From the NCBI RefSeq assembly GCF_001050155.1, contig NZ_LFVY01000004.1, positions 248,001 to 312,000 of the forward strand: a stretch of DNA of 64,000 nt, read 5' to 3'. The notes under the pieces were generated by a model. It saw only the letters and a program-made list of their open reading frames with translations, ran no database searches and was not told the origin of the DNA. Positions 1 through 64,000 of the stretch are shown here, one piece after another; positions within the stretch are counted from its first letter, which is position 1; each line of letters starts with the position of its first letter. This stretch comes from Nitratireductor soli. Lineage in GTDB: Bacteria > Pseudomonadota > Alphaproteobacteria > Rhizobiales > Rhizobiaceae. The position numbers were made by a program, and so were the translations under genes.

Positions 1-2
1 CG

Positions 3-122
3 AAGCAGCATTTCGGCTTCGAGGCTGCCGCCTGGTACTGGCATTTCGTCGACGTGGTGTGGCTGTTCCTCTTCGCCTTCATCTACGTCTGGGCTTCGGT
101 GGGTGCCACCATCGCCCACTGA
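3..122 (+). CDS. ctaE: Cytochrome c oxidase subunit III, C-terminal end (partial)
   Basis: The first bases encode the last 39 residues of a membrane protein, entering the window in frame and ending at a TGA. The residues include the aromatic-rich segment [20 protein letters not shown], which matches the last transmembrane helix of subunit III of aa3-type cytochrome c oxidase, an inner-membrane respiratory enzyme. The DUF983 and SURF1 genes immediately downstream are the usual neighbours of ctaE in rhizobia and support the call. The N-terminal part lies outside the window, so completeness cannot be judged. Confidence 0.9.
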
Positions 123-145
123 TCGCCAGCCTGATATGCGTATCG

Positions 146-172
146 AAACGGTCGGGGAAACCCGGCCGTTTT
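146..172 (+). terminator. Rho-independent terminator after ctaE
   Basis: An inverted repeat with a GAAA loop (arms ACGGTCGGG and CCCGGCCGT) is followed by TTTTGCTTT, 24 bases after the ctaE stop codon. Stem, tetraloop and T-rich tail fit an intrinsic terminator on the plus strand. Confidence 0.75.
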
Positions 173-216
173 GCTTTGCCGCGATCGAGCGTCCGGCAAC
201 AAAATGCTGCCATTCA

Positions 217-263
217 AGCGGGATGAGGAAAAGTGTGAAGCGGGTTCCCGCCCGCATCCCGCT
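217..263. repeat. Rhizobial-type intergenic hairpin element
   Basis: Arms AGCGGGATG and CATCCCGCT enclose an AGGAAAAGTGTGAAGC-like segment, followed by GCTCTAA. I remember this layout (hairpin, AAAAGTGTGAAGCGG core, CTCTAA edge) as a dispersed intergenic repeat in Rhizobiales. The rest of the 123-408 gap shows no credible gene. Confidence 0.5.
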
Positions 264-408
264 CTAACCCATCGTGATCTAGAGGCGATAGGGTGTGGGC
301 GAACCGGCTGCGGCATCGCGCGGCGTCGACCCCATGGCGCGGCTCGTGATAGAAGGCTGCGAAGCGCAATGCGTGCCGTGACGCGGCGCAGCAGAAAGTG
401 GATGGGAC

Positions 409-831
409 ATGGCAGATGGCGACAAGCCGCGCGTCGGGGGCAAAACCGGCGGGGATGTTGACCAGGCGATCTGGCCGCCGGTCGATGCGTTTGCGGCCGG
501 GCTTGGCGGGCGCTGCCCGCGCTGCGGCGAGGGGCGTCTTTTCTCGGGCTTCCTGAGCGTCGGCGCGGAATGTTCGAACTGCCGGCTCGATTACGGTTTC
601 GCCGATGCGGGCGACGGCCCGGCGGTGTTCGTGATTCTCATCATCGGCTTTCTGGTGGTTGGTCTGGCGCTGTGGATGGAGGTTTCGATGGGGCCGCCGC
701 TGTGGGTCCATTTTCTGCTGTGGATACCACTGACGCTGATCCTGTCGCTGACGGCGCTGCGGCTCATCAAGGGGCTGCTGATCGCCCTGCAATACCGCAA
801 CAAGGCGGCCGAAGGGAAACTGGACCGTTGA
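409..831 (+). CDS. DUF983 family membrane protein
   Basis: This 140-residue protein has a four-cysteine zinc-ribbon-like N-terminal part (CPRCG at about residues 36-40, CSNC at 55-58). Two hydrophobic membrane segments follow at about residues 70-125. The arrangement is that of the DUF983 family, which in alphaproteobacteria lies between cytochrome oxidase subunit III and SURF1 genes. A role in oxidase assembly is inferred from this position and is not shown. Its TGA overlaps the ATG of the SURF1 gene by one base, so the two are translationally coupled. Confidence 0.85.
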   Translation: MADGDKPRVGGKTGGDVDQAIWPPVDAFAAGLGGRCPRCGEGRLFSGFLSVGAECSNCRLDYGFADAGDGPAVFVILIIGFLVVGLALWMEVSMGPPLWVHFLLWIPLTLILSLTALRLIKGLLIALQYRNKAAEGKLDR

Positions 832-1592
832 TGACAAAGCCGCTACTGGCTTCGCCTGCAAAGGATTCCAGGTCGAGCTTGACCTGGCTGTTGTTGCTGC
901 TGAGCGCGGTGGTGCTGGCGGCATTGCTGGCGCTCGGCACCTGGCAGGTCAAGCGCCTGCAGTGGAAGGAAGCGCTCATTGCCCGCATCGACGAACGCAT
1001 CGCCGCCCAGCCGGTGGACCTCGACGCCTTGGAACGCATCTATGCGGAAAGCGGCGACATCGAGTACCGCCCGCTGCGCGTCAGCGGCGCTTTCGTCCAC
1101 GATGGCGAGCGGCATTATTTCGCGACCTGGAAGGGGCAATCGGGTTTTTTCATCCACACGCCGCTGAAATTGGCTGATGGCCGCTACATATTTGTCAATC
1201 GCGGTTTCGTGCCCTACGACCACAAGAACGCGGAAACACGCGGCGAGGGGCAGATCGTCGGCGGGGTGCGCATTGCCGGGCTGGCGCGCAGTGCGCCGAC
1301 CGAAAAGCCTTCTTCCATCGTTCCCGACAATGATGTGGGCAAGAACGTCTTCTACTGGAAGGACATGGGCGTGATGGCATCGACCGCCGGCCTGCCGGAC
1401 GGCAGAGAATTCCTGCCGTTCTACCTTGACGCCGGTGACGTGCCCAATCCCGGTGGCCTGCCGGTGGGCGGCGTCACGCTGGTCGATCTGCCGAACAGCC
1501 ATCTGCAATACGCCGTCACCTGGTACGGGTTGGCGGCCGCTCTGTGCGGTGTGCTGTTTTTCTGGTGGCGGCGAAATCGCGCGCGCTCTTGA
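831..1592 (+). CDS. surf1: SURF1 family cytochrome oxidase biogenesis protein
   Basis: The 253-residue product has the SURF1 topology: one transmembrane helix near the N-terminus (about 17-36), a periplasmic domain, and a second helix near the C-terminus (about 220-245). The [15 protein letters not shown] segment after helix 1 is typical, as are the motifs FVNRGFVP and the terminal [13 protein letters not shown]1 assists heme a insertion into subunit I of cytochrome c oxidase. The ATG at 831 is chosen because it overlaps the upstream stop (TGATG) and gives a correctly placed first helix; an in-frame extension further upstream lies inside DUF983. Confidence 0.9.
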
Positions 1593-1641
1593 CATCGGCC
1601 GCACATCGCCCCCAATTCCGGCCACGAACAAAGGACAAGCA

Positions 1642-2670
1642 ATGACGGCGGTGGACAAAACCCGACGGAAACTCCCGGATCGGAAACTGACGGTGCGGCT
1701 TTGCGGGCCGCGCGGTTTCTGCGCGGGCGTCGACCGCGCCATCCAGATCGTCGTCCTGGCGCTGAAGAAATACGGTGCGCCGGTCTATGTCCGCCATGAG
1801 ATCGTCCACAACCGCTACGTGGTCGAGGGCTTGCAGGAACGCGGTGCGGTGTTCATCGAGGAACTGAGCGAGATCCCCGAGGATCATCGCGAATGCCCGG
1901 TGGTCTTTTCCGCCCATGGAGTGCCGAAATCCGTGCCGGCCGACGCCGTTTCGCGCAATCTCTTCTATCTCGACGCGACCTGTCCGCTCGTCTCGAAGGT
2001 GCACAAGCAGGCCATGCGCCATCATCGCCTCGGCCGCCATGTGCTCTTGATCGGCCATGCGGGCCACCCCGAGGTGATCGGCACGATGGGGCAATTGCCC
2101 GACGGCGCGGTCACCCTGGTAGAGACGGTCGAGCGTGCTCTGGCGCTGACCCCGCCCGAGGGCGTCGAACTCGGCTTCGTCAGCCAGACGACGCTGTCGG
2201 TCGAGGACACGGCCGATATTCTGAAGGCGCTCGAGGGGCGGTTTCCGGCGCTGCAGGCGCCGGCCGCCGAATCGATCTGCTACGCCACCACCAATCGCCA
2301 GGAGGCGGTGAAGATGGCCGCGCCCGGCGCCGACCTGTTTTTGATCGTCGGGGCGCCGAACTCATCCAATTCGCGCCGCCTGGTCGAGGTCGCCGAGCGG
2401 GCGGGGGCGAAGAAATCGCTTCTCGTCCAGCGCGCCTCTGAAATCCCCTGGGACGAGATTGGTGAGATCGGCGTGCTTGGCCTTTCGGCCGGCGCTTCCG
2501 CACCGGAGATCATCGTCAACGAGATCATCGATGCCTTCGCCGCGCGTTACGCCGTCACGGTCGACCTCGCCGTGACGGCGGAGGAGACCGAGAATTTCCC
2601 CGTCATGCGCGTCCTGCGCGACGTCGAGCTGACCAATGCCGACATGGCCTTCGTCAACGGAAACGCCTGA
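1642..2670 (+). CDS. ispH: 4-hydroxy-3-methylbut-2-enyl diphosphate reductase
   Basis: IspH makes the last step of the MEP pathway, reducing HMBPP to IPP and DMAPP with a 4Fe-4S cluster. The 342-residue protein has the three expected cluster cysteines in [24 protein letters not shown] and ICYATTNRQ, plus SQTTLS and [11 protein letters not shown], which bind substrate in the family. The ATG at 1642 follows an AAGGA box eight bases upstream and fits family length. The gene lies 49 bases after surf1 and 4 bases before thrB, in the conserved rhizobial order ispH-thrB-rnhA. Confidence 0.96.
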
Positions 2671-2674
2671 GATC

Positions 2675-3643
2675 ATGGCTGTCTACACGGATATTTCCGA
2701 GATCGAGCTCGAAGCCCTGCTTGGCGATTACGATGCCGGCGAGTTGCTGTCCTACAAGGGCATTGCCGAGGGATCGGAGAATTCCAACTACCTGCTGCAC
2801 ACCTCGAAGGCGGCCTTCATCCTGACGCTCTACGAGCGGCGGGTCGACAAGGCCGATTTGCCGTTCTTCCTCGGCCTGATGGAGCATCTGGCGCAGAACG
2901 GCGTCTCGTGCCCGCTGCCGGTGCGCCGACGCGATGGGGCGGTCATCAGCGAGATCGCCGGCAGGCCGGCGGCCCTGATCACCTTCCTTGAGGGCATGTG
3001 GCTCAGGCGGCCGACGCCTCAGCATTGCCGCCAGGTCGGGCGGGCCATTGCAGGGCTGCACCTGGCGGCGCGCGATTTCCCGCTATCGCGGCCCAATGCC
3101 CTGACGCTGGAAGACTGGCGCGCGCTGTGGGACAAGGCCGCGCCACGCGCCGACGAGGTCGAGCCGGGGCTGAGCGATGAAGTGGAGGCGGATCTGGCCG
3201 CCCTTGGCCATGACTGGCCGCGTGGCCTGCCGACCGGCATCATTCACGCCGACCTGTTCCCCGACAATGTCTTCTTCCTTGGCGGGGAGGTGTCGGGCAT
3301 CATCGATTTCTATTTCGCCTGCAACGACCTCCTGGTCTATGACGTCGCCACCTGCCTCAACGCCTGGTGCTTTGAGAAGGATGGCTCCTACAATCTGACC
3401 AAGGGCACGGCTTTGCTGGCGGGCTATCAGGAGATCCGGCCGCTCGAGCCACGTGAAATCGAGGCGCTGCCGCTTCTGGCGCGCGGCGCGGCGCTGCGCT
3501 TCATGCTGACCCGGCTGTATGACTGGCTGACCATCCCCGACGGCGCGCTGGTGAACAAGCGCGACCCGATGGAATATGTGCGCCGTGTGCGCTTTCACCG
3601 GCAGATCACTTCACCTTCGGAATACGGGATCGGCATCACGTGA
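2675..3643 (+). CDS. thrB: Homoserine kinase (ThrB, aminoglycoside-phosphotransferase fold)
   Basis: This 322-residue protein is the alphaproteobacterial homoserine kinase of the choline/aminoglycoside kinase fold, not the GHMP type. Visible motifs are the N-terminal ENSNYLL nucleotide-binding loop, the catalytic [11 protein letters not shown] (His-x-Asp...Asn) at about residues 190-200, and the metal-binding [10 protein letters not shown]. It phosphorylates homoserine for threonine synthesis; the partner enzyme gene thrC lies 8 kb away. It starts 4 bases after ispH and its TGA overlaps the GTG start of rnhA, so the three genes are probably cotranscribed. Confidence 0.93.
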
Positions 3644-4083
3644 CGACAGTGGAAATTTTCACCGATGGGGCCTGTTCGGGCAATCCGGGGCCTGGCGGTT
3701 GGGGCGCGCTGCTGCGCCATAACGGCACGGAAAAGGAACTCTCCGGCGGCGAAGCCGATACGACCAACAACCGCATGGAGTTGCAGGCGGCGATCGAAGC
3801 GCTGAATGCGCTGAAGCGGCCATGCGCGGTCGATCTCTACACCGACAGCGTCTATGTGCGTGACGGCATTTCCGGCTGGATCGAGGGCTGGAAGCGCAAT
3901 GGCTGGAAGACGGCGGCGAAGAAGCCGGTGAAGAACACCGAGCTGTGGCAGGCGCTGGACGAGGCGCGGCGACGCCACAAGATCAACTGGCACTGGATCA
4001 AGGGGCATGCCGGCCACCCCGAAAACGAAAGAGCCGACGCGCTGGCGCGCGCCGGCATGGCGCCGTTCAAGAACGGCAGGTGA
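3640..4083 (+). CDS. rnhA: Ribonuclease HI
   Basis: RNase HI cleaves RNA in RNA-DNA hybrids. The 147-residue product has the complete metal-binding set: D9 in [15 protein letters not shown]47 in NNRMEL, D69 in YTDSVYV and D133 in ENERAD. The flexible-loop histidine is H123 in KGHAGHP. The start is GTG at 3640, overlapping the thrB stop (GTGA), which argues for translational coupling. Length is normal for the family. Confidence 0.96.
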
Positions 4084-4102
4084 GGCAGGCAGCAAGCCTG
4101 CC
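4084..4102. terminator. Hairpin between convergent rnhA and peroxiredoxin genes
   Basis: A perfect 7-bp inverted repeat (GGCAGGC, loop AGCAA, GCCTGCC) starts one base after the rnhA stop. No T-run follows on either strand, so termination is likely only because the genes converge here. Confidence 0.4.
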
Positions 4103-4111
4103 CCAAAATAG

Positions 4112-4597
4112 CTAAAGCTGTTCGAGAATGCGCGCCGCGCCGCTGGTGACCGCTTCGCCGGGGTTCTCCTCGACATTGACGGCGGTGACAGTCCCGTCCT
4201 CGACGATCATCGAATAGCGCTTCGAGCGATTGCCGAGCCCGCCCATCGACAAATCGATGTCGAGGCCGAGGGCGCGGGTGAAATCGCCATTGCCGTCGGC
4301 GAGGAAGGTGAGCTGCTCCTGCGCGCCGGTGAAGCCCGCCCATGCCTTCATGACATGGTGGTCGTTGACCGAAATGACGGCGATCTCATCGGCGCCACGG
4401 GCGCGGATCGCGTCGCGGTTCTCGACGAAACCCGGCAGATGGCTGTTGCTGCAGGTGGGTGTGAAGGCGCCCGGCACACCAAACAGGACGACTTTGCGAC
4501 CGGCGAAGAAATCCGGCGCGGACACATCCGTCGGGCCATTGGGGCCGACCTGCTTCAAGGGCGCTTCGGGAATACGCTTGCCAACTGAAATGCTCAT
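4112..4597 (-). CDS. Peroxiredoxin, Prx5/redoxin type
   Basis: The 161-residue protein matches the Prx5 (AhpE-like/hybrid) thiol peroxidases that reduce hydroperoxides. The peroxidatic cysteine is C49 in PGAFTPTCS, preceded by VVLFGVPGAF, and the family segment DGNGDFTRALGLD follows. No second conserved resolving cysteine is evident, so an external thiol reductant (glutathione/glutaredoxin or thioredoxin) is inferred. It lies 48 bases downstream of a DsbD-domain gene on the same strand, possibly a two-gene redox unit. Confidence 0.92.
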   Translation of the reverse strand: MSISVGKRIPEAPLKQVGPNGPTDVSAPDFFAGRKVVLFGVPGAFTPTCSNSHLPGFVENRDAIRARGADEIAVISVNDHHVMKAWAGFTGAQEQLTFLADGNGDFTRALGLDIDLSMGGLGNRSKRYSMIVEDGTVTAVNVEENPGEAVTSGAARILEQL

Positions 4598-4645
4598 TCA
4601 GACAATCTCCTGTTTAAAAAATAAAAACTAAAATAACGATGGCCT

Positions 4646-5443
4646 TCAGGGAAGTTCGATCCGCCCCGTGACGGACTGGCCATCGGCGACAAGCGTATAA
4701 CGCAGCCAGCTTTGCGCAAGCACATCTTTGGGCGCGGCGAAGATTTCAACAGCAAACTCCGCCCCACCGGTTTCCTGGCGCAAAAGGGTCGGCGTGCCGA
4801 ACAGATGGCTCTTTTCGTGATCGATGAACAGCTCGGCGTTCTGCACCTCCCGCGGCAGGCTCGTCTCGAGCATCAGCTTGCTGCCCTCGCGCCTGACCGC
4901 CTTGATGCCGAAGGCGTCGCTTGCCGGAGCGGGCAGGGCGGCATGTGCCATCTGCACGGTGAAGGCATCGCTCTGGTTGTCCGCGTCGGCGCCGGGGTCG
5001 AAGGTGAACGACGCCTGGAACGGGATACAGATCGTCTCGCAAATGCCGAGAAACACATCGACGTCGACGAGCGTCACGGCGTCGGCCTTGTCGAGCGTGA
5101 AGGTCACCGGCAGGCGGACGGACTGCTTGTAACCGGCCCATTGCGTGCCGCCGTCATGCACCCGCACGGGGGCCGGAAACGCCAGTTCGGCGGATTTGAT
5201 GTGTGGGCTGCGCGACAGCTCGATCGCCGGCGGAATGCCTGACGGGCCGGGATTGCTCCAATAGGTCTTCCATCCCGGTTTCAGCTTGATGTCGAGCGCG
5301 CCGCGCAGGCGACCCTGATCGTCAGGCAGTCCGCTGGTGACGATGCGCACGGAACCGCCCTCGCTGGCCTGCCATTGGCTGGAGGCGGCGAGCGCCGGGT
5401 GGGCCGCCAGAAGCGGCAGGATGAAACTGAGGCGCCTGATCAT
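4646..5443 (-). CDS. Periplasmic DsbD N-terminal-domain protein (stand-alone)
   Basis: The 265-residue product has a cleavable-looking signal peptide (about residues 1-20, ending PALAA). Its single domain resembles the N-terminal thiol-exchange domain of DsbD: GWKTYWSNPGPSGIPP near residues 57-71 and a cysteine pair C135/C139 in FLGICETICIP. Full DsbD would add a membrane domain and a thioredoxin domain, both absent here. It is therefore probably a periplasmic partner of a separate CcdA/ScsB-like electron carrier. The function is inferred from fold only. It is followed by the peroxiredoxin gene. Confidence 0.8.
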   Translation of the reverse strand: MIRRLSFILPLLAAHPALAASSQWQASEGGSVRIVTSGLPDDQGRLRGALDIKLKPGWKTYWSNPGPSGIPPAIELSRSPHIKSAELAFPAPVRVHDGGTQWAGYKQSVRLPVTFTLDKADAVTLVDVDVFLGICETICIPFQASFTFDPGADADNQSDAFTVQMAHAALPAPASDAFGIKAVRREGSKLMLETSLPREVQNAELFIDHEKSHLFGTPTLLRQETGGAEFAVEIFAAPKDVLAQSWLRYTLVADGQSVTGRIELP

Positions 5444-5590
5444 GCGCGGACATTGCCGGGCCTTGCGGCCAAAGGCAACGCGACGATCGCGCGCGGTCCT
5501 TCATAAATGCGTGAGCGTGGCCTGCGGCGTCTGGCGGGAAGCAGGCACATCCGTCTTTCAAGCATCATTGAAACGCGCTACGCTCGGCGA

Positions 5591-6199
5591 ATGAGCATTG
5601 AGAAGCACGCCGGGGATGCGATGTCCGCCCCCTATCTGGAAAACCATTTCCTGATCGCCATGCCGGGCATGCGCGACGAGCGGTTCTCGCGGTCCGTGAT
5701 CTATCTGTGCGCGCACGGCGAAGACGGCGCGATGGGACTGATCATCAATCGGCCGCAGCAATTGGCGTTTCCCGACATTCTCGTGCAGCTGGGCATTCTC
5801 GACCAGCAGGAGGCGATCCGCCTGCCGCGCGAAGCGCGCGATCTTCCTGTCCGCAATGGCGGGCCGGTCGACCGCAGCCGCGGTTTCGTGCTGCACACGG
5901 ACGATGTGATGGTCGAATCGTCGATGCCCGTCTCCGAAAGCATCTGCCTGACGGCGACGGTCGACATGCTGCGGGCAATTTCGATGGGCCAGGGACCGCG
6001 CCACGCGCTGATGGCGCTCGGCTATGCCGGCTGGGGCGCGGGGCAGCTCGAGAACGAGATCGGCGAGAATGGCTGGTTGACCTGCCCGGCGACGCCGGAG
6101 CTTCTGTTCGAAGGCGAGATCGAGCGGAAGTATGACGGTGTGCTGGCCGCCATCGGCATCGACGCCGCCCATTTGAGCCAGGTTGCCGGCCACGCCTGA
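5591..6199 (+). CDS. YqgE/AlgH family protein (DUF179)
   Basis: The 202-residue protein carries the YqgE/AlgH hallmarks: LENHFLIAMPGMRDERFSRS near the N-terminus, then VIYLCAHGEDGAMGLIINRP, GGPVDRSRGFVLH and a C-terminal GYAGWGAGQLENEI. The molecular role of the family is not established. The ATG at 5591 is used; an internal ATG (MSAPYLENHF, 11 codons later) is also possible. It is divergent from the DsbD-domain gene, with a shared 147-base intergenic promoter region. Confidence 0.92.
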   Translation: MSIEKHAGDAMSAPYLENHFLIAMPGMRDERFSRSVIYLCAHGEDGAMGLIINRPQQLAFPDILVQLGILDQQEAIRLPREARDLPVRNGGPVDRSRGFVLHTDDVMVESSMPVSESICLTATVDMLRAISMGQGPRHALMALGYAGWGAGQLENEIGENGWLTCPATPELLFEGEIERKYDGVLAAIGIDAAHLSQVAGHA

Positions 6200-6251
6200 C
6201 GCGCGCGTTCATCCGAACCCCGCAACATGATGCCTGTCGGCCGGGCGTTGC

Positions 6252-9140
6252 TCAGGCCTTGGCGGCCGTCGTCTGCTCGAACAGGAGCTTCTGGATCCCA
6301 TCGGCGCTCTCGGGCAGGCCGAACAGGAAGCTCTGCACATACTCGCAGCCCATCTGCTTGAGCTGCTCGGCATCGTGCTCGTCGGCAACGCCTTCCGCCA
6401 CGACGGAAAGCCCCAGTTCCTGTGCCATCTTGACCATGGAACGAACCAGCACGATGCCTCTGGGCGTCGTGTCTTCCAGAAAGCTCTTGTCGATCTTGAT
6501 CGTGTCGAAGGGGAAGCTCGACAGATAGGACAGCGACGAATAGCCGGTGCCGAAATCGTCGAGCGACAGGCCGATGCCGATCTGCTTCAGCTTCTGCAGG
6601 ACGTGCGCCGATTGCTCGGGATTGTCCATCACCAGCGATTCCGTCAGCTCGAGCCGGAAGCTGCCGGGCTGGATGCCGGAGCGGGCGATGACCGAGCGGA
6701 CGTCGCCGACGAGATCGCGGCGGATCAGCTGGCGGCTGGAAAGATTGACCGACATGAACAGCGGCAGGTCGCCGACCTGCTTCTGCCAGCGGTAGAGGTC
6801 TTCGGCCGCCTGCTGCATTGCGAACAGGCCGAGCGGCACGATCAGCCCGGAGCTTTCGGCGACCGGGATGAAATCCGCCGGCGCCACCGTGCCGCGCCGT
6901 GGATGCTCCCAGCGCAGAAGCGCTTCGAAGCCGGCGATGGATTGGTCCGAAAGACGAATGATCGGCTGGTAGGCGAGCTTCATCTCGGAACGCTCGATGG
7001 CGCGCCGGAGATCGGATTCGACGCGCAGCCGGTTGTTGCCGATCGAGCGGAAGGCGGGCCGGAAGGGCTCGATCCGGTCGCCGCCGAAACGCTTGGCCTG
7101 GTACATGGCCAGCTCGGCATCCTTCAGCATCTCTTCGGCCGACGCTTGCGCCGAGGTCCACGAGATGAGGCCGATGGACGGCGTCAGGACGATCTCGCGC
7201 CGGGCGAAGGTGACGGGCGTGCGGATCGCCTGTTTCACCGCGTCGGCCACGGCGGCGATGCGCGCCGGCTCCTGCTCGGAAAGGAGGATCATGGCGAACT
7301 GGTCGCCGGACAGCCGGGACAGGGAATCGCGCGGCTTCAAAAGCCTGTGCAGGCGCCGCGCGATGGTCAGGAGGATCGTGTCGCCGACCGATATGCCAAG
7401 CTCGTCATTGACCTGCTTGAAGCGGTCGATGTCGATCACGAAGACGGTCGGCCGCACCTTCTGCTCGGTGCGCGCGATGGCGATGATCGCGTCGAGCCGG
7501 TTGAGGAACAATTCGCGGCTCGGCAGGCCGGTGAGGTTGTCGTGCACGGCATCGTGCAGCAGGCGCTCCTCTGCCTTCTTCTGCTCGGTGACGTCGACCA
7601 TGGTGCCGACGCAGCGGATGATCTGCCCGTCGGAACCGATCACCGGCCGAGCCCGGAGCGCGAACCAGTGATAGTGCCCATCGGCGCCGCGCAGGCGGAA
7701 ACTCTGCGAGATGCGGCCGCGCCGGTGCTCGAGCACCACGTCGAGCGTCGTGCGGAACGTGTCGCGGTCGTCCGTGTGCAGCAGCGACAGCCAGTTGCGC
7801 GCCGGGCCGTTCAGGCTGCCGGCGGGCAGGCCGAGCTGCTTGCTGACGTCGGGCCGCGTGATGACGCGGTCGCGCGCCACGTCCCAATCCCACACCACGT
7901 CGCCCGAGCCGGTGATCGCCAGCGCCTGGCGCTCCATGTCGCTGAACAGGCCCTGGAACAGGGCGCCGCCGGCAAAGGCGTGCTGCATGACCGTGAAGCC
8001 GATCAAGAGGATGATCAGGATCAGCCCGCCGCCGATGGCCGGCTGCACGATGTCGTTGTCCAGCGCGCCCGTGATCGCCATCCATGATCCGACCAGCCAC
8101 GCGATGATCATCACCCAGCTGGGCACCAGCATGATGGCGCGGTCATAGCCCTGCAGGCTGAGATAGACGATGATGCAAAGGCCGATCACCGCCGTGGCGG
8201 CAAAGGACAGGCGGGCAATGCCGGCCGACGCCGCGGGGTCGATGATGGCGAAGCCGGCGATGATCACCAAGCCGAGGATCCAGGCAAGCACGCCGTAGCT
8301 GAAATGGTCGTGCCAGCGGTTCAAATTGAGATAGGCGAACAGGAACACCACCAGGGTCGCCGCCAGCCCGACCTCGGTGCCGGCGCGCCATATCTGCTCA
8401 TTGCCGGGCGATATCTCGATGACCTTGTTGAGGAAGCCGAAATCGATGGAGATGTAGGCAAGCACCGCCCAGGCAAGTGCTGCCGTGGCGGGGAACATGG
8501 ACGTTCCCTTGACGACGAAAAGAATGGTCAGGAACAGGGCGAGCAGGCCGGCAATGCCGATGACGATGCCGCGAAACAGCGTGTAGGCGTTGACCGTGTC
8601 CTTGTAGGAGGCCGGATCCCACAGATAGACCTGCGGAAGATTGGGCGACGACAGTTCGGCGACGAAGGTGACGACGGAGCCGGGATTGAGCGTGACCAGG
8701 AATTCGTCGGCGTCGGGGCTTTCCTGCCGGTCGAGCGTGAAGCCGGCGCTCGGCGTGATGGCGGCGATGCGCTGCGAGCCGAGGTCGGGCCAGAACAGAC
8801 CCGAGCCGACGAGACGGAAATGCGGCGCGACGATCAGCCGGTCGAGCTGCTGCTCGGTCGTGTTGGCGAGCGCGAAGACCGCCCAGTCACCGGTCGAGCG
8901 CGCGTCCTGCGCCTCCACCTCGATGCGGCGCACGATGCCGTCCACATCAGGTGCGGTGGACACCTGGAACACATCCCCCTGGCCGCGGTGAATCTCTACG
9001 GCTTTCGACAGATCGAGCGCCACGTCGTCGCGGGCGATCTTGATCGGTTCGATGGCAGAGGCTGTCGTGGAGGCCGCCGTAAGGAGAATCAATGCGGCAA
9101 GGATTGTCGCCAGGAATGCGTGGATTTGGGATCGCGACAA
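6252..9140 (-). CDS. 7TM sensor protein with PAS, GGDEF and EAL domains
   Basis: This 962-residue inner-membrane protein starts with a signal sequence (about 1-29) and a periplasmic region (about 30-185). A block of seven or so transmembrane helices follows (about 190-390), as in 7TM-DISM receptors. Then come a PAS domain with PAC (about 400-525), a GGDEF domain (about 540-690) and an EAL domain (about 710-950). The GGDEF signature is degenerate (LSGDQFAMIL), while the EAL site looks complete: FEALLRWEHP, SVNLSSRQL, LELTES, DDFGTGYSSL, IKIDKSFL and VAEGVADEH. It is predicted to degrade cyclic di-GMP in response to a periplasmic or membrane signal, with the GGDEF part regulatory. It is transcribed alone. 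Confidence 0.9.
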   Translation of the reverse strand: MSRSQIHAFLATILAALILLTAASTTASAIEPIKIARDDVALDLSKAVEIHRGQGDVFQVSTAPDVDGIVRRIEVEAQDARSTGDWAVFALANTTEQQLDRLIVAPHFRLVGSGLFWPDLGSQRIAAITPSAGFTLDRQESPDADEFLVTLNPGSVVTFVAELSSPNLPQVYLWDPASYKDTVNAYTLFRGIVIGIAGLLALFLTILFVVKGTSMFPATAALAWAVLAYISIDFGFLNKVIEISPGNEQIWRAGTEVGLAATLVVFLFAYLNLNRWHDHFSYGVLAWILGLVIIAGFAIIDPAASAGIARLSFAATAVIGLCIIVYLSLQGYDRAIMLVPSWVMIIAWLVGSWMAITGALDNDIVQPAIGGGLILIILLIGFTVMQHAFAGGALFQGLFSDMERQALAITGSGDVVWDWDVARDRVITRPDVSKQLGLPAGSLNGPARNWLSLLHTDDRDTFRTTLDVVLEHRRGRISQSFRLRGADGHYHWFALRARPVIGSDGQIIRCVGTMVDVTEQKKAEERLLHDAVHDNLTGLPSRELFLNRLDAIIAIARTEQKVRPTVFVIDIDRFKQVNDELGISVGDTILLTIARRLHRLLKPRDSLSRLSGDQFAMILLSEQEPARIAAVADAVKQAIRTPVTFARREIVLTPSIGLISWTSAQASAEEMLKDAELAMYQAKRFGGDRIEPFRPAFRSIGNNRLRVESDLRRAIERSEMKLAYQPIIRLSDQSIAGFEALLRWEHPRRGTVAPADFIPVAESSGLIVPLGLFAMQQAAEDLYRWQKQVGDLPLFMSVNLSSRQLIRRDLVGDVRSVIARSGIQPGSFRLELTESLVMDNPEQSAHVLQKLKQIGIGLSLDDFGTGYSSLSYLSSFPFDTIKIDKSFLEDTTPRGIVLVRSMVKMAQELGLSVVAEGVADEHDAEQLKQMGCEYVQSFLFGLPESADGIQKLLFEQTTAAKA

Positions 9141-9159
9141 TAAATCAGCCCCGTTCTTC

Positions 9160-9258
9160 TAGAGCGCCGCGCATCCATTCGGACGCACAAGGACGCTCTA
9201 TCCTTTTTGTTTCTCTGCATTTATGCGGATGTCAGGTGATTCCACCTGACTGCAAAAT
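9160..9258. repeat. Dispersed hairpin repeat, copy 1
   Basis: Two parts fill the gap between the EAL protein and the acetyltransferase gene. The first is a hairpin bounded by TAGAGCG and CGCTCTA (9160-9200) with an inner ATTC loop. The second (9217-9258) contains GCATTTATGCGGA and the perfect hairpin GTCAGGTG-ATTC-CACCTGAC, then TGCAAAAT. Related copies lie at 25278-25365 and 47783-47826. Confidence 0.7.
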
Positions 9259-9259
9259 G

Positions 9260-9850
9260 CTATAATGCAGGCACACGATGCTCCCCGGCAACCAACGCAT
9301 AGAGATAGTGATCGCGCCAAGAACCATTGATCCTGAGATAGGATTTGAGAAGGCCTTCGCGCTGAAATCCGGCTTTTTCAAGTAAGCCCACCGAACGATC
9401 ATTATCTGGAATACAGGCGGCCTCGAGACGGTGCAACCGCAACGTATCGAAGGCGAAGGGAATCACCAGGCGAATGGCGTCGAGCATCATGCCCTGGCCC
9501 GCATAGCGCTGTCCCATCCAGTATCCGATACTGCCCGTCTGGGCGACGCCGCGGCGGATGTTCGACAGGGTGATGCCGCCGGTCAGCGTTTCGCTGCGGG
9601 CGTCGAAAAGAAAAAAGGCGACACCCGTGCCCTGGTCGAACTCGCCGCGATAGCGCCGCAGCCTTTGCCGGAACGCGCCCCTGGACAATTCGTCCGGCGC
9701 CCAGCGCGGTTCCCAGGGTTCCAGAAAGGAACGGCTTTCATTGCGCAGTGCCGCCCATTCGGCGTGATCGCCCATCACCGGCATGCGCAGAAACACGCGT
9801 TCACCCTTGAGCGCCGGGGGTGGGCGGCGGAAGAAGGGTACGTCCAGCAT
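9260..9850 (-). CDS. rimJ: RimJ/RimL-type GNAT N-acetyltransferase
   Basis: The 196-residue protein has the GNAT fold of ribosomal-protein acetyltransferases: LKGERVFLRMPVMGDH at the start, the SIGYWMGQRYAGQGMMLDA acetyl-CoA loop, and LHRLEAACIPDNDRSVGLLE with EKAGFQREG. It is most similar to RimJ-like enzymes acting on ribosomal protein S5 N-termini; the substrate is not proven. The ATG at 9850 is chosen over an upstream in-frame one because the latter overlaps the M16 peptidase gene by 71 bases and adds a low-complexity arginine-rich head. It is third in the thrC-M16-rimJ operon. Confidence 0.88.
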   Translation of the reverse strand: MLDVPFFRRPPPALKGERVFLRMPVMGDHAEWAALRNESRSFLEPWEPRWAPDELSRGAFRQRLRRYRGEFDQGTGVAFFLFDARSETLTGGITLSNIRRGVAQTGSIGYWMGQRYAGQGMMLDAIRLVIPFAFDTLRLHRLEAACIPDNDRSVGLLEKAGFQREGLLKSYLRINGSWRDHYLYALVAGEHRVPAL

Positions 9851-9866
9851 TATCTGCCCGTTGAGC

Positions 9867-11159
9867 CTAGACGGCGAGCTTGCGCGGCATGGATCCCTGA
9901 TCGGCCAGCGCGTCCTGGATTGCCTCGAACGGCGCAAGCGTACCCACGGGACCTATCGCGGTGACGGTCGGCTTCGACGTGAACAGGCGCGCCGACAGAT
10001 CGGTCAGCCGGTCGACGGTGAGGTTCGACAAACGGTCCATCAGCTCGTCGACATCGATGGGGCGGCCGTAAAGCAGAAGCTGCCGGGCGATCTGCGAGGC
10101 GCGGCTCGCCGGATTCTCGCGCGCCATCATCAGGCCGGCGCGATACTGCGCGCGGGCGCGGTCGAGTTCGTCCTGGCCGATCTGCTGGCCGGCCTTCTGC
10201 AATTCGCCGAGAATGAGCGGCACGAGCGCCTCGATATCCTCCTTGCCGGTCGCCGCGTGGACGCCGAAAATGCCCGTGTCGGAGAAGCCCCAATGGAAGG
10301 CATAGATCGAGTAGCACAGCCCGTGCTTCTCGCGCACTTCCTGGAACAGGCGCGAGGACATGCCGCCGCCGAGGATCGACGACAGCACCTGCGAGGCATA
10401 GAAATCGCGCACATGATAGGCGCGCCCCTCGAAGCCGAGGATGATCTGCGCATCCATCAGGTCGCGGTGTTCGCGATAGTCGCCGCCGACATAGTTCGCG
10501 TATTGCGGCATGACGCCTGCGGCCTTGCTGCGGAAGCTGCCCAGACGATCTTCGATCTCGCGAACGAAATCGTCGTGCTTCAAACCGCCGGCCGCCACGA
10601 TGACCATGCGGTCGGCGGAGTATTGCCGTTCGAGAAAGCCACGTAACTGCTCTGAGGTGAAGGACTGAACCGTTTCGGGTGTCCCAAGCACCGATCGCCC
10701 GATGGCCTGGTGGCGGAACGCTGTCTCGGTGAAGCGGTCGAAGACAATGTCGTCGGGCACGTCGTGGGCGGCGCCGATTTCCTGCAGGATGACATGCTGC
10801 TCGCGCTCCAATTCGCGCGGATCGAACTTCGAATCCATCAGGATGTCGGCGAGAATGTCGACGGCAAGCGGCATGTCGGCGCTCAGCACGCGGGCGTAGA
10901 AGGCCGTCGTCTCGACGCTGGTAGCCGCGTTGATCTCGCCGCCGACATCCTCGATGTCCGTGGCGATCTGCCGTGCCGTTCGCTTGCTCGTGCCCTTGAA
11001 GGCCATGTGCTCGAGCAGATGCGCGATGCCGTGCTCATTGTCATACTCGTTGCGCGATCCGGATTTGACCCAGATGCCCAGCGCGACGGTTTCCAGATGC
11101 GGCAGGGTTTCGGTTGCTACCGTCAGGCCGTTCGACAGACGGCTTACCTCAACACCCAT
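9867..11159 (-). CDS. M16 family zinc metallopeptidase (processing-peptidase-like)
   Basis: The 430-residue protein has the inverted zinc motif HLLEH at residues 47-51 (HxxEH) and a downstream helix ELEREQHVILQEIGAAHD supplying the third ligand. The C-terminal half has the second M16 domain (GLCYSIYAF, DELDRARAQYRAG). It belongs to the mitochondrial-processing-peptidase/PqqL-like group common in alphaproteobacteria; the natural substrate is unknown. It lies 24 bases downstream of thrC and 16 bases upstream of the acetyltransferase, a conserved arrangement in rhizobia. Confidence 0.93.
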   Translation of the reverse strand: MGVEVSRLSNGLTVATETLPHLETVALGIWVKSGSRNEYDNEHGIAHLLEHMAFKGTSKRTARQIATDIEDVGGEINAATSVETTAFYARVLSADMPLAVDILADILMDSKFDPRELEREQHVILQEIGAAHDVPDDIVFDRFTETAFRHQAIGRSVLGTPETVQSFTSEQLRGFLERQYSADRMVIVAAGGLKHDDFVREIEDRLGSFRSKAAGVMPQYANYVGGDYREHRDLMDAQIILGFEGRAYHVRDFYASQVLSSILGGGMSSRLFQEVREKHGLCYSIYAFHWGFSDTGIFGVHAATGKEDIEALVPLILGELQKAGQQIGQDELDRARAQYRAGLMMARENPASRASQIARQLLLYGRPIDVDELMDRLSNLTVDRLTDLSARLFTSKPTVTAIGPVGTLAPFEAIQDALADQGSMPRKLAV

Positions 11160-11183
11160 ATTGACGTTACTCCCAGAACTGAT

Positions 11184-12587
11184 TCAACGTGCCGCCCTTG
11201 CGCGGCGATTTATGTGATCTTCTATCATTTTTAGATTTGATGGAAGGACCGTAAAGGACTCTTCCTTCTCCATCAGCCCGTCGAGCCATGAGGGGAGCAC
11301 CGGCACGACGCCGCTTGCCGCCAGCACGGCCTGCGGGAATTTCGCCGGATGCGCCGTCGCCAGGACGACCATCGGCGTCGCCGAAGAATCCATCCCGCGC
11401 GCGACCTTGACGCCGGTCGCCGTGTGTGGATCGAGCAGATAGCCGCTTGACGCGCGAACCTCGCGGATGGTCGCCGCAGTCTCTTCCATGGTGGAGCTTT
11501 GCGCGACGAAGTCGGCGCGGATCGCTGCCAGCGTATCGGCGGCGATGGAGAAGCTGCCCGCCTGCTTGAGCATGTCCATGCAGCGGCGGATTTCGTCGGC
11601 GTTCTCGCCCGAGGCGAAGAACAGCAGGCGTTCGAAATTCGACGACACCTGGATGTCCATCGACGGAGAGGTGGTGGCGATGACGTCGCGCGTCGCGTAA
11701 TCGCCCGTGGCCAGCGCCCGCGCCAGAATGTCGTTGTCGTTGGTGGCGACGACCAGCCGGTCGATCGGCAGGCCCATCCGCTTGGCGGCGTATCCGGCGA
11801 AGATGTCGCCGAAATTGCCGGTCGGCACGGTGAATGAGACATCCCGGTCCGGCGCGCCGAGCGACACGGCGGCCGAGAAATAATAGACGATCTGCGCCAT
11901 CACGCGCGCCCAGTTGATGGAGTTGACGCCCGACAGCGAAACGCGATCGCGGAAGCGATGGTCGTTGAACATGTCCTTCAGCAGCGCCTGGCAATCATCG
12001 AAATTGCCTTCCACGGCGAGCGCGTGGACATTGGCGGCGGACGAGGTCGTCATCTGGCGCTGCTGCACCGGCGAGACGCGGCCTTCGGGAAACAGGATGA
12101 ACACATCGGCGCGTTCGGTGCCGGCGAAGGCCTCGATCGCCGCTCCGCCCGTGTCGCCGGACGTGGCGCCGACGATCGTCACCCGCGCATCTCGTTTCGC
12201 CAGCACATGGTCCATCAGCCGGGCGAGCAATTGCATCGCCACATCCTTGAAGGCGAGGGTCGGGCCATGAAACAGTTCCAGAATGAACTCGTTCGGCCCG
12301 GTCTGCACCAGCGGGCAAACGGCGGGATGCCGAAACGTGGCGTAGCTTTCCTCGATGATGCGACGCAAAGTCGCGGGCTCGATCTCGCCACCGATGAAGG
12401 GGTTGAGCACGCGAAAGGCGATCTCGGCATAGGAAAGGCCGCGCATGGCGCGAATATCCTCGGCGGAAAATTCCGGCCATTCACGCGGTACGTAGAGCCC
12501 GCCGTCGCGCGCCAGCCCGGCCAGCATCGCATCGCAAAAACCGAGCGCCGGCGCATTGCCGCGCGTACTGATGTAGTCTATCGCCAT
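11184..12587 (-). CDS. thrC: Threonine synthase
   Basis: ThrC converts O-phosphohomoserine to threonine with pyridoxal phosphate. The 467-residue length fits the long proteobacterial form. The cofactor lysine is K114 in HGPTLAFKDVAMQ, and the phosphate-binding loop is GATSGDTGGAAIEAF. NSINWARVMAQIVYYF and FTVPTGNFGDIFAGYAAKRM are further family blocks. It is the first gene of a minus-strand operon with the M16 peptidase and the acetyltransferase. Homoserine kinase thrB is encoded at 2.7-3.6 kb on the other strand. Confidence 0.96.
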   Translation of the reverse strand: MAIDYISTRGNAPALGFCDAMLAGLARDGGLYVPREWPEFSAEDIRAMRGLSYAEIAFRVLNPFIGGEIEPATLRRIIEESYATFRHPAVCPLVQTGPNEFILELFHGPTLAFKDVAMQLLARLMDHVLAKRDARVTIVGATSGDTGGAAIEAFAGTERADVFILFPEGRVSPVQQRQMTTSSAANVHALAVEGNFDDCQALLKDMFNDHRFRDRVSLSGVNSINWARVMAQIVYYFSAAVSLGAPDRDVSFTVPTGNFGDIFAGYAAKRMGLPIDRLVVATNDNDILARALATGDYATRDVIATTSPSMDIQVSSNFERLLFFASGENADEIRRCMDMLKQAGSFSIAADTLAAIRADFVAQSSTMEETAATIREVRASSGYLLDPHTATGVKVARGMDSSATPMVVLATAHPAKFPQAVLAASGVVPVLPSWLDGLMEKEESFTVLPSNLKMIEDHINRRARAAR

Positions 12588-12684
12588 TCGTCGCTTTGCC
12601 TCATGACTGCGAGGGAGAGCGGCCTTAGCAAATGCCAGGAGCCCGTCGCATTCTGGCCGCGGGTTTGGTATAGAGCATGTTTTG

Positions 12685-12713
12685 GACGGGTGGGAACCGG
12701 TTTTCCACCCGTC
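12685..12713. repeat. Inverted repeat upstream of thrC
   Basis: A near-perfect hairpin reads GACGGGTGGGAA-CCGG-TTTTCCACCCGTC, just after TAGAGCATG. The TAGAGCATG edge recalls the other intergenic hairpin elements of this window. No T-run follows. Confidence 0.5.
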
Positions 12714-12822
12714 ATGTGCGGAAATCGATTGGAACTGACGGGTTGATTGGCGTTTGGCCGCAAAATCTGTCAGATGGTTCCAGCTTCGCTTGAGGGTCGT
12801 GCAGTTTTACGGGGCGTGTCAC

Positions 12823-13398
12823 TTGATCAACCATCGTCTTTTAGTCAATTCCATCCTGTTTTCCGTTATCGCCGTCGTGTCGGGCTGCCAGTCCGGCGAG
12901 ACGCTCGGCGCCCTCGATGCGGGCAAGCAAGACGCTGCACAGAGCGCGGAAACGTCGCCTGACGTCGTGCGCGAGAGCGAATTGAGGGCCTATTGCCCTC
13001 CGGCCGTGCTGCGCGAGGGCACGTCGTTCTTCCGCACCTATCAAAAGGGCGCGCAGGATGATGCGAGCAAGCTCATCTACCAGGCTTCGATCAGCGACGT
13101 GACGCGTACATGCCGTCACAATGCCGGCTCATTCGGCATGACGGTTGCCGTTGCCGGCAGGGTGGTTCCAGGACCGGTCGGCACCACGGGCTCCGTCACC
13201 ATGCCGATCCGCGTTGCCGTGCTGCGCGACGACCAGGTCGTCTATTCGAAGCTGTTCCAGCACAATGTGGTGATCAGCGAAACCGCCGGCGCGACGCAGT
13301 TCATCTTCAACGATCCGGACATCGTCGTACCCGGTCAAGCTGATCGCAGCATCCAGGTGATCGTCGGCTATGATGAAGGCCCCACCGGCAAACGCTGA
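12823..13398 (+). CDS. Predicted lipoprotein of unknown function
   Basis: The reading frame 12754-13398 is open with only TTG or GTG starts near its beginning. A TTG start at 12823 gives a clean lipoprotein signal peptide, INHRLLVNSILFSVIAVVSGC, with a VSGC lipobox at about residues 19-22 and an ACGGGG box about 8 bases upstream. Upstream alternatives are GTG 12799 and TTG 12754. The mature part of about 170 residues has a central segment (YCPPAVLREGTSFFRTY, later VYSKLFQHNVVI) that suggests a small beta-rich envelope lipoprotein. I do not recognise a named family. Confidence 0.7.
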   Translation: MINHRLLVNSILFSVIAVVSGCQSGETLGALDAGKQDAAQSAETSPDVVRESELRAYCPPAVLREGTSFFRTYQKGAQDDASKLIYQASISDVTRTCRHNAGSFGMTVAVAGRVVPGPVGTTGSVTMPIRVAVLRDDQVVYSKLFQHNVVISETAGATQFIFNDPDIVVPGQADRSIQVIVGYDEGPTGKR

Positions 13399-13414
13399 TT
13401 GAAGTCTCCGCTGG

Positions 13415-14104
13415 TCAGACGGCGCCGTCCCATTCCGACAACGCGGCGAGGACGCCGCTCAGATCTCGGAAGCGGTGGATCACCGTTTCCGCGCCGGCCT
13501 CCATCAGCCGGTCCGCATGGCCGGGCTGGATGTGCGCGCCACCGGTAAAGCCGATGACCCGCATGCCGGCGGCCTTGGCGCCGGCCACGCCGTGCACGGA
13601 ATCCTCGATGACGAAACAGCACGCCGGATCGGCATCCAGCGCCCTGGCAGCGAACAGGAAAACGTCCGGCGCTGGCTTGGGAAGCTTCGACGGCGTGTCG
13701 AGCGACGAATAGACGTGACCGCTGAACAGCGGCAGCAGCCGCGTCCTGGTCAATGTGGCTTCGAGGCGGGCGCGGCTCGAATTCGAGCAGATGCATTTCT
13801 TGCCTGCGACGCCGGCGACCGCCTCATGGGCGCCCTCGACGGCGCGAATGTCGGTCTTGAGCTTCTTGTCGACTTCCGCTTCCGCCAGGTCGATCAATGA
13901 CGCCTGCAGGGGCGTCTCCGCGTTCTTCTCGATCGACAGGAGGATATCCTTGAAGGTCAGGCCGGCATAGCGCTCGGCCAACTCTTCGGCGGTGATTTCG
14001 ACGCCCGCCTCTGTCAGCAAGCGGGCTTCCACGCGTGCGGCGATGATCTCTGAATCGATGAGTACGCCATCGCAATCAAAGATGACGAGATCGGGTGCGG
14101 GCAT
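13415..14104 (-). CDS. HAD-superfamily phosphatase (subfamily IA)
   Basis: The 229-residue product has HAD motif I in VIFDCDGVLIDSE (nucleophile D10, acid/base D12), motif II near KCICSNSS, the lysine in KPAPDVFLFA and motif III FVIEDSVHGVAGAKAAGM. It resembles beta-phosphoglucomutase- or sugar-phosphatase-like enzymes of the GmhB/YfbT/Pgp type; the substrate cannot be assigned. The ATG at 14104 is chosen because it places motif I at residue 8, as in the family. It reads away from the VWA gene, separated by a strong terminator. Confidence 0.88.
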   Translation of the reverse strand: MPAPDLVIFDCDGVLIDSEIIAARVEARLLTEAGVEITAEELAERYAGLTFKDILLSIEKNAETPLQASLIDLAEAEVDKKLKTDIRAVEGAHEAVAGVAGKKCICSNSSRARLEATLTRTRLLPLFSGHVYSSLDTPSKLPKPAPDVFLFAARALDADPACCFVIEDSVHGVAGAKAAGMRVIGFTGGAHIQPGHADRLMEAGAETVIHRFRDLSGVLAALSEWDGAV

Positions 14105-14130
14105 GGCGAAACCTATGGCGCGATGGGAGA

Positions 14131-14172
14131 AACAAAAAAGGCGGCCCCGGGCATAGCCCCGAAGCCGCCTTG
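14131..14172 (-). terminator. Rho-independent terminator after the VWA gene
   Basis: On the minus strand, arms AAGGCGGC and CCGCCTT enclose a secondary GGGGC/GCCC pairing and are followed by TTTTTTGTTTC. This is a strong intrinsic terminator 30 bases downstream of the VWA stop and upstream of the HAD gene. Confidence 0.88.
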
Positions 14173-14201
14173 AAAGCAACCGGCGTTTGCCCGGATGGCT
14201 T

Positions 14202-15845
14202 CTATTCGACCATCACCTCGGTGCGTTCGCCGGCGGTGACGGTCGCCTTCTGCCGCTTCTCGGCCTTGTCGCCTTCATAGGTCACAAGCACTTCGTACTC
14301 ACCGGGGTGCAGCGTTTCCTGGTTTTCCTCGCCATAGGCGCCGCCCAGTTCCTTCTGCCGGCCCTGAATATCCTTCTTGGCTTCCAGGAAATCGATGCGA
14401 TAGGCGCCGGGAGCGGCAACGGCCAGCACGCCGGCCTCGACGTTGACCGTCGCTTCCGTGCGTTCGCCGGCCTTGACGGTGATCGGCACCATCGCCTCGG
14501 CCCGGCCGAGGCGGGCGTTCAGCACGTAGTCGCCGGGCGGTACGTTCATCCCGTTGCCGCCGGACCCATACTGACCGGAAATGGTGTCGCGCTTGCCATT
14601 GATGTCGGTCTTGGCGTCGCGCACTTCGAAACGGATGCTGTCGCCTTCCACTTCCGGTCCGCCCTCGGCGTAGACCGCCGTCGGTACGACGACGCCCGAT
14701 GCAATGATCAAGTCCGTCTCCACCGTTTCCCCAGCCTTGACCGTCAGGGTCTGCTCCGCCGTTGCCTTGTCGATCTTCCCCGTGACGGTCACCGTGCCGG
14801 CTGCCACATAGGCACGTACCAGGCCGTAACCGCCATCGTCGCCGCCTTCGAAGGTGATGTCGATGCGCGCATTGTCATCGGCATTGCCGCCGGCGGTTCT
14901 TTTCGGCGTGACGTGCAGAACGCCCGCATCGAGCACGGCCACCAGTTCGGTCTGTTTGTCGTCGCTGAGGTCGACGTTGAGCTCGCGGCCGACATTGCCG
15001 ATTCTGACGCGCACCAGGTAGCTGCCGGCCGGCGCATTGTCCTGGTAAACGCCGCCATAGCCGCCAGCGGCATTGTCTTTGCCCGGCTGACCGTTGGCGG
15101 CAACTGGAAACAGGTCCCAACGAACCGAATCATTGCCGTCGAGGTCAGGCCCACCCTCGACGAGCCGGGCGATGCCCTTGAAATTGCGTTCGACGGCCGC
15201 CGGCTGTGGCTCCGGCTTGGGTTCTGGCGCCTTGGCGACCGTGGTCGCCAGGGCTTCGGCAAGCTGCCCCGCATCGTCGGCCTTGAGGTAAAGCCCGCCG
15301 GTGTTCTCGGCCAGGCAGGCCACCTGCTTGCCCTCTTCGTCGGACAGGCCGAAGCCGACCACATGGGCGGTGAAGTTGACGCCCGTGGCTTCCAGTTCGC
15401 GGCCGAGCGCACATGGATCGGCATTGCAGGTCTCCAGGCCATCGGTGACCAGGATGACGGTCGCCTCGTTTTCCTCGATGCGCAATTCCTCGGCGGCAAC
15501 CCGCACCGCATCAGTCAGCGGCGTCTTGCCTTTCGGGTTCAGACCGTCGGCGAAACGGCCGATCGCGTCGGCTGTTCCCGTGCCGGGCGGCACGGCGATC
15601 TCGATGTCGGAGCAGGAGCCTTTTTCGCGATGCCCGTAGGCGACGAGGCCCAACTCGGTTTCAGTGGGGATGGTGCCGAGCACCTGATGCAGCGTGTCGC
15701 GGGCGATCTCGATCTTCGTCTTGCCGTCGATCTGCCCCCACATGGAGCCTGACGCATCGAGGACGATGATGGTCTTGCCCGCGGCAAACCCAGGCGTGCC
15801 GCAAAACAATGCCACGACGAAAAGGCAGATTCGTAAGCGCAACAT
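14202..15845 (-). CDS. Secreted von Willebrand factor A-domain protein with C-terminal beta repeats
   Basis: The 547-residue protein has a signal peptide (about 1-22, ending GFAA) followed directly by a VWA domain (about 23-220). Its intact metal-ion-dependent adhesion site is DASGSMWG (DxSxS), then GKTPLTDAV and VTDGLETC. The C-terminal two thirds holds repeated beta-sandwich-like modules with recurring KAGE(R/T)xE motifs followed by V-x-V-x-GVL. A periplasmic or surface binding/scaffold role is inferred. The ATG at 15845 has a GGAGA box about 8 bases upstream; a longer in-frame extension lacks this and breaks the signal peptide. Confidence 0.85.
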   Translation of the reverse strand: MLRLRICLFVVALFCGTPGFAAGKTIIVLDASGSMWGQIDGKTKIEIARDTLHQVLGTIPTETELGLVAYGHREKGSCSDIEIAVPPGTGTADAIGRFADGLNPKGKTPLTDAVRVAAEELRIEENEATVILVTDGLETCNADPCALGRELEATGVNFTAHVVGFGLSDEEGKQVACLAENTGGLYLKADDAGQLAEALATTVAKAPEPKPEPQPAAVERNFKGIARLVEGGPDLDGNDSVRWDLFPVAANGQPGKDNAAGGYGGVYQDNAPAGSYLVRVRIGNVGRELNVDLSDDKQTELVAVLDAGVLHVTPKRTAGGNADDNARIDITFEGGDDGGYGLVRAYVAAGTVTVTGKIDKATAEQTLTVKAGETVETDLIIASGVVVPTAVYAEGGPEVEGDSIRFEVRDAKTDINGKRDTISGQYGSGGNGMNVPPGDYVLNARLGRAEAMVPITVKAGERTEATVNVEAGVLAVAAPGAYRIDFLEAKKDIQGRQKELGGAYGEENQETLHPGEYEVLVTYEGDKAEKRQKATVTAGERTEVMVE

Positions 15846-15871
15846 AAAGGATCTCCATCCGGCCGACTTGA

Positions 15872-17122
<1,251 letters not shown>

Positions 17123-17174
17123 GGGTTGCTGCGGGGCTCCGTCGCCGGCGCCTCTCGCCGCCGTCACGGCATGG

Positions 17175-17291
17175 ATGCCCGGCTCGGGGGCCGGGCATGA
17201 CGACCTGTGGAGGGATCATGCAATCCTCCTGCGTCTGCGCATGACAGAATCACTTCTGCCATTCGTCACCCTCGGGCCCCGACCCGAGGGT
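17175..17291. repeat. Pair of intergenic palindromic repeats
   Basis: Two hairpins fill the gap between convergent ccrM and the HAD gene: ATGCCCGG/CCGGGCAT (17175-17198) and ACCCTCGGG/CCCGAGGGT (17268-17291), the latter within CGTCACCC...GGTCCATGCCGG. I remember this CGTCACCCTCGGG...CCCGAGGGTCCATGCC pattern as a dispersed palindromic repeat in rhizobial genomes. No gene is evident here. Confidence 0.55.
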
Positions 17292-17330
17292 CCATGCCGG
17301 AACGCCTGATCCTCGCGCGGCGCCCCGTCG

Positions 17331-17942
17331 TCAGACGCCGACCCCCAGCCTCCGCAGGTCGTCCCGCAGCCCATCTGCCCCCACAAAATGCACCGCCTGC
17401 CAGCCGGCCGCCCTGGCGCCCTCGACGTTCTTCTCGCTGTCATCGATGAACAATGTGGCGTTGGGCTGGAGGCCGAACGTCGCCGCATGCGTGTCGTAGA
17501 TGGCGCGATCAGGCTTGATCGCCCCGATCGCGCCCGACACGGTGACGCCGCGCGGCCGCTTGAGGAACGAAAACCGCTCGCGCGCCTCGGCAAAGGTGTC
17601 GGCGGCGAAATTGGTCAGCATGGTCACGTCGTGGCCGCTGTCGATCAGGGCTTCGAGAATGGCGACCGTATCGTCATAGGCGTGCGGCACCATCTCGTGC
17701 CAATGGCGGCGAAAGGCGCGGATGTTGTCGGCCTCGCCTGGATGCTCGGCAATCAGCAGCGCCTCGGCATCACGCCAACTGCGACCGCGATCCTGTTCGA
17801 TGTTCCATTCCCCCGTGCAGACGTTTTCCAGGAACCAACGCCGTTTTGCTTCGTCGGGGATCAGGCGCTGGTAGGGGATTTCGGGATCGTAATGGACCAG
17901 CACTTTTCCGATGTCGAAGACGATGTGACGGATTTGGCTCAT
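17331..17942 (-). CDS. HAD-superfamily hydrolase, subfamily IA variant 3 type
   Basis: The 203-residue protein begins IRHIVFDIGKVLVHYDPE, where the aspartate of FDIGKVL is the HAD nucleophile in the DxG(K/G)VL form typical of YihX-like haloacid dehalogenase-type phosphatases. MLTNFAADTF supplies motif II, KPDRAIYD the lysine, and LFIDDSEKNVEGARAAGW motif III. Substrate unknown. It lies 16 bases downstream of mutY on the same strand, so it is probably cotranscribed with it. Confidence 0.88.
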   Translation of the reverse strand: MSQIRHIVFDIGKVLVHYDPEIPYQRLIPDEAKRRWFLENVCTGEWNIEQDRGRSWRDAEALLIAEHPGEADNIRAFRRHWHEMVPHAYDDTVAILEALIDSGHDVTMLTNFAADTFAEARERFSFLKRPRGVTVSGAIGAIKPDRAIYDTHAATFGLQPNATLFIDDSEKNVEGARAAGWQAVHFVGADGLRDDLRRLGVGV

Positions 17943-17958
17943 GGGTCTTGCTGTCCCT

Positions 17959-19065
17959 TCAGGATTTCGACGTGGCGCCCGGTATGGCAGCTTCGATTGC
18001 CTTTTTCATGACACTGGGCAGCGCTTCGTGGGGCAGGGTGGCGGGCTTGGACCACCAGCCGCCGCCATTGGCGTTCGGTGTGACCTCGGCTTTGAAGATG
18101 GCAAGCTCCAGGGCGAAATGCGTGAAGACGTGGCGGATCGTGCCGCAGGAGCGCCAATCGGCGGGAAAGGGGGCGGCGGAGACATCCGCCACGCCGTCCA
18201 CGCGCGCGGTCCAGCCGCTGGTGGGAACCTCGCTCATGCCGCCGAGCAATCCGTGCGGCGGCCGCTTGCGCAACAGCACCGCGCCATCTTCGCGCATGGC
18301 GATGAAGGCCGCGCCGCGCCTGAGAGGCTTGTCGGGTTTGGCCGCCTTCAGCGGAAAGCGCTCGGCCGTGCCGCTGCTTCGCGCCGCGCAACCCTCCGCG
18401 ATCGGGCAAAGAACGCAGGCCGGCTTGCGCGGCGTGCAGATCGTCGCGCCCAGATCCATCATCGCCTGGGCGAAATCGCCCGGCCGGTCGGCCGGCAAGG
18501 CGGTCGCGACGATCTCCCTGATCAATGGCTTGGCCTGCGGCAGCGGCGTTTCCATGGCGGCAAGCCGCGTGACGACGCGCTCCACATTGCCGTCGACGAC
18601 GGCGGCGCTCCGGTTGAAGGCGATGGCGGCGATGGCGGCGGCCGTATAGTCGCCGATGCCTGGCAGGGATTTCAGCCCGGCCTCCGTATCGGGAAAGCGG
18701 CCCGCATGGTCATGGGCGATGGTTTCGGCGCATTTCTTGAGATTGCGCGCTCGCGAATAATAGCCGAGCCCCGCCCATGCCCGCATCACGTCCTCCGTCT
18801 CTGCCGCCGCCAGCGCGCCAACGGTCGGCCAGGCGTCGAGAAAGGCCAGATAGTGGCGCTTGACCGCTCCAACAGTCGTTTGCTGCAGCATGATTTCCGA
18901 AAGCCAGACACGATAGGGATCGGGACGGACGCCGTGTTTCGTTTCGGCTGGCGGCGTACGCCAGGGCAGATGGCGGTGATGCCGGTCGTACCAGGCAAGC
19001 AGCGGCGTGGAGAAATCGGCGAAAGATGCGGTCGCGTCGATGACCAACGCGTCTGGGCGTGCCAT
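17959..19065 (-). CDS. mutY: A/G-specific adenine DNA glycosylase
   Basis: MutY removes adenine mispaired with 8-oxoguanine. The 368-residue protein has the catalytic glutamate in SEIMLQQTTV, the helix-hairpin-helix LPGIGDYTAAAIAAIAF, and the catalytic aspartate in VVDGNVERVV. A complete 4Fe-4S cysteine set (C-x6-C-x2-C-x5-C in CTPRKPACVLCPIAEGC) precedes the C-terminal NUDIX-like domain (RHVFTHFALEL). The ATG at 19065 is selected because the open frame further upstream runs antisense through the DUF721 gene. It is divergent from DUF721, a conserved rhizobial arrangement. Confidence 0.95.
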   Translation of the reverse strand: MARPDALVIDATASFADFSTPLLAWYDRHHRHLPWRTPPAETKHGVRPDPYRVWLSEIMLQQTTVGAVKRHYLAFLDAWPTVGALAAAETEDVMRAWAGLGYYSRARNLKKCAETIAHDHAGRFPDTEAGLKSLPGIGDYTAAAIAAIAFNRSAAVVDGNVERVVTRLAAMETPLPQAKPLIREIVATALPADRPGDFAQAMMDLGATICTPRKPACVLCPIAEGCAARSSGTAERFPLKAAKPDKPLRRGAAFIAMREDGAVLLRKRPPHGLLGGMSEVPTSGWTARVDGVADVSAAPFPADWRSCGTIRHVFTHFALELAIFKAEVTPNANGGGWWSKPATLPHEALPSVMKKAIEAAIPGATSKS

Positions 19066-19113
19066 ACTGGACCCGGTACTCCGATTGTTGCGACAGAGTT
19101 TTGAAAGCCACTC

Positions 19114-19626
19114 ATGGCAGGAAATAGATTGGCAGGGAATAAATACATCGGCAATCCCGTCGCCGTCAGCGATCTTGCCTCCAGCATTCTCGATCCGGTG
19201 ATGCGCAAGCGCGCCGGCATTTCGATCGAGCTCGTGCAGTGCTGGGACGATATTGTCGGTGAACGGCTGGCGGCCAGCACGCGGCCCGAGAAACTCGCCT
19301 GGCCGCGCCGTCGTCACGAGGATGACCCGTTCGAGCCGGCTGCGCTGGTGATCGCCTGCGAAGGGGCCTCGGCCCTGCGGCTGCAGCACGAGACGGGTGA
19401 AATCATCGCCCGCGTCAATGCCTTCCTCGGCTTTGCAGCCGTTGGCCGCATCAAGATCGTCCAGAAGCCGGTCGCCGCGCCGGTCCGTCGCGCGGTTCCC
19501 GTGCAGCGCCCCCTGACCGGCCAGGAACGGGACAAGCTTTCGCGCATGACCGGCGAGATTGACGATGAAGGCCTGCGCGCCTCGCTTACCAAGCTTGGAA
19601 CGAGCATTCTTCGCGCCGGCAAGTGA
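19114..19626 (+). CDS. DUF721/DciA-like protein
   Basis: The 170-residue protein contains the DUF721 core: WDDIVGERLAASTRPEKL, then LVIACEGASALRLQHETGEI and a VNAFLGFAAVGRIKIVQ segment. DUF721 includes DciA, the ancestral loader of the replicative helicase DnaB in bacteria lacking DnaC. A helicase-loading role is therefore plausible but is inferred only from the family. It is divergent from mutY over a 48-base gap and upstream of the dsbA-smc genes. Confidence 0.85.
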   Translation: MAGNRLAGNKYIGNPVAVSDLASSILDPVMRKRAGISIELVQCWDDIVGERLAASTRPEKLAWPRRRHEDDPFEPAALVIACEGASALRLQHETGEIIARVNAFLGFAAVGRIKIVQKPVAAPVRRAVPVQRPLTGQERDKLSRMTGEIDDEGLRASLTKLGTSILRAGK

Positions 19627-19752
19627 AATCAATCACCAAAACGTGATACCGCGCTTGCTTCCGAAAAGCGGCCGCTTGACCCAAATTCGCCCGAAACGCC
19701 GCCTTGATGGCATCATGCGGTGTATACACAAAGCTCAAACAGGTGATTCTCC

Positions 19753-20466
19753 ATGTCCGAACTGATCCAGCGCCGAAAGCTCCTTCTCTCCATGGTCGCC
19801 TTGCCGGCCATCACGCTCGGGCTCGCCGCCTGCAGCGACAGCGGCGCGGGAACGGCGCAGGCCGAAGGCACGGCCACCGACAAGATGACCACGGCGGCGG
19901 TCGAGGCGCCCGCATCGACGGGGACCGTGGACATGGCCAAGCTGCTGGAAGCCGGCGCGCTTGAGGAGAAGGCGCTCGGCGAGGAGAACGCGCCGGTGAC
20001 CATCGTCGAATACGCATCGATGACCTGCAGCCATTGCGCCAGTTTCCACGCCAACACCTATCCGGCGCTGAAGGAAAAATACATCGACACGGGCAAGGTC
20101 CGCTTCATCATGCGCGAGTTCCCGTTCGACCCGCGCGCCGAAGCCGGTTTCATGCTGGCGCGCTGCTCGGATGACAGATATTTCGCCATGGTCGATGTGC
20201 TGTTCAAGCAGCAGAACAACTGGGCGCCGGTGCAGGACGCCCAGGCGGCTTTGTTGAAGATTGCCAAGCTGGCCGGTTTTTCCCAAGAGACGTTCGAGGC
20301 CTGCCTGACGAACCAGGAACTCCTGAACAACATACGCTCGGTGCGCGAGCGGGGCGCGAATGATTTCGGCATCGATGCGACGCCGACCTTCTTCATCAAC
20401 GGCAAGAAATACTCCGGAGCCATGTCGATCGACGAGGTTTCGGCGGTTGTCGATCCGTTGCTCTGA
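19753..20466 (+). CDS. DsbA-family thiol oxidoreductase, predicted lipoprotein (copy 1)
   Basis: The 237-residue product has an N-terminal export signal with RRKLLLSM and a LAAC lipobox ending at C27, so it is probably membrane-anchored in the periplasm. The thioredoxin-fold domain has the active site C92-S-H-C95 (SMTCSHCASFH). The cis-proline region is near the C-terminus (DATPTFFINGKKYSGAMSI). It is expected to act in periplasmic disulfide formation or exchange. It is followed 44 bases later by a close paralogue, and smc comes next, a common rhizobial order. Confidence 0.9.
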   Translation: MSELIQRRKLLLSMVALPAITLGLAACSDSGAGTAQAEGTATDKMTTAAVEAPASTGTVDMAKLLEAGALEEKALGEENAPVTIVEYASMTCSHCASFHANTYPALKEKYIDTGKVRFIMREFPFDPRAEAGFMLARCSDDRYFAMVDVLFKQQNNWAPVQDAQAALLKIAKLAGFSQETFEACLTNQELLNNIRSVRERGANDFGIDATPTFFINGKKYSGAMSIDEVSAVVDPLL

Positions 20467-20510
20467 TTGCCCGACGCGCCGACAACATCGGCAGGAATGG
20501 TTGAACACAG

Positions 20511-21173
20511 ATGATGGCGATTGCGATCGGACGCCGGGGCGCCAGTCGTTTTGCGGCAGTCTGCGCGTTGCTTTTTGCGCTTGGCGGAATGGATGCGGCG
20601 AACCGGGGACACGCCGAGACGGCTGGCGCGGCAACTGAGATGGAAACGCTCCTGCAACCGGGAGCACTGGAAGAAAAGGTGCTTGGTGCGGCCGACTCAC
20701 CGGTGACGATCGTTGAATATGCGTCGATGACCTGCGGTCACTGCGCGCGTTTTCACACGGAAACCTTACCGAAGCTGAAGACGCGTTACATCGACACCGG
20801 CAAGGTCCGTTACGTCATGCGCAGTCTGCCGACCGATCCGCGCGCGGAGGCCGGCCTGCTGCTTGCCTATTGCGCCGGCGACAAGTATTTCGCCATGTCG
20901 GATCTGCTCTACAAGCAGCAGGAAAACTGGGCTCGGGTGCCCGATGCGCGCTCCGCGCTGCTCAAGATCGCCAGAATGGCGGGTTTTTCACAAGAGAGCT
21001 TCGAAGCTTGCTTGACGGACCGGCAACTTCTGGATGATGTCAGGTTAATGCGCGATAGGGGTTTGGAGCAGCTTGGCATCACTGCCGCGCCAACGTTCTT
21101 CATCAACGGGGTGAAGCACACGGGAGCCATGTCGATTGACGAAATGTCGGCGATCATCGACGGCATGCATTAA
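20511..21173 (+). CDS. DsbA-family thiol oxidoreductase (copy 2)
   Basis: The 220-residue protein is a tandem paralogue of the preceding gene. The two share VTIVEYASMTC-x-HC, YIDTGKVR, DPRAEAG and the C-terminal PTFFING-x-K-x-x-GAMSIDE. The active site is C75-G-H-C78. Instead of a lipobox it has an ordinary signal peptide (about 1-36), so one copy seems anchored and the other soluble in the periplasm. The start at 20511 is ATG-ATG; the second ATG is equally possible. It lies 54 bases before smc. Confidence 0.9.
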   Translation: MMAIAIGRRGASRFAAVCALLFALGGMDAANRGHAETAGAATEMETLLQPGALEEKVLGAADSPVTIVEYASMTCGHCARFHTETLPKLKTRYIDTGKVRYVMRSLPTDPRAEAGLLLAYCAGDKYFAMSDLLYKQQENWARVPDARSALLKIARMAGFSQESFEACLTDRQLLDDVRLMRDRGLEQLGITAAPTFFINGVKHTGAMSIDEMSAIIDGMH

Positions 21174-21227
21174 CGGGCAAGCTGCTTGCCCGCCGGTTTC
21201 GCGCGCGCATGACGTGGGTGCGCGCGC

Positions 21228-24200
21228 ATGAAGTTCACCAAGCTGCGCCTTCTCGGCTTCAAATCCTTCGTTGAACCGAGCGAATTCGTCATCGAGAACG
21301 GCCTGACCGGTGTGGTCGGGCCGAATGGCTGTGGCAAGTCCAATTTGGTCGAAGCCCTGCGCTGGGTGATGGGCGAAAGCTCGTACAAGAACATGCGCGC
21401 CTCGGGCATGGACGACGTCATCTTCTCTGGATCGGGCACCAGGCCGGCGCGCAACACGGCGGAAGTGTCGTTGTTCCTCGACAACAGCGACCGCACCGCG
21501 CCCGCCGCCTTCAACGATGCCGACGAGTTGCAGGTGTCGCGTCGGATCGAGCGCGAGGCGGGTTCCGTCTACCGCATCAACGGCAAGGAAGCGCGCGCCC
21601 GCGACGTGCAGCTTCTGTTCGCCGATCAATCGACCGGTGCCCGTTCGCCGTCGATGGTTGGACAGGGGCGGATCGGCGAGTTGATCCAGGCCAAGCCGCA
21701 GGCGCGCCGCGCTTTGCTGGAAGAGGCCGCCGGCATTTCCGGCCTGCATTCGCGCCGCCACGAGGCCGAGCTGCGCCTGCGTGCCGCCGAACAAAACCTG
21801 GAGCGCCTTGACGATGTGGTCGGCGAGCTGGAAACCCAGATCGACAATCTGAAACGCCAGGCGCGCCAGGCCTCGCGCTTCAAGAAACTGTCGGCCGAGG
21901 TGCGCAAGGCGGAGGCGATCCTGCTGCATCTGCGCTGGTCGGCCGCCAAGGCGCAGGAGGCCGAGGCCCAATCGGCCTTGTCGCAGGCGACCGTCCATGT
22001 GGGCGAAAACGCCGGCAGCCAGATGGAGGCGGCCAAGGAACAGGCGATCAGCGCCCGCAAACTGCCCGAGCTGCGCGAAGCCGAGGCTGCCGCCGCAGCG
22101 GCGCTGCAGCGCCTGACCATCGCCCGCACCCAGGTCGAGGAAGAAGCGCGGCGTGTCCGTGCTCGCACTGAAGAATTGCGCAAACGCATCGAGCAGTTCG
22201 ACGCCGACGTGGCGCGCGAGGAGCAGATGGTGCGCGACAATGCCGCCGCCCTGGCGCGGTTGGCCGAGGAGGAGCAGGCGCTTGCGCAGGCCGAAGCCGG
22301 CGCGGACGGACGGGAAGTGCAATTGCGCCAGGCTTTCGAGGCCATTGCCGGCACGCTGGCCGAGGCGGAAGAGGCGTTGTCGCGGCTGACCGCCGAGAAG
22401 GCCGAAGCTTCGGCGACGCGCAATCAGGCCGAGCGGGCGATCCGTGAACAGACCGAGCGGCGCGACCGGCTGGCGCGTCAACTGGCCAATGTGGACGCCG
22501 AACTGCAGGAAATCGCCGGCAAGATCGCCGGATTGCCCGACCCCGCCGAAAAGAAAATTCTGGTCGACCAGGCAGCAGCGCGGCTGGAACAGGCGGAGGC
22601 CGAAGCGGCCGCTTGCGAAAGCCAGGTGGGCGCTGCCCGCGAGGCCGAGAACGCCGCCCGCCAGCCGCTGCAGGAAGCGCGTTCGGAATACGGTCGCATC
22701 GAGACCGAGGCGCAGACGCTTCGCAAGATATTGAATGCGGGGACAAACGACCTGTTCCCGGCTGTGCTGGAGCAGCTGCGCGTCGAACGCGGGTTCGAAA
22801 CCGCGCTCGGCGCGGCGCTGGGCGAGGACCTGGACATTCCGCTCGACGACGCAGCACCCGCCTATTGGGGACCGGCCGAGATCGCCGCCGACGATCCGCG
22901 CCTGCCGGCGCAAGCCAAGCCGCTGAGCGACGTGGTGAAGGCGCCCGAGCAATTGGCGCGGCGGCTGGCGCAGATCGGCATCGTCGCGCCGGAGGACGGC
23001 GACCGATTGCAGAGGGCATTGAAGCCCGGCCAGCGGCTGGTGGCCAGGGATGGGGCCTTGTGGCGCTGGGATGGCTATCGCGCCAGCGCCGACGCGCCGA
23101 CGGCGGCGGCCCAGCGGCTGGCGCAGAAAAACCGCCTTGCCGAACTCGATGGCGACACGGTCGAGGCGCTGGCGCGCGTGCGGGCGGCGGAGGCGACGCT
23201 TGCGGAGGCCGAGATCGCCGTGAAGGCGACGGTAGAAGCCGAGCGCAGGGCGCGAGAGGACATGCGCGAGGCGCAAGCGGCGCTTGGCCGCGCGCGCGAC
23301 ACGCTGGCAAGTGCCGAACGGGCCGCCGGCGAATTGTCGAGCCGCCGCGCCGGTCTGGACGAGGCGCGCCTGCGGCTTGCCGAAGACCATGCCGAGGCGG
23401 AGCGCGGCGTGGGCACAGCCGAGGCTGCCCTGGCGGCGGCGCCCGATCTGAGCGATTTGCAGACGAGCCTCGACCGGCACGGCGCCGACGTCGCCGCCAA
23501 ACGGGCAGGGGTGGCCGAGGCACGCGCCGCCCATGAGGGGCTCAAGCGGGAAACGGAGGTCCGGCGCAGGCGGCTCGAGGCGATCATCGCGGAGCGCCAC
23601 AGCTGGCAATCGCGCGCCGAGAATGCGGATCGACATACGGCGGGGCTGATCGAACGGCGCGCGGAGACAGTCGCCGAAATGCACAAGCTGGCGGAGGCGC
23701 CTGACGAAATCGAGGCGCAGGGCCGAGCGCTCCTCTCGCAGATCGCCCAGGCGGAGAAGGTGCGCAAGGAGGCGGCGGACCGTTTGCAGGAGGCGGAAAA
23801 CCGCCAGGCCGTGCTCGACAAGAAAGCGACGGACGCCATTCAGATGTTGTCATCGGCGCGCGAACAGCGTGCCCGCAGCGAGGAGCGCGTGACGGCGGCA
23901 GAGGAGCGCCGCAAGGAGGCCGAGGCGCGCATTCAGGAAGTGCTTGCCGTGCCGCCGCATCGCGTCCTGGCGCTGGCCGAGCTGGAACCGGATGCGCCGC
24001 TGCCGCACCTGGACGACGTCGAGCGCAGCCTGGAGCGCTTCAAGATGGAGCGGGAGCGGCTGGGCGCGGTCAATCTGCGCGCCGAGGAAGAACAGCAGGA
24101 ATTGACCGAGCGGCAGGGAAGCATCGTTTCGGAACGCGAGGACGTGGTCGAGGCGATCCGCAAACTGCGCACGGCGATCCAGAGCCTCAACAAGGAAGGC

Positions 24201-24686
24201 CGCGAGCGCCTGCTGGCGGCGTTCGATGTGGTCAACGCGCAGTTCCAGCGTCTGTTCGCGCATTTGTTCGGCGGCGGCACCGCCGAGCTGCAGCTCATCG
24301 AATCCGACGACCCGCTTGAGGCTGGGCTGGAGATCCTTGCCCGCCCGCCTGGAAAGCGGCCGCAGACCATGACCCTGCTTTCCGGCGGCGAGCAGGCCCT
24401 GACGGCAATGGCGCTGATTTTCGCCGTCTTCCTGACCAACCCGGCGCCCATCTGCGTGCTGGACGAGGTGGACGCACCGCTCGACGATCACAATGTCGAG
24501 CGCTTCTGCAATCTCATGGACGAGATGGCTTCATCGACCGAAACGCGCTTCGTCGTCATCACCCATAATCCGATCACCATGGCGCGCATGAACCGGCTGT
24601 TCGGCGTCACCATGGCCGAGCAGGGCATCAGCCAGCTCGTCTCGGTCGACCTGCAGACCGCCGAGCGCCTGCGCGAGGCAAGCTAG
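21228..24686 (+). CDS. smc: Chromosome segregation protein SMC
   Basis: SMC is the condensin ATPase that organises the chromosome. The 1152-residue protein has the N-terminal Walker A GPNGCGKSN (about residues 31-39) and a first coiled coil (about 170-500). The hinge follows at about 500-640, then the second coiled coil. The C-terminal signature is LLSGGEQALTAMAL with Walker B PICVLDEVDAPLDDHN (about 1045-1090). The alanine- and glutamate-rich arms are typical. Partner ScpA/ScpB genes are not in the window. Confidence 0.96.
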   Translation: MKFTKLRLLGFKSFVEPSEFVIENGLTGVVGPNGCGKSNLVEALRWVMGESSYKNMRASGMDDVIFSGSGTRPARNTAEVSLFLDNSDRTAPAAFNDADELQVSRRIEREAGSVYRINGKEARARDVQLLFADQSTGARSPSMVGQGRIGELIQAKPQARRALLEEAAGISGLHSRRHEAELRLRAAEQNLERLDDVVGELETQIDNLKRQARQASRFKKLSAEVRKAEAILLHLRWSAAKAQEAEAQSALSQATVHVGENAGSQMEAAKEQAISARKLPELREAEAAAAAALQRLTIARTQVEEEARRVRARTEELRKRIEQFDADVAREEQMVRDNAAALARLAEEEQALAQAEAGADGREVQLRQAFEAIAGTLAEAEEALSRLTAEKAEASATRNQAERAIREQTERRDRLARQLANVDAELQEIAGKIAGLPDPAEKKILVDQAAARLEQAEAEAAACESQVGAAREAENAARQPLQEARSEYGRIETEAQTLRKILNAGTNDLFPAVLEQLRVERGFETALGAALGEDLDIPLDDAAPAYWGPAEIAADDPRLPAQAKPLSDVVKAPEQLARRLAQIGIVAPEDGDRLQRALKPGQRLVARDGALWRWDGYRASADAPTAAAQRLAQKNRLAELDGDTVEALARVRAAEATLAEAEIAVKATVEAERRAREDMREAQAALGRARDTLASAERAAGELSSRRAGLDEARLRLAEDHAEAERGVGTAEAALAAAPDLSDLQTSLDRHGADVAAKRAGVAEARAAHEGLKRETEVRRRRLEAIIAERHSWQSRAENADRHTAGLIERRAETVAEMHKLAEAPDEIEAQGRALLSQIAQAEKVRKEAADRLQEAENRQAVLDKKATDAIQMLSSAREQRARSEERVTAAEERRKEAEARIQEVLAVPPHRVLALAELEPDAPLPHLDDVERSLERFKMERERLGAVNLRAEEEQQELTERQGSIVSEREDVVEAIRKLRTAIQSLNKEGRERLLAAFDVVNAQFQRLFAHLFGGGTAELQLIESDDPLEAGLEILARPPGKRPQTMTLLSGGEQALTAMALIFAVFLTNPAPICVLDEVDAPLDDHNVERFCNLMDEMASSTETRFVVITHNPITMARMNRLFGVTMAEQGISQLVSVDLQTAERLREAS

Positions 24687-24730
24687 CATCTCGCGGCGCA
24701 GCAGGGGATCGGCGCTATGGGGCGCCACGT

Positions 24731-25078
24731 TCACGTGTCGCTCCAGACGGCGAGTTCGTTGCCGGCCGGATCGGTAAAATGAAACCGCCGCCCGCCGGGG
24801 AAGGAGAAGATCGGCTTGACGATCGTCCCGCCGGCTTCTTCCACGGCCTTCGCCGTGGCCTCCAGTTCCGAGGAATACAGCACCGGCAGCGGCTTCTGCA
24901 CGGCTTCGGCGGGATTGCCGTCAAAGCCGCCGTCCAATCCTTCGCTGAAAGCGGCATAGCTTGGGCCGTAATCGGTGAACGACCAGGAGAAGGCGCGGGC
25001 ATAAAATGCCTTGACGCCGTCGATCCTGCCGCCGCCCGCGGGCATTTCCAGGTAGTCCAGCTTGCCGGTCTCGCGCAT
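24731..25078 (-). CDS. VOC (glyoxalase/bleomycin-resistance fold) protein
   Basis: The 115-residue protein has the VOC fold: KAFYARAFSWSFTDYGPSYAAF near the N-terminus and a C-terminal strand pair FHFTDPAGNELAVWSD carrying the usual terminal metal-ligand glutamate. Only one betaalphabetabetabeta pair is present, so it would act as a homodimer. The substrate is unknown. It reads convergently toward smc. Confidence 0.85.
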   Translation of the reverse strand: MRETGKLDYLEMPAGGGRIDGVKAFYARAFSWSFTDYGPSYAAFSEGLDGGFDGNPAEAVQKPLPVLYSSELEATAKAVEEAGGTIVKPIFSFPGGRRFHFTDPAGNELAVWSDT

Positions 25079-25221
25079 GAAATTCTCCTTGGTTCATGCT
25101 TTGTTCTTATCATATTGGTGGAGAATCGCAAGACGGAACCAGCCGTTTGCGTCACGATCGATCGACGAAGCAATGTTGTGCCCGGATGACTGGCCTTGCA
25201 TATTTCCCTTTGCAGCGGGCT

Positions 25222-25262
25222 TAGACCGGTTCAGCGTTTCATAGAAGCGCTGAACCGGTCTA
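25222..25262. repeat. Perfect 15-bp-arm palindrome
   Basis: Arms TAGACCGGTTCAGCG and CGCTGAACCGGTCTA enclose an 11-base loop. The element opens a repeat-rich intergenic stretch (25190-25370) between the VOC gene and the methyltransferase gene. No gene is seen in this gap. Confidence 0.75.
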
Positions 25263-25277
25263 TCTCATTGTTTTTCC

Positions 25278-25365
25278 GCATTTATGCGGACCTCGGATGA
25301 TTCCACCTGACTGCAAAATATTCTACAGCGCCGCGCGTCTTATCAGACGCGCAAAAGACGCTGTA
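25278..25365. repeat. Dispersed hairpin repeat, copy 2
   Basis: The block 25278-25319 (GCATTTATGCGGA ... TGATTCCACCTGACTGCAAAAT) is nearly identical to 9217-9258. The following hairpin, 25324-25365, has outer arms TACAGCG/CGCTGTA and inner arms GCGCGTCT/AGACGCGC. These match the layout of copies at 9160 and 47783 but with compensating base changes on both arms. Confidence 0.7.
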
Positions 25366-25477
25366 ACATCTTGAAGTGATGCATGTTCGTTATCATTCAA
25401 ATGAATCCATTTGAATGCGACATGCACTAGGCATGGAACAGGATGAGCGCTGTTGAGATGAAGCTTGGAGCGAACCG

Positions 25478-25909
25478 ATGACCAACCGATTGTCATCGCG
25501 TCTTCTGGCGATCGTCGATGCGCTTCCCTTGAAACCCGGCATGCGGGTGCTTGAGATCGGTTGTGGGCCGGGCGCCATAGCACGCGAGATCGCCAGCCGC
25601 GTCGGTGACGGCCACGTCCTCGCCATCGACCGTTCCGCCAAGGCGATCATCCAGGCCACAGCTGCTTCGGCCCCGCTGATCGCCTCGGGCCGTCTTTCGC
25701 TGCGCCGGGCCGTCGCCGAAGAGTTTCAGTTGATGCCGGGAGAGGCATTGTACGAACTCGCGGTTGCCGTGCGTGTCGGCGCCTTTGATGGACGGCACCC
25801 GGAGATCGAACGCCAGGCCAAGGCACACATAGCCGCTGCGCTGACAGACAGGGGTAGGCTTTTCATCGATGGCGGCGATCCGCTGCAGGAAATAGAGCTG
25901 CGGATGTGA
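25478..25909 (+). CDS. Small class I SAM-dependent methyltransferase
   Basis: This 143-residue protein shows SAM-binding motif I (MRVLEIGCGPGAIAREIA), the motif II acidic residue in HVLAIDRSAKAI, and a later segment LRRAVAEEFQL. It ends soon after, at about two thirds of the usual domain length, but the frame is intact to its stop, so it may be a naturally short form or a shortened gene. Substrate unknown. It stands alone after a repeat-rich gap. Confidence 0.75.
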   Translation: MTNRLSSRLLAIVDALPLKPGMRVLEIGCGPGAIAREIASRVGDGHVLAIDRSAKAIIQATAASAPLIASGRLSLRRAVAEEFQLMPGEALYELAVAVRVGAFDGRHPEIERQAKAHIAAALTDRGRLFIDGGDPLQEIELRM

Positions 25910-26197
25910 TGCGCGGCGGCCTCGAACAGGTGGCGGCCGTTGATGCTCCAACCCGGTTGGGCGGACACAACACCGTGCTCAACCGATGCCGGTTTATCGC
26001 TTCATCGCGGCGCGCTTTCGCTGCAATGCAGCAATCGTGTTGTCCAAATGAAGAAAATCCTGTTTCTTCAATCGATATAGCGGCGGATCGGCGCCTCGGC
26101 GGCCTTGCCTTGAGGGGCGCTGGCCCTTAACGCTGCCTCCGGTGACCGGCGGGTTTCTCTGCAGACGCCGGCATCGAGACCGGAAGGGGAAAGCGGC

Positions 26198-28861
<2,664 letters not shown>

Positions 28862-29019
28862 TCGACGTCAGGCTGGCTCGATCGTCACGCGGTTGCGATA
28901 TCGAGTGTCCCGATCTCGGGACGCTCGTACCCCAGCGCACGACATCGTGTCGCGGCACGTCGCTTTTGCATCGCCCCGCAGGGAGCATCCGCTTGCTGTA
29001 CTGGCGGAAAGTGCCGGTC

Positions 29020-29382
29020 TCAATGGGCCCGGTCGAGTGCCGTCATCAGGTCGGCATAGGCGCTGACGATGCGAGCCACCGGCAGGTTGCTGGTTTCGAT
29101 GCCCTCCACCTGCAGCGAGCCGCCGTCGGCTTTCTGCACCACCAGTGCAAACACCGGGCTGTTGGACGTTTCCAGCGCGACGGCAGCGACCCAGTCGCAA
29201 TCGTCGACGCCGTCGAGGCGCATCTGAAACAGAAGGCGGCCTTCAACCTGTTCAAGCGCCTGCCGCACCGTGCCTTCGAAACCCAGTGCAACGCAATCCT
29301 GATGTTTCAAGGCCAGTTCCAACTCGACAAGCTCCAGCGATGTGGAAAGTGTCTCTGCCGTTTCCAGGAGCGATGTTTCCAT
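29020..29382 (-). CDS. Conserved-looking hypothetical protein
   Basis: The 120-residue acidic protein (METSLLETAETLSTSLELVE at the start) has no cysteine cluster, membrane segment or motif that I recognise. A GAGG box sits about 8 bases before the ATG at 29382. The frame extends upstream but without a better start. The alternating hydrophobic pattern suggests a compact alpha/beta fold. It is convergent with ppdK, 158 bases away. Function unknown. Confidence 0.6.
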   Translation of the reverse strand: METSLLETAETLSTSLELVELELALKHQDCVALGFEGTVRQALEQVEGRLLFQMRLDGVDDCDWVAAVALETSNSPVFALVVQKADGGSLQVEGIETSNLPVARIVSAYADLMTALDRAH

Positions 29383-29657
29383 TTCAGGAACCTCACATCT
29401 TCTCCCACGCCCGCCCATTAGCACATCATATTGTCCCGTCGAGCGTGGCCGCAATATGGCGGCTTATGCCGTGGTAAGCGCAAGCTGAAGGAGCTGCTTC
29501 CGGCAAGGTTCTCGTCGGCCGCACTGAATCACTTTGCCAAACACGGGCCACAAGCCTCTGAAATTTCATGGCATATTGTTGAAAAGCAATTCCCGTTTTC
29601 ATGGCGATGCTTTATGAGAACGGTTCTTTTGGCGGCATCTGGTGCTTGGTACGATCC

Positions 29658-30437
29658 ATGACGGCAGTTCTACGACAGCAGAAATCTTCCGTTGGCTTGT
29701 GGAGCCGCGGGCTCTCGATTTTCGCTGCGGTGCTGTTTGTGACCTCCAGCCTCGCGCATCGCTTCGGTCTCACCGAGACGGTGCCGTTTTTCTGGCTGCT
29801 GGGTCTTGCGGGCATCATCGCCGCCCTGGGCCTGGCTGTCGGGCTTCTGGCGCTGGTGCAGGCATGGGAACACGGGGTGGGCGGCGCTGACCGGGCGGCG
29901 GTCGGTATCGCGGTGGCGCTATGCGTCCTGGCGCCCTACGGCATCTCGTTGGCGCGTCTTATCGAACATCCCCGTCTCGTCGACATATCGACCGACATTG
30001 CCCACCCGCCGGCATTGATCGCCGCTGAACGGATGCGCAGCGGCGCCATGAACCGCATCGTGCCGATTACGCCGGAAGCGGGTCTTCTGCAAAGAGAGCA
30101 CTATCCGGAAATCACCGGCCGTCGATACGAGCATGCCGCCGAGAACGTGATACAGCTCGTGCGGACGATGATGATGGAGCGCAACTGGCAGCCAAGCCAG
30201 CAGGGATTGGCTGGCCTGGCAGGTGCGGCGACGACGATCGAAGGCCAGGCGATTTCGTTTTTTCTTGGCTTTCCAGCCGATATCGCCATCCGCGTCGAAG
30301 ACGACGAGGCCGCCACCTTCGTCGATATGCGGTCGGCATCGCGCTATGCGAGGCATGATCTGGGCGATAATGCCCGGCGCATCGGCCGGTTTCTCGATGA
30401 TCTCGATCAGCGCATTGCGGAGCAGGCAGGCGTCTGA
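29658..30437 (+). CDS. DUF1499 membrane protein
   Basis: The 259-residue protein has three hydrophobic segments at the N-terminus (about 15-35, 42-65 and 78-98). A soluble DUF1499 domain follows (PALIAAERMRSGAMNRIVP..., FPADIAIRVEDDEAATFVDMRSASRYARHDLGDNA). The closing D-x-G-x-N-x-x-R pattern is typical of DUF1499. The role is unknown. The ATG at 29658 is chosen because it begins just before the first membrane segment. Confidence 0.85.
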   Translation: MTAVLRQQKSSVGLWSRGLSIFAAVLFVTSSLAHRFGLTETVPFFWLLGLAGIIAALGLAVGLLALVQAWEHGVGGADRAAVGIAVALCVLAPYGISLARLIEHPRLVDISTDIAHPPALIAAERMRSGAMNRIVPITPEAGLLQREHYPEITGRRYEHAAENVIQLVRTMMMERNWQPSQQGLAGLAGAATTIEGQAISFFLGFPADIAIRVEDDEAATFVDMRSASRYARHDLGDNARRIGRFLDDLDQRIAEQAGV

Positions 30438-30467
30438 GGTCTTCGACACCCGGATGCGCTGTCTGAC

Positions 30468-30563
30468 CGAAACAGATGGTACCCATCCGTTTCGATAAGT
30501 CAGCCCACAAGCTATTGATCTGGTGGGGCGATTTTTCCTAACAGATGAGGACCATCTGTTAGG
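30468..30563. repeat. Two adjacent palindromes
   Basis: The first, at 30468-30494, pairs CGAAACAGATGG with CCATCCGTTTCG (one mismatch). The second, at 30537-30563, is perfect: CCTAACAGATG-AGGAC-CATCTGTTAGG, flanked by GCGAT and ATCGC. Both carry an ACAGATG core. They lie between convergent DUF1499 and MBL genes and may serve as terminators or sites; no T-runs follow. Confidence 0.6.
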
Positions 30564-30597
30564 ATCGCACCACTAGCACGCAGCAGTCACTCCATCG

Positions 30598-31503
30598 TCA
30601 GGCCGGCAGATAGACCGCGTCGATCGACGGCTCGCCCTCGGTTCTGACCATGCCGCGCGCGGCCATGTCCTCGAGATGCGCCAGGACAGACAGGGCCGCC
30701 GCGCCATGCAGGCGGGGATCCGTGTCGCGGTAGATCGCACGCACCATTTCATTGATCGCGCGGTCGCCGCGCGTAATCCGCTCCAGGATGGCCCGTTCAC
30801 GCATTTTGCGGTGCGCCTTCAAACCGCGCAAGAAGCGCGGCGGACGGGTGACCGGGCCGCCATGGCCGGGCAGCAGGAGCTGATCGTCGCGTTCGAGCAA
30901 TCGATCGAGCGACGCCATATAGTCCGCCATCGCGCCATCGGGCGGCGCGACGATTGTCGTTGCCCATGCCATCACATGGTCGGCCGAGAACAGGATGCCG
31001 GTGCCTTCCAGGGCGAAGGCCGCATGGTTTGCCGCATGCCCCGGCGTATGGATGGCACGCAGCGCCCAGCCATCTCCGGCCACCAGCGCCTCGTCGGGTA
31101 AGGCAAGCGTGGGCATGAAATCCGTGTCGGCGCTGGCATCGAGCGGATTGATCTCACCGATCCGCATGGGCCGGGCCGGCCGATGCGGGCCCTCCGCGCA
31201 GACCAGTGCACCGGTCGCCTCGGCAAGCCGCGCGGCGAGCGGCGAGTGGTCTCGATGCGTGTGGCTGACCATGATATGGCTGACGGGCCGCCCATTGATC
31301 GCCCTCAGCAGCGCCTGGAAATGCGCCTCGTCTTCGGGGCCGGGGTCGATCACCGCGAGAGACGAGCGCCCGACGATGTAGCTGTTGGTGCCGTGAAACG
31401 TGAAGGCGCTCGGATTGTTGACCGTCAGGCGCAGGACATCGGGCGCGACCTCGACCGGCTCGCCATAGGCCGGGTCGAAACGGGTTTCAAATTCGAGGGC
31501 CAT
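30598..31503 (-). CDS. MBL-fold metallohydrolase (LACTB2/RNase-like)
   Basis: The 301-residue protein has the metallo-beta-lactamase motif HTHRDH in ILVSHTHRDHSPL-like context, then HTPGHAANH and LLPGHGGPV. A C-terminal helical, winged-helix-like region follows (AHRKMRERAILERITRGDRAINEMVRAIY), as in the LACTB2/hydroxyacylglutathione-hydrolase-like group. Dinuclear zinc hydrolysis is expected; the substrate is unknown. The ATG at 31503 is chosen from the family start MALEFETRFDPAYG; a 51-codon upstream extension has no family character. Confidence 0.88.
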   Translation of the reverse strand: MALEFETRFDPAYGEPVEVAPDVLRLTVNNPSAFTFHGTNSYIVGRSSLAVIDPGPEDEAHFQALLRAINGRPVSHIMVSHTHRDHSPLAARLAEATGALVCAEGPHRPARPMRIGEINPLDASADTDFMPTLALPDEALVAGDGWALRAIHTPGHAANHAAFALEGTGILFSADHVMAWATTIVAPPDGAMADYMASLDRLLERDDQLLLPGHGGPVTRPPRFLRGLKAHRKMRERAILERITRGDRAINEMVRAIYRDTDPRLHGAAALSVLAHLEDMAARGMVRTEGEPSIDAVYLPA

Positions 31504-31628
31504 GGCGGAAGATCCGGAAAGACGGGAATGGCGAAGCGGCGCACACCGGTGCGGTTGCCGCATATCATGGAAGCGCTTATAGGAGAACCCAAGCGCGTTC
31601 ATTTGCGAGGCGCATCGATGGAGGAACG

Positions 31629-31823
31629 ATGTCCCTGGCGATTGCCCGCAAGACACCCCGTCTCGCCGCGCTGACCGGTATCGACAGGACGCGGCAATTC
31701 GGTGCCGCGCGCTTCATTCCATCTGACCTGACCAAAGTGGAGTTGGCGGCCTGCCTGATGCCCGCGACCAGCGGGCTATCGCGTGGCTGGACCTCCCGCA
31801 AGGGTGAGTGCCTTGCCCTTTAA
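31629..31823 (+). CDS. Possible small protein or leader ORF upstream of galE
   Basis: A 64-codon frame begins at an ATG preceded by GGAGGA with 3-4 bases spacing and ends 29 bases before a hairpin with T-rich tail that precedes galE. The product is basic and shows no recognised domain. Only the ribosome binding site and position support it. Confidence 0.3.
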   Translation: MSLAIARKTPRLAALTGIDRTRQFGAARFIPSDLTKVELAACLMPATSGLSRGWTSRKGECLAL

Positions 31824-31851
31824 TTGCCGTTTTCGGTGTTAAGAGCTTTGA

Positions 31852-31887
31852 TCGGGTCAGGTGGGGATGTCTGACCCGGTTTGTTTT
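31852..31887 (+). terminator. Hairpin with T-rich tail in front of galE
   Basis: Arms CGGGTCAG and CTGACCCG enclose GTGGGGATGT and are followed by GTTTGTTTT, 14 bases before the galE ATG. It could be an intrinsic terminator of upstream transcription or an attenuator within the galE leader. Confidence 0.6.
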
Positions 31888-31900
31888 GAAGGGGATATCG

Positions 31901-32890
31901 ATGGCGGTCTTGGTGACCGGAGGCGCCGGCTATATCGGCAGCCACATGGTTTGGGAGCTTGTCGACAATGGCGCTGAGGTGGTGGTTATCGACCGCCTCA
32001 GCACCGGCTTCGACTGGGCGGTTGCCGAGGCTGCGACCCTGGTGGTGGGCGACGTCGCCGACCAGGCGCTGGTTGAGGAGACCATCAGGCAGCACGGTAT
32101 CGATTCGATCATTCACTTCGCCGGTTCCATCATCGTGCCTGAATCGGTCGCCGATCCGCTCGGTTACTACCTGAACAACACGGTGAAATCGCGTGATCTG
32201 ATCGAAAGCGCAGTCCGCTGCGGCGTGAAGCATTTCATCTTTTCGTCAACCGCCGCAGTCTACGGAAGCCCGGAAGCGTTTCCCGTCGATGAGGAGGCGA
32301 GGTTGCAGCCGGAATCGCCCTATGGCACGTCGAAGCTGATGACCGAACTGATGCTGCGCGACTGCGCGGCAGCGTATGATTTCACCTATACGGCGTTGCG
32401 CTACTTCAATGTCTCCGGCGCCGATCCGCAGATGCGGACCGGCCAGTCGACGAAAGGCGCAACGCATCTGATCAAGGTGGCATGCGAGACGGCCACGGGA
32501 AAACGTCCGTATATGGAGGTGTTCGGCACCGACTATGACACCCCGGACGGCACCTGCGTGCGTGATTACGTGCATGTCTCCGACCTGGCGAACGCGCATT
32601 ATCTGGCGCTCTGCCGGATGCGTGCCGGCGGCGGCAGCTTGGTGGCCAATTGCGGCTACGGTCGCGGTTACTCCGTGCTCGAGGTGATCGACGCGGTAAA
32701 ACGGGTGGCCAACACCGATTTCGACGTGCGCGTCGGCGGTCGGCGGCCGGGTGACGCCGTTGCCATCGTCGCCGGCGCCGAACGCTGCCGGCGTGAGCTT
32801 TCATGGCAGCCGCGCTACGACGATCTCGACCAGATCGTCGGCCACGCTCTTGGCTGGGAAGCCACGCTTGCACGGCGCAACCGCCAATGA
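31901..32890 (+). CDS. galE: UDP-glucose 4-epimerase
   Basis: GalE interconverts UDP-glucose and UDP-galactose for surface polysaccharide. The 329-residue short-chain dehydrogenase-like protein has the NAD loop VTGGAGYIGSHMV, FSSTAAVYGSPE, the catalytic YGTSK and LRYFNVSGADP. It is typical of bacterial GalE. The ATG at 31901 follows an AAGGGG box. The stop overlaps the start of the O-antigen ligase gene (ATGA), so the two are coupled. Confidence 0.95.
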   Translation: MAVLVTGGAGYIGSHMVWELVDNGAEVVVIDRLSTGFDWAVAEAATLVVGDVADQALVEETIRQHGIDSIIHFAGSIIVPESVADPLGYYLNNTVKSRDLIESAVRCGVKHFIFSSTAAVYGSPEAFPVDEEARLQPESPYGTSKLMTELMLRDCAAAYDFTYTALRYFNVSGADPQMRTGQSTKGATHLIKVACETATGKRPYMEVFGTDYDTPDGTCVRDYVHVSDLANAHYLALCRMRAGGGSLVANCGYGRGYSVLEVIDAVKRVANTDFDVRVGGRRPGDAVAIVAGAERCRRELSWQPRYDDLDQIVGHALGWEATLARRNRQ

Positions 32891-34155
32891 CCTATCGAGC
32901 GGTCAACAGGCTTTTCACCTTCGTCACATTTGCCGCGCCGCCGATCCTCGGATCCGTGGTCAGTTTCGTCTGGCATGGCGGCGCCCTGTGGTGCGCCTTC
33001 GAGATACTCACCGGCCGGCGCCAGGTCAGCCCGGACCGGGTGATGCGCTTCATCGCACTCATGATGGCCATCTACGTGGCGGCCAACATCATGTCCTTCT
33101 TTGCCAATGGACCATCCCTGGAGCGCGCCCTCAAGCTTCTGCCCCTGGCGACGTTTCTGCTGTTCCCGTTTTCCTACTCGGTCTGGTCCGTTTCCGACAA
33201 GGACGCAATCGCCCGGGCCGCGATCCTCGGCAGTGCCGCCGCCGGCCTGGGGGCGCTGATCTTTGCCCTTGTCCAGAACTATCTGATCGGCGCGCGGGCG
33301 GAAGGCGCGGCGGGCAACGCGCTGGTGTTTGCCTATGTCGTCTGTCTGGCGGGGCTTGTCTGCCTTGCTGGCGCCTTGACCACGGAACGTGTGCGGTCGC
33401 GTCTTCTGCTGATCGCCTATACGGCGAGCTTTCTCGCGGTGATCTACTCCGGCTCGCGCTCGGTTTGGGCCGTGATGATCGGCGCAACCGTGCTCGTGCT
33501 CGTCATCTGTCGGCAAAGGGTATGGCAAATCCTTGAGGGCAGGTTGCTTGCCGTCGTGGGCGCCATGTTGCTGGTCGGCGTCCTGACATCCGGGCTGATC
33601 CTGCATCGCGTCGAACTGTTGAGCGAAAATTGGGACAAACTGGCCCAGGGCGGAAATTACGATACATCGCTTGGCATGCGGGTGGCCCTGTGGGAGATCG
33701 CCGCCAAGATGTTCGTCAACAGGCCGTTCCTGGGGTATGGCCTGCATAACACGGTCGATCTGATCCGCCAGCATCTGACCCTGGACTACGCGCTCGATGC
33801 CGGGTTCACCCATTTTCACAACGGGTTTCTGACGGCCTTGATCGAAGGCGGCGTCTTCAGCGGCGGCGCGGTCCTGGTTATGTTCGGCGCCGTGCTGACC
33901 GTTTCCGTCCGCACACTGCGCAGCAATGCGGATGAAGTGGCGCGTTTCGGCGCCTTGCTGCTTCTGATTTTGTTCCTGGTCTATGCGGGCGGCGGCATGG
34001 TGAATCTGATCTTCGGACACGACATCATCGACAGCGTGTTCATGATCTTCCTCATCACCGGCCTTTATCTTGCCGTGGGCACATCCATGCCGGCGGCATC
34101 GCTGGGTGACGGGCGGCCCGCCACCGGTGAGGCTGCCGATCAGACGCGGCCGTAG
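32887..34155 (+). CDS. O-antigen ligase family membrane protein
   Basis: This 422-residue polytopic inner-membrane protein has about ten to twelve hydrophobic segments. The Wzy_C-type signature includes [13 protein letters not shown] in the central membrane block and, in the large periplasmic loop, [26 protein letters not shown] with the later [16 protein letters not shown]. Proteins of this family are O-antigen ligases (WaaL) or polymerases (Wzy); which one cannot be decided here. It is coupled to galE and overlaps the convergent manC by 16 bases. Confidence 0.88.
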
Positions 34156-35546
34156 CGGTCTTCCAGCCGTACGATGTCGTCTTCGCCGAGATAAGAGCCG
34201 GACTGCACCTCGATCAGCTCCAGGGGGATTTTCCCCGGATTCTCAAGGGCGTGGATTTCACCCAGCGGGATGTAGGTCGATTCGTTCTCGCTGAGCATGA
34301 TGGTCTCGGCGCCCTTCAGCACTTTCGCCGTTCCGCGCACCACGACCCAGTGTTCGGCCCGGTGATGATGCTTTTGCACCGACAGTTTGGCACCGGGCTT
34401 GACGGTGATGCGTTTCACCTGATGGCGGTCGCCGACATCGATGGAATCGTAATTGCCCCAGGGCCGGTAGACCTTGCGGTGATTGACGGCCTCGCTGCGT
34501 TTTCCCGCCTTCAGCTTGTCGACGATCCGCTTGACGTGCTGGACCGCATCCTTGCGGGCGACGAGGACGGCATCGGCCGTTTCGATCACCACCAGATCCT
34601 CGACGCCGACCACCGCAACGAGACGCTTGTCTGCGGAAACGATGGAGTTTTTCGAGGCGACCTGCAGCACGTCGCCGCTCAGCGCATTGCCGTCGGCGTC
34701 CTTGTCCATGGCCTCCCAGATCGCCGACCACGAACCGATGTCGTTCCAGCCGGCGTCCAGCGGCACGACGGCTGCCTGATCGGTTTTCTCCATCACCGCG
34801 TAATCGATCGAATCGGCGGGACAGGCCTCGAAGGCGGCGCGCGCGGGCCGAACGAACTGGGCGTCGGTCTGTGCTGCCGCCATCGCGGTTTCGCAGGCAT
34901 CGAGGATCGCCGGCGCATATTGCCGCAACGCCGCCAGATAGGCGCTGGCGCGGAACAGGAACATGCCGCTGTTCCAATAGCAGCCGCCGTCCTTCAGGTA
35001 GGATTTGGCGGTCTCCAGGTCGGGCTTTTCCTCAAAGCCTGAAACGGCAAAACCCTGCTCGCCGATCGGCGCGCCGCGGCGGATATACCCGAAGCCGGTT
35101 TCAGGCGTCTTCGGCACGATGCCGAATGTGACGAGCCGGCCATCGGCGGCCAGTTGCTCGGCCTTCTTCAAGCCTGCGTGAAATGCCGCGATATCCTGCA
35201 GGAGATGGTCGGCCGGCATGACCAGCAGCAAGGGATCGTCTTCGCCGCGCGTGGCGTAGAGCGCCGCGAGCGCGATCGCCGGCGCCGTGTTGCGGCCGGC
35301 GGGTTCGAGAACGATCGGCGAATTCTCGATGCCGTCGAGGCGCAATTGCTCGGCGGCCAGGAAGCGATGCTCCTCATTGCAGACGACCAGCGGGGCGGGA
35401 CCGCCAAGCCCGGCGAGCCGGCGCACCGTCTGCTGCAGCATCGTGCTGTCACCCACCAGGGTGCAGAATTGCTTGGGGTAATGCTCGCGCGAAACCGGCC
35501 AAAGCCGCGTTCCCGATCCACCCGCCATGATTACCGGCAACAACAT
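34140..35546 (-). CDS. manC: Mannose-1-phosphate guanylyltransferase / mannose-6-phosphate isomerase
   Basis: The 468-residue bifunctional enzyme makes GDP-mannose for polysaccharide. The N-terminal nucleotidyltransferase domain (1-330) starts [20 protein letters not shown] and has [14 protein letters not shown] and ETAKSYL. The C-terminal cupin domain (about 345-468) has [20 protein letters not shown] and the metal-binding [13 protein letters not shown] of type II phosphomannose isomerases. An AAGGACG box precedes the ATG. The partner phosphomannomutase gene lies 4.6 kb away across an apparent insertion. Confidence 0.95.
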
Positions 35547-35968
35547 GAAACGTCCTTCTCAAAAATTTAGACCGCTCAAAGCATCGCCGGACGCCAGAAT
35601 TATGGTTGCCGACGCGGTCGCATTGCAAACCCATTGTCGGCGCCGACGTCGCCGGCCCTGCCATCACTGCCAGTCCTGCCATCACTGATTGCGTCCCCCG
35701 GATGATGGATTTGAAACATTGATATGGGGTGTAGGCAATCGATCCATCATGGGATTTATCACCGTAAATGAGGATAGGGCGATACCGCCAGATGGTTTTT
35801 TCTCCCCATCGATGACTTGCCTGGTCGCCGCAAAGGCTTGGGTCCTTAGCCCTTTGCGTCGATCCGCTTGGGTTCGACGGGGAGAAGCCGGCACATTGCC
35901 GGCCATTCAGTCCCCGCCTGCCGAACCGGGCCTATGCTCGTTTCCAGGAACGCAAGGAACAGGCCGAC
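35547..35968. other. 422-bp intergenic region with a short direct repeat
   Basis: The region separates divergent manC and the DUF2793 gene. CCTGCCATCACTG occurs twice (35657-35669 and 35675-35687) with an 18-base period. A GCCGGCACATTGCCGGC palindrome lies near 35890. No credible gene is seen; it presumably holds the manC promoter. Confidence 0.5.
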
Positions 35969-37069
35969 ATGGACCAGACCGCAAAGCTCGATCTTCCCTA
36001 CATCATGCCCTCGCAGGCGCAAAAGCATGTCACCCACAACGAGGCGCTGCGCCTTCTCGACGGGCTGGTGCAGATGTCCGTCCTGGACCGCGACCTGCCG
36101 GACCCGCCGGTTTCGCCTGCCAATGGCAATTTGTATCTGGTGGCGGCGGGCGGCAGCGGCGCATGGGCCGGGTGGGACGCCGGCATTGCCTATTACGTCG
36201 ACGGCGCCTGGCAACGGCTTGCGCCCAGGCCCGGCTGGCGCGCCTGGGTCGAGGATGAGGGAAAACTGATCGTCTTCGACGGCTCCGGCTGGCAGGTCCT
36301 GGGCGGCATTCCCGAAAGCGGCGCGGAAATCCAGAATGCCGCCCTTGTCGGCGTGGGCACCACGGCCGATGCGGCAAACCCGTTTTCGGCCAAGGTCAAC
36401 AAGGCGCTGTGGACAGCACTCTATGCCGCCGAGGGCGGCAACGGGGATCTGTTCTATACGATGAACAAGGAAGCCCCCGGCGGCGATGTCGGGTTCCTGA
36501 TGCAAAGCGCCTTCGTCACCAGGGCCCTGATGGGCCTGTTCGGCACCGATGACTGGCGCCTCTCCGTCTCGCCCGACGGATCGACGTTCCACGACGCCAT
36601 AAGCGCCGACGGCGACAGCGGCAGGGTTCTGCTGCCGGGCAATGGGAAATTCCTCGGCTATCTGGACTACGACCAGTATATCGCCGCCGACGCCTGGACG
36701 AAGGTCGCCATCAACGACACCGATTACAACGACCAGGGCGTTTTCGACGCCGGGACGGGCCGGTTCACCGCGCCCGCCGCCGGTCTCTATTATTTCGGCG
36801 CGGCCATCGGCTGGAAGCAGAACAACACCAATGTGCCGGCCGCGGCCAAGGCGAAACTGGTGCGCAACGGCGCGGTCGACCTGACCGCGCCTCTGGTGGC
36901 GCCATCCCTGTCGGCCATTGCCACGGATGGATCGGAGGCGGTCCTGCATCTCAATGCGATGGCGCAACTGGCCGCCGGCGACACGGTCGAACTGCAGCAG
37001 ATTTTCAGCGATCTGGACGGCTATGTGCCGCAGACGGTCACGCGGTTCTGGGGAAGCTGGGTGGCCTGA
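35969..37069 (+). CDS. DUF2793 protein with C-terminal C1q-like domain
   Basis: The 366-residue protein begins with a DUF2793 module (KLDLPYIMPSQAQKHVTHNEAL at residues 5-26, later GNLYLVAAGGSGAWAGW and GWRAWVEDEGKLIVFDGSGW). The family occurs, as I recall, in phage- and gene-transfer-agent-associated structural proteins. The C-terminal part (about 225-366) looks like a C1q/TNF jelly roll: VFDAGTGRFTAPAAGLYYFG, then an RNGAV turn, LHLNAMAQLAAGDTVELQQ and a closing FWGSW. A secreted or fibre-like binding protein is inferred. No signal peptide is visible. AAGGAACAGG precedes the ATG. Confidence 0.8.
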   Translation: MDQTAKLDLPYIMPSQAQKHVTHNEALRLLDGLVQMSVLDRDLPDPPVSPANGNLYLVAAGGSGAWAGWDAGIAYYVDGAWQRLAPRPGWRAWVEDEGKLIVFDGSGWQVLGGIPESGAEIQNAALVGVGTTADAANPFSAKVNKALWTALYAAEGGNGDLFYTMNKEAPGGDVGFLMQSAFVTRALMGLFGTDDWRLSVSPDGSTFHDAISADGDSGRVLLPGNGKFLGYLDYDQYIAADAWTKVAINDTDYNDQGVFDAGTGRFTAPAAGLYYFGAAIGWKQNNTNVPAAAKAKLVRNGAVDLTAPLVAPSLSAIATDGSEAVLHLNAMAQLAAGDTVELQQIFSDLDGYVPQTVTRFWGSWVA

Positions 37070-37172
37070 AGCGGCGCGCGACGACAGCACCTTCGCCATC
37101 GTCGACAAAACTCATCGAAACCCGCGCTTGTCGCAGGCGCGGGCTTCTGCTATCCACCGCCTCGCCCGGCTT

Positions 37173-37247
37173 TGGGGCGTCGCCAAGCGGTAAGGCAACG
37201 GTTTTTGGTACCGTCATTCGCAGGTTCGAATCCTGCCGCCCCAGCCA
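37173..37247 (+). tRNA. tRNA-Gln (anticodon TTG)
   Basis: The cloverleaf is clear: acceptor TGGGGCG pairs with CGCCCCA; D arm GCCAAGCGGTAAGGC; anticodon arm ACGGT-TTTTGGT-ACCGT with TTG in the loop; T arm GCAGG-TTCGAAT-CCTGC. The discriminator is G and CCA is encoded. It reads CAA glutamine codons. The stretch just downstream drops in G+C and holds only hypothetical genes, as at an island insertion site. Confidence 0.96.
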
Positions 37248-37436
37248 TGACCTGTTTTATCAATAAAATCAGCCACTTAGGCGAAGTCAAAAAATACCGT
37301 GTGTTACAACCGCGTGGGTGATCCACATGGCATTTCGCATGTGGAAATCGTGCCGGAGAATCGTGCGGCGCGAATCTTGACAAGCTGACTCTGCTTAGGG
37401 AAGTTGCCGCTGGGCAACATCATTTGGGGACTGATC

Positions 37437-37813
37437 TTGAAAAATCTCGTCATTGTGGCGGCGGCGTTTACGCTCGCCGGGTGCATCACCGGGCCTGAGC
37501 AGCTAGCAAGCCAGACGCCGCCGACAGCGGCCATGAAGCGGAACATAGCCGACGCGGCGCGGGACGTGGTGCGCGATCCGTATTCGATCCGTGACGCCGA
37601 AATCTCGTCGGTGATGCCGGTACGGGCGGCTCCTATGTTTGCGTCAAGGCGAACAGTAAGAACGGGTTCGGCGGCTATGTCGGCAGGTCCGGCTATACGG
37701 TTTTCCTGAAGGGCAATACGCCGGTGAAGGTCACGGCCAACAACGCATGGTGCCAGAACCCGAACATTCGCTATTACCCCTTCCGCGAGCTTGAGGCGCT
37801 GAAGGACATTTAG
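37437..37813 (+). pseudogene. Frameshifted small lipoprotein gene
   Basis: A TTG start with GGGGA upstream gives a lipoprotein signal (KNLVIVAAAFTLAGC) and a frame continuing to about residue 60 (RDVVRDPYSIRDAEISSV). Near 37612-37626 the sensible protein moves to another frame, which continues GGSYVCVKANSKNGFGGYVG and ends RYYPFRELEALKDI at the TAG of 37813. Both halves look like one rhizobial small lipoprotein, so a single-base indel (real or sequencing error) has broken it. The original frame runs on to a stop at 37709. Confidence 0.7.
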
Positions 37814-37824
37814 GCGAGAGAGCA

Positions 37825-38403
37825 ATGGGCAGACCACCACCGACAAAGTCCTTCGACATGAGGGTGCCGACCGACCTATACGAAAAACTGCTTTTCGATA
37901 TAGAGCGGTTGCGGTCGGCGCGCTCATCCGCCGATTCCAAATATGCCGCGTTCGACTGCGCTGTTGACGCATGGCATCTTGTGGACTGGACGTTGCACTT
38001 CGTTGACGATGCCTCATATGAGCGACTGTCAGGCTACAAGCGCAACGGCCCGAAAAAGGGAAACCTGACGATTGAGGCGAGCTTTGCGGTGACACAAGCG
38101 GACCGTCTTCCCGCGTTGAAGTTCTGCCACATGCTCGCAAACAGCGTGAAGCATCGCGAGGTCCGCACCGATTTGATGCCCAATCTTTGGAGCGGAAGCA
38201 CCGCGATCTTGTCATGGTCGGAGCCGAAGGAGGGAACCGGCGAGCGTTCGGTGAAGGGCATAAGCCTGCTCACCTACGTCACAGTAGACGACAAGCGCTA
38301 CAATGCCCTTGAGCTTTTCGAAGACATGGCAGACCAGTGGCGAACATTTCTCATCGAGGAAGGAATATTTGAGTTCCGGCCGGAACCGCCTGAAGACGAA
38401 TAA
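37825..38403 (+). CDS. Hypothetical protein in tRNA-Gln-associated region
   Basis: The 192-residue protein has no signal peptide or membrane segment. It starts MGRPPPTKSFDMRVPTDLYE and contains a helical segment with ADRLPALKFCHMLANSVKHRE, which resembles the short H-x-x-x-H-like helices of HEPN/abortive-type proteins only superficially. I recognise no family. GAGAGAGC lies 5 bases before the ATG. It begins 11 bases after the broken lipoprotein gene. Confidence 0.65.
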   Translation: MGRPPPTKSFDMRVPTDLYEKLLFDIERLRSARSSADSKYAAFDCAVDAWHLVDWTLHFVDDASYERLSGYKRNGPKKGNLTIEASFAVTQADRLPALKFCHMLANSVKHREVRTDLMPNLWSGSTAILSWSEPKEGTGERSVKGISLLTYVTVDDKRYNALELFEDMADQWRTFLIEEGIFEFRPEPPEDE

Positions 38404-38421
38404 GCTCGCCTTCGACGGGAC

Positions 38422-38745
38422 TTACTCCACGCACATTGCCTTCTGCTCATACAGGCCGAACTGATATTCAGCCGTGAGTTTCCCGCCGCGCTCTAGGGAA
38501 TAGATTATCGTCTGGTCATCGTTGAAGCAGACCGTCCTCGTATCGATCTGCCGGCAGTCGAGGCGCTTCCCGCTCGATTCCAGCAACAGCGATGTTCCGT
38601 CGAGGTCGATCTGAAATTGATGGCTGGCCATGTCTACAGGAATCCCCATCGACTGGTAGGCCGTGCATCGAAGCACCTTGGCCGACGCGAGCGCCGGGTG
38701 CGCTATAATCGCCAGTGCAGCAAGCGCCCAAAGCCAACGGATCAT
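38422..38745 (-). CDS. Small secreted hypothetical protein
   Basis: The 107-residue product has a signal peptide (about 1-22, MIRWLWALAALAIIAHPALASA). A mature part of about 85 residues with four cysteines (LRCTAY, LDCRQI, VCFND and the terminal MCVE) suggests two disulfides in the periplasm. The beta-rich pattern may resemble small protease-inhibitor or lipocalin-like domains; no family is assigned. It opposes its two neighbours. Confidence 0.65.
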   Translation of the reverse strand: MIRWLWALAALAIIAHPALASAKVLRCTAYQSMGIPVDMASHQFQIDLDGTSLLLESSGKRLDCRQIDTRTVCFNDDQTIIYSLERGGKLTAEYQFGLYEQKAMCVE

Positions 38746-38952
38746 TTCCCCTTCACTCCCCTGCCTTCATCATAACATAGGCATTGCGCGTCGGTGCACC
38801 CCCATCTGCTTAATGCAAGAAGATTGCCACCAGCACGGCGAGGCAGTCAAGGATTTTGTTCCTATTTTGTTCTCCCCGCCGATTGTGCTTGATTGATCAT
38901 GATGCCTGGGCATAGGCTTTGTAACGGGCAATGTTTCGGGGAAGAGCAGACG

Positions 38953-39609
38953 ATGGGGTTTTTCACACGCGATTGCGTTCGATGCGGAGTGAAGGGCGTG
39001 CAGATGCGCTCAGCCGGCTGCTCTTTTTACGATGGATTGAACGCCGAATTGCAAATGGTTTGCTCGGCCTGTGATCGGTCAAGCCTTTATGAAGGACAGC
39101 CTAACTTCGACATTGAACAAGCGGTCGATTTTGATAAGCGAGGCCGGTATTTTAGCCGAACGCCGATTTTCGTCGTTCCTAGCCCACCAAACATTTCTAC
39201 TGACATTCCGGTGCGAATTGCCGATCTGTTTCGCGAAGCCTCTAAGGCTCGCCGAATGAACCTCTTTGAAGCGGCTGGAGCGATGTTTCGTAAGACAGTC
39301 GACGTTGCAACCAAACATATCTATGCGACCGATTCTCGTCTTCAGGGAAAGAACCCAGCCGATGCGCCACGCTCTAGAATCCGTGCTCTGGGCGAGATGA
39401 GGATTCTGGATGCCGATATAGTGGAACTGGCGGATGTGGCCGTTCTCGACGGCAACGACGCCGCTCATGATGTTGATCCATACACAGCCGAGGAAGCCGA
39501 AGCACTGGAAGATTTAACTACCGATCTCCTTGATCGGTTATTTATGCGGCCAGCGAAATTGGCGGCTGTTAAGGCGAAGCAGATAGCTGCCGGACAACGG
39601 AAAGCATAG
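38953..39609 (+). CDS. DUF4145 domain protein with N-terminal zinc-ribbon-like cysteines
   Basis: The 218-residue protein has CVRCG near residue 8 and CSACD near residue 38, a likely zinc ribbon. A DUF4145-like helical segment follows (IADLFREASKARRMNLFEAAGAMFRKTVDVATKHI, then LAD with NDAAHDVDPYTAEEAEALEDL). DUF4145 is found alone and fused to restriction or defence proteins; a HEPN-like role is only a possibility. Base composition is visibly lower in G+C than flanking core genes. The ATG at 38953 follows GGGGAAGAG. Confidence 0.75.
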   Translation: MGFFTRDCVRCGVKGVQMRSAGCSFYDGLNAELQMVCSACDRSSLYEGQPNFDIEQAVDFDKRGRYFSRTPIFVVPSPPNISTDIPVRIADLFREASKARRMNLFEAAGAMFRKTVDVATKHIYATDSRLQGKNPADAPRSRIRALGEMRILDADIVELADVAVLDGNDAAHDVDPYTAEEAEALEDLTTDLLDRLFMRPAKLAAVKAKQIAAGQRKA

Positions 39610-39638
39610 AAGCCCGCCGGTGTGAGCGACGGGCTTCT
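39608..39638 (+). terminator. Hairpin at the end of the DUF4145 gene
   Basis: A perfect 9-bp inverted repeat (AGAAGCCCG/CGGGCTTCT) overlaps the stop codon. The T-tract is missing, so it is a weak or Rho-assisted terminator at best. Confidence 0.45.
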
Positions 39639-39647
39639 GGTAGGTCG

Positions 39648-40058
39648 GTGAGGATCGTTAAAATTGACATCCTGCCGTTTGCGCCATCGCAAGCTTTGGT
39701 TCCTACCTTGCTCGCCATGCAGGCTTGGAAACGATCAGGATCGCGAGAGGTCTATCATCGACCTAGGAAGGCACGCCGCCCCTCGGTGCGGGCGCTACTG
39801 GTCAGCCTGACGCTCGTGGGCGCAGCCGGCGTTGGCTATACGTCAAACGGTGCCTCGCTCGATCATGTCTGGTCGGCGCTGCCTGGATCAGGCTGCAATA
39901 TCAAGGGCAATATCAGTTTCAATACCGGCGAACGCATCTATCATGTTCCGGGCCAAGAGCACTATGCCGAGACACGGATTCGCCTGGAATATGGAGAACG
40001 CTGGTTTTGCTCCGAAGGTGAGGCGCGCCGGGCGGGCTGGCGACAGTCGCGGAAATGA
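39648..40058 (+). CDS. Sunset-domain protein with N-terminal membrane anchor
   Basis: The C-terminal half carries the 'sunset' motif: CNIKGNISFNTGERIYHVPG, then a HYAETRI segment and GERWFCSEGEARRAGWR. This domain ends rhizobial ExoI-like nucleases and occurs alone. Before it lies one hydrophobic segment (VRALLVSLTLVGAAGVGY), so the protein is probably anchored with the domain outside the cytoplasm. There is no nuclease domain here. A GTG start at 39648 gives 136 residues; ATG 39717 (MQAWKRSGSREV) is an alternative. Function unknown. Confidence 0.75.
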   Translation: MRIVKIDILPFAPSQALVPTLLAMQAWKRSGSREVYHRPRKARRPSVRALLVSLTLVGAAGVGYTSNGASLDHVWSALPGSGCNIKGNISFNTGERIYHVPGQEHYAETRIRLEYGERWFCSEGEARRAGWRQSRK

Positions 40059-40059
40059 A

Positions 40060-40087
40060 AAAGCCCACCGAGTGAACGGTGGGCTTT
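40060..40087. terminator. Bidirectional terminator between convergent genes
   Basis: Arms AAAGCCCACC and GGTGGGCTTT (loop GAGTGAAC) begin one base after the sunset-domain gene stop. A-rich sequence lies before and T-rich after the stem, and manB converges from the other side. Confidence 0.75.
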
Positions 40088-40157
40088 ATGCGCTTCTTGC
40101 TTGTTCCGTATGGCCAGCCGGAAGACCTACGGTCCTCAGGCGAAAGACAGGTCCAGC

Positions 40158-41519
40158 CTACCCCGCCTTCTCGATCAGTCCACGCAATTCATCGACCTTC
40201 GCCGTGAGCAGCGCCTGATTGCCGCGGGTTTCCACATTGAGACGCAGCAGCGGCTCGGTGTTTGAGGCGCGCAGGTTGAAGCGCCAGTCGTCGAACACCA
40301 TGCCGAGACCGTCAATGGTCTCCAGTTGCGGGTTTTTCGGCATGAAATGATCGGAAACCCGCGCCTGCGCCGTCTTGGCGTCATCGACGGTGAAATTGAT
40401 CTCGCCGGAGCAGGGATAGGCGGCGATGCGCTCCTCCAGCCGGTCGGCCAGCGTGGCGTCGCCTTTCGACAGTTCGGCGACCACGTCGAGCCAGGCGAGC
40501 ATGCCCGAATCGCAATAGGAAAAATCGCGGAAATAGTGGTGCGCGCTCATCTCGCCGCCATAGACGGCGTTTTCCTCGCGCATCATCTTCTTGAAATAGG
40601 CGTGCCCCGTGCGGCACGGCTTGGCGACGCCGCCGGCCTGTTCGACCATCTCGATCGTGTTCCAGATCAGGCGCGGATCGTAAAGGACGGTGCTGCCGGG
40701 CGCCTTGCCGAGCAGGCTCTGCGCGATCATGCCGACCAGGTAATAGCCTTCGACGAAGCGGCCCTTGTGATCATACAGGAAGCAGCGGTCGAAATCGCCG
40801 TCCCAGGCGATGGCGAGATCGGCGCCATGCTCGATCACCGCCTGGCTGGCCTTGGCGCGCTTTTCCGGCAGGAGCGGGTTGGGAATGCCGTTGGGCAGAG
40901 CCGGGTCGGGCTCGTGGTCGATCTTGATGAAGGTGAAGGGCAGGTGCTTCTCCAACAGGTCGATGATCGGTCCGGCGCAGCCATTGCCGGCGTGGCAGAC
41001 GATCTTCATCGGCTTCAGCTTCTGGCCGGCCACTTCATGCAGGAGCCGCTCGATATAGGCATCGCGGTCGCAGACCGGCAGGAGGCGGCCGCGCTCATCG
41101 TAGTTCGCCGCCGTCGCGAGCACGGCATCGGACCGCATGATCGTCTCGATCGGATTGAAGGCGTTGTCGGGCGTTGCCGCCGACGCGCCCTTCAGCACCA
41201 TCTTGATGCCGTTATAGTCCATCGGATTGTGGCTGGCCGTCACCATAAGGCCTGCGTCGGCGCCGCTGGCGGCGGTATGGAAGTACACTTCCTCCGTGCC
41301 GCAGCGGCCGACCGGCCGCACATCGACGCCGCTGTCGAGCAGCCCCTGCACCAGCGCCTCGGCGAGCCCGGGACTGTCGCTGCGCATGTCGTGGCCGACG
41401 ACGACCAGGCTGGGGTTCAGGCTCTGCTTCAGGGCCTGCGAAAAGCGATAGGCGAAGGGGACATTGATTTCCGCCGGAATGCGGCCGCGAACGTCATACG
41501 CTTTGAAGGGGGCGCCCAT
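40158..41519 (-). CDS. manB: Phosphomannomutase/phosphoglucomutase
   Basis: The 453-residue alpha-D-phosphohexomutase converts mannose-6-phosphate to mannose-1-phosphate (and glucose phosphates). The catalytic phosphoserine loop is VTASHNPMDYNGIKM (about residue 97), the magnesium loop AWDGDFDRCF (about 245), the sugar loop GGEMSAHHYF (about 325) and the phosphate-binding C-terminal loop ASNTEPLLRLNVET. Together with manC and a type II isomerase domain it supplies GDP-mannose. The two genes are on the same strand but separated by 4.6 kb. Confidence 0.95.
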   Translation of the reverse strand: MGAPFKAYDVRGRIPAEINVPFAYRFSQALKQSLNPSLVVVGHDMRSDSPGLAEALVQGLLDSGVDVRPVGRCGTEEVYFHTAASGADAGLMVTASHNPMDYNGIKMVLKGASAATPDNAFNPIETIMRSDAVLATAANYDERGRLLPVCDRDAYIERLLHEVAGQKLKPMKIVCHAGNGCAGPIIDLLEKHLPFTFIKIDHEPDPALPNGIPNPLLPEKRAKASQAVIEHGADLAIAWDGDFDRCFLYDHKGRFVEGYYLVGMIAQSLLGKAPGSTVLYDPRLIWNTIEMVEQAGGVAKPCRTGHAYFKKMMREENAVYGGEMSAHHYFRDFSYCDSGMLAWLDVVAELSKGDATLADRLEERIAAYPCSGEINFTVDDAKTAQARVSDHFMPKNPQLETIDGLGMVFDDWRFNLRASNTEPLLRLNVETRGNQALLTAKVDELRGLIEKAG

Positions 41520-41829
41520 ACTGTCTTTCCATTTCTACGATTGCCGCGTCGGCTGAACACTATTGCCTGATTGTCGACCATTGCAGCGATTGATTGACTT
41601 TTTATTAGATGCCGGCCGCGCCGCCAAGAAGCGGTGGAGGAACGCGACGGTACAAAACCCGCATGGCGGCAACGTGGCGCCGTCGCCTGGGTTGCATCAT
41701 TTCCATTCACCTCGTGTAACAGCGAAAGTGGCAGTTTGAATGACGCAGCGTGTTGCGCAAACGCCCCGGCGTCCCTATTCAACGGACGGGGTTTCGCGGA
41801 ATCATCCCCCGCATCTGATTGGGCAAACA
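41520..41829. other. Divergent intergenic region manB / aminotransferase
   Basis: 310 bases separate two divergent genes. It contains an AT-rich patch (GATTGATTGACTTTTTATTAG near 41588-41608) that may carry promoter elements. I see no gene, repeat or hairpin of note. Confidence 0.4.
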
Positions 41830-42948
41830 ATGCAATTCATCGATCTCGGCGCTCAGCGTGAGCGCATCAAGGACAAGCTTGCGACCGCAATCGACAAGGT
41901 TGTGGCCGAAGGGCGGTATATTCTCGGGCCGGAAGTGGCCGCTTTCGAGCAGGAAATCGCCAAATATGTCGGCGCCAAGCATGCGATCGCCTGTGCCAAC
42001 GGCACCGACGCGCTGCTGATGCCGCTGATGGCCTATGGCATCGGCCCGGGCGACGCCGTGTTCTGCCCGAGCTTCACCTTTGCCGCGACCGCCGAAGTGG
42101 TGGTGCTGGCGGGCGCCGAACCGGTTTTCGTCGAGATCGATCCCGACACCTACAACATCGATGCGAAAAGCCTCGTGGCGGCGATCGAGCAGGTCAAGGC
42201 GGAAGGCCGCCTGACGCCGAAGGCGATCATTCCCGTCGACCTGTTCGGCCTGGCCGCCGATTACGTGGCCATCGAGGCCATCGCCGCGCGCGAGGGGCTG
42301 CGGGTCATCGAGGATGCCGCGCAGGCGATCGGCGGGACGCTCGGCAACAAGCGCTGCGGCGCCTTCGGTCATGTGGCCTCGACCAGCTTCTATCCGGCCA
42401 AGCCGCTCGGCTGCTACGGCGATGGCGGGGCGATGTTCACCGACGACGATGAACTGGCCGAGGTGCTGCGCTCCATCGCCTTCCACGGCAAGGGCGCCAG
42501 CCAGTACGACAATGTGCGCGTCGGCCTCAATTCGCGCCTCGACACCATCCAGGCGGCGATCCTCATCGAGAAGCTCGCCATCCTGCCCGACGAGATGGAC
42601 GCACGCCAGAAAGTGGCCGCCCGCTATGCCGATGGCCTGGGCGATGTGGTGAAGGTGGCGCGCATCCCCGACGGCTATCGCTCGGCCTGGGCGCAATACG
42701 CCATCGAGACCGACCGCCGCGACGCGGTTCGCCAGCGTCTCTCCGCCGAGGGCATCCCCTCGGTCGTCTATTATGAGAAGCCGCTGCATCAGCAGAAGGC
42801 CTATGAGATGTTCGGCCGGGCGCCGGGCGGCCTGGCCGTTTCCGAGACGCTGCCGCAGCGCATTCTGTGCCTGCCGATGCACCCCTATCTGGATACGGCG
42901 GACCAGGATCGGATCATCGAGACGATCCGCGCGGCGGTGGCCGCCTGA
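41830..42948 (+). CDS. DegT/DnrJ/EryC1/StrS sugar aminotransferase
   Basis: The 372-residue PLP enzyme transfers an amino group to a nucleotide-keto-sugar in surface polysaccharide synthesis. Family blocks are MQFIDLGAQ at the start, ACANGTDALLMPLMAYGIG, FCPSFTFAATAEVV, DAAQAIGG, the cofactor lysine in STSFYPAKPLGCYGDGGA, and VGLNSRLDTIQAAIL. The sugar substrate cannot be told. The ATG at 41830 is chosen because MxFIDLxAQ is the canonical start. A strong terminator follows. Confidence 0.93.
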   Translation: MQFIDLGAQRERIKDKLATAIDKVVAEGRYILGPEVAAFEQEIAKYVGAKHAIACANGTDALLMPLMAYGIGPGDAVFCPSFTFAATAEVVVLAGAEPVFVEIDPDTYNIDAKSLVAAIEQVKAEGRLTPKAIIPVDLFGLAADYVAIEAIAAREGLRVIEDAAQAIGGTLGNKRCGAFGHVASTSFYPAKPLGCYGDGGAMFTDDDELAEVLRSIAFHGKGASQYDNVRVGLNSRLDTIQAAILIEKLAILPDEMDARQKVAARYADGLGDVVKVARIPDGYRSAWAQYAIETDRRDAVRQRLSAEGIPSVVYYEKPLHQQKAYEMFGRAPGGLAVSETLPQRILCLPMHPYLDTADQDRIIETIRAAVAA

Positions 42949-42968
42949 GCGCCTTCGCGCCTGAATGA

Positions 42969-43008
42969 AACAGCGAAAAGGCCCGTGAAAACGGGCCTTT
43001 TCGCTGTT
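42969..43008 (+). terminator. Strong terminator with 18-bp perfect stem
   Basis: AACAGCGAAAAGGCCCGT, loop GAAA, and its exact complement form an 18-bp stem 21 bases after the aminotransferase stop. The GGCCTTTT arm and following TTCTG give a partial T-tract. Transcription probably ends here before the cys operon. Confidence 0.85.
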
Positions 43009-43177
43009 CTGAAATGCCTTTCCCCCATTGCCGGAAACAACGCAAAAACCGCCTCGCAAACCGGGGTCGGCTTGGGCACCTGCGCCTTGAGAGGCGTGAA
43101 AGGCGCATGGTACCTCAATGTCAGGATCCGGCAGCTCCCATGCCGGCCGAACCCAAGCTGTTTGCGAAGGCGAAGAC

Positions 43178-44083
43178 ATGCCGGTAGCCCTTACCCATCT
43201 CGACAGGCTGGAAGCCGAGGCGATCCACATCTTCCGCGAAGTGGCGGCGACCTTTTCCAACCCGGTGATGCTCTATTCCATCGGCAAGGATTCCTCCGTC
43301 CTGATGCATCTGGCGATGAAGGCGTTCTACCCGGCCAAGCCGCCCTTTCCCTTTCTGCATGTGGATACCACCTGGAAGTTTCGCGAGATGATCGAATTCC
43401 GCGACCGGATGGCGGAACGCCTGGGCTTCGATCTTCTCGTACACGTCAATGAAGAGGGCGTGCGCGACGGCATCAACCCGTTCGACCATGGGTCGAACAC
43501 CCATACCCATGTGATGAAGACGGTGGCGCTGCGCCAGGCGCTCGACAAATACGGTTTCGACGCCGCCTTTGGCGGCGCCCGGCGCGACGAGGAGAAGGCG
43601 CGCGCCAAGGAGCGCATCTTCTCCTTCCGCTCTGCCGGCCACGGCTGGGATCCGAAGAACCAGCGCCCGGAAATGTGGAAGATCTACAACACGCGCGTTG
43701 CGCCAGGTGAATCGATCCGCGTCTTCCCGCTGTCCAACTGGACCGAGCAGGACATCTGGCAGTACATTCTTCAGGAAGATATTCCCATCGTTCCGCTGTA
43801 CTTCGCCAAGAGGCGGCCCGTGGTCGAGCGCGGCGGCATGACCATCATGGTCGATGACGAGCGCATGCGCCTGCAGCCCGGCGAGACGGTCGAGGAGCGC
43901 ATGGTGCGTTTCCGCACCCTCGGCTGCTACCCGCTGACCGGCGCCATCCCATCGACGGCGACGACGCTGGAGGAGATCGTCGGCGAGATGCTGACGGCGC
44001 GCACGTCGGAGCGGCAGGGACGGCTGATCGACCGCGACGAGGCTGGCTCGATGGAAAAGAAGAAGCGCGAAGGGTATTTCTGA
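43178..44083 (+). CDS. cysD: Sulfate adenylyltransferase subunit 2
   Basis: CysD forms adenosine 5'-phosphosulfate from ATP and sulfate, with CysN driving the reaction by GTP hydrolysis. The 301-residue protein has the PP-loop [14 protein letters not shown] (about residues 34-47), [28 protein letters not shown] and the conserved [11 protein letters not shown]. The C-terminus ends [10 protein letters not shown] as usual. ATG 43178 gives the standard length; a longer upstream frame does not match the family. It is 2 bases before cysNC. Confidence 0.96.
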
Positions 44084-44085
44084 TC

Positions 44086-45999
44086 ATGCTGACAGCCAAC
44101 AGCGCGGCTCTGAGAGAAGACAATGTCGTCGACATTCGCGACTATGTGGCGGGGCAGGAAAACAAGGGCCTGCTGCGTTTTCTCACCTGCGGATCGGTGG
44201 ATGACGGAAAGTCGACGCTGATCGGCCGTCTGCTCTACGACACCAAGCTGATCTTCGAGGATCAGCTTGCGACCCTCGAGCGCGATTCGAAGAAGCACGG
44301 CACGGCCGGCGACGGCATCGACTTCGCGCTGCTGGTCGACGGGCTGGAGGCCGAGCGCGAGCAGGGCATCACCATCGATGTCGCCTATCGCTTTTTCGCC
44401 ACGCCGAAGCGCAAGTTCATCGTTGCCGATACGCCCGGCCACGAGCAGTACACGCGCAACATGGCGACGGGCGCCTCGACCGCAGATCTCGCCATCGTCC
44501 TGGTCGATGCCAGGCAGGGCATCCTGCCGCAGACGCGGCGGCACTCGATGATCGCCTCGCTGCTCGGCATCCGCCACATCGTGCTCGCAGTCAACAAGAT
44601 CGACCTCGTGGATTTCGACCGGCAGGTGTTCGAACGCATTGCCGAGGAATACCGCGCCTTTGCCGAGGATCTGGGTTTCGACACGATCCAGCCGATTCCC
44701 ATCTCGGCGCGTCATGGCGACAACATCATCGTTCCGTCGAAGAACACGGCCTGGTATGGCGGACCCTCGCTGATCGCTCATCTGGAAACCGTCGATGTCG
44801 ACGCGCGCGTCGAGGACCGGCCGTTTCGCTTTCCGGTGCAGTATGTTTCGCGGCCCGATCTCGACTTTCGCGGCTTTTCCGGCACGGTCGCTTCCGGCCG
44901 CGTGGCGCTTGGCGACCGCGTGACGGTGGCGAAATCGGGCAGGCAATCGCGGGTCAAGCAACTGGTCACCCATGGCGGCGACCTGAGCGAGGCCGTCGAA
45001 GGCCAGGCTGTGACCATCGTGCTGGAGGACGAGGTGGAGTTGTCGCGCGGCAACATGCTGGTGGGCACCGAGGGGCGCCCGCATGTGGCCGACCAGTTTG
45101 CCGCCAATCTCGTCTGGTTCGATGAAAAACCGCTTCTTCCCGGCCGCGCCTATATCCTGCGCACCGAAACGGACGAGGTCAGCGCCACGGTCAGCCAGCT
45201 CAAGCACCGGCGCAACATCAACAATTTCGCCCAGGAGGCCGCCACCAGCCTGGAGCTGAACGAAGTCGGCGTCTGCAATTTTTCATTGCAGGCGCCGATT
45301 GCCTTCGACGCGTTCAGCGACAACCGCGCCACCGGCGCCTTCATCCTGATCGACAGGCTCACCAACGCCACGGTCGGCGCCGGCATGATCCTGCGTCCGC
45401 TGCGCCGCGCCGCCAACATTCATTGGCAGGCGCTCGACGTGACGCCGCAGGCGCGTGCCGAGATCAAGCACCAGAAGCCGGCGGTGCTGTGGTTCACCGG
45501 CCTGTCGGGGTCCGGCAAATCGACCATCGCCAATCTTCTGGAGAAGAAACTGCACGCGTCGGGCCGCCACACCTATATTCTCGATGGCGACAATGTGCGC
45601 CACGGGCTCAACCGCGATCTGGGCTTCACCGATGAGGACCGGGTGGAAAACATCCGCCGCGTTGCCGAAACGGCGAAGCTGATGGCCGATGCCGGGCTGA
45701 TCGTCCTGGTGTCGTTCATTTCGCCATTCCGTGCCGAGCGGCGCATGGCGCGCGAACTGATGAACGACGGCGAATTCGTTGAAGTTTTCGTCGACACGCC
45801 GTTTGATGAGTGCGCCAAACGCGATCCGAAGGGATTGTATGCCAAGGCGCTGAAGGGCGAGATCCAGAACTTCACCGGCGTCGATTCCCCCTATGAGCCG
45901 CCGGAAAGGGCTGATATCCACGTTTCGACCGTCGGCCGCGCGCCCGAAGATCTGGTCGATCAGGTGGAAGCCTGGCTCAAGGAACGCGGCTATTGCTGA
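44086..45999 (+). CDS. cysNC: Bifunctional sulfate adenylyltransferase subunit 1 / adenylylsulfate kinase
   Basis: The 637-residue fusion has an EF-Tu-like GTPase in front ([18 protein letters not shown] at about residues 36-53, [24 protein letters not shown]) with CysN beta-barrel domains. An APS kinase follows at about residue 460 ([44 protein letters not shown]). Together they make APS and then PAPS. The NodQ-like fusion is normal in rhizobia. The cysD stop is 2 bases before, and cysQ overlaps its end. Confidence 0.97.
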
Positions 46000-46007
46000 A
46001 ACCCGCG

Positions 46008-46841
46008 ATGCGGGAGAGATTGCGTCTCATGGGCATGGTGAAGGATGACGCGGCGCTTCTGGCGCTGTTCGAGGAGCTGGCGCTTGCCGCCGGCCGCGCG
46101 ATCATGGATCATTATGCGGCCGGTTTCGAGGTCGAGACCAAGGCCGACTCCTCGCCGGTGACGGCAGCCGACCGGGCCGCGGAGCGCGTGATTCTCGACG
46201 GGTTTGCGGCTGCCGGTCTGGGCACGCCCTGCGTTTCCGAGGAGGAAGCCTCCGGCGGCGTCATTCCGGCCTGCGGCGATGGCAATTTCCTGCTCGTCGA
46301 TCCGCTCGACGGCACGCGCGAGTTCATCGAGCGGCGGCCGGACTTCACCGTCAACATCGCGCTGATCCGCGCCGGCGATCCAGCGCTGGGCGTGGTCTAT
46401 GCGCCGGCGCGTGACCTTCTCTATGCCGCGCGGCCAGGCACAGCCTTCGAGGTGACGGTCGACAAGGGGCGCGCCGTCTCGCGGCGTCAGATCCACGCGC
46501 GCATCATGCGCACGCCGCCGGCCATCCTCGCCAGCCGCTCGCATTGCACCGACGAGACGCGCGCCTTCATCGCCGGCCACCCGGGAGCCGAGACGTTGTC
46601 GATCGGCTCGTCGCTGAAATTCTGCATGATCGCCCGCGGCGATGCCGATCTCTATCCGCGTTACGGCCGCACCATGCAGTGGGACACGGCGGCGGGCGAC
46701 GCCGTGTTGCGCGCGGCAGGCGGTATGGCGCGGACGCTCGATGGCGCACCGCTGACCTATGGTCCGAAACAGGGCCGGGGACTAGAGGCGTTCGTCAGCC
46801 CGTCTTTCATCGCTGAAGGCGCGCACGCCTTAGACATCTGA
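46008..46841 (+). CDS. cysQ: 3'(2'),5'-bisphosphate nucleotidase
   Basis: CysQ removes 3'-phosphoadenosine 5'-phosphate, the by-product of PAPS use. The 277-residue protein of the inositol-monophosphatase fold has SEEEASGG, the metal site VDPLDGTREFI, and the second site QWDTAAGDAVLRAAGG. The ATG at 46008 is used; in-frame alternatives are TTG 45993 (overlapping the cysNC stop) and ATG 46029. It is third in the cysD-cysNC-cysQ operon and overlaps the convergent kinase by 12 bases. Confidence 0.93.
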   Translation: MRERLRLMGMVKDDAALLALFEELALAAGRAIMDHYAAGFEVETKADSSPVTAADRAAERVILDGFAAAGLGTPCVSEEEASGGVIPACGDGNFLLVDPLDGTREFIERRPDFTVNIALIRAGDPALGVVYAPARDLLYAARPGTAFEVTVDKGRAVSRRQIHARIMRTPPAILASRSHCTDETRAFIAGHPGAETLSIGSSLKFCMIARGDADLYPRYGRTMQWDTAAGDAVLRAAGGMARTLDGAPLTYGPKQGRGLEAFVSPSFIAEGAHALDI

Positions 46842-47759
46842 CAGTTCGTCCCGCCAGGGCGGATTGGCGCCGGCGCGCGATACGGTGATCGCGGCAGCGC
46901 GCGAAGCGAAGGCGATGGCTTCGACAATCTGTTCCTCGGTGAGCGCGGCGATCCGCTCCTTGCGCAAAAGTCCGTTCTCGCTGAGCGCGGCCAGAAGCGC
47001 GCCATTGAACGTGTCGCCCGCTCCCACCGTATCGACCACCGTCACGGGGTTGGCGGCCACGAACACCTTGTCTTGCTTCGTATAGGCGGTTGCGCCCTTA
47101 CCGCCGTCCGTCAGGATGACGAGGCTGGGACCGCGCGCCAGCCAGCGCCGGGCAATCGCGTCGGCATCGCCATCTTCGCCGAACCAGGCAAGATCGTCGG
47201 CGGAGATTTTCACGATGTCGGCCAGTGCGGTCATGCGCTGCATGCGCGCCCTGTGGTTTGCCGTGTGGGAAATGAAGGCCGGGCGAATGTTCGGGTCGAG
47301 CATCGTCACGCGGCTTTTGCTTTCGCGCGCCATCAGCGCCTCGTAAGCCGAGCCACAAGGCTCCGACACCAGGCTGATGCCGCCGAAAAGCAGCGCCTCC
47401 ACATCCGCGCCAAGGGCTGGAAGGTCGGCTGGCTCGATCATGCGGCCGGCGGTGTTTTCGTCGTAGAAACTGTATTCCGCGTGGCCGTCGGTGAGCGTTA
47501 CGAAGGCAAGCGTGGTGGGGCGGTTGGAGAAGCGCGCCAGGGACAGATCAACATGGCTTTCCTCCAGCTTGCTGCGCAGCATCTTGCCGAAAAGATCACC
47601 CGACAGGCCGGAGAAGAAACCGCAGCCGACGCCCAGCCGGCCGATGGCGATGGCGCTGTTGAAGACGGAGCCGCCGGCATGCGGCGCGAAGGCGGCTTCG
47701 CCTTCTACAGACCGGCGCGGCAGCATGTCGATCAGGGCCTCGCCGCAGCAAAGGATCAT
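46830..47759 (-). CDS. PfkB-family sugar kinase, probable fructokinase
   Basis: The 309-residue protein has the two PfkB signatures: an N-terminal AFAPHAGGSVFNSAIAIGRLG and a C-terminal catalytic VDTVGAGDTFNGALLAAL with the base aspartate in GAGD. MILCCGEALIDMLP is the start typical of fructokinases (Frk). Fructose is the likely substrate, but other ketoses are possible. It is transcribed alone toward cysQ, with an intergenic repeat at its 5' side. Confidence 0.88.
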   Translation of the reverse strand: MILCCGEALIDMLPRRSVEGEAAFAPHAGGSVFNSAIAIGRLGVGCGFFSGLSGDLFGKMLRSKLEESHVDLSLARFSNRPTTLAFVTLTDGHAEYSFYDENTAGRMIEPADLPALGADVEALLFGGISLVSEPCGSAYEALMARESKSRVTMLDPNIRPAFISHTANHRARMQRMTALADIVKISADDLAWFGEDGDADAIARRWLARGPSLVILTDGGKGATAYTKQDKVFVAANPVTVVDTVGAGDTFNGALLAALSENGLLRKERIAALTEEQIVEAIAFASRAAAITVSRAGANPPWRDELSDV

Positions 47760-47782
47760 GCATTGTCCTCCCGTTTCTTCGG

Positions 47783-47876
47783 TTAGAGCGCCGTGCGTCC
47801 ATTCGGACGCACAAAGGACGCTCTAACTCTTTGAATCTACACATCGTTCTTTCCGAAAATCGATTCCGATTTTCGG
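47783..47876. repeat. Dispersed hairpin repeat, copy 3
   Basis: The hairpin TTAGAGCG...CGCTCTAA (47783-47826) has a perfect inner stem GTGCGTCC-ATTC-GGACGCAC and matches copy 1 at 9160 closely. A second perfect hairpin, CCGAAAATCG-ATTC-CGATTTTCGG (47853-47876), follows. The element fills most of the gap between the kinase gene and dnaE2. Confidence 0.7.
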
Positions 47877-47958
47877 GCCGATGCTGTAGGCAGTAGAGGG
47901 ATGTGGTCGGGTTGGCAACGGGGAGAGGGGCATCGACCAATCGCGACGACCAGAAACA

Positions 47959-50900
47959 TCAGTGAAAATTCCGCCCCTTCGGCAAGACGCGCACATCGCG
48001 CGGGTGACGCCACAGGCTCTGTGTCGTTGTCGCCTGCGCCTCGGCTTTCGCCTGCGCGTCGGGGGCGGTCATGGCGTCCATCAGCTCGGGTGAAAGATCG
48101 ATCAGCCGGCGGGCGATCACATGAATCACCTCGCGTTCCTTCTGCAGAACGCCCTCCACGGCGACCATGCGCGCGCCGAACACGACGCGGCGGTGTTTTT
48201 CGAAGACGCGCGGCCAGACGATGGCGTTGGCAATGCCCGTCTCGTCCTCCAGCGTCATGAAGATGACGCCGCTCGCCGTGCCCGGCCGCTGGCGGACGAG
48301 CACGAGGCCGGCGACACGGACGAAGCGGCCGGCGGGCGTGTCGACCAGCGTTCTGGTCTGCTGGATGCGCCGTTGCACCAGATGCTCGCGCAGAAAGGAG
48401 ACTGGGTGCGCCTTCAGCGACAGGCTGAGCGTGCCGTAATCCTCGACCACATGCTCGCCGGGCAGGAGGGCCGGCAGATCGACCGCCGGTTCTGCCTGCA
48501 GGGGAGGAGAAGCCGCCCGCTTTGCCTCGGAAAACAGCGGCAAATCCTCGGCGGCCGAACGTGTGCCCTGGTGCCCGCTGAGGCCGCGCACTTCCCACAG
48601 GGCGGCGCGCCGGTCGAGGCCGATGGAGCGGAAGGCGTCGGCCTCGGCCAGCCGGCGCAACGAGAACATGTCGATGCCGGCGCGGAAATAGAGGTCGCGC
48701 ACGCTGCCGAAACCCTGGCCGCGCGCGGCGAGGATTTTCAATGCCGCCTCCTCGCGGATGCCATCCACCTGGCGCAGGCCGAGCCGCAGCGCATGGCGTA
48801 TCGTGCCCGATGTGTCCGCCGGCTCCAGCACGTGATCCCAGAAGCTGTGATTGACGTCGACGGCGCGTGTCTCGCCGCCATGATCGCGGAAGTCGCGCAC
48901 GATGGAGGCGGCGGAATAAAAGCCCATGGGCTGCGAATTGAGCAATGCGCAGGCGAAGACGTCCGGATAATGGCATTTCAGCCAGGACGAGGCATAGGCG
49001 AGCAGCGCGAAGCTCGCCGAATGGCTCTCGGGGAAACCGTAGTCGCTAAAGCCCTCGATCTGCTTGAAACAACGCTCGGCGAAATCCCTGGCATAATTGT
49101 TGGCGAGCATGCCCTGGATGAAATCCTGGCGAAAATTGTCGATCGTGCCGGTGCGGCGGAAGGTGGCCATGGCGCGGCGCAGCTTGTCGGCCTTGGCCGG
49201 CGAAAAGCCGGCGCCGACGATGGCGATCTTCATCGCCTGCTCCTGGAACAGGGGAACGCCATAGGTTTTCTCCAGAACGGCGCGCAGTGCCTCCGACGGA
49301 TAATCGACATCTTCCTTCCCGTCGCGGCGGCGCAGGTAGGGATGCACCATGTCGCCCTGGATCGGCCCGGGGCGAACGATGGCGATCTCGATGACCAGGT
49401 CATAGAAATTATTCGGGCGCAGCCGCGGCAGCATCGACATCTGCGCCCGGCTTTCGATCTGGAAGACGCCGATCGTGTCGGCCTTCTGGATCATCCGATA
49501 GGTGGGGCGATCGTCGCGCGGCACGGTGGCGAGCGTGCGGTGTTCGCCATAATGATCGCGCAACAGGTCGAAGCTCTTGCGCAGACAGGTGAGCATGCCG
49601 AGCGACAGGACATCCACTTTGAGGATTTTCAGCGTGTCGAGGTCGTCCTTGTCCCATTCCACCATGGTGCGGTCGTCCATGGCGGCATTGACGATGGGCA
49701 CCATCTCGTCGAGCGGCCCGCGCGTCATGACGAAACCGCCCACATGCTGCGACAGGTGGCGGGGAAAGCCGATCAGCTGCTTCACCAGAAGCAGGGTCTG
49801 GCGCAGGCGCGGATCCGTCGGGTCGAGACCGGCTTCGCGGAGTTGCGCGCCTGCCGGCGTCTTTTCCGAATGGCCCCAGACGAGGCCGGTCATGGCGGCG
49901 ACGATGTCCGGCGACAGGCCCATTGCCTTGCCGGCCTCGCGCACGGCGCTGCGCGTGCGGTAGGAGATGACGGTGGCGGCAAGCCCGGCGCGGTGGCGGC
50001 CGTATTTGCCGTAGATGTACTGCATCACCTCTTCGCGCCGCTCATGCTCGAAATCGACGTCGATGTCCGGCGGCTCGCCGCGCTCGGCGGAAATGAAGCG
50101 CTCGAACAGGAGGTCGATCTCGGCCGGGTTGACCGAGGTGACGCCGAGGCAATAGCAGACGACGGAATTGGCTGCCGAACCGCGCCCCTGGCAGAGGATG
50201 GGCGGCTTCTGCGCGCGGGCGAAGCGCACGATGTCGTGCACGGTGAGGAAATAGGCGGCGTAGTTCAACGAAGCGATAAGCTGCAATTCATGGGCGATCA
50301 TGCCTTTGATCTTGTCGCTGAGCGCCGCGCCGAAGCGCTCTCGCGCGCCAAGCCAGGTGAGGCGGTCCAGCTCCTCCTGCGGCGTGGCGCTTTCACCGGC
50401 GGATTCCTCGGGATATTCGTAGGACAATTCATCGAGCGAGAAATGGCAGTCGTCCATCACCGCGGCCGAGCGCGCCACGGCATCCTCATGGCCGCGCAGC
50501 AGGCGGGCCATCTCCGCCGGGGGCTTCAGGTGCCGTTCGGCATTGCGCTCCAGGCGAAAGCCCGCTTCGTCGATGGTGCAGTGGGCGCGGATGCAGGTGA
50601 TGAGATCCTGCAGGGGACGGCGCGCCGGCGTGTGGTAGAGCACGTCGTTGGTGGCGATAAGCGGCGTGCCGCAGGCGATGGAAAGCGCATGAAGCCGACG
50701 CTGGCGCAGACCATCATTGGCGCGGCGATAGGGCGTGAGCGCCAGGAAGACCGATCCGGGAAAGAGGGCGGCGAGCCGGCGCAGGCCATCTTCGAAATCC
50801 GCGCCGAAATCATAAGGCGGCATGGCGATGAGACGCTGCCCGCCTTGCAGGAGCGCCAGGTCGTCGAAATGCAAATGACATTCGCCTTTCGGCGCGCGCC

Positions 50901-51201
50901 GGTTGCCGATGGTCAACATCCGTGTGAGGCGGCCATAGGCGGATTTGTCGGTGGGGAAGCACAGCGCCTCGAAACCGTCCATCAGCACCAGCCGGGCGCC
51001 GACGACAAGGCGAATCTTCTGCTCCTTCGCCTCCACATGCGCCCGCACCACGCCGGCCAGCGAGTTGCGGTCGGCAATGCCGATCGCCGCATGGCCAAGC
51101 TGGGCGGCCATGGCGACCAGCTCCTGCGGATGCGAGCCGCCGCGCAGGAAGCTGAAATTGCTGGTGACGCCGAGCTCGGCGAAGGGGGGAGCGTCGCTCA
51201 T
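47959..51201 (-). CDS. dnaE2: Error-prone DNA polymerase DnaE2 (ImuC)
   Basis: DnaE2 is the translesion C-family polymerase of the ImuA-ImuB-DnaE2 mutasome. The 1080-residue protein has an N-terminal PHP domain (VTSNFSFLRGGSHPQELV, later IGIADRNSLAGVVRAH), the polymerase palm with catalytic acids in EPPDIDVDFEHERREEVMQY (about residue 390), and CQGRGSAANSVVCYCLGVT. A C-terminal OB-fold follows (RVAGLVLVRQRPGTASGVIF). The family start SDAPPFAELGVTSNFSFL supports ATG 51201. Its start overlaps the imuB stop by 4 bases. It is the last gene of a LexA-type operon. Confidence 0.96.
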   Translation of the reverse strand: MSDAPPFAELGVTSNFSFLRGGSHPQELVAMAAQLGHAAIGIADRNSLAGVVRAHVEAKEQKIRLVVGARLVLMDGFEALCFPTDKSAYGRLTRMLTIGNRRAPKGECHLHFDDLALLQGGQRLIAMPPYDFGADFEDGLRRLAALFPGSVFLALTPYRRANDGLRQRRLHALSIACGTPLIATNDVLYHTPARRPLQDLITCIRAHCTIDEAGFRLERNAERHLKPPAEMARLLRGHEDAVARSAAVMDDCHFSLDELSYEYPEESAGESATPQEELDRLTWLGARERFGAALSDKIKGMIAHELQLIASLNYAAYFLTVHDIVRFARAQKPPILCQGRGSAANSVVCYCLGVTSVNPAEIDLLFERFISAERGEPPDIDVDFEHERREEVMQYIYGKYGRHRAGLAATVISYRTRSAVREAGKAMGLSPDIVAAMTGLVWGHSEKTPAGAQLREAGLDPTDPRLRQTLLLVKQLIGFPRHLSQHVGGFVMTRGPLDEMVPIVNAAMDDRTMVEWDKDDLDTLKILKVDVLSLGMLTCLRKSFDLLRDHYGEHRTLATVPRDDRPTYRMIQKADTIGVFQIESRAQMSMLPRLRPNNFYDLVIEIAIVRPGPIQGDMVHPYLRRRDGKEDVDYPSEALRAVLEKTYGVPLFQEQAMKIAIVGAGFSPAKADKLRRAMATFRRTGTIDNFRQDFIQGMLANNYARDFAERCFKQIEGFSDYGFPESHSASFALLAYASSWLKCHYPDVFACALLNSQPMGFYSAASIVRDFRDHGGETRAVDVNHSFWDHVLEPADTSGTIRHALRLGLRQVDGIREEAALKILAARGQGFGSVRDLYFRAGIDMFSLRRLAEADAFRSIGLDRRAALWEVRGLSGHQGTRSAAEDLPLFSEAKRAASPPLQAEPAVDLPALLPGEHVVEDYGTLSLSLKAHPVSFLREHLVQRRIQQTRTLVDTPAGRFVRVAGLVLVRQRPGTASGVIFMTLEDETGIANAIVWPRVFEKHRRVVFGARMVAVEGVLQKEREVIHVIARRLIDLSPELMDAMTAPDAQAKAEAQATTTQSLWRHPRDVRVLPKGRNFH

Positions 51202-52793
51202 GCGAACACACCATGGATGAACCAGCGCGGCACGTCTTCGCCGCGCTCGTAGAGCCCATCGCGAAACAGCCAGAAACGGCGACCCGCCTCATCCTCGATG
51301 CGATAATAGTCGCGCGTCTTGCGGCTCGCCCCGGCGGGCGCCAGCCACCATTCGGGTGCGATGCGCTCCGGCCCCTCGGCGCGCGCCACGCGATGCGCCA
51401 CGCGCCGCCATTCGAAGCGCGTCGGCGGGCCGTCCGGCACTTCGGCAAGCGTGGTGACGGGTTCCGGAACGGCAAACAGAAACAGCGGCCGGGCGAATGG
51501 AGCGCCATCCTGAACGACGCGTGCATGGGCGCGCCAATCGTGGCTTCTCATCGATTTGAGGACGGAGGCGGCGCGGGCGGCCCGCTCGGGAATGTAGCTC
51601 GCATAAGGCTGGGGCCGTGTCACATGGCGCGCACCGAAACGATTGACCAGGCGGTCGAGCAGGGGCGCGATGTCGCCGCGCGCACCGGCCAGCGCTTCAT
51701 CGCCCAGATCCTGTTGTCGCCCGGCCAGTTCCTCCACCTGCAAGGCGCTCAAACTGGCCGCCTCGAAGCCGAAGCCGGCATGGTCCTCGATACGGTCGAG
51801 CCGCTCGCCAAGCAGGCGGGCGAGATGGCGGGGATCGCGCGTGGCGGTGCTGGTGGCAAGCGGCAGCGCCTCGAACCAGCCATCGACACGGAACAGGCGC
51901 AACTCCACGCGCCGCGCGCCCTTGGCCGCGTGTTCGAGGTCGATTGCCAGGTCGCGCGTCAGCCGGTCGATGGCGACCTCGATCGCCTCGCGGGTGACGA
52001 TGGGCTCGGCGAAACGGCATGTGGCGGAATGCAGCACCGGCGGGCTGAGCGGGCCGAAACTTGCTTCCTCATGGCCAAGCGCCTCGTCCAGCCGGCGCAG
52101 GACAAAGGGGCCGAAGCGGGCGGCAAGCGGCGCACGCGGCTTGTCCAGAAGATCACCGATGCGCTTCAGGCCAAGCTTTTCGAGCGCCGAGAGGGTGGTC
52201 GCATCCAGGCAAAGGGCGGCAATGGGCAGCGGCGCCAGGCAGGCGCGCAAATCCTGGCGGGCAACGGCCAGGCGTGGACTGGCCGCATGGCGCGCCAGAC
52301 CCCAGGCAGCACCGATGGTCGGTGCAATAGCCAGTCGCGCCGTCAGGCCGAAGCCGCCAAGCCTTTCGGCCAGCATATCGAGGAGGCCGGCTTCACCACC
52401 GAACAGATGGGCACAGCCGGTGATGTCGAGGCTCACCCCATCGGGCGCGTCGACGCGGGTGAAGGGGGAATAGCACTGGCACCACAGCGCCAGTCGGACG
52501 AGCGACCGATGATCGCCGGCAAGATCCGCATGGCCCACTTTCAGGGTCGGGTGGATGGCGCGCGCATCGGCCAGCGCCATGCCGGGCAGGAAACCGAGCT
52601 GCTCGGCCGCCCGGTTGAGCGCGGTGATGTGCTGGCCGCTGTCCGAGGTGGTGACAAGCACCAGGGCTTCATCTTCACGAAGCTTCTGCCCATGAGGTGC
52701 CAGGGCGGTCATCAGGGCGGTTGTCAGCGCCATGCGCCCATGCCGGCGCTCGATCGGCCAGCGGGGCAGGAAGACGGAAAGAAAGCGTTTCAT
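51198..52793 (-). CDS. imuB: ImuB, inactive Y-family polymerase homologue
   Basis: ImuB bridges the sliding clamp, ImuA and DnaE2 and lacks polymerase activity. The 531-residue protein starts MKRFLSVFLPRWPIER, where the Y-family DxD metal site is absent. Other marks are ADARAIHPTL, VSLDITGCAHLFGGE (the usual SxDE is lost) and RIGDLLDKPRAPLAARFG. The C-terminal region includes the RxWWL-like PEWWLAPAGASRKTRDYYRIED. ATG 52793 matches the family; the open frame extends further up antisense to nothing but inside imuA. It overlaps imuA by 119 bases. Confidence 0.94.
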   Translation of the reverse strand: MKRFLSVFLPRWPIERRHGRMALTTALMTALAPHGQKLREDEALVLVTTSDSGQHITALNRAAEQLGFLPGMALADARAIHPTLKVGHADLAGDHRSLVRLALWCQCYSPFTRVDAPDGVSLDITGCAHLFGGEAGLLDMLAERLGGFGLTARLAIAPTIGAAWGLARHAASPRLAVARQDLRACLAPLPIAALCLDATTLSALEKLGLKRIGDLLDKPRAPLAARFGPFVLRRLDEALGHEEASFGPLSPPVLHSATCRFAEPIVTREAIEVAIDRLTRDLAIDLEHAAKGARRVELRLFRVDGWFEALPLATSTATRDPRHLARLLGERLDRIEDHAGFGFEAASLSALQVEELAGRQQDLGDEALAGARGDIAPLLDRLVNRFGARHVTRPQPYASYIPERAARAASVLKSMRSHDWRAHARVVQDGAPFARPLFLFAVPEPVTTLAEVPDGPPTRFEWRRVAHRVARAEGPERIAPEWWLAPAGASRKTRDYYRIEDEAGRRFWLFRDGLYERGEDVPRWFIHGVFA

Positions 52794-53532
52794 GATCCCA
52801 TTCGACATCCCATCCATCGGGCTGGTTGCTGAGCCAGCCGCCGGGCGTTCCTTTCTTGCATTTGGTGAGCTTGACCTGCCAGCGCGGCGCTCCCAATCCA
52901 AAACCCAGTCCAGGCCTTGCCCCCATTGCCGGGACTGGTGCGGGCAGGCTGGGCAGGGAGGCCACCGACCAGCGCGTTTCGGCCGCCGTCGACATGCCCG
53001 GATTTTCCCTGCCGCGGAAGATGAACGCGGTGACGCCTTGCCTGGCCGCGCGCATGGCAAGCCGCCGGCTGGCGGAAAAATCATAGTCATGCGCATTTTC
53101 CGGCAGGACGCCGACCACGGCGGCCAGAGGCGCATGCGCCAGCCCTTCCTCCAGCGCCCACAGGATGTCGATCGACTTGCGCGCCGCGATCTGGATCAGC
53201 CGGTCCGGATCGAAGCCGAGGGCGGCCAGCCCGAGCGGATAAAGTCCGCCCTCGCGAAACCCCAGATGCGCCGGGGCAGCCCAGAGAATCTGGCCCGGCC
53301 GGCTGCGGGCGATGCGCGCCAGAAGGCAAAAGCCGAAGCCGATGCCGGCGGCGAAATCACCATGGGTCGCCGGCACCAGCTCGTGCAGCGCACCCGTTGC
53401 CAGCCCATGCTCGGGCAGGGCCGCATCGAGCGCTGCCGGCCCGAGAGCGACCGCCGGCCGCTTGATCGGTGTCAGGCGCTCCTGGGCGGCAATGCGCCGC
53501 CGCAGAATTTCGATGTCAAAGGCGTGACTCAT
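52675..53532 (-). CDS. imuA: ImuA, RecA-like mutasome accessory protein
   Basis: ImuA is a RecA/SulA-related protein that supports DnaE2-dependent mutagenesis. The 285-residue protein matches the family at GLATGALHELVPATHGDFAAG, at ARKSIDILWALEEGL, and at the C-terminal KLTKCKKGTPGGW...VEWDHETLSFRLP followed by APLADRAPA. An additional SNQPDGWDV stretch sits between W and the EWDHET motif compared with the form I remember. The last 119 bases overlap the imuB start in another frame. The gene upstream ends 21 bases before it. Confidence 0.93.
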   Translation of the reverse strand: MSHAFDIEILRRRIAAQERLTPIKRPAVALGPAALDAALPEHGLATGALHELVPATHGDFAAGIGFGFCLLARIARSRPGQILWAAPAHLGFREGGLYPLGLAALGFDPDRLIQIAARKSIDILWALEEGLAHAPLAAVVGVLPENAHDYDFSASRRLAMRAARQGVTAFIFRGRENPGMSTAAETRWSVASLPSLPAPVPAMGARPGLGFGLGAPRWQVKLTKCKKGTPGGWLSNQPDGWDVEWDHETLSFRLPAPLADRAPAWAHGADNRPDDRPGTSWAEAS

Positions 53533-53553
53533 AACGCAAACCCGGTCCGCACA

Positions 53554-54438
53554 TCATGACGGAAGGGCGGGCGCGGATAACGGGCGCGCGCCTGCCATGC
53601 CATAGTCATGGATATCGGGAATTTTCTCCGATCGTCTGTTTTCACTGTTTTTATTCAGATTTAATGGCAATGCTTGCGCGCGCGGCGAGGCAGTCAGCCA
53701 ATCTTCAAGGCGCCGTTCTTTTTGCTCTGGCGACGTGCCGGCTCCGGCCTGGGCGCAAACGGCCTGAAACGGGCACGACGCGGAAGGACCTTTGGCGCAA
53801 AACTGTCTGCCGAGCTGTTGCATCAGCACGTGATGATCTTCCATGTCGGCCGCGCCCCAGGCGTCCGGCGCCTGCCGGTTGAGCAGCCGCACCGCACGCT
53901 CCAGCCCGGTCCGGGCGGGCAGCAGGCCGAGGCAACGGGCCGCACGCCAATGGGCCGTGTCGACGACAAGGATGCGTTTTTGCAGCGTGCTGAGATTGAG
54001 CGTGGCGGTGCTGGTCTTGGGGCCGACGCCATACAGACGCTCAAGCCAGGCAAGCGCCGGCTCGACCGGCCAGGGTTTTAGGAAATCGAGCGTCAGTTCA
54101 CCGCGCAGGCCGAGGATTTCCTGCAAGGCCCTGGGTAGGGCGACGGCCTTGCGCTCCGCATGGGTGATGTCGTCAAGCAGCGGGTCGATCTCATGGAACG
54201 AGGCATTGGCCAATCCTGTCCAGCGGCCATGGTGCTTCACCACTTCGAAATGCTGCACCAGCAGGCTAAAGACACCCAGGGCGATGTCGCTGCGCGTCCT
54301 GGCGCTGAGGATCGCCAGGATCATCTGGCTCACCGGATCAAGGCGATGACAGGCCGGCGGCGGGCCAAACGCTCCCAGCAAGCGCTGGTGCAGGCGCGCA
54401 AGCCGGTTGAACGACGCAAGGGGCAGGGTGTATTGCAT
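53554..54438 (-). CDS. Endonuclease III-like HhH-GPD DNA glycosylase heading the SOS mutasome operon
   Basis: The 294-residue protein has the Nth/HhH-GPD fold: DPVSQMILAILSARTRSD (about 35-51), the helix-hairpin-helix LYGVGPKTSTATLNL with a lysine at 141 corresponding to the lyase lysine of Nth, and the catalytic aspartate D160 in VVDTAHWRA. The C-terminal cluster region has only three cysteines (C214, C222, C228; C-x7-C-x5-C) instead of the CX6CX2CX5C set, so the iron-sulfur cluster may be missing or altered. A tail of about 60 residues has no recognised fold. The gene lies directly downstream of a LexA box and promoter and 21 bases before imuA. The damaged base recognised is unknown. Confidence 0.85.
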   Translation of the reverse strand: MQYTLPLASFNRLARLHQRLLGAFGPPPACHRLDPVSQMILAILSARTRSDIALGVFSLLVQHFEVVKHHGRWTGLANASFHEIDPLLDDITHAERKAVALPRALQEILGLRGELTLDFLKPWPVEPALAWLERLYGVGPKTSTATLNLSTLQKRILVVDTAHWRAARCLGLLPARTGLERAVRLLNRQAPDAWGAADMEDHHVLMQQLGRQFCAKGPSASCPFQAVCAQAGAGTSPEQKERRLEDWLTASPRAQALPLNLNKNSENRRSEKIPDIHDYGMAGARPLSAPALPS

Positions 54439-54443
54439 GCCCC

Positions 54444-54472
54444 ATGATAGGAACAAAAAGGGAACAAATCAA
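54444..54472 (-). promoter_or_regulatory. SOS promoter with LexA box
   Basis: On the minus strand TTGATT (-35) and TATCAT (-10, five of six consensus bases) are 17 bases apart. The spacer holds GTTCCCTTTTTGTTC (54451-54465), a perfect GTTC-N7-GTTC alphaproteobacterial LexA box. LexA would block this promoter directly. The predicted transcription start falls at or next to the glycosylase ATG (54438), so the mRNA would be leaderless. Confidence 0.88.
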
Positions 54473-54510
54473 TCGTTTTGCGCGATGCGAATCCATCCAT
54501 CCCGCCAAAT

Positions 54511-54577
54511 GCAAAGGCCGCCAGACAGATTTCGCTCGCCTTTTTCAAGGTGGCGAAATCTGCTGGCGGCCTTTTGC
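54511..54577. repeat. 25-bp imperfect inverted repeat upstream of the SOS promoter
   Basis: GCAAAGGCCGCCAGACAGAT plus TTCGC (54511-54535) is complementary to 54553-54577 with few mismatches and a 17-base loop containing CCTTTTTC. A second small hairpin (CAGCGT/ACGCTT) follows. There is no long T-run. The rest of the 54457-54823 gap has no gene that I can support. Confidence 0.7.
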
Positions 54578-54823
54578 AGCGTTCTGCCGACGCTTTGCAA
54601 AGAGTCCCCTCTGGACCCGAACGATACGAAGCATCAATCGTGCCAGACGGCGAGTTCCTGCTTTAAGGTATTATATTCAAAGGCTTGCGTTCTCACGGGA
54701 TGATTCGGTTCGATGCCGGGGCCAGGGCCACTGGCCAAACGAAAAGCACCATGCCTGCGATTTACGCAGGGCCGGTTACACAGGGCCTGGCGGAAATCCT
54801 GCCAGTATAGTGACGGGGTATCT

Positions 54824-55903
54824 TCAGATGGCCACTTCCACCCGGTTGCGGCCCGCTGCCCGCGCCTGGTTGAGAGCGGTGTCGGCCTGCCCGAGCGCCG
54901 TCCAGAACCCTTCCTTGCGCGGCAAGGGTGTGTGGAGACCGACGCTGACCGTCAAGGGCAGGGTGGTGCCATCGATCGAGAACGGTGCCTCGGCCACCGC
55001 CCGCTGCACGCGCTCGGCAAGGCCGAACGCCCGCTCCGCGTCATAGGCAGGAAGAACAAGCGCAATGGCCTGCCCGCCGAAGCTCGCCACCATGTCCGTC
55101 TGCCTGACATTGGCCTGGACGACCGCCGCGACGTGGCGCAGCGCCTGTTCGCCGACCGTGCGTCCATGGCTGTCGAGAAGGCTGTCGAAGGCGTCGATGT
55201 CGATGACCGCCATCGAATAGGGCTGGCCGGCCCAATTCATCGCTTCGGCCAGTTCCGGCCCCAGCTTGTCGAAAACCCGCCGGTTCAGAAGACCCGTCAG
55301 CGGGTCGGTCGCCGCCTCCGAGGCGCGGGTTTCGCGGGTTCGAAACCGGGTTCGCTGCACCTCAAGCATCTGCCCGACCAGCACCGTGCAGACAGCCACG
55401 GCAAGCGTTGCCGGCAGCATGACGGCGCGGGCGGCGTTCAGCGTGGTCTGCAGGGGCAGAAGGAGGATGACCATCAGCGCCACGGTGGACAGCAGGCCGG
55501 CGACAACCAGCATGCCGAGCGAGATTGCCCGGCCTTTGGCGACACGGGCAAAGACAAAGCCGATGATTGCGCACAGAACGACGCCGAGAAGGCCGCTCGC
55601 ATCGCCGAGCCAGAAGCGGCCGGCCGCCGCCACGAGAATGGTGGAGATCGCTGTCCACCAGCCGCCATAGGCCATGGCCAGCACGACGAACACGTTTCCA
55701 ACCCCGAAGGGCAGGCCCGCTGCCGCTGTAGCCGACAGAAACATGGGGGCGACACTGGCGGCGGAAAAAAGCGTCGCCATCAGGATTCTTTTCTGCGCCG
55801 CCGAAGCCGGCCGCTGCAGCAGACCTCCGTAAAGCAGGGCCGCAATGGCAGCTATGCCCAGACCCGTCAGGAAATGGGACGCCACGGCAATCATGCTCAT
55901 CAA
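54824..55903 (-). CDS. Membrane protein with degenerate GGDEF domain
   Basis: The 359-residue protein has about six hydrophobic segments (residues 5-185), a short linker (VQRTRFRTRETRASEAATDP) and a GGDEF-fold domain (about 200-355, starting DPLTGLLNRRVFD). The metal aspartate region (VIDIDAFD) is kept, but the signature is ASFGGQAIALVL, so GGDEF reads GGQAI and cyclase activity is unlikely. It may act as a receptor or regulatory partner. It is divergent from the intact GGDEF gene across the inverted-repeat element. Confidence 0.85.
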   Translation of the reverse strand: MMSMIAVASHFLTGLGIAAIAALLYGGLLQRPASAAQKRILMATLFSAASVAPMFLSATAAAGLPFGVGNVFVVLAMAYGGWWTAISTILVAAAGRFWLGDASGLLGVVLCAIIGFVFARVAKGRAISLGMLVVAGLLSTVALMVILLLPLQTTLNAARAVMLPATLAVAVCTVLVGQMLEVQRTRFRTRETRASEAATDPLTGLLNRRVFDKLGPELAEAMNWAGQPYSMAVIDIDAFDSLLDSHGRTVGEQALRHVAAVVQANVRQTDMVASFGGQAIALVLPAYDAERAFGLAERVQRAVAEAPFSIDGTTLPLTVSVGLHTPLPRKEGFWTALGQADTALNQARAAGRNRVEVAI

Positions 55904-56032
55904 GCCAACTCCCCGAATCGCGCCGGTGCAGACACTACAGTGGTCTCAATGACACTAAATCGCCAAACCAATATTGGTTCCCTCCATACAGTATGGCCGA
56001 TAGAGGCGGCAAAAGACAAGGAAACCTGCCTA

Positions 56033-56199
56033 ATACCAAGGGAGACAACTATTGACCGATCTGATGGGACAGGCTCTCGTGCGCCGTGGCGGCGTTGCGC
56101 CGCGCTTACGATGCAAAGGCATCGCGGCGCACGAGCCGCGCCTTGCCACGACACGCGATACCTCCGGTCAGATCGGTCAATAGTTGTCTCCCTTGGTAT
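56033..56199. mobile_element. MITE-like element with 32-bp perfect terminal inverted repeats
   Basis: The left end 56033-56064 (ATACCAAGGGAGACAACTAT...) is exactly complementary to the right end 56168-56199. The 103-base centre has further inverted segments (CTCGTGCGCCG with CGGCGCACGAG; CGATGC-AAAG-GCATCG). No transposase frame is inside. The flanking bases do not show a clear target duplication longer than about two bases. It fills the gap between the two divergent GGDEF genes. Confidence 0.65.
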
Positions 56200-56272
56200 A
56201 AGCACCGGTGGTAACCGCATCTTTACGCAACGGCAGTATTGAACCTGTGCGAAAGACGATGCGGTGGGCAGA

Positions 56273-57022
56273 ATGCGAACGTTGTTTGATCGATTCTACA
56301 CGCTTGGCATCTGGCTGCAGGCCCTGATCGTTACCCTTTCTGCCACGATCGGTGCCGATCTTCTGACACTTTTCTTCTATTCGATCTTCTTTTCCGACCG
56401 TTTGACGCTCGATCTCATCTTGACGGCGATCATCACCGTCGCGATCGCCTATCCGATCAGTTATGTTTTCCTGAGCAAGACGGCGATGGTTGCGCGTCTG
56501 GCGGTCGAACTGGACAAGGCGGCAACCACCGATTTTCTGACCGGTCTGCGCAACCGTCGCGACTTCATGCAGGCGGCGCAGGATCAGATCAATGGTGCGA
56601 TGTCGTCCGCCGGCGCCGTCCTTTTCGTCGATGTCGACCATTTCAAACGCATCAACGATCAATTCGGCCATGCCGAGGGCGACCGCATCCTGGTGCTGGT
56701 CGCCGAGGCCATTCGCGCCAGCGTGCGCGATGAAGACATTGCCGCGCGTGTCGGCGGCGAGGAATTCGCCATCTTCATGCCGGGCGCAGATCTGCCGGCG
56801 GCCCGTCGCGTTTCCGAGCGCATCTGGTTGAACTGCCGCCTTGTCGCACGCGGTTCGGACCAAGGTGGAATCACCACCACCGTCAGCATCGGCCTGTCGA
56901 TGCATCGTCCGCACCAATCGCTGGATGATCTGCTGAAGGAAGCCGATTCCCTTCTCTACAAGGCCAAGAAGGCTGGCCGCGACCAGGTCGCGCACATTCA
57001 GCCCCATGAGGTCGTTGCCTGA
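56273..57022 (+). CDS. Membrane-anchored diguanylate cyclase
   Basis: The protein of about 249 residues has two transmembrane helices (about 10-38 and 45-68) followed at once by a GGDEF domain (about 80-240). Visible motifs are [13 protein letters not shown], the metal site [20 protein letters not shown], and an intact signature [12 protein letters not shown], with TVSIGLSM after it. It should make cyclic di-GMP. No RxxD inhibitory site is seen just before the signature (RDED lies 9 residues ahead and may serve). A GTG three codons upstream (56264) is an alternative start. A tRNA-Pro follows on the other strand. Confidence 0.9.
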
Positions 57023-57092
57023 GGGCAAGCGGAGCGTCAGCGTACCGGTTGAAGAAACCGGTTCAAGCTCCAGGAAAATACACAAGAAAAAC

Positions 57093-57169
57093 TGGTCGGA
57101 GTGGCAGGATTCGAACCTGCGACCCCCTCGTCCCGAACGAGGTGCGCTACCAGGCTGCGCTACACTCCG
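57093..57169 (-). tRNA. tRNA-Pro (anticodon CGG)
   Basis: On the minus strand: acceptor CGGAGTG pairs with CACTCCG, D arm with GCGCAGCCTGGTAGCGC, anticodon arm CTCGT-TCGGG-ACGAG with CGG, and T arm GCAGG-TTCGAAT-CCTGC. The discriminator is A and CCA is encoded. It reads CCG proline codons. Confidence 0.96.
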
Positions 57170-57226
57170 TGACCAGACCGCGGGCTTATAGCGGTCACAT
57201 CGGTTCTCCGCAAGATGAAACCGTCA

Positions 57227-58690
57227 TCAATAGGGGCTTTCGACGTCGCCCATCTCCACATAAACGGATTTGAGTTGCGAATAGTGCGCCAGTGCCGCGC
57301 GGGCGTTCTCGCGGCCGATGCCGGATTGCTTGAAACCGCCGAAGGGCAATTCGACCGGAGTCAGATTATAGGCGTTGATCCAACACGTGCCGGCGTCCAG
57401 TGCAGCGATGACGCGGTGCGCGCGCGCAAGGTCGCGCGTGAAGACGCCGGCGGCGAGGCCGAATTCGGTGTCATTGGCGCGTGCGATCACCTCATCCTCC
57501 TCCTCGAATGTCAGGACGCTCATCACCGGCCCGAAAATCTCCTCGCGCGCAATGCGCATGTGATCGCCCACTTCGGTGAAGATGGTCGGCTCCACGTAGT
57601 AGCCGCCTTCGAACCCCTGGAGCTTCGGCGTGCCGCCGCCCAGGTGAAGGGTTGCGCCTTCCTCCTGGCCAATGGCGATGTAGCCCATCACCTTGTCGCG
57701 TTGCGCCCGGCTGATCAGCGGGCCGAGATGCGTCTCCGGGTCGAGCGGGTCGCCGAGGCGGATTGCCTTGGTGCGCCGGGTCAGATCGTCGAGGAAGTGC
57801 TCGTAAATGCCCTTCTGCACGAAGACACGCGTGCCGTTCGAGCAGATCTGACCGGTCGAATAGAAATTGGCAAGAAGCGCGCCCCCAACGGCGTTTTTGA
57901 CATCGGCGTCGTCGAAGACGATCAGCGGCGACTTGCCGCCCAGTTCCATCGTCGCGTGTTTCATCTTGCCGCCGGCGAGAGCCTGAACCTTCCTGCCGGT
58001 CTCGACGGACCCGGTGAGCGACACTTTGGCCGTTGCCGGATGGGTGACGAGGGTCGCGCCAACATTCCCTAGCCCCTGGACGACATTGAAGAGCCCGTCG
58101 GGCAGGCCGGCCTCGGTGAAGATTTCGGCGAGCGCCAGGGCGGTAAGCGGCGTCAGTTCCGACGGCTTGAACACCATGGCGTTGCCCATGGCGAGCGCCG
58201 GCGCCGCCTTCCAGCCGGCGATCTGGATCGGATAATTCCACGCGCCGATGCCGACGCAGACGCCGAGCGGCTCGCGGCGGGTATAGCCGAAGGACTGGCC
58301 GAGATCGACCTGTTCCCCGGTGAAGGAGGCAACGGCGCCACCGAAAAACTCCAGCGCCTCGGCGGCCGACGGCGCGTCGGCCACCAGCGTTTCCTGCAAC
58401 GCCTTGCCCGTGTTCAAGGTCTCGAGCCTGGCAAGATCGTCATTGCGCGCCAGGACAAGTTCCGCCGCGCGGCGTAGGATCCGCCCGCGCTCCACCGGCT
58501 TGAGCCTCGCCCAGGCGGGCTGCGCGGAACGCGCCGCTTCCATGGCCAGTTCAACGATGTTCTCGGTGGCCGAATGCACGCGGGCGATGGTCTCTCCCGT
58601 GGCCGGATAAAGGACGTCGATAACCGCGCCTTGCTCGTCTTCCACATAGCGGCCGTTGATGTAGTGCGATGCTTTTGGCTGCGCGCGCAT
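57227..58690 (-). CDS. betB: Betaine-aldehyde dehydrogenase
   Basis: BetB oxidises betaine aldehyde to glycine betaine with NAD(P), giving an osmoprotectant. The 487-residue aldehyde dehydrogenase has the cofactor region [20 protein letters not shown], the catalytic glutamate in TMELGGKSP and the catalytic cysteine in [14 protein letters not shown], with [13 protein letters not shown] near the C-terminus. These match BetB well. ATG 58690 follows an upstream frame of doubtful coding value. It is the last gene of betI-betA-betB, 25 bases after betA. Confidence 0.94.
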
Positions 58691-58715
58691 GCTTGCTCCG
58701 GTGACTGCCCTGACC

Positions 58716-60368
58716 CTAGCGATCCGAGTCCCGCCAGCGCGGGTTGATCCAGGGTTCCTGATTTGACGGCTCGAGCGGCGTCTTGTCCAGCAAATGGTCC
58801 GCCGCCTTCTCGCCGACCATGATCGACGGCGCGTTGAGATTGCCGTTGGTGATGCGTGGGAAGATGGAGGAATCGGCGACCCGAAGACCATCGACGCCGA
58901 TCACCCGGCACTTTTCGTCAACCACGCTTGAGCGGTCGTCCCTGGCGCCCATGCGGCAGGTGCCGCAGGGGTGATAGGCGCTTTCGGCATGCTGGCGGAT
59001 GAAATCGTCAAGTTCCGCGTCCGATTGCACATCTTCGCCAGGGGCGATCTCGCGGCCACGATACGGGCTGAAGGCTGCTTGGGAAAAGATCTCGCGGGTG
59101 AGGCGGATGCAGTGGCGGAAGTCGCTCCAGTCGTCGGGATGCGACATGTAGTTGAAGCGGATTTCCGGCTTCTCCCAGGCATCCGGAGAGGCCAGCCGCA
59201 CCGTGCCGCGCGACTTCGAACGCATCGGCCCCACATGCGCCTGGAAGCCATGGCTCCTGGCTGCCGCCTTGCCGTCATAGCGGATGGCGACGGGCAGGAA
59301 ATGATACTGGATATCGGGATAGTCGACGCCGGCGCGCGAGCGCAGGAAGGCGCCTGCCTCGAAATGGTTCGATGTTCCAAGGCCCGATTTGAAGAACAGC
59401 CATTCGGCGCCGATCAAGGCTTTCGAAACGAGGTTGAGCTTCGAATAGAGCGTGACGGGTTTCAGCGATTCCTGCTGGATGTAGAGTTCGAGATGGTCCT
59501 GCAGATTGCCGCCGACGCCCGGCCGGTCGGCGACCACCTCGATGCCGTTCTGCCGCAAATGCGCCGCCGGGCCGATGCCCGACAGCATCAGCAGTTTCGG
59601 TGAATTGACCGCCGAGGCGGCGATGACGACTTCACGCCGCGCCCTGACCCGTTGAATCTGCCCGCGTCTCTCGATCTCCACGCCGATGGCGCGTTGATTC
59701 TCGATGACAATACGCTGCGCGAAGCCGTTGATCAGATTCACGTTCGGGCGTTTCAAGGCGGGCTTCAGATAGGCATTGGCCGTCGACCACCGGCGGCCCT
59801 TATGGATGGTCTGTTCGAGCGCGCCGAACCCTTCCTGCTTGCCGCCATTATAGTCGTCCGTCGGCTCGAAACCGGCCTGGCGGCCTGCCTCGACGAAGGC
59901 CGCAAACAGCGGGTTGTCCCGTGGGCCACGGCGCACGTGCAGGGGCCCGTTCAAGCCGCGCCACCCAGCCTCGCCCTCCGGTGCATTCTCCATGCGCTTG
60001 AAATAGGGCAGCACATCGGCAAAGCCCCAGCCGGCCGCGCCCTGTTCGGCCCAGTAATCAAAGTCGCGTGCATGGCCGCGCACATAGACCATGCCGTTGA
60101 TCGATGAGGACCCGCCGACCACCTTGCCGCGCGGCGTGGCGAGCACGCGGCCGCCCAGATGCGGCTCGGGCTGGCTCTCGAAGCCCCAGTCGTAGCGGGC
60201 CATGTTCATGGGAAAGGAGAGGGCGGCCGGCATCTGGATGAAGGGGCCGATATCGCTGCCGCCATATTCGATGACGATGACCGAGTGCTGGCCATCCTCG
60301 GACAGGCGATAGGCAAGTGCGGCTCCGGCCGAACCGGAGCCGATGATGATGAAATCGGCTTCAAGCAC
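58716..60368 (-). CDS. betA: Choline dehydrogenase
   Basis: BetA is a membrane-associated FAD-dependent GMC oxidoreductase that oxidises choline to betaine aldehyde. The 550-residue protein starts [20 protein letters not shown] with the FAD loop. Other blocks are [19 protein letters not shown], the active-site HPCGTCRMG and the C-terminal [20 protein letters not shown]. The start is GTG at 60368, overlapping the end of betI by 8 bases. A longer open frame upstream runs inside betI and is not used. Confidence 0.95.
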
Positions 60369-60948
60369 GATGCGTGCTCCGCGCCAGCGCCATATCGAGA
60401 TGGTCTTCGACCAGCGCGATCGCTGCCGCTGAATCTGCGACACCTTCGCCGAGCGCGCGGCGCAGATAAAGCCCGTCGATGAGCGCGGCGATCCCCTGCG
60501 CGGTGCGGATGGCGTCCGGCCTGTCGAACTGGGCAAGGCCGCTTAGAAGATCGCTGTGAAGCCGCCGCACATAGATGCGGAACAGGCGGCCAAGGGCCGC
60601 ATTGCGCCGCGCCTCGACATAGAACGCAAGCCAGGCCGCTATGATCTCGGGCCGGAACTGCTCCTGCGAAAGGTTGACACGGATCAGCGCGCGGACCCGG
60701 TCGACCCCGGCGAGCGGAGCAATCGCCGGGCGCACTTGCGCACCCAGCTCGGCCAGGATGTGGCGCATGGTGGCGAACAGGAGATCGTCCTTGCCGCCGA
60801 AGTAATGGTGGGCAAGCGCCGCCGAGACGCCGGCGCGCCCGGCAATGTCGGACATCGTCACATCGAGCGCGCCGCGCTCACCGACGGCGCTGATGGCCGC
60901 GTCGATCAATGCACGGCGGCGTATGGGTTCCATTCCGATCTTGGGCAT
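60361..60948 (-). CDS. betI: TetR-family transcriptional repressor BetI
   Basis: BetI represses the bet genes and is released by choline. The 195-residue protein starts [18 protein letters not shown], closely like BetI of E. coli, followed by a TetR helix-turn-helix ([28 protein letters not shown]). The C-terminal ligand domain keeps [12 protein letters not shown]. It is first in the minus-strand operon and lies 17 bases downstream of a palindromic operator. No purine-rich ribosome binding site is visible just before the ATG, which is unusual. Confidence 0.94.
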
Positions 60949-60964
60949 GGAGGAGGATTTATTA

Positions 60965-60984
60965 TTGATTGATCAGTCAATCAA
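60965..60984. promoter_or_regulatory. Palindromic operator candidate for BetI
   Basis: TTGATTGA-TCAG-TCAATCAA is a perfect 8-bp inverted repeat with 4-base spacer, 17 bases upstream of the betI start. Its position and symmetry fit a TetR-family autoregulatory site. Confidence 0.7.
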
Positions 60985-61193
60985 GAAAAATCGAATTTTC
61001 GACACTTCACCAAATGCGTCTTCGCCGAAACTGTTTGGAGGAAATCAAGCCTGATGGCGGGCTTTCACCCAAATGGGTGATTGTTTGTCAGCGCTGCGAG
61101 TGGATGAATTCAACGCATGCCGCACGGGCCCGCCATCCCCGGGGACACCGGCTCGCAGGCTCTGAATCTGGATAATCTCTGAGAGGATAAAGA

Positions 61194-62069
61194 ATGCTTC
61201 GCATAACGGAACGTCGGTTGGGGGCGTCGCTGTGCGCCTGCGCCGCGGCACTTGCCCTGGCAGGGTGCTCGAGCGGCGGTAGCAGCAATGGCGGCGGCTT
61301 CAAGACCACGGCTGGAGGTCTCGTGGCCACCGCGGCGGTGACGGAGGATGGCATCGGCCTGTCCGCAAATCCCGAGACAACCTCGGCCAAAATCGATGTC
61401 AAGTCGGACACCGTCGAGATGGCTTTCACGGGTGGCGGCCTCGATGGCCGCAAAATCCTGTTCGAGATGAGCGACGATTCCGACGGCGTTGTCGAAGGGG
61501 ATGCAGTTGCTGCCAGCCTTGAGTCCGGCGAGGACGCAGGCAATCTGACGGCGCTCTTCGAGGAAGACAAGGCTGCCTTCGCTGGCTACGTTTCCATCGA
61601 AAAGGGCGATTGGGACGACCCGGAAGAAGGCGATACGGTGCAGCTTTATGCGCTCTATGGCAGCAACCCGGCGCACAAGGCCCACAGCCTGCCCGGCGCG
61701 AATGACGAACTTTCCTATGAAGGCCGCCTGGTTGGCGTTGCGACGGATGGGCCGGCCAGCGCTGGAAGTGTGATCGGCGACGTTGCGATTACCGCCAATT
61801 TCGGTGACGGCAGCGTCGAAGGAACGATCGGCAATCTCAAATACGAGGACGATTCCGACTTCGGCGGCGGCGACATCGCTTTCGCAGCCGAGATGAGCAA
61901 CGACAAGGCGTCCTACGCGGGAGATACCGTCACCATGGGCGGTGCTTCGGCCACGGGATCGGTGGAAGGGGGCTTCTACGGCGCTGAAGCTGCCGAGACG
62001 GCGGGGGCGATCTTTGCCGAGCGGGACGACAACAGACTGCTTGGCGCATACCGCGCGGACAAGCAGTGA
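61194..62069 (+). CDS. TbpB-like surface lipoprotein (Slam substrate candidate)
   Basis: The 291-residue protein has a lipoprotein signal ending in LAGC (lipidated C25) followed by a Ser/Gly-rich tether (SSGGSSNGGG). The mature protein is rich in Asp, Gly and beta-pattern residues and closes with the eight-strand barrel signature of TbpB-like lipoproteins: GSVEGGFYGAEAAETAGAIFAE and a final LLGAYRADKQ. AGAGGATAAAG precedes the ATG. The ligand is unknown. The Slam gene begins 19 bases after its stop, the standard arrangement of exporter and cargo. Confidence 0.82.
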   Translation: MLRITERRLGASLCACAAALALAGCSSGGSSNGGGFKTTAGGLVATAAVTEDGIGLSANPETTSAKIDVKSDTVEMAFTGGGLDGRKILFEMSDDSDGVVEGDAVAASLESGEDAGNLTALFEEDKAAFAGYVSIEKGDWDDPEEGDTVQLYALYGSNPAHKAHSLPGANDELSYEGRLVGVATDGPASAGSVIGDVAITANFGDGSVEGTIGNLKYEDDSDFGGGDIAFAAEMSNDKASYAGDTVTMGGASATGSVEGGFYGAEAAETAGAIFAERDDNRLLGAYRADKQ

Positions 62070-62088
62070 TAATGTCTTCCGCCCGGTC

Positions 62089-63411
62089 ATGATCGACCTT
62101 CCACTGAAGCGAAGGCGGAAGCGGCAACGCTTCCGCCTTCTCCTGCCCGCCTTGCTCGCAGTTGCCTTTGCCAGTCCGGTGCCGGCCGCCTTCGCGCAAT
62201 CCTCCTACGAGACGCTGCTGTCGCTTATGGGCGAGGGGCGCTACGACGAGGCGCGCGGCTTTGCCGCAAGGATCGCCGGCAGCGAGACGGTAAAGCGGAA
62301 CAATCTCGCTTTTCTGGAAGCGCTCATACACAAGCGCGAGAGACGCTTCGCCGAGGCGGCGCGCCGATTGTCCGACCTGCTCGATGCCGATCCCGCTCAG
62401 GGCAGGGTGCGGCAGGAACTGGCGCATTCGCTGTTCCTGATGCGCGACGACGATCGCGCGCGCTATCATTTCGAGTTCCTGAAGAGCACCGTCGAAAGCG
62501 CGCGGTTGCACGCGGTCTACGACCGCTTCCTTGTCGCCATCCGCAATCGTCGGCCCTGGACGCTGGGTGGCTTCGTCGGCTTCGCCCCGAGCACGAACAT
62601 CAATGACGGTACATCGAGCGAGACTGTCCATATTGCAGGCATCCCTTTCACGAATGCGAACGCCGCAAAGAGCGGCGTCGGCCTGTCCTACGGGTTTTCG
62701 GGGAGCTATCGCTTCGATCTCGGCCCGCAATGGGCGCTGACGCTGGGCGGCTCCCTGTCCGGCGCGAGCTACACCGAATCGCGCTTCGACCGGCTGACGC
62801 TGCGCGGCACGTCCGAACTGTCGCGGGATATCGGCGGTTGGCACGTGGGAGCGGGCCTTGCCGGCGAGCGAAATCTCAGCGGCTGGCGCGGTTACGGCAC
62901 CGGCTACGGTCCCTATGTCACCGCGCGCCGGCACATGGGCACGAAAGGCACGCTCGACGCGCGCCTGTCATGGATGCAACGCCGCTACGATACCGTGTCG
63001 GCCTACGATGGCTGGGAAGCCGATATTCTTCTTGGCTACCGGCATATCTTCTCGCCCCGGCTCGCCGCATCGCTGAGTGTGTCAGCCGGCAGGGTACACA
63101 CTACGAGTGGCTTCACTTCGTACGACAGTGTGCAGCCGGGCGTTTCGGCGGACTATCTGGTGAACGCAAACCTCATCCTGCACGCCAGCGCGTCCTACGA
63201 ACATCGCGCTTATCAAGGCCAGTTTCCCCTGACCGGCACGCCACGGCGCGACGAGCGCTATACGCTCGGCGTGGGAGCCACATTGCGTGGCCTGTCCTTT
63301 CAGGGCTTCGTTCCGCGCATCAACTACGAATATCACCACACCGCCTCGAATGTTGAATTGTTCGAGCGGTCGCGCCACGGTGTCGGTCTGATGATCACAA
63401 AACGATACTGA
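62089..63411 (+). CDS. Surface lipoprotein assembly modifier (Slam, DUF560) outer-membrane translocator
   Basis: The 440-residue protein has a signal peptide (about 1-36, cleaved after PAAFA), a helical TPR-like N-terminal domain (about 38-150, with YDEARGFAARIAG and RVRQELAHSLFLMRDDDRA), and a C-terminal beta-barrel (about 175-440). The barrel shows alternating aromatic strands (GVGLSYGFSGSYRFDLG, GYGPYVTARRHMG, NLILHASASYEHRAYQG) and the terminal aromatic residue of outer-membrane proteins (GVGLMITKRY). This is the Slam/DUF560 layout, the translocator of the so-called type XI secretion system. It is probably cotranscribed with the upstream lipoprotein. Confidence 0.85.
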   Translation: MIDLPLKRRRKRQRFRLLLPALLAVAFASPVPAAFAQSSYETLLSLMGEGRYDEARGFAARIAGSETVKRNNLAFLEALIHKRERRFAEAARRLSDLLDADPAQGRVRQELAHSLFLMRDDDRARYHFEFLKSTVESARLHAVYDRFLVAIRNRRPWTLGGFVGFAPSTNINDGTSSETVHIAGIPFTNANAAKSGVGLSYGFSGSYRFDLGPQWALTLGGSLSGASYTESRFDRLTLRGTSELSRDIGGWHVGAGLAGERNLSGWRGYGTGYGPYVTARRHMGTKGTLDARLSWMQRRYDTVSAYDGWEADILLGYRHIFSPRLAASLSVSAGRVHTTSGFTSYDSVQPGVSADYLVNANLILHASASYEHRAYQGQFPLTGTPRRDERYTLGVGATLRGLSFQGFVPRINYEYHHTASNVELFERSRHGVGLMITKRY

Positions 63412-63420
63412 AAGATCGCC

Positions 63421-63453
63421 TGCATGAGGGCAGAACGATCCGTCCTTCATGCA
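63421..63453. terminator. Hairpin between convergent Slam and hydrolase genes
   Basis: TGCATGAGG pairs with CCTTCATGCA (one bulge) around a 14-base loop, 9 bases after the Slam stop. No T-tract; weak evidence for termination. Confidence 0.35.
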
Positions 63454-64000
63454 CGCTGCGCAAGAAAACCGGCATAGGCAGCGACCAGCGGGGCGAAATG
63501 CTGGTGGTAGATCAGCTGGCCGGCACCAGGAATCGTGTGCAGGGGAACGCCGCCGAAGGATTTCGCCAATGCACGAACTTCCTCGATCGGGTGTATGAAA
63601 TCCTGATCGCCATGGAGGAAAGCGGCCGGAAATGCGCCTTTGGAATGTTGTTCCCAGCGCGGCCTGGCCTGGTGGTAGAAGTCGTGCTTTACCGATTCTG
63701 CCGAACTGGTGAGGAACTTGCGCCCGCGCTCCCCGCCATGGGACGACGAATATTCCACCTTCAATATTGCGAGATCGGCACTGTTGATCTGATACATCTC
63801 GTCGAGGAATTTGCGTAGGACATCGGGCCGGCGCATGCGGCTCGTGTACAAATTCATCATCAGCGAAAAGAGCTTCCAGTTCTTGAGCGCCTGCGAAAAC
63901 ATCGCGGCGCGCAGGCGGCCGGTCTTGCTCGTGTCGTTGATTGGCCGCACACAGGCGCCGACGAAAGCGGCCGATGCGACGCGCTCCGGCCACCTCCGGC
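63447..64000 (-). CDS. Alpha/beta hydrolase (5' part beyond window)
   Basis: The frame runs off the right edge, so only the C-terminal 184 or so residues are present. They include RRWPERVASAAFVGACVRP after the nucleophile strand region. A cap-like helical segment follows (KNWKLFSLMMNLYTSRMRRP), then FPAAFLHGDQDFIHP with the acidic residue, and IPGAGQLIYHQHF with the catalytic histidine near the C-terminus. The nucleophile elbow (GxSxG) should lie outside the window. Substrate unknown. Confidence 0.8.
   Translation of the reverse strand, partial: RRWPERVASAAFVGACVRPINDTSKTGRLRAAMFSQALKNWKLFSLMMNLYTSRMRRPDVLRKFLDEMYQINSADLAILKVEYSSSHGGERGRKFLTSSAESVKHDFYHQARPRWEQHSKGAFPAAFLHGDQDFIHPIEEVRALAKSFGGVPLHTIPGAGQLIYHQHFAPLVAAYAGFLAQRA

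Follow-up and report, generated by a model that had tools for sequence, protein, structure and literature searches.

In many bacteria, the ImuA-ImuB-DnaE2 mutasome is one of the main sources of damage-induced mutation. Its genes make up the imuABC SOS cassette, and the DNA analyzed here, a 64,000-nucleotide stretch of a Nitratireductor soli contig (hereafter the window), carries the same three genes in the same order, with a LexA box in front and with the gene overlaps of that cassette. It differs from the described cassette in that a DNA glycosylase gene (gly) comes first in the operon, and the single LexA box stands before it. Partner genes reported in the accessible text of the sources, among them a gene-neighbourhood study of SOS operons (PMC3765255), are lexA, ImuB-C, DUF159/SRAP, SplB-like, Ku, and ligase genes. 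Uracil-DNA glycosylases of COG1573 are known to be under LexA/SOS control, according to the available portion of the report (PMC8565304); they resemble the gly product in being LexA-controlled base-excision enzymes, but belong to another protein family and are paired with COG4277, not imuA. A search of the literature accessible without subscription found no description of a glycosylase heading imuABC, and within that scope it agrees with an earlier sequence-only reading of the locus, which had known of none.

In the window, the gene order on the minus strand is gly-imuA-imuB-dnaE2. The gly gene (53554-54438) encodes 294 amino acids from its ATG, an EndoIII-like HhH-GPD DNA glycosylase, and is separated by a 21-nt gap from imuA (52675-53532), which was identified by an NF033429 match (E 3.4e-14) below that family's cut-off together with gene order. 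An overlap of 119 nt joins imuA to imuB (51198-52793, with the start taken as MKRFLS; a longer ORF, 51198-53135, starts further upstream), whose IMS and IMS_C domains score over their cut-offs, and an overlap of 4 nt joins imuB to dnaE2 (imuC; 47959-51201), encoding an error-prone DNA polymerase (NF004225, 1377 bits against a cut-off of 939). Genes imuA, imuB, and dnaE2 are adjacent and overlapping, as in an imuABC cassette. Upstream of the cassette on the same strand lies a GGDEF (diguanylate cyclase) gene (54824-55903), which adjoins the cassette in all genus loci reaching that far.

A sigma-70-like promoter, TTGATT-N17-TATCAT (54444..54472, minus strand), precedes gly; it is a pattern match that is kept in relatives, and its spacer holds the LexA box GTTCCCTTTTTGTTC (54451-54465), 12 nt 5' of the gly ATG. 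We take GTTC-N7-GTTC to be the LexA box of the alphaproteobacterial type, and a box of this form at the gly promoter places gly among putative members of the LexA regulon. The promoter (54472-54444) was the only sigma-70-like match in 53400-54900, where 0.2 were expected, and neither in the window nor in the fetched genus loci was another LexA box found between gly and imuA. The sequence-only reading had described both the array, with its 21-base gap and 119- and 4-base overlaps, and a promoter-like signal with a LexA box in front of gly only; we recovered the same gap, the same overlaps, and the same single signal. One box by itself is weak evidence, since GAAC-N7-GAAC occurs 5 times in the window against 1.47 expected from shuffles; its position before gly is conserved across loci, and TTGATTTGTTC is retained in 9/9 genus loci having the 5' end. 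The E. coli-type pattern GAACN4GTTC is not enriched in the genome (89 occurrences vs 119 for the reversed control). Only 5 nt separate the −10 element from the gly ATG at 54438, so transcription would be expected to start at or beside this ATG, and the gly-led mRNA is probably leaderless.

Elsewhere in the window, a LexA-type box (38858-38872) lies 20 nt before a DUF4145 ORF (38893-39609, plus strand), which is a possible SOS-controlled gene, and one more GTTC-N7-GTTC match, assigned to no gene, occurs at 25092-25106.

A Pfam search of the window gly returned no family, the PF00730 (HhH-GPD) cut-off not being reached, and the assignment therefore depends on weak NCBIfam matches plus PDB sequence and fold matches. 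These support the glycosylase identity proposed earlier. The AlphaFold model (mean pLDDT 87.8) has the HhH-GPD fold, with a low-confidence tail from about residue 250. At E ≤ 0.001 the PDB gave 103 matches, and the 50 listed comprise EndoIII, NTHL1, MutY/MUTYH, OGG1, ROS1, and a thymine-DNA glycosylase. The nearest is D. radiodurans EndoIII-1 (DR2438; 4unf, 8a5f, 8a5c), at 27–28% identity; in the family model of that enzyme, NF053634 (MonDNAglycDR2438), the gly product scores 56.9 bits against a cut-off of 400. EndoIII-1 shares the Lys, Asp, and Arg of the window gly; its Arg61 corresponds to window R47, where the Gln of the R61Q chain 8a5f aligns exactly. In the accessible part of the structural report, EndoIII-1 is a mostly monofunctional glycosylase that can process single-stranded DNA and is weakened by the Arg61 to Gln change (PMC9268735). 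We hold, with good confidence as to enzyme class, that the gly product is a divergent endonuclease III-type DNA glycosylase.

The gly product does not fit a simple Nth or MutY. For the MutY equivalog TIGR01084 it scores 20.3 bits against a cut-off of 286.5; for the Nth equivalog TIGR01083 (cut-off 211.7 bits) it is not among the matches listed, and seven relatives score 48–62 bits. The genome has three other PF00730 genes, read by eye as Nth, MutY, and AlkA-like, of which L135 is the closer Nth as read from its sequence, and gly is therefore an extra enzyme. A phage or plasmid origin was also set aside: no phage match was found at 1e-5, and the four plasmid matches are all under 35% identity.

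Catalytic Lys K141 and Asp D160, noted as present by the sequence-only reading, are invariant in 63/63 rows of our alignment (A3), and position 47 is Arg in 53 rows and Lys in 10. Eighteen of the 80 loci are left out of A3 (13 fragments, sister-clade members, or loci with unsure starts, and five near copies: L109, L122, L126, L128, and L134). As the start of gly we chose an ATG, GTG, or TTG standing directly before CAA or CAG, so M1-Q2, although invariant in A3, reflects this choice and is not a result. The rows linked to imu genes carry Ala162 and His163 (DTAH) in 9/9 cases, whereas His162 (DxH) is found in 54/54 others, a difference that the tree traces to a single event. Of the four Fe-S cysteines usually found, the window gly has three (C214, C222, C228), as do the six other Nitratireductor rows of A3, whereas Marinicaulis, Stappia, and eight other A3 rows printed have four; the four-cysteine loop is a feature of many, not all, EndoIII/HhH-GPD members. 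With a missing Fe-S cysteine and DTAH in place of DxH, the activity could differ from that of known EndoIII. The glycosylase domain is under purifying selection (dN/dS 0.12–0.23 over 28 genus pairs) and the tail much less so (0.26–0.97 over 27 pairs, with one pair undefined).

The earlier reading had asked how often gly orthologues lie directly upstream of imuA, and the linkage is conserved in related genomes. The window gly is 76% identical to the glycosylase of Nitratireductor pacificus; imuA is present in 10/10 Nitratireductor genomes searched, and gly stands directly before it in 9/10. In one genome (G009) gly is split over two contig ends, and in another (G004) the contig ends inside imuA. 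Within Stappiaceae, gly occurs in 6/87 genomes, all six of which have the LexA box and imuA directly behind gly, the gly stop and the inferred imuA start overlapping as ATGA (6/6). A full gly-imuA-imuB-dnaE2 set was also found in a Marinicaulis MAG (L061). In the gly tree (80 loci, without L063, L127, L133, and L066 and without the Caulobacteraceae row L214, whose start was not located), all 14 linked rows group in a single clade (100/98); in the ImuB tree (30 loci, from the imuB loci of 47 genomes), so do the nine linked rows (100/100), although they represent three families, Phyllobacteriaceae, Stappiaceae, and Parvularculaceae. No other gly-bearing genome searched has an ImuB more than 48% identical to that of the window. 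The two trees agree, and by their topology the block is a unit of inheritance or transfer. On sequence evidence, the gly-headed imuABC cassette is real and conserved.

The tenth genus genome (G003) gave no glycosylase match; since the ImuB tree places the G003 protein among those of the genus, this is a loss. A relict (L165:1126-1384) keeps the promoter with TTGATTTGTTC and the LexA box, followed in frame by an ORF of 76 codons that is similar to the N-terminal start and the C-terminal tail of gly and whose stop overlaps the imuA ATG. If imuA depends on the gly promoter, retention of promoter, box, start, and frame would be expected. G003 also has a second, divergent imuA-imuB pair (L170), for which a separate LexA box lies no more than about 75 nt from the imuA match. 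In G167, from another genus of the window's family, ImuB is 61% identical to that of the window and no glycosylase was found, a state that may be either a loss or ancestral. Its imuA (L265:2182-3087) starts ATGCAA 12 nt behind a LexA box, which looks like the gly promoter and first codons set in front of imuA.

A second joining is seen in Caulobacteraceae. Genome G668, of the Phenylobacterium locus family, has a single 520-aa glycosylase-ImuA ORF (L208:1456-3018, plus strand; also L266:1566-3128, plus strand); a LexA box precedes it by 38 nt, and imuB and dnaE2 follow it. Its NF053634 match (17-226) marks the glycosylase part and its NF033429 match (340-433) the ImuA part, and it reaches PF00730 with 43.9 bits against a cut-off of 26.2. 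This was the only full-length fusion match among 390 Caulobacteraceae genomes searched. ImuA, ImuB, and DnaE2 were found beside gly in 0/7 further Caulobacteraceae loci, four of them loci whose match ran well past the glycosylase part; the LexA box is present there. In the gly tree, the glycosylase part of this fusion falls among the Caulobacteraceae rows, outside the linked clade (83/88, on a long branch), and judging from this placement gly has been joined to mutasome genes at least twice, independently. In Rhodobacter sp. SGA-6-6 (L110), gly and an imuA-imuB-dnaE2 operon are convergent neighbours. Overall, imu genes lie within the fetched flanks (up to 6 kb) at 10/80 gly loci, nine of them in the linked clade.

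Outside the linked clade, gly appears as a widespread LexA-box gene, usually standing alone, in the predicted LexA regulon of many alphaproteobacteria. An exact box lies 27–42 nt before the chosen gly start at 64/80 loci (48 at −27 or −28). Chance was rejected as its source, since the background in gly loci is 28 boxes in 925,116 positions, or 0.0015 per 49-nt window, and a box turns up within 60 nt for only 13 of the 1,423 other ATG-ORFs that reach 150 aa. The 16 loci without an exact box are a fragment without a start (L063), five loci of a sister clade, and ten others, of which L096 and L101 have a one-mismatch box. The sister clade (L092, L094, L095, L097, and L106, with no box) was not counted as part of the family but was kept in the denominator of 80; L034-L039 also belong to it, as judged by eye.

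Caulobacteraceae have the box in the right orientation at 54/56 gly loci, which by genome is 47/49, or 52/54 with five further genomes; the two exceptions are partial matches, L228 with no box and L227 with an opposite-orientation match only. Four Erythrobacteraceae loci (L102, L111, L112, and L120) have gly without a box. In Qipengyuania citrea (NZ_CP098495.1), the gly match falls under endonuclease III and guaA annotations, and gly there may be read from guaA. Two Inquilinus loci (L087, L091) also have gly without a LexA box; both genomes have no ImuB match and, with the Hyphomicrobiales MAG L067, where the box is present, they make up the 3/50 gly-bearing genomes in this state.

An imuB locus was fetched for 28/45 other gly-bearing genomes that have ImuB, and 26 of these 28 have a separate box near imuA, between −147 and +67 of its estimated start; L173 has no box, and in L175 imuA was not placed. 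In the linked clade the box stands before gly, not imuA, and its distance to the estimated imuA start is 725 nt in L171 and 734 nt in L172. In Stappia L062 a second box match, in opposite orientation, lies just before the imuB start. Class-wide, ImuB occurs in 128/289 genomes and in 8/8 with a strong gly match (hypergeometric 0.0013, with genome size as a confounder); the LexA box is absent from the fetched gly locus in four of those eight. Co-occurrence is weak evidence in the window's family, since ImuB is found in 267/297 of its genomes anyway.

A family member has probably been described in Caulobacter. In the accessible text of one study, ccna_02355 is an early SOS gene with the LexA box GTTCttgttatGTTC and is induced by mitomycin C (PMC12700426), and CC2272 is listed as a second nth in the available part of another (PMC1839093). 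The same 15 bases as in the ccna_02355 box stand before gly at 2/28 Caulobacteraceae loci (L208, L218). We take ccna_02355 and CC2272 to be the same gene by locus-number offset, and ccna_02355 is probably the gly orthologue.

It is very likely, from operon order, box position, and conservation as read in these genomes, that in the cassette of Nitratireductor, Stappiaceae, and Marinicaulis a single LexA-box promoter before gly also serves imuA-imuB-dnaE2. Co-transcription of gly and imuA and their induction by damage would follow this course: RecA would trigger LexA cleavage, and gly and ImuA-ImuB-DnaE2 would be made together. The invariant catalytic residues, the selection on the domain, and the ImuA fusion count further in favour of the account, in which gly would most likely be the repair arm of bypass. 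Its presumed substrates would be damaged or mis-inserted bases, excised where ImuA-ImuB-DnaE2 operates, in gaps and at stalled forks, and this would lower the load and the error cost of bypass. We judge this full account, in which one promoter co-produces gly and its putative mutasome partner and gly repairs alongside bypass, to have about an even chance of being right. A closer association is also conceivable, in which gly, a fourth mutasome subunit docked on ImuA, would act beside DnaE2 where the template is single-stranded or gapped, and would either edit DnaE2 errors and template lesions or turn lesions into abasic sites for bypass. Docking is proposed because the natural fusion suggests contact; we regard this version as unlikely, and if true it would physically unite base excision with translesion synthesis.

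The repair-arm account has to be set against the possibility that gly is just another SOS repair enzyme, functionally unconnected to the mutasome, which a rearrangement placed between a LexA promoter and imuA and which then spread with the block as one. Most family members stand alone behind a promoter of this type, the linked rows fall in a single clade, and the imu genes stay despite the loss of gly in G003 or its absence in G167; this solo majority and the losses argue for an enzyme that has a use of its own and that bypass can do without. Such convenience of regulation sits less well with a separate second joining, in which a gly-ImuA fusion, itself an argument for a physical tie, heads imuB-dnaE2, with the convergent neighbours in Rhodobacter sp. 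SGA-6-6, and with the restriction of DTAH to the linked rows, although the latter is one tree event. We consider it possible, with our judgement leaning against it.

The common promoter and the fusion to ImuA would also suit a pro-mutagenic partner, in which gly makes abasic sites, DnaE2 bypasses them, and mutagenesis rises. The nearest solved relative, in the accessible part of its description, is mostly monofunctional and acts on single-stranded DNA (PMC9268735), so that AP sites rather than nicks would be left; but the Lys of bifunctional enzymes is invariant in gly, and the glycosylase domain can be lost with the imu genes staying (G003). We judge this alternative improbable. Least probable of all, to the point of being hardly credible, is a catalytically dead gly serving only as a translated leader for imuA. 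The G003 relict ORF does keep frame up to imuA, an Fe-S cysteine is absent from the Nitratireductor copies, and constraint on the tail is weak, but the domain is conserved at low dN/dS with invariant catalytic Lys and Asp. In the available text on DrEndoIII2, moreover, the single Fe-S cysteine variant C199S has mixed 3Fe-4S/4Fe-4S clusters and is less stable, yet still active (PMC9268735).

The imuABC cassette itself is already known, and gly at its head is a new arrangement. By sharing a promoter with the mutasome and being fused to ImuA in one species, gly becomes a named, testable partner of it. The arrangement suggests that one SOS switch can set both base excision and error-prone bypass. 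In many alphaproteobacteria, the wider gly family is conserved as a gene with a LexA box, and the tractable Caulobacter is probably one of them.
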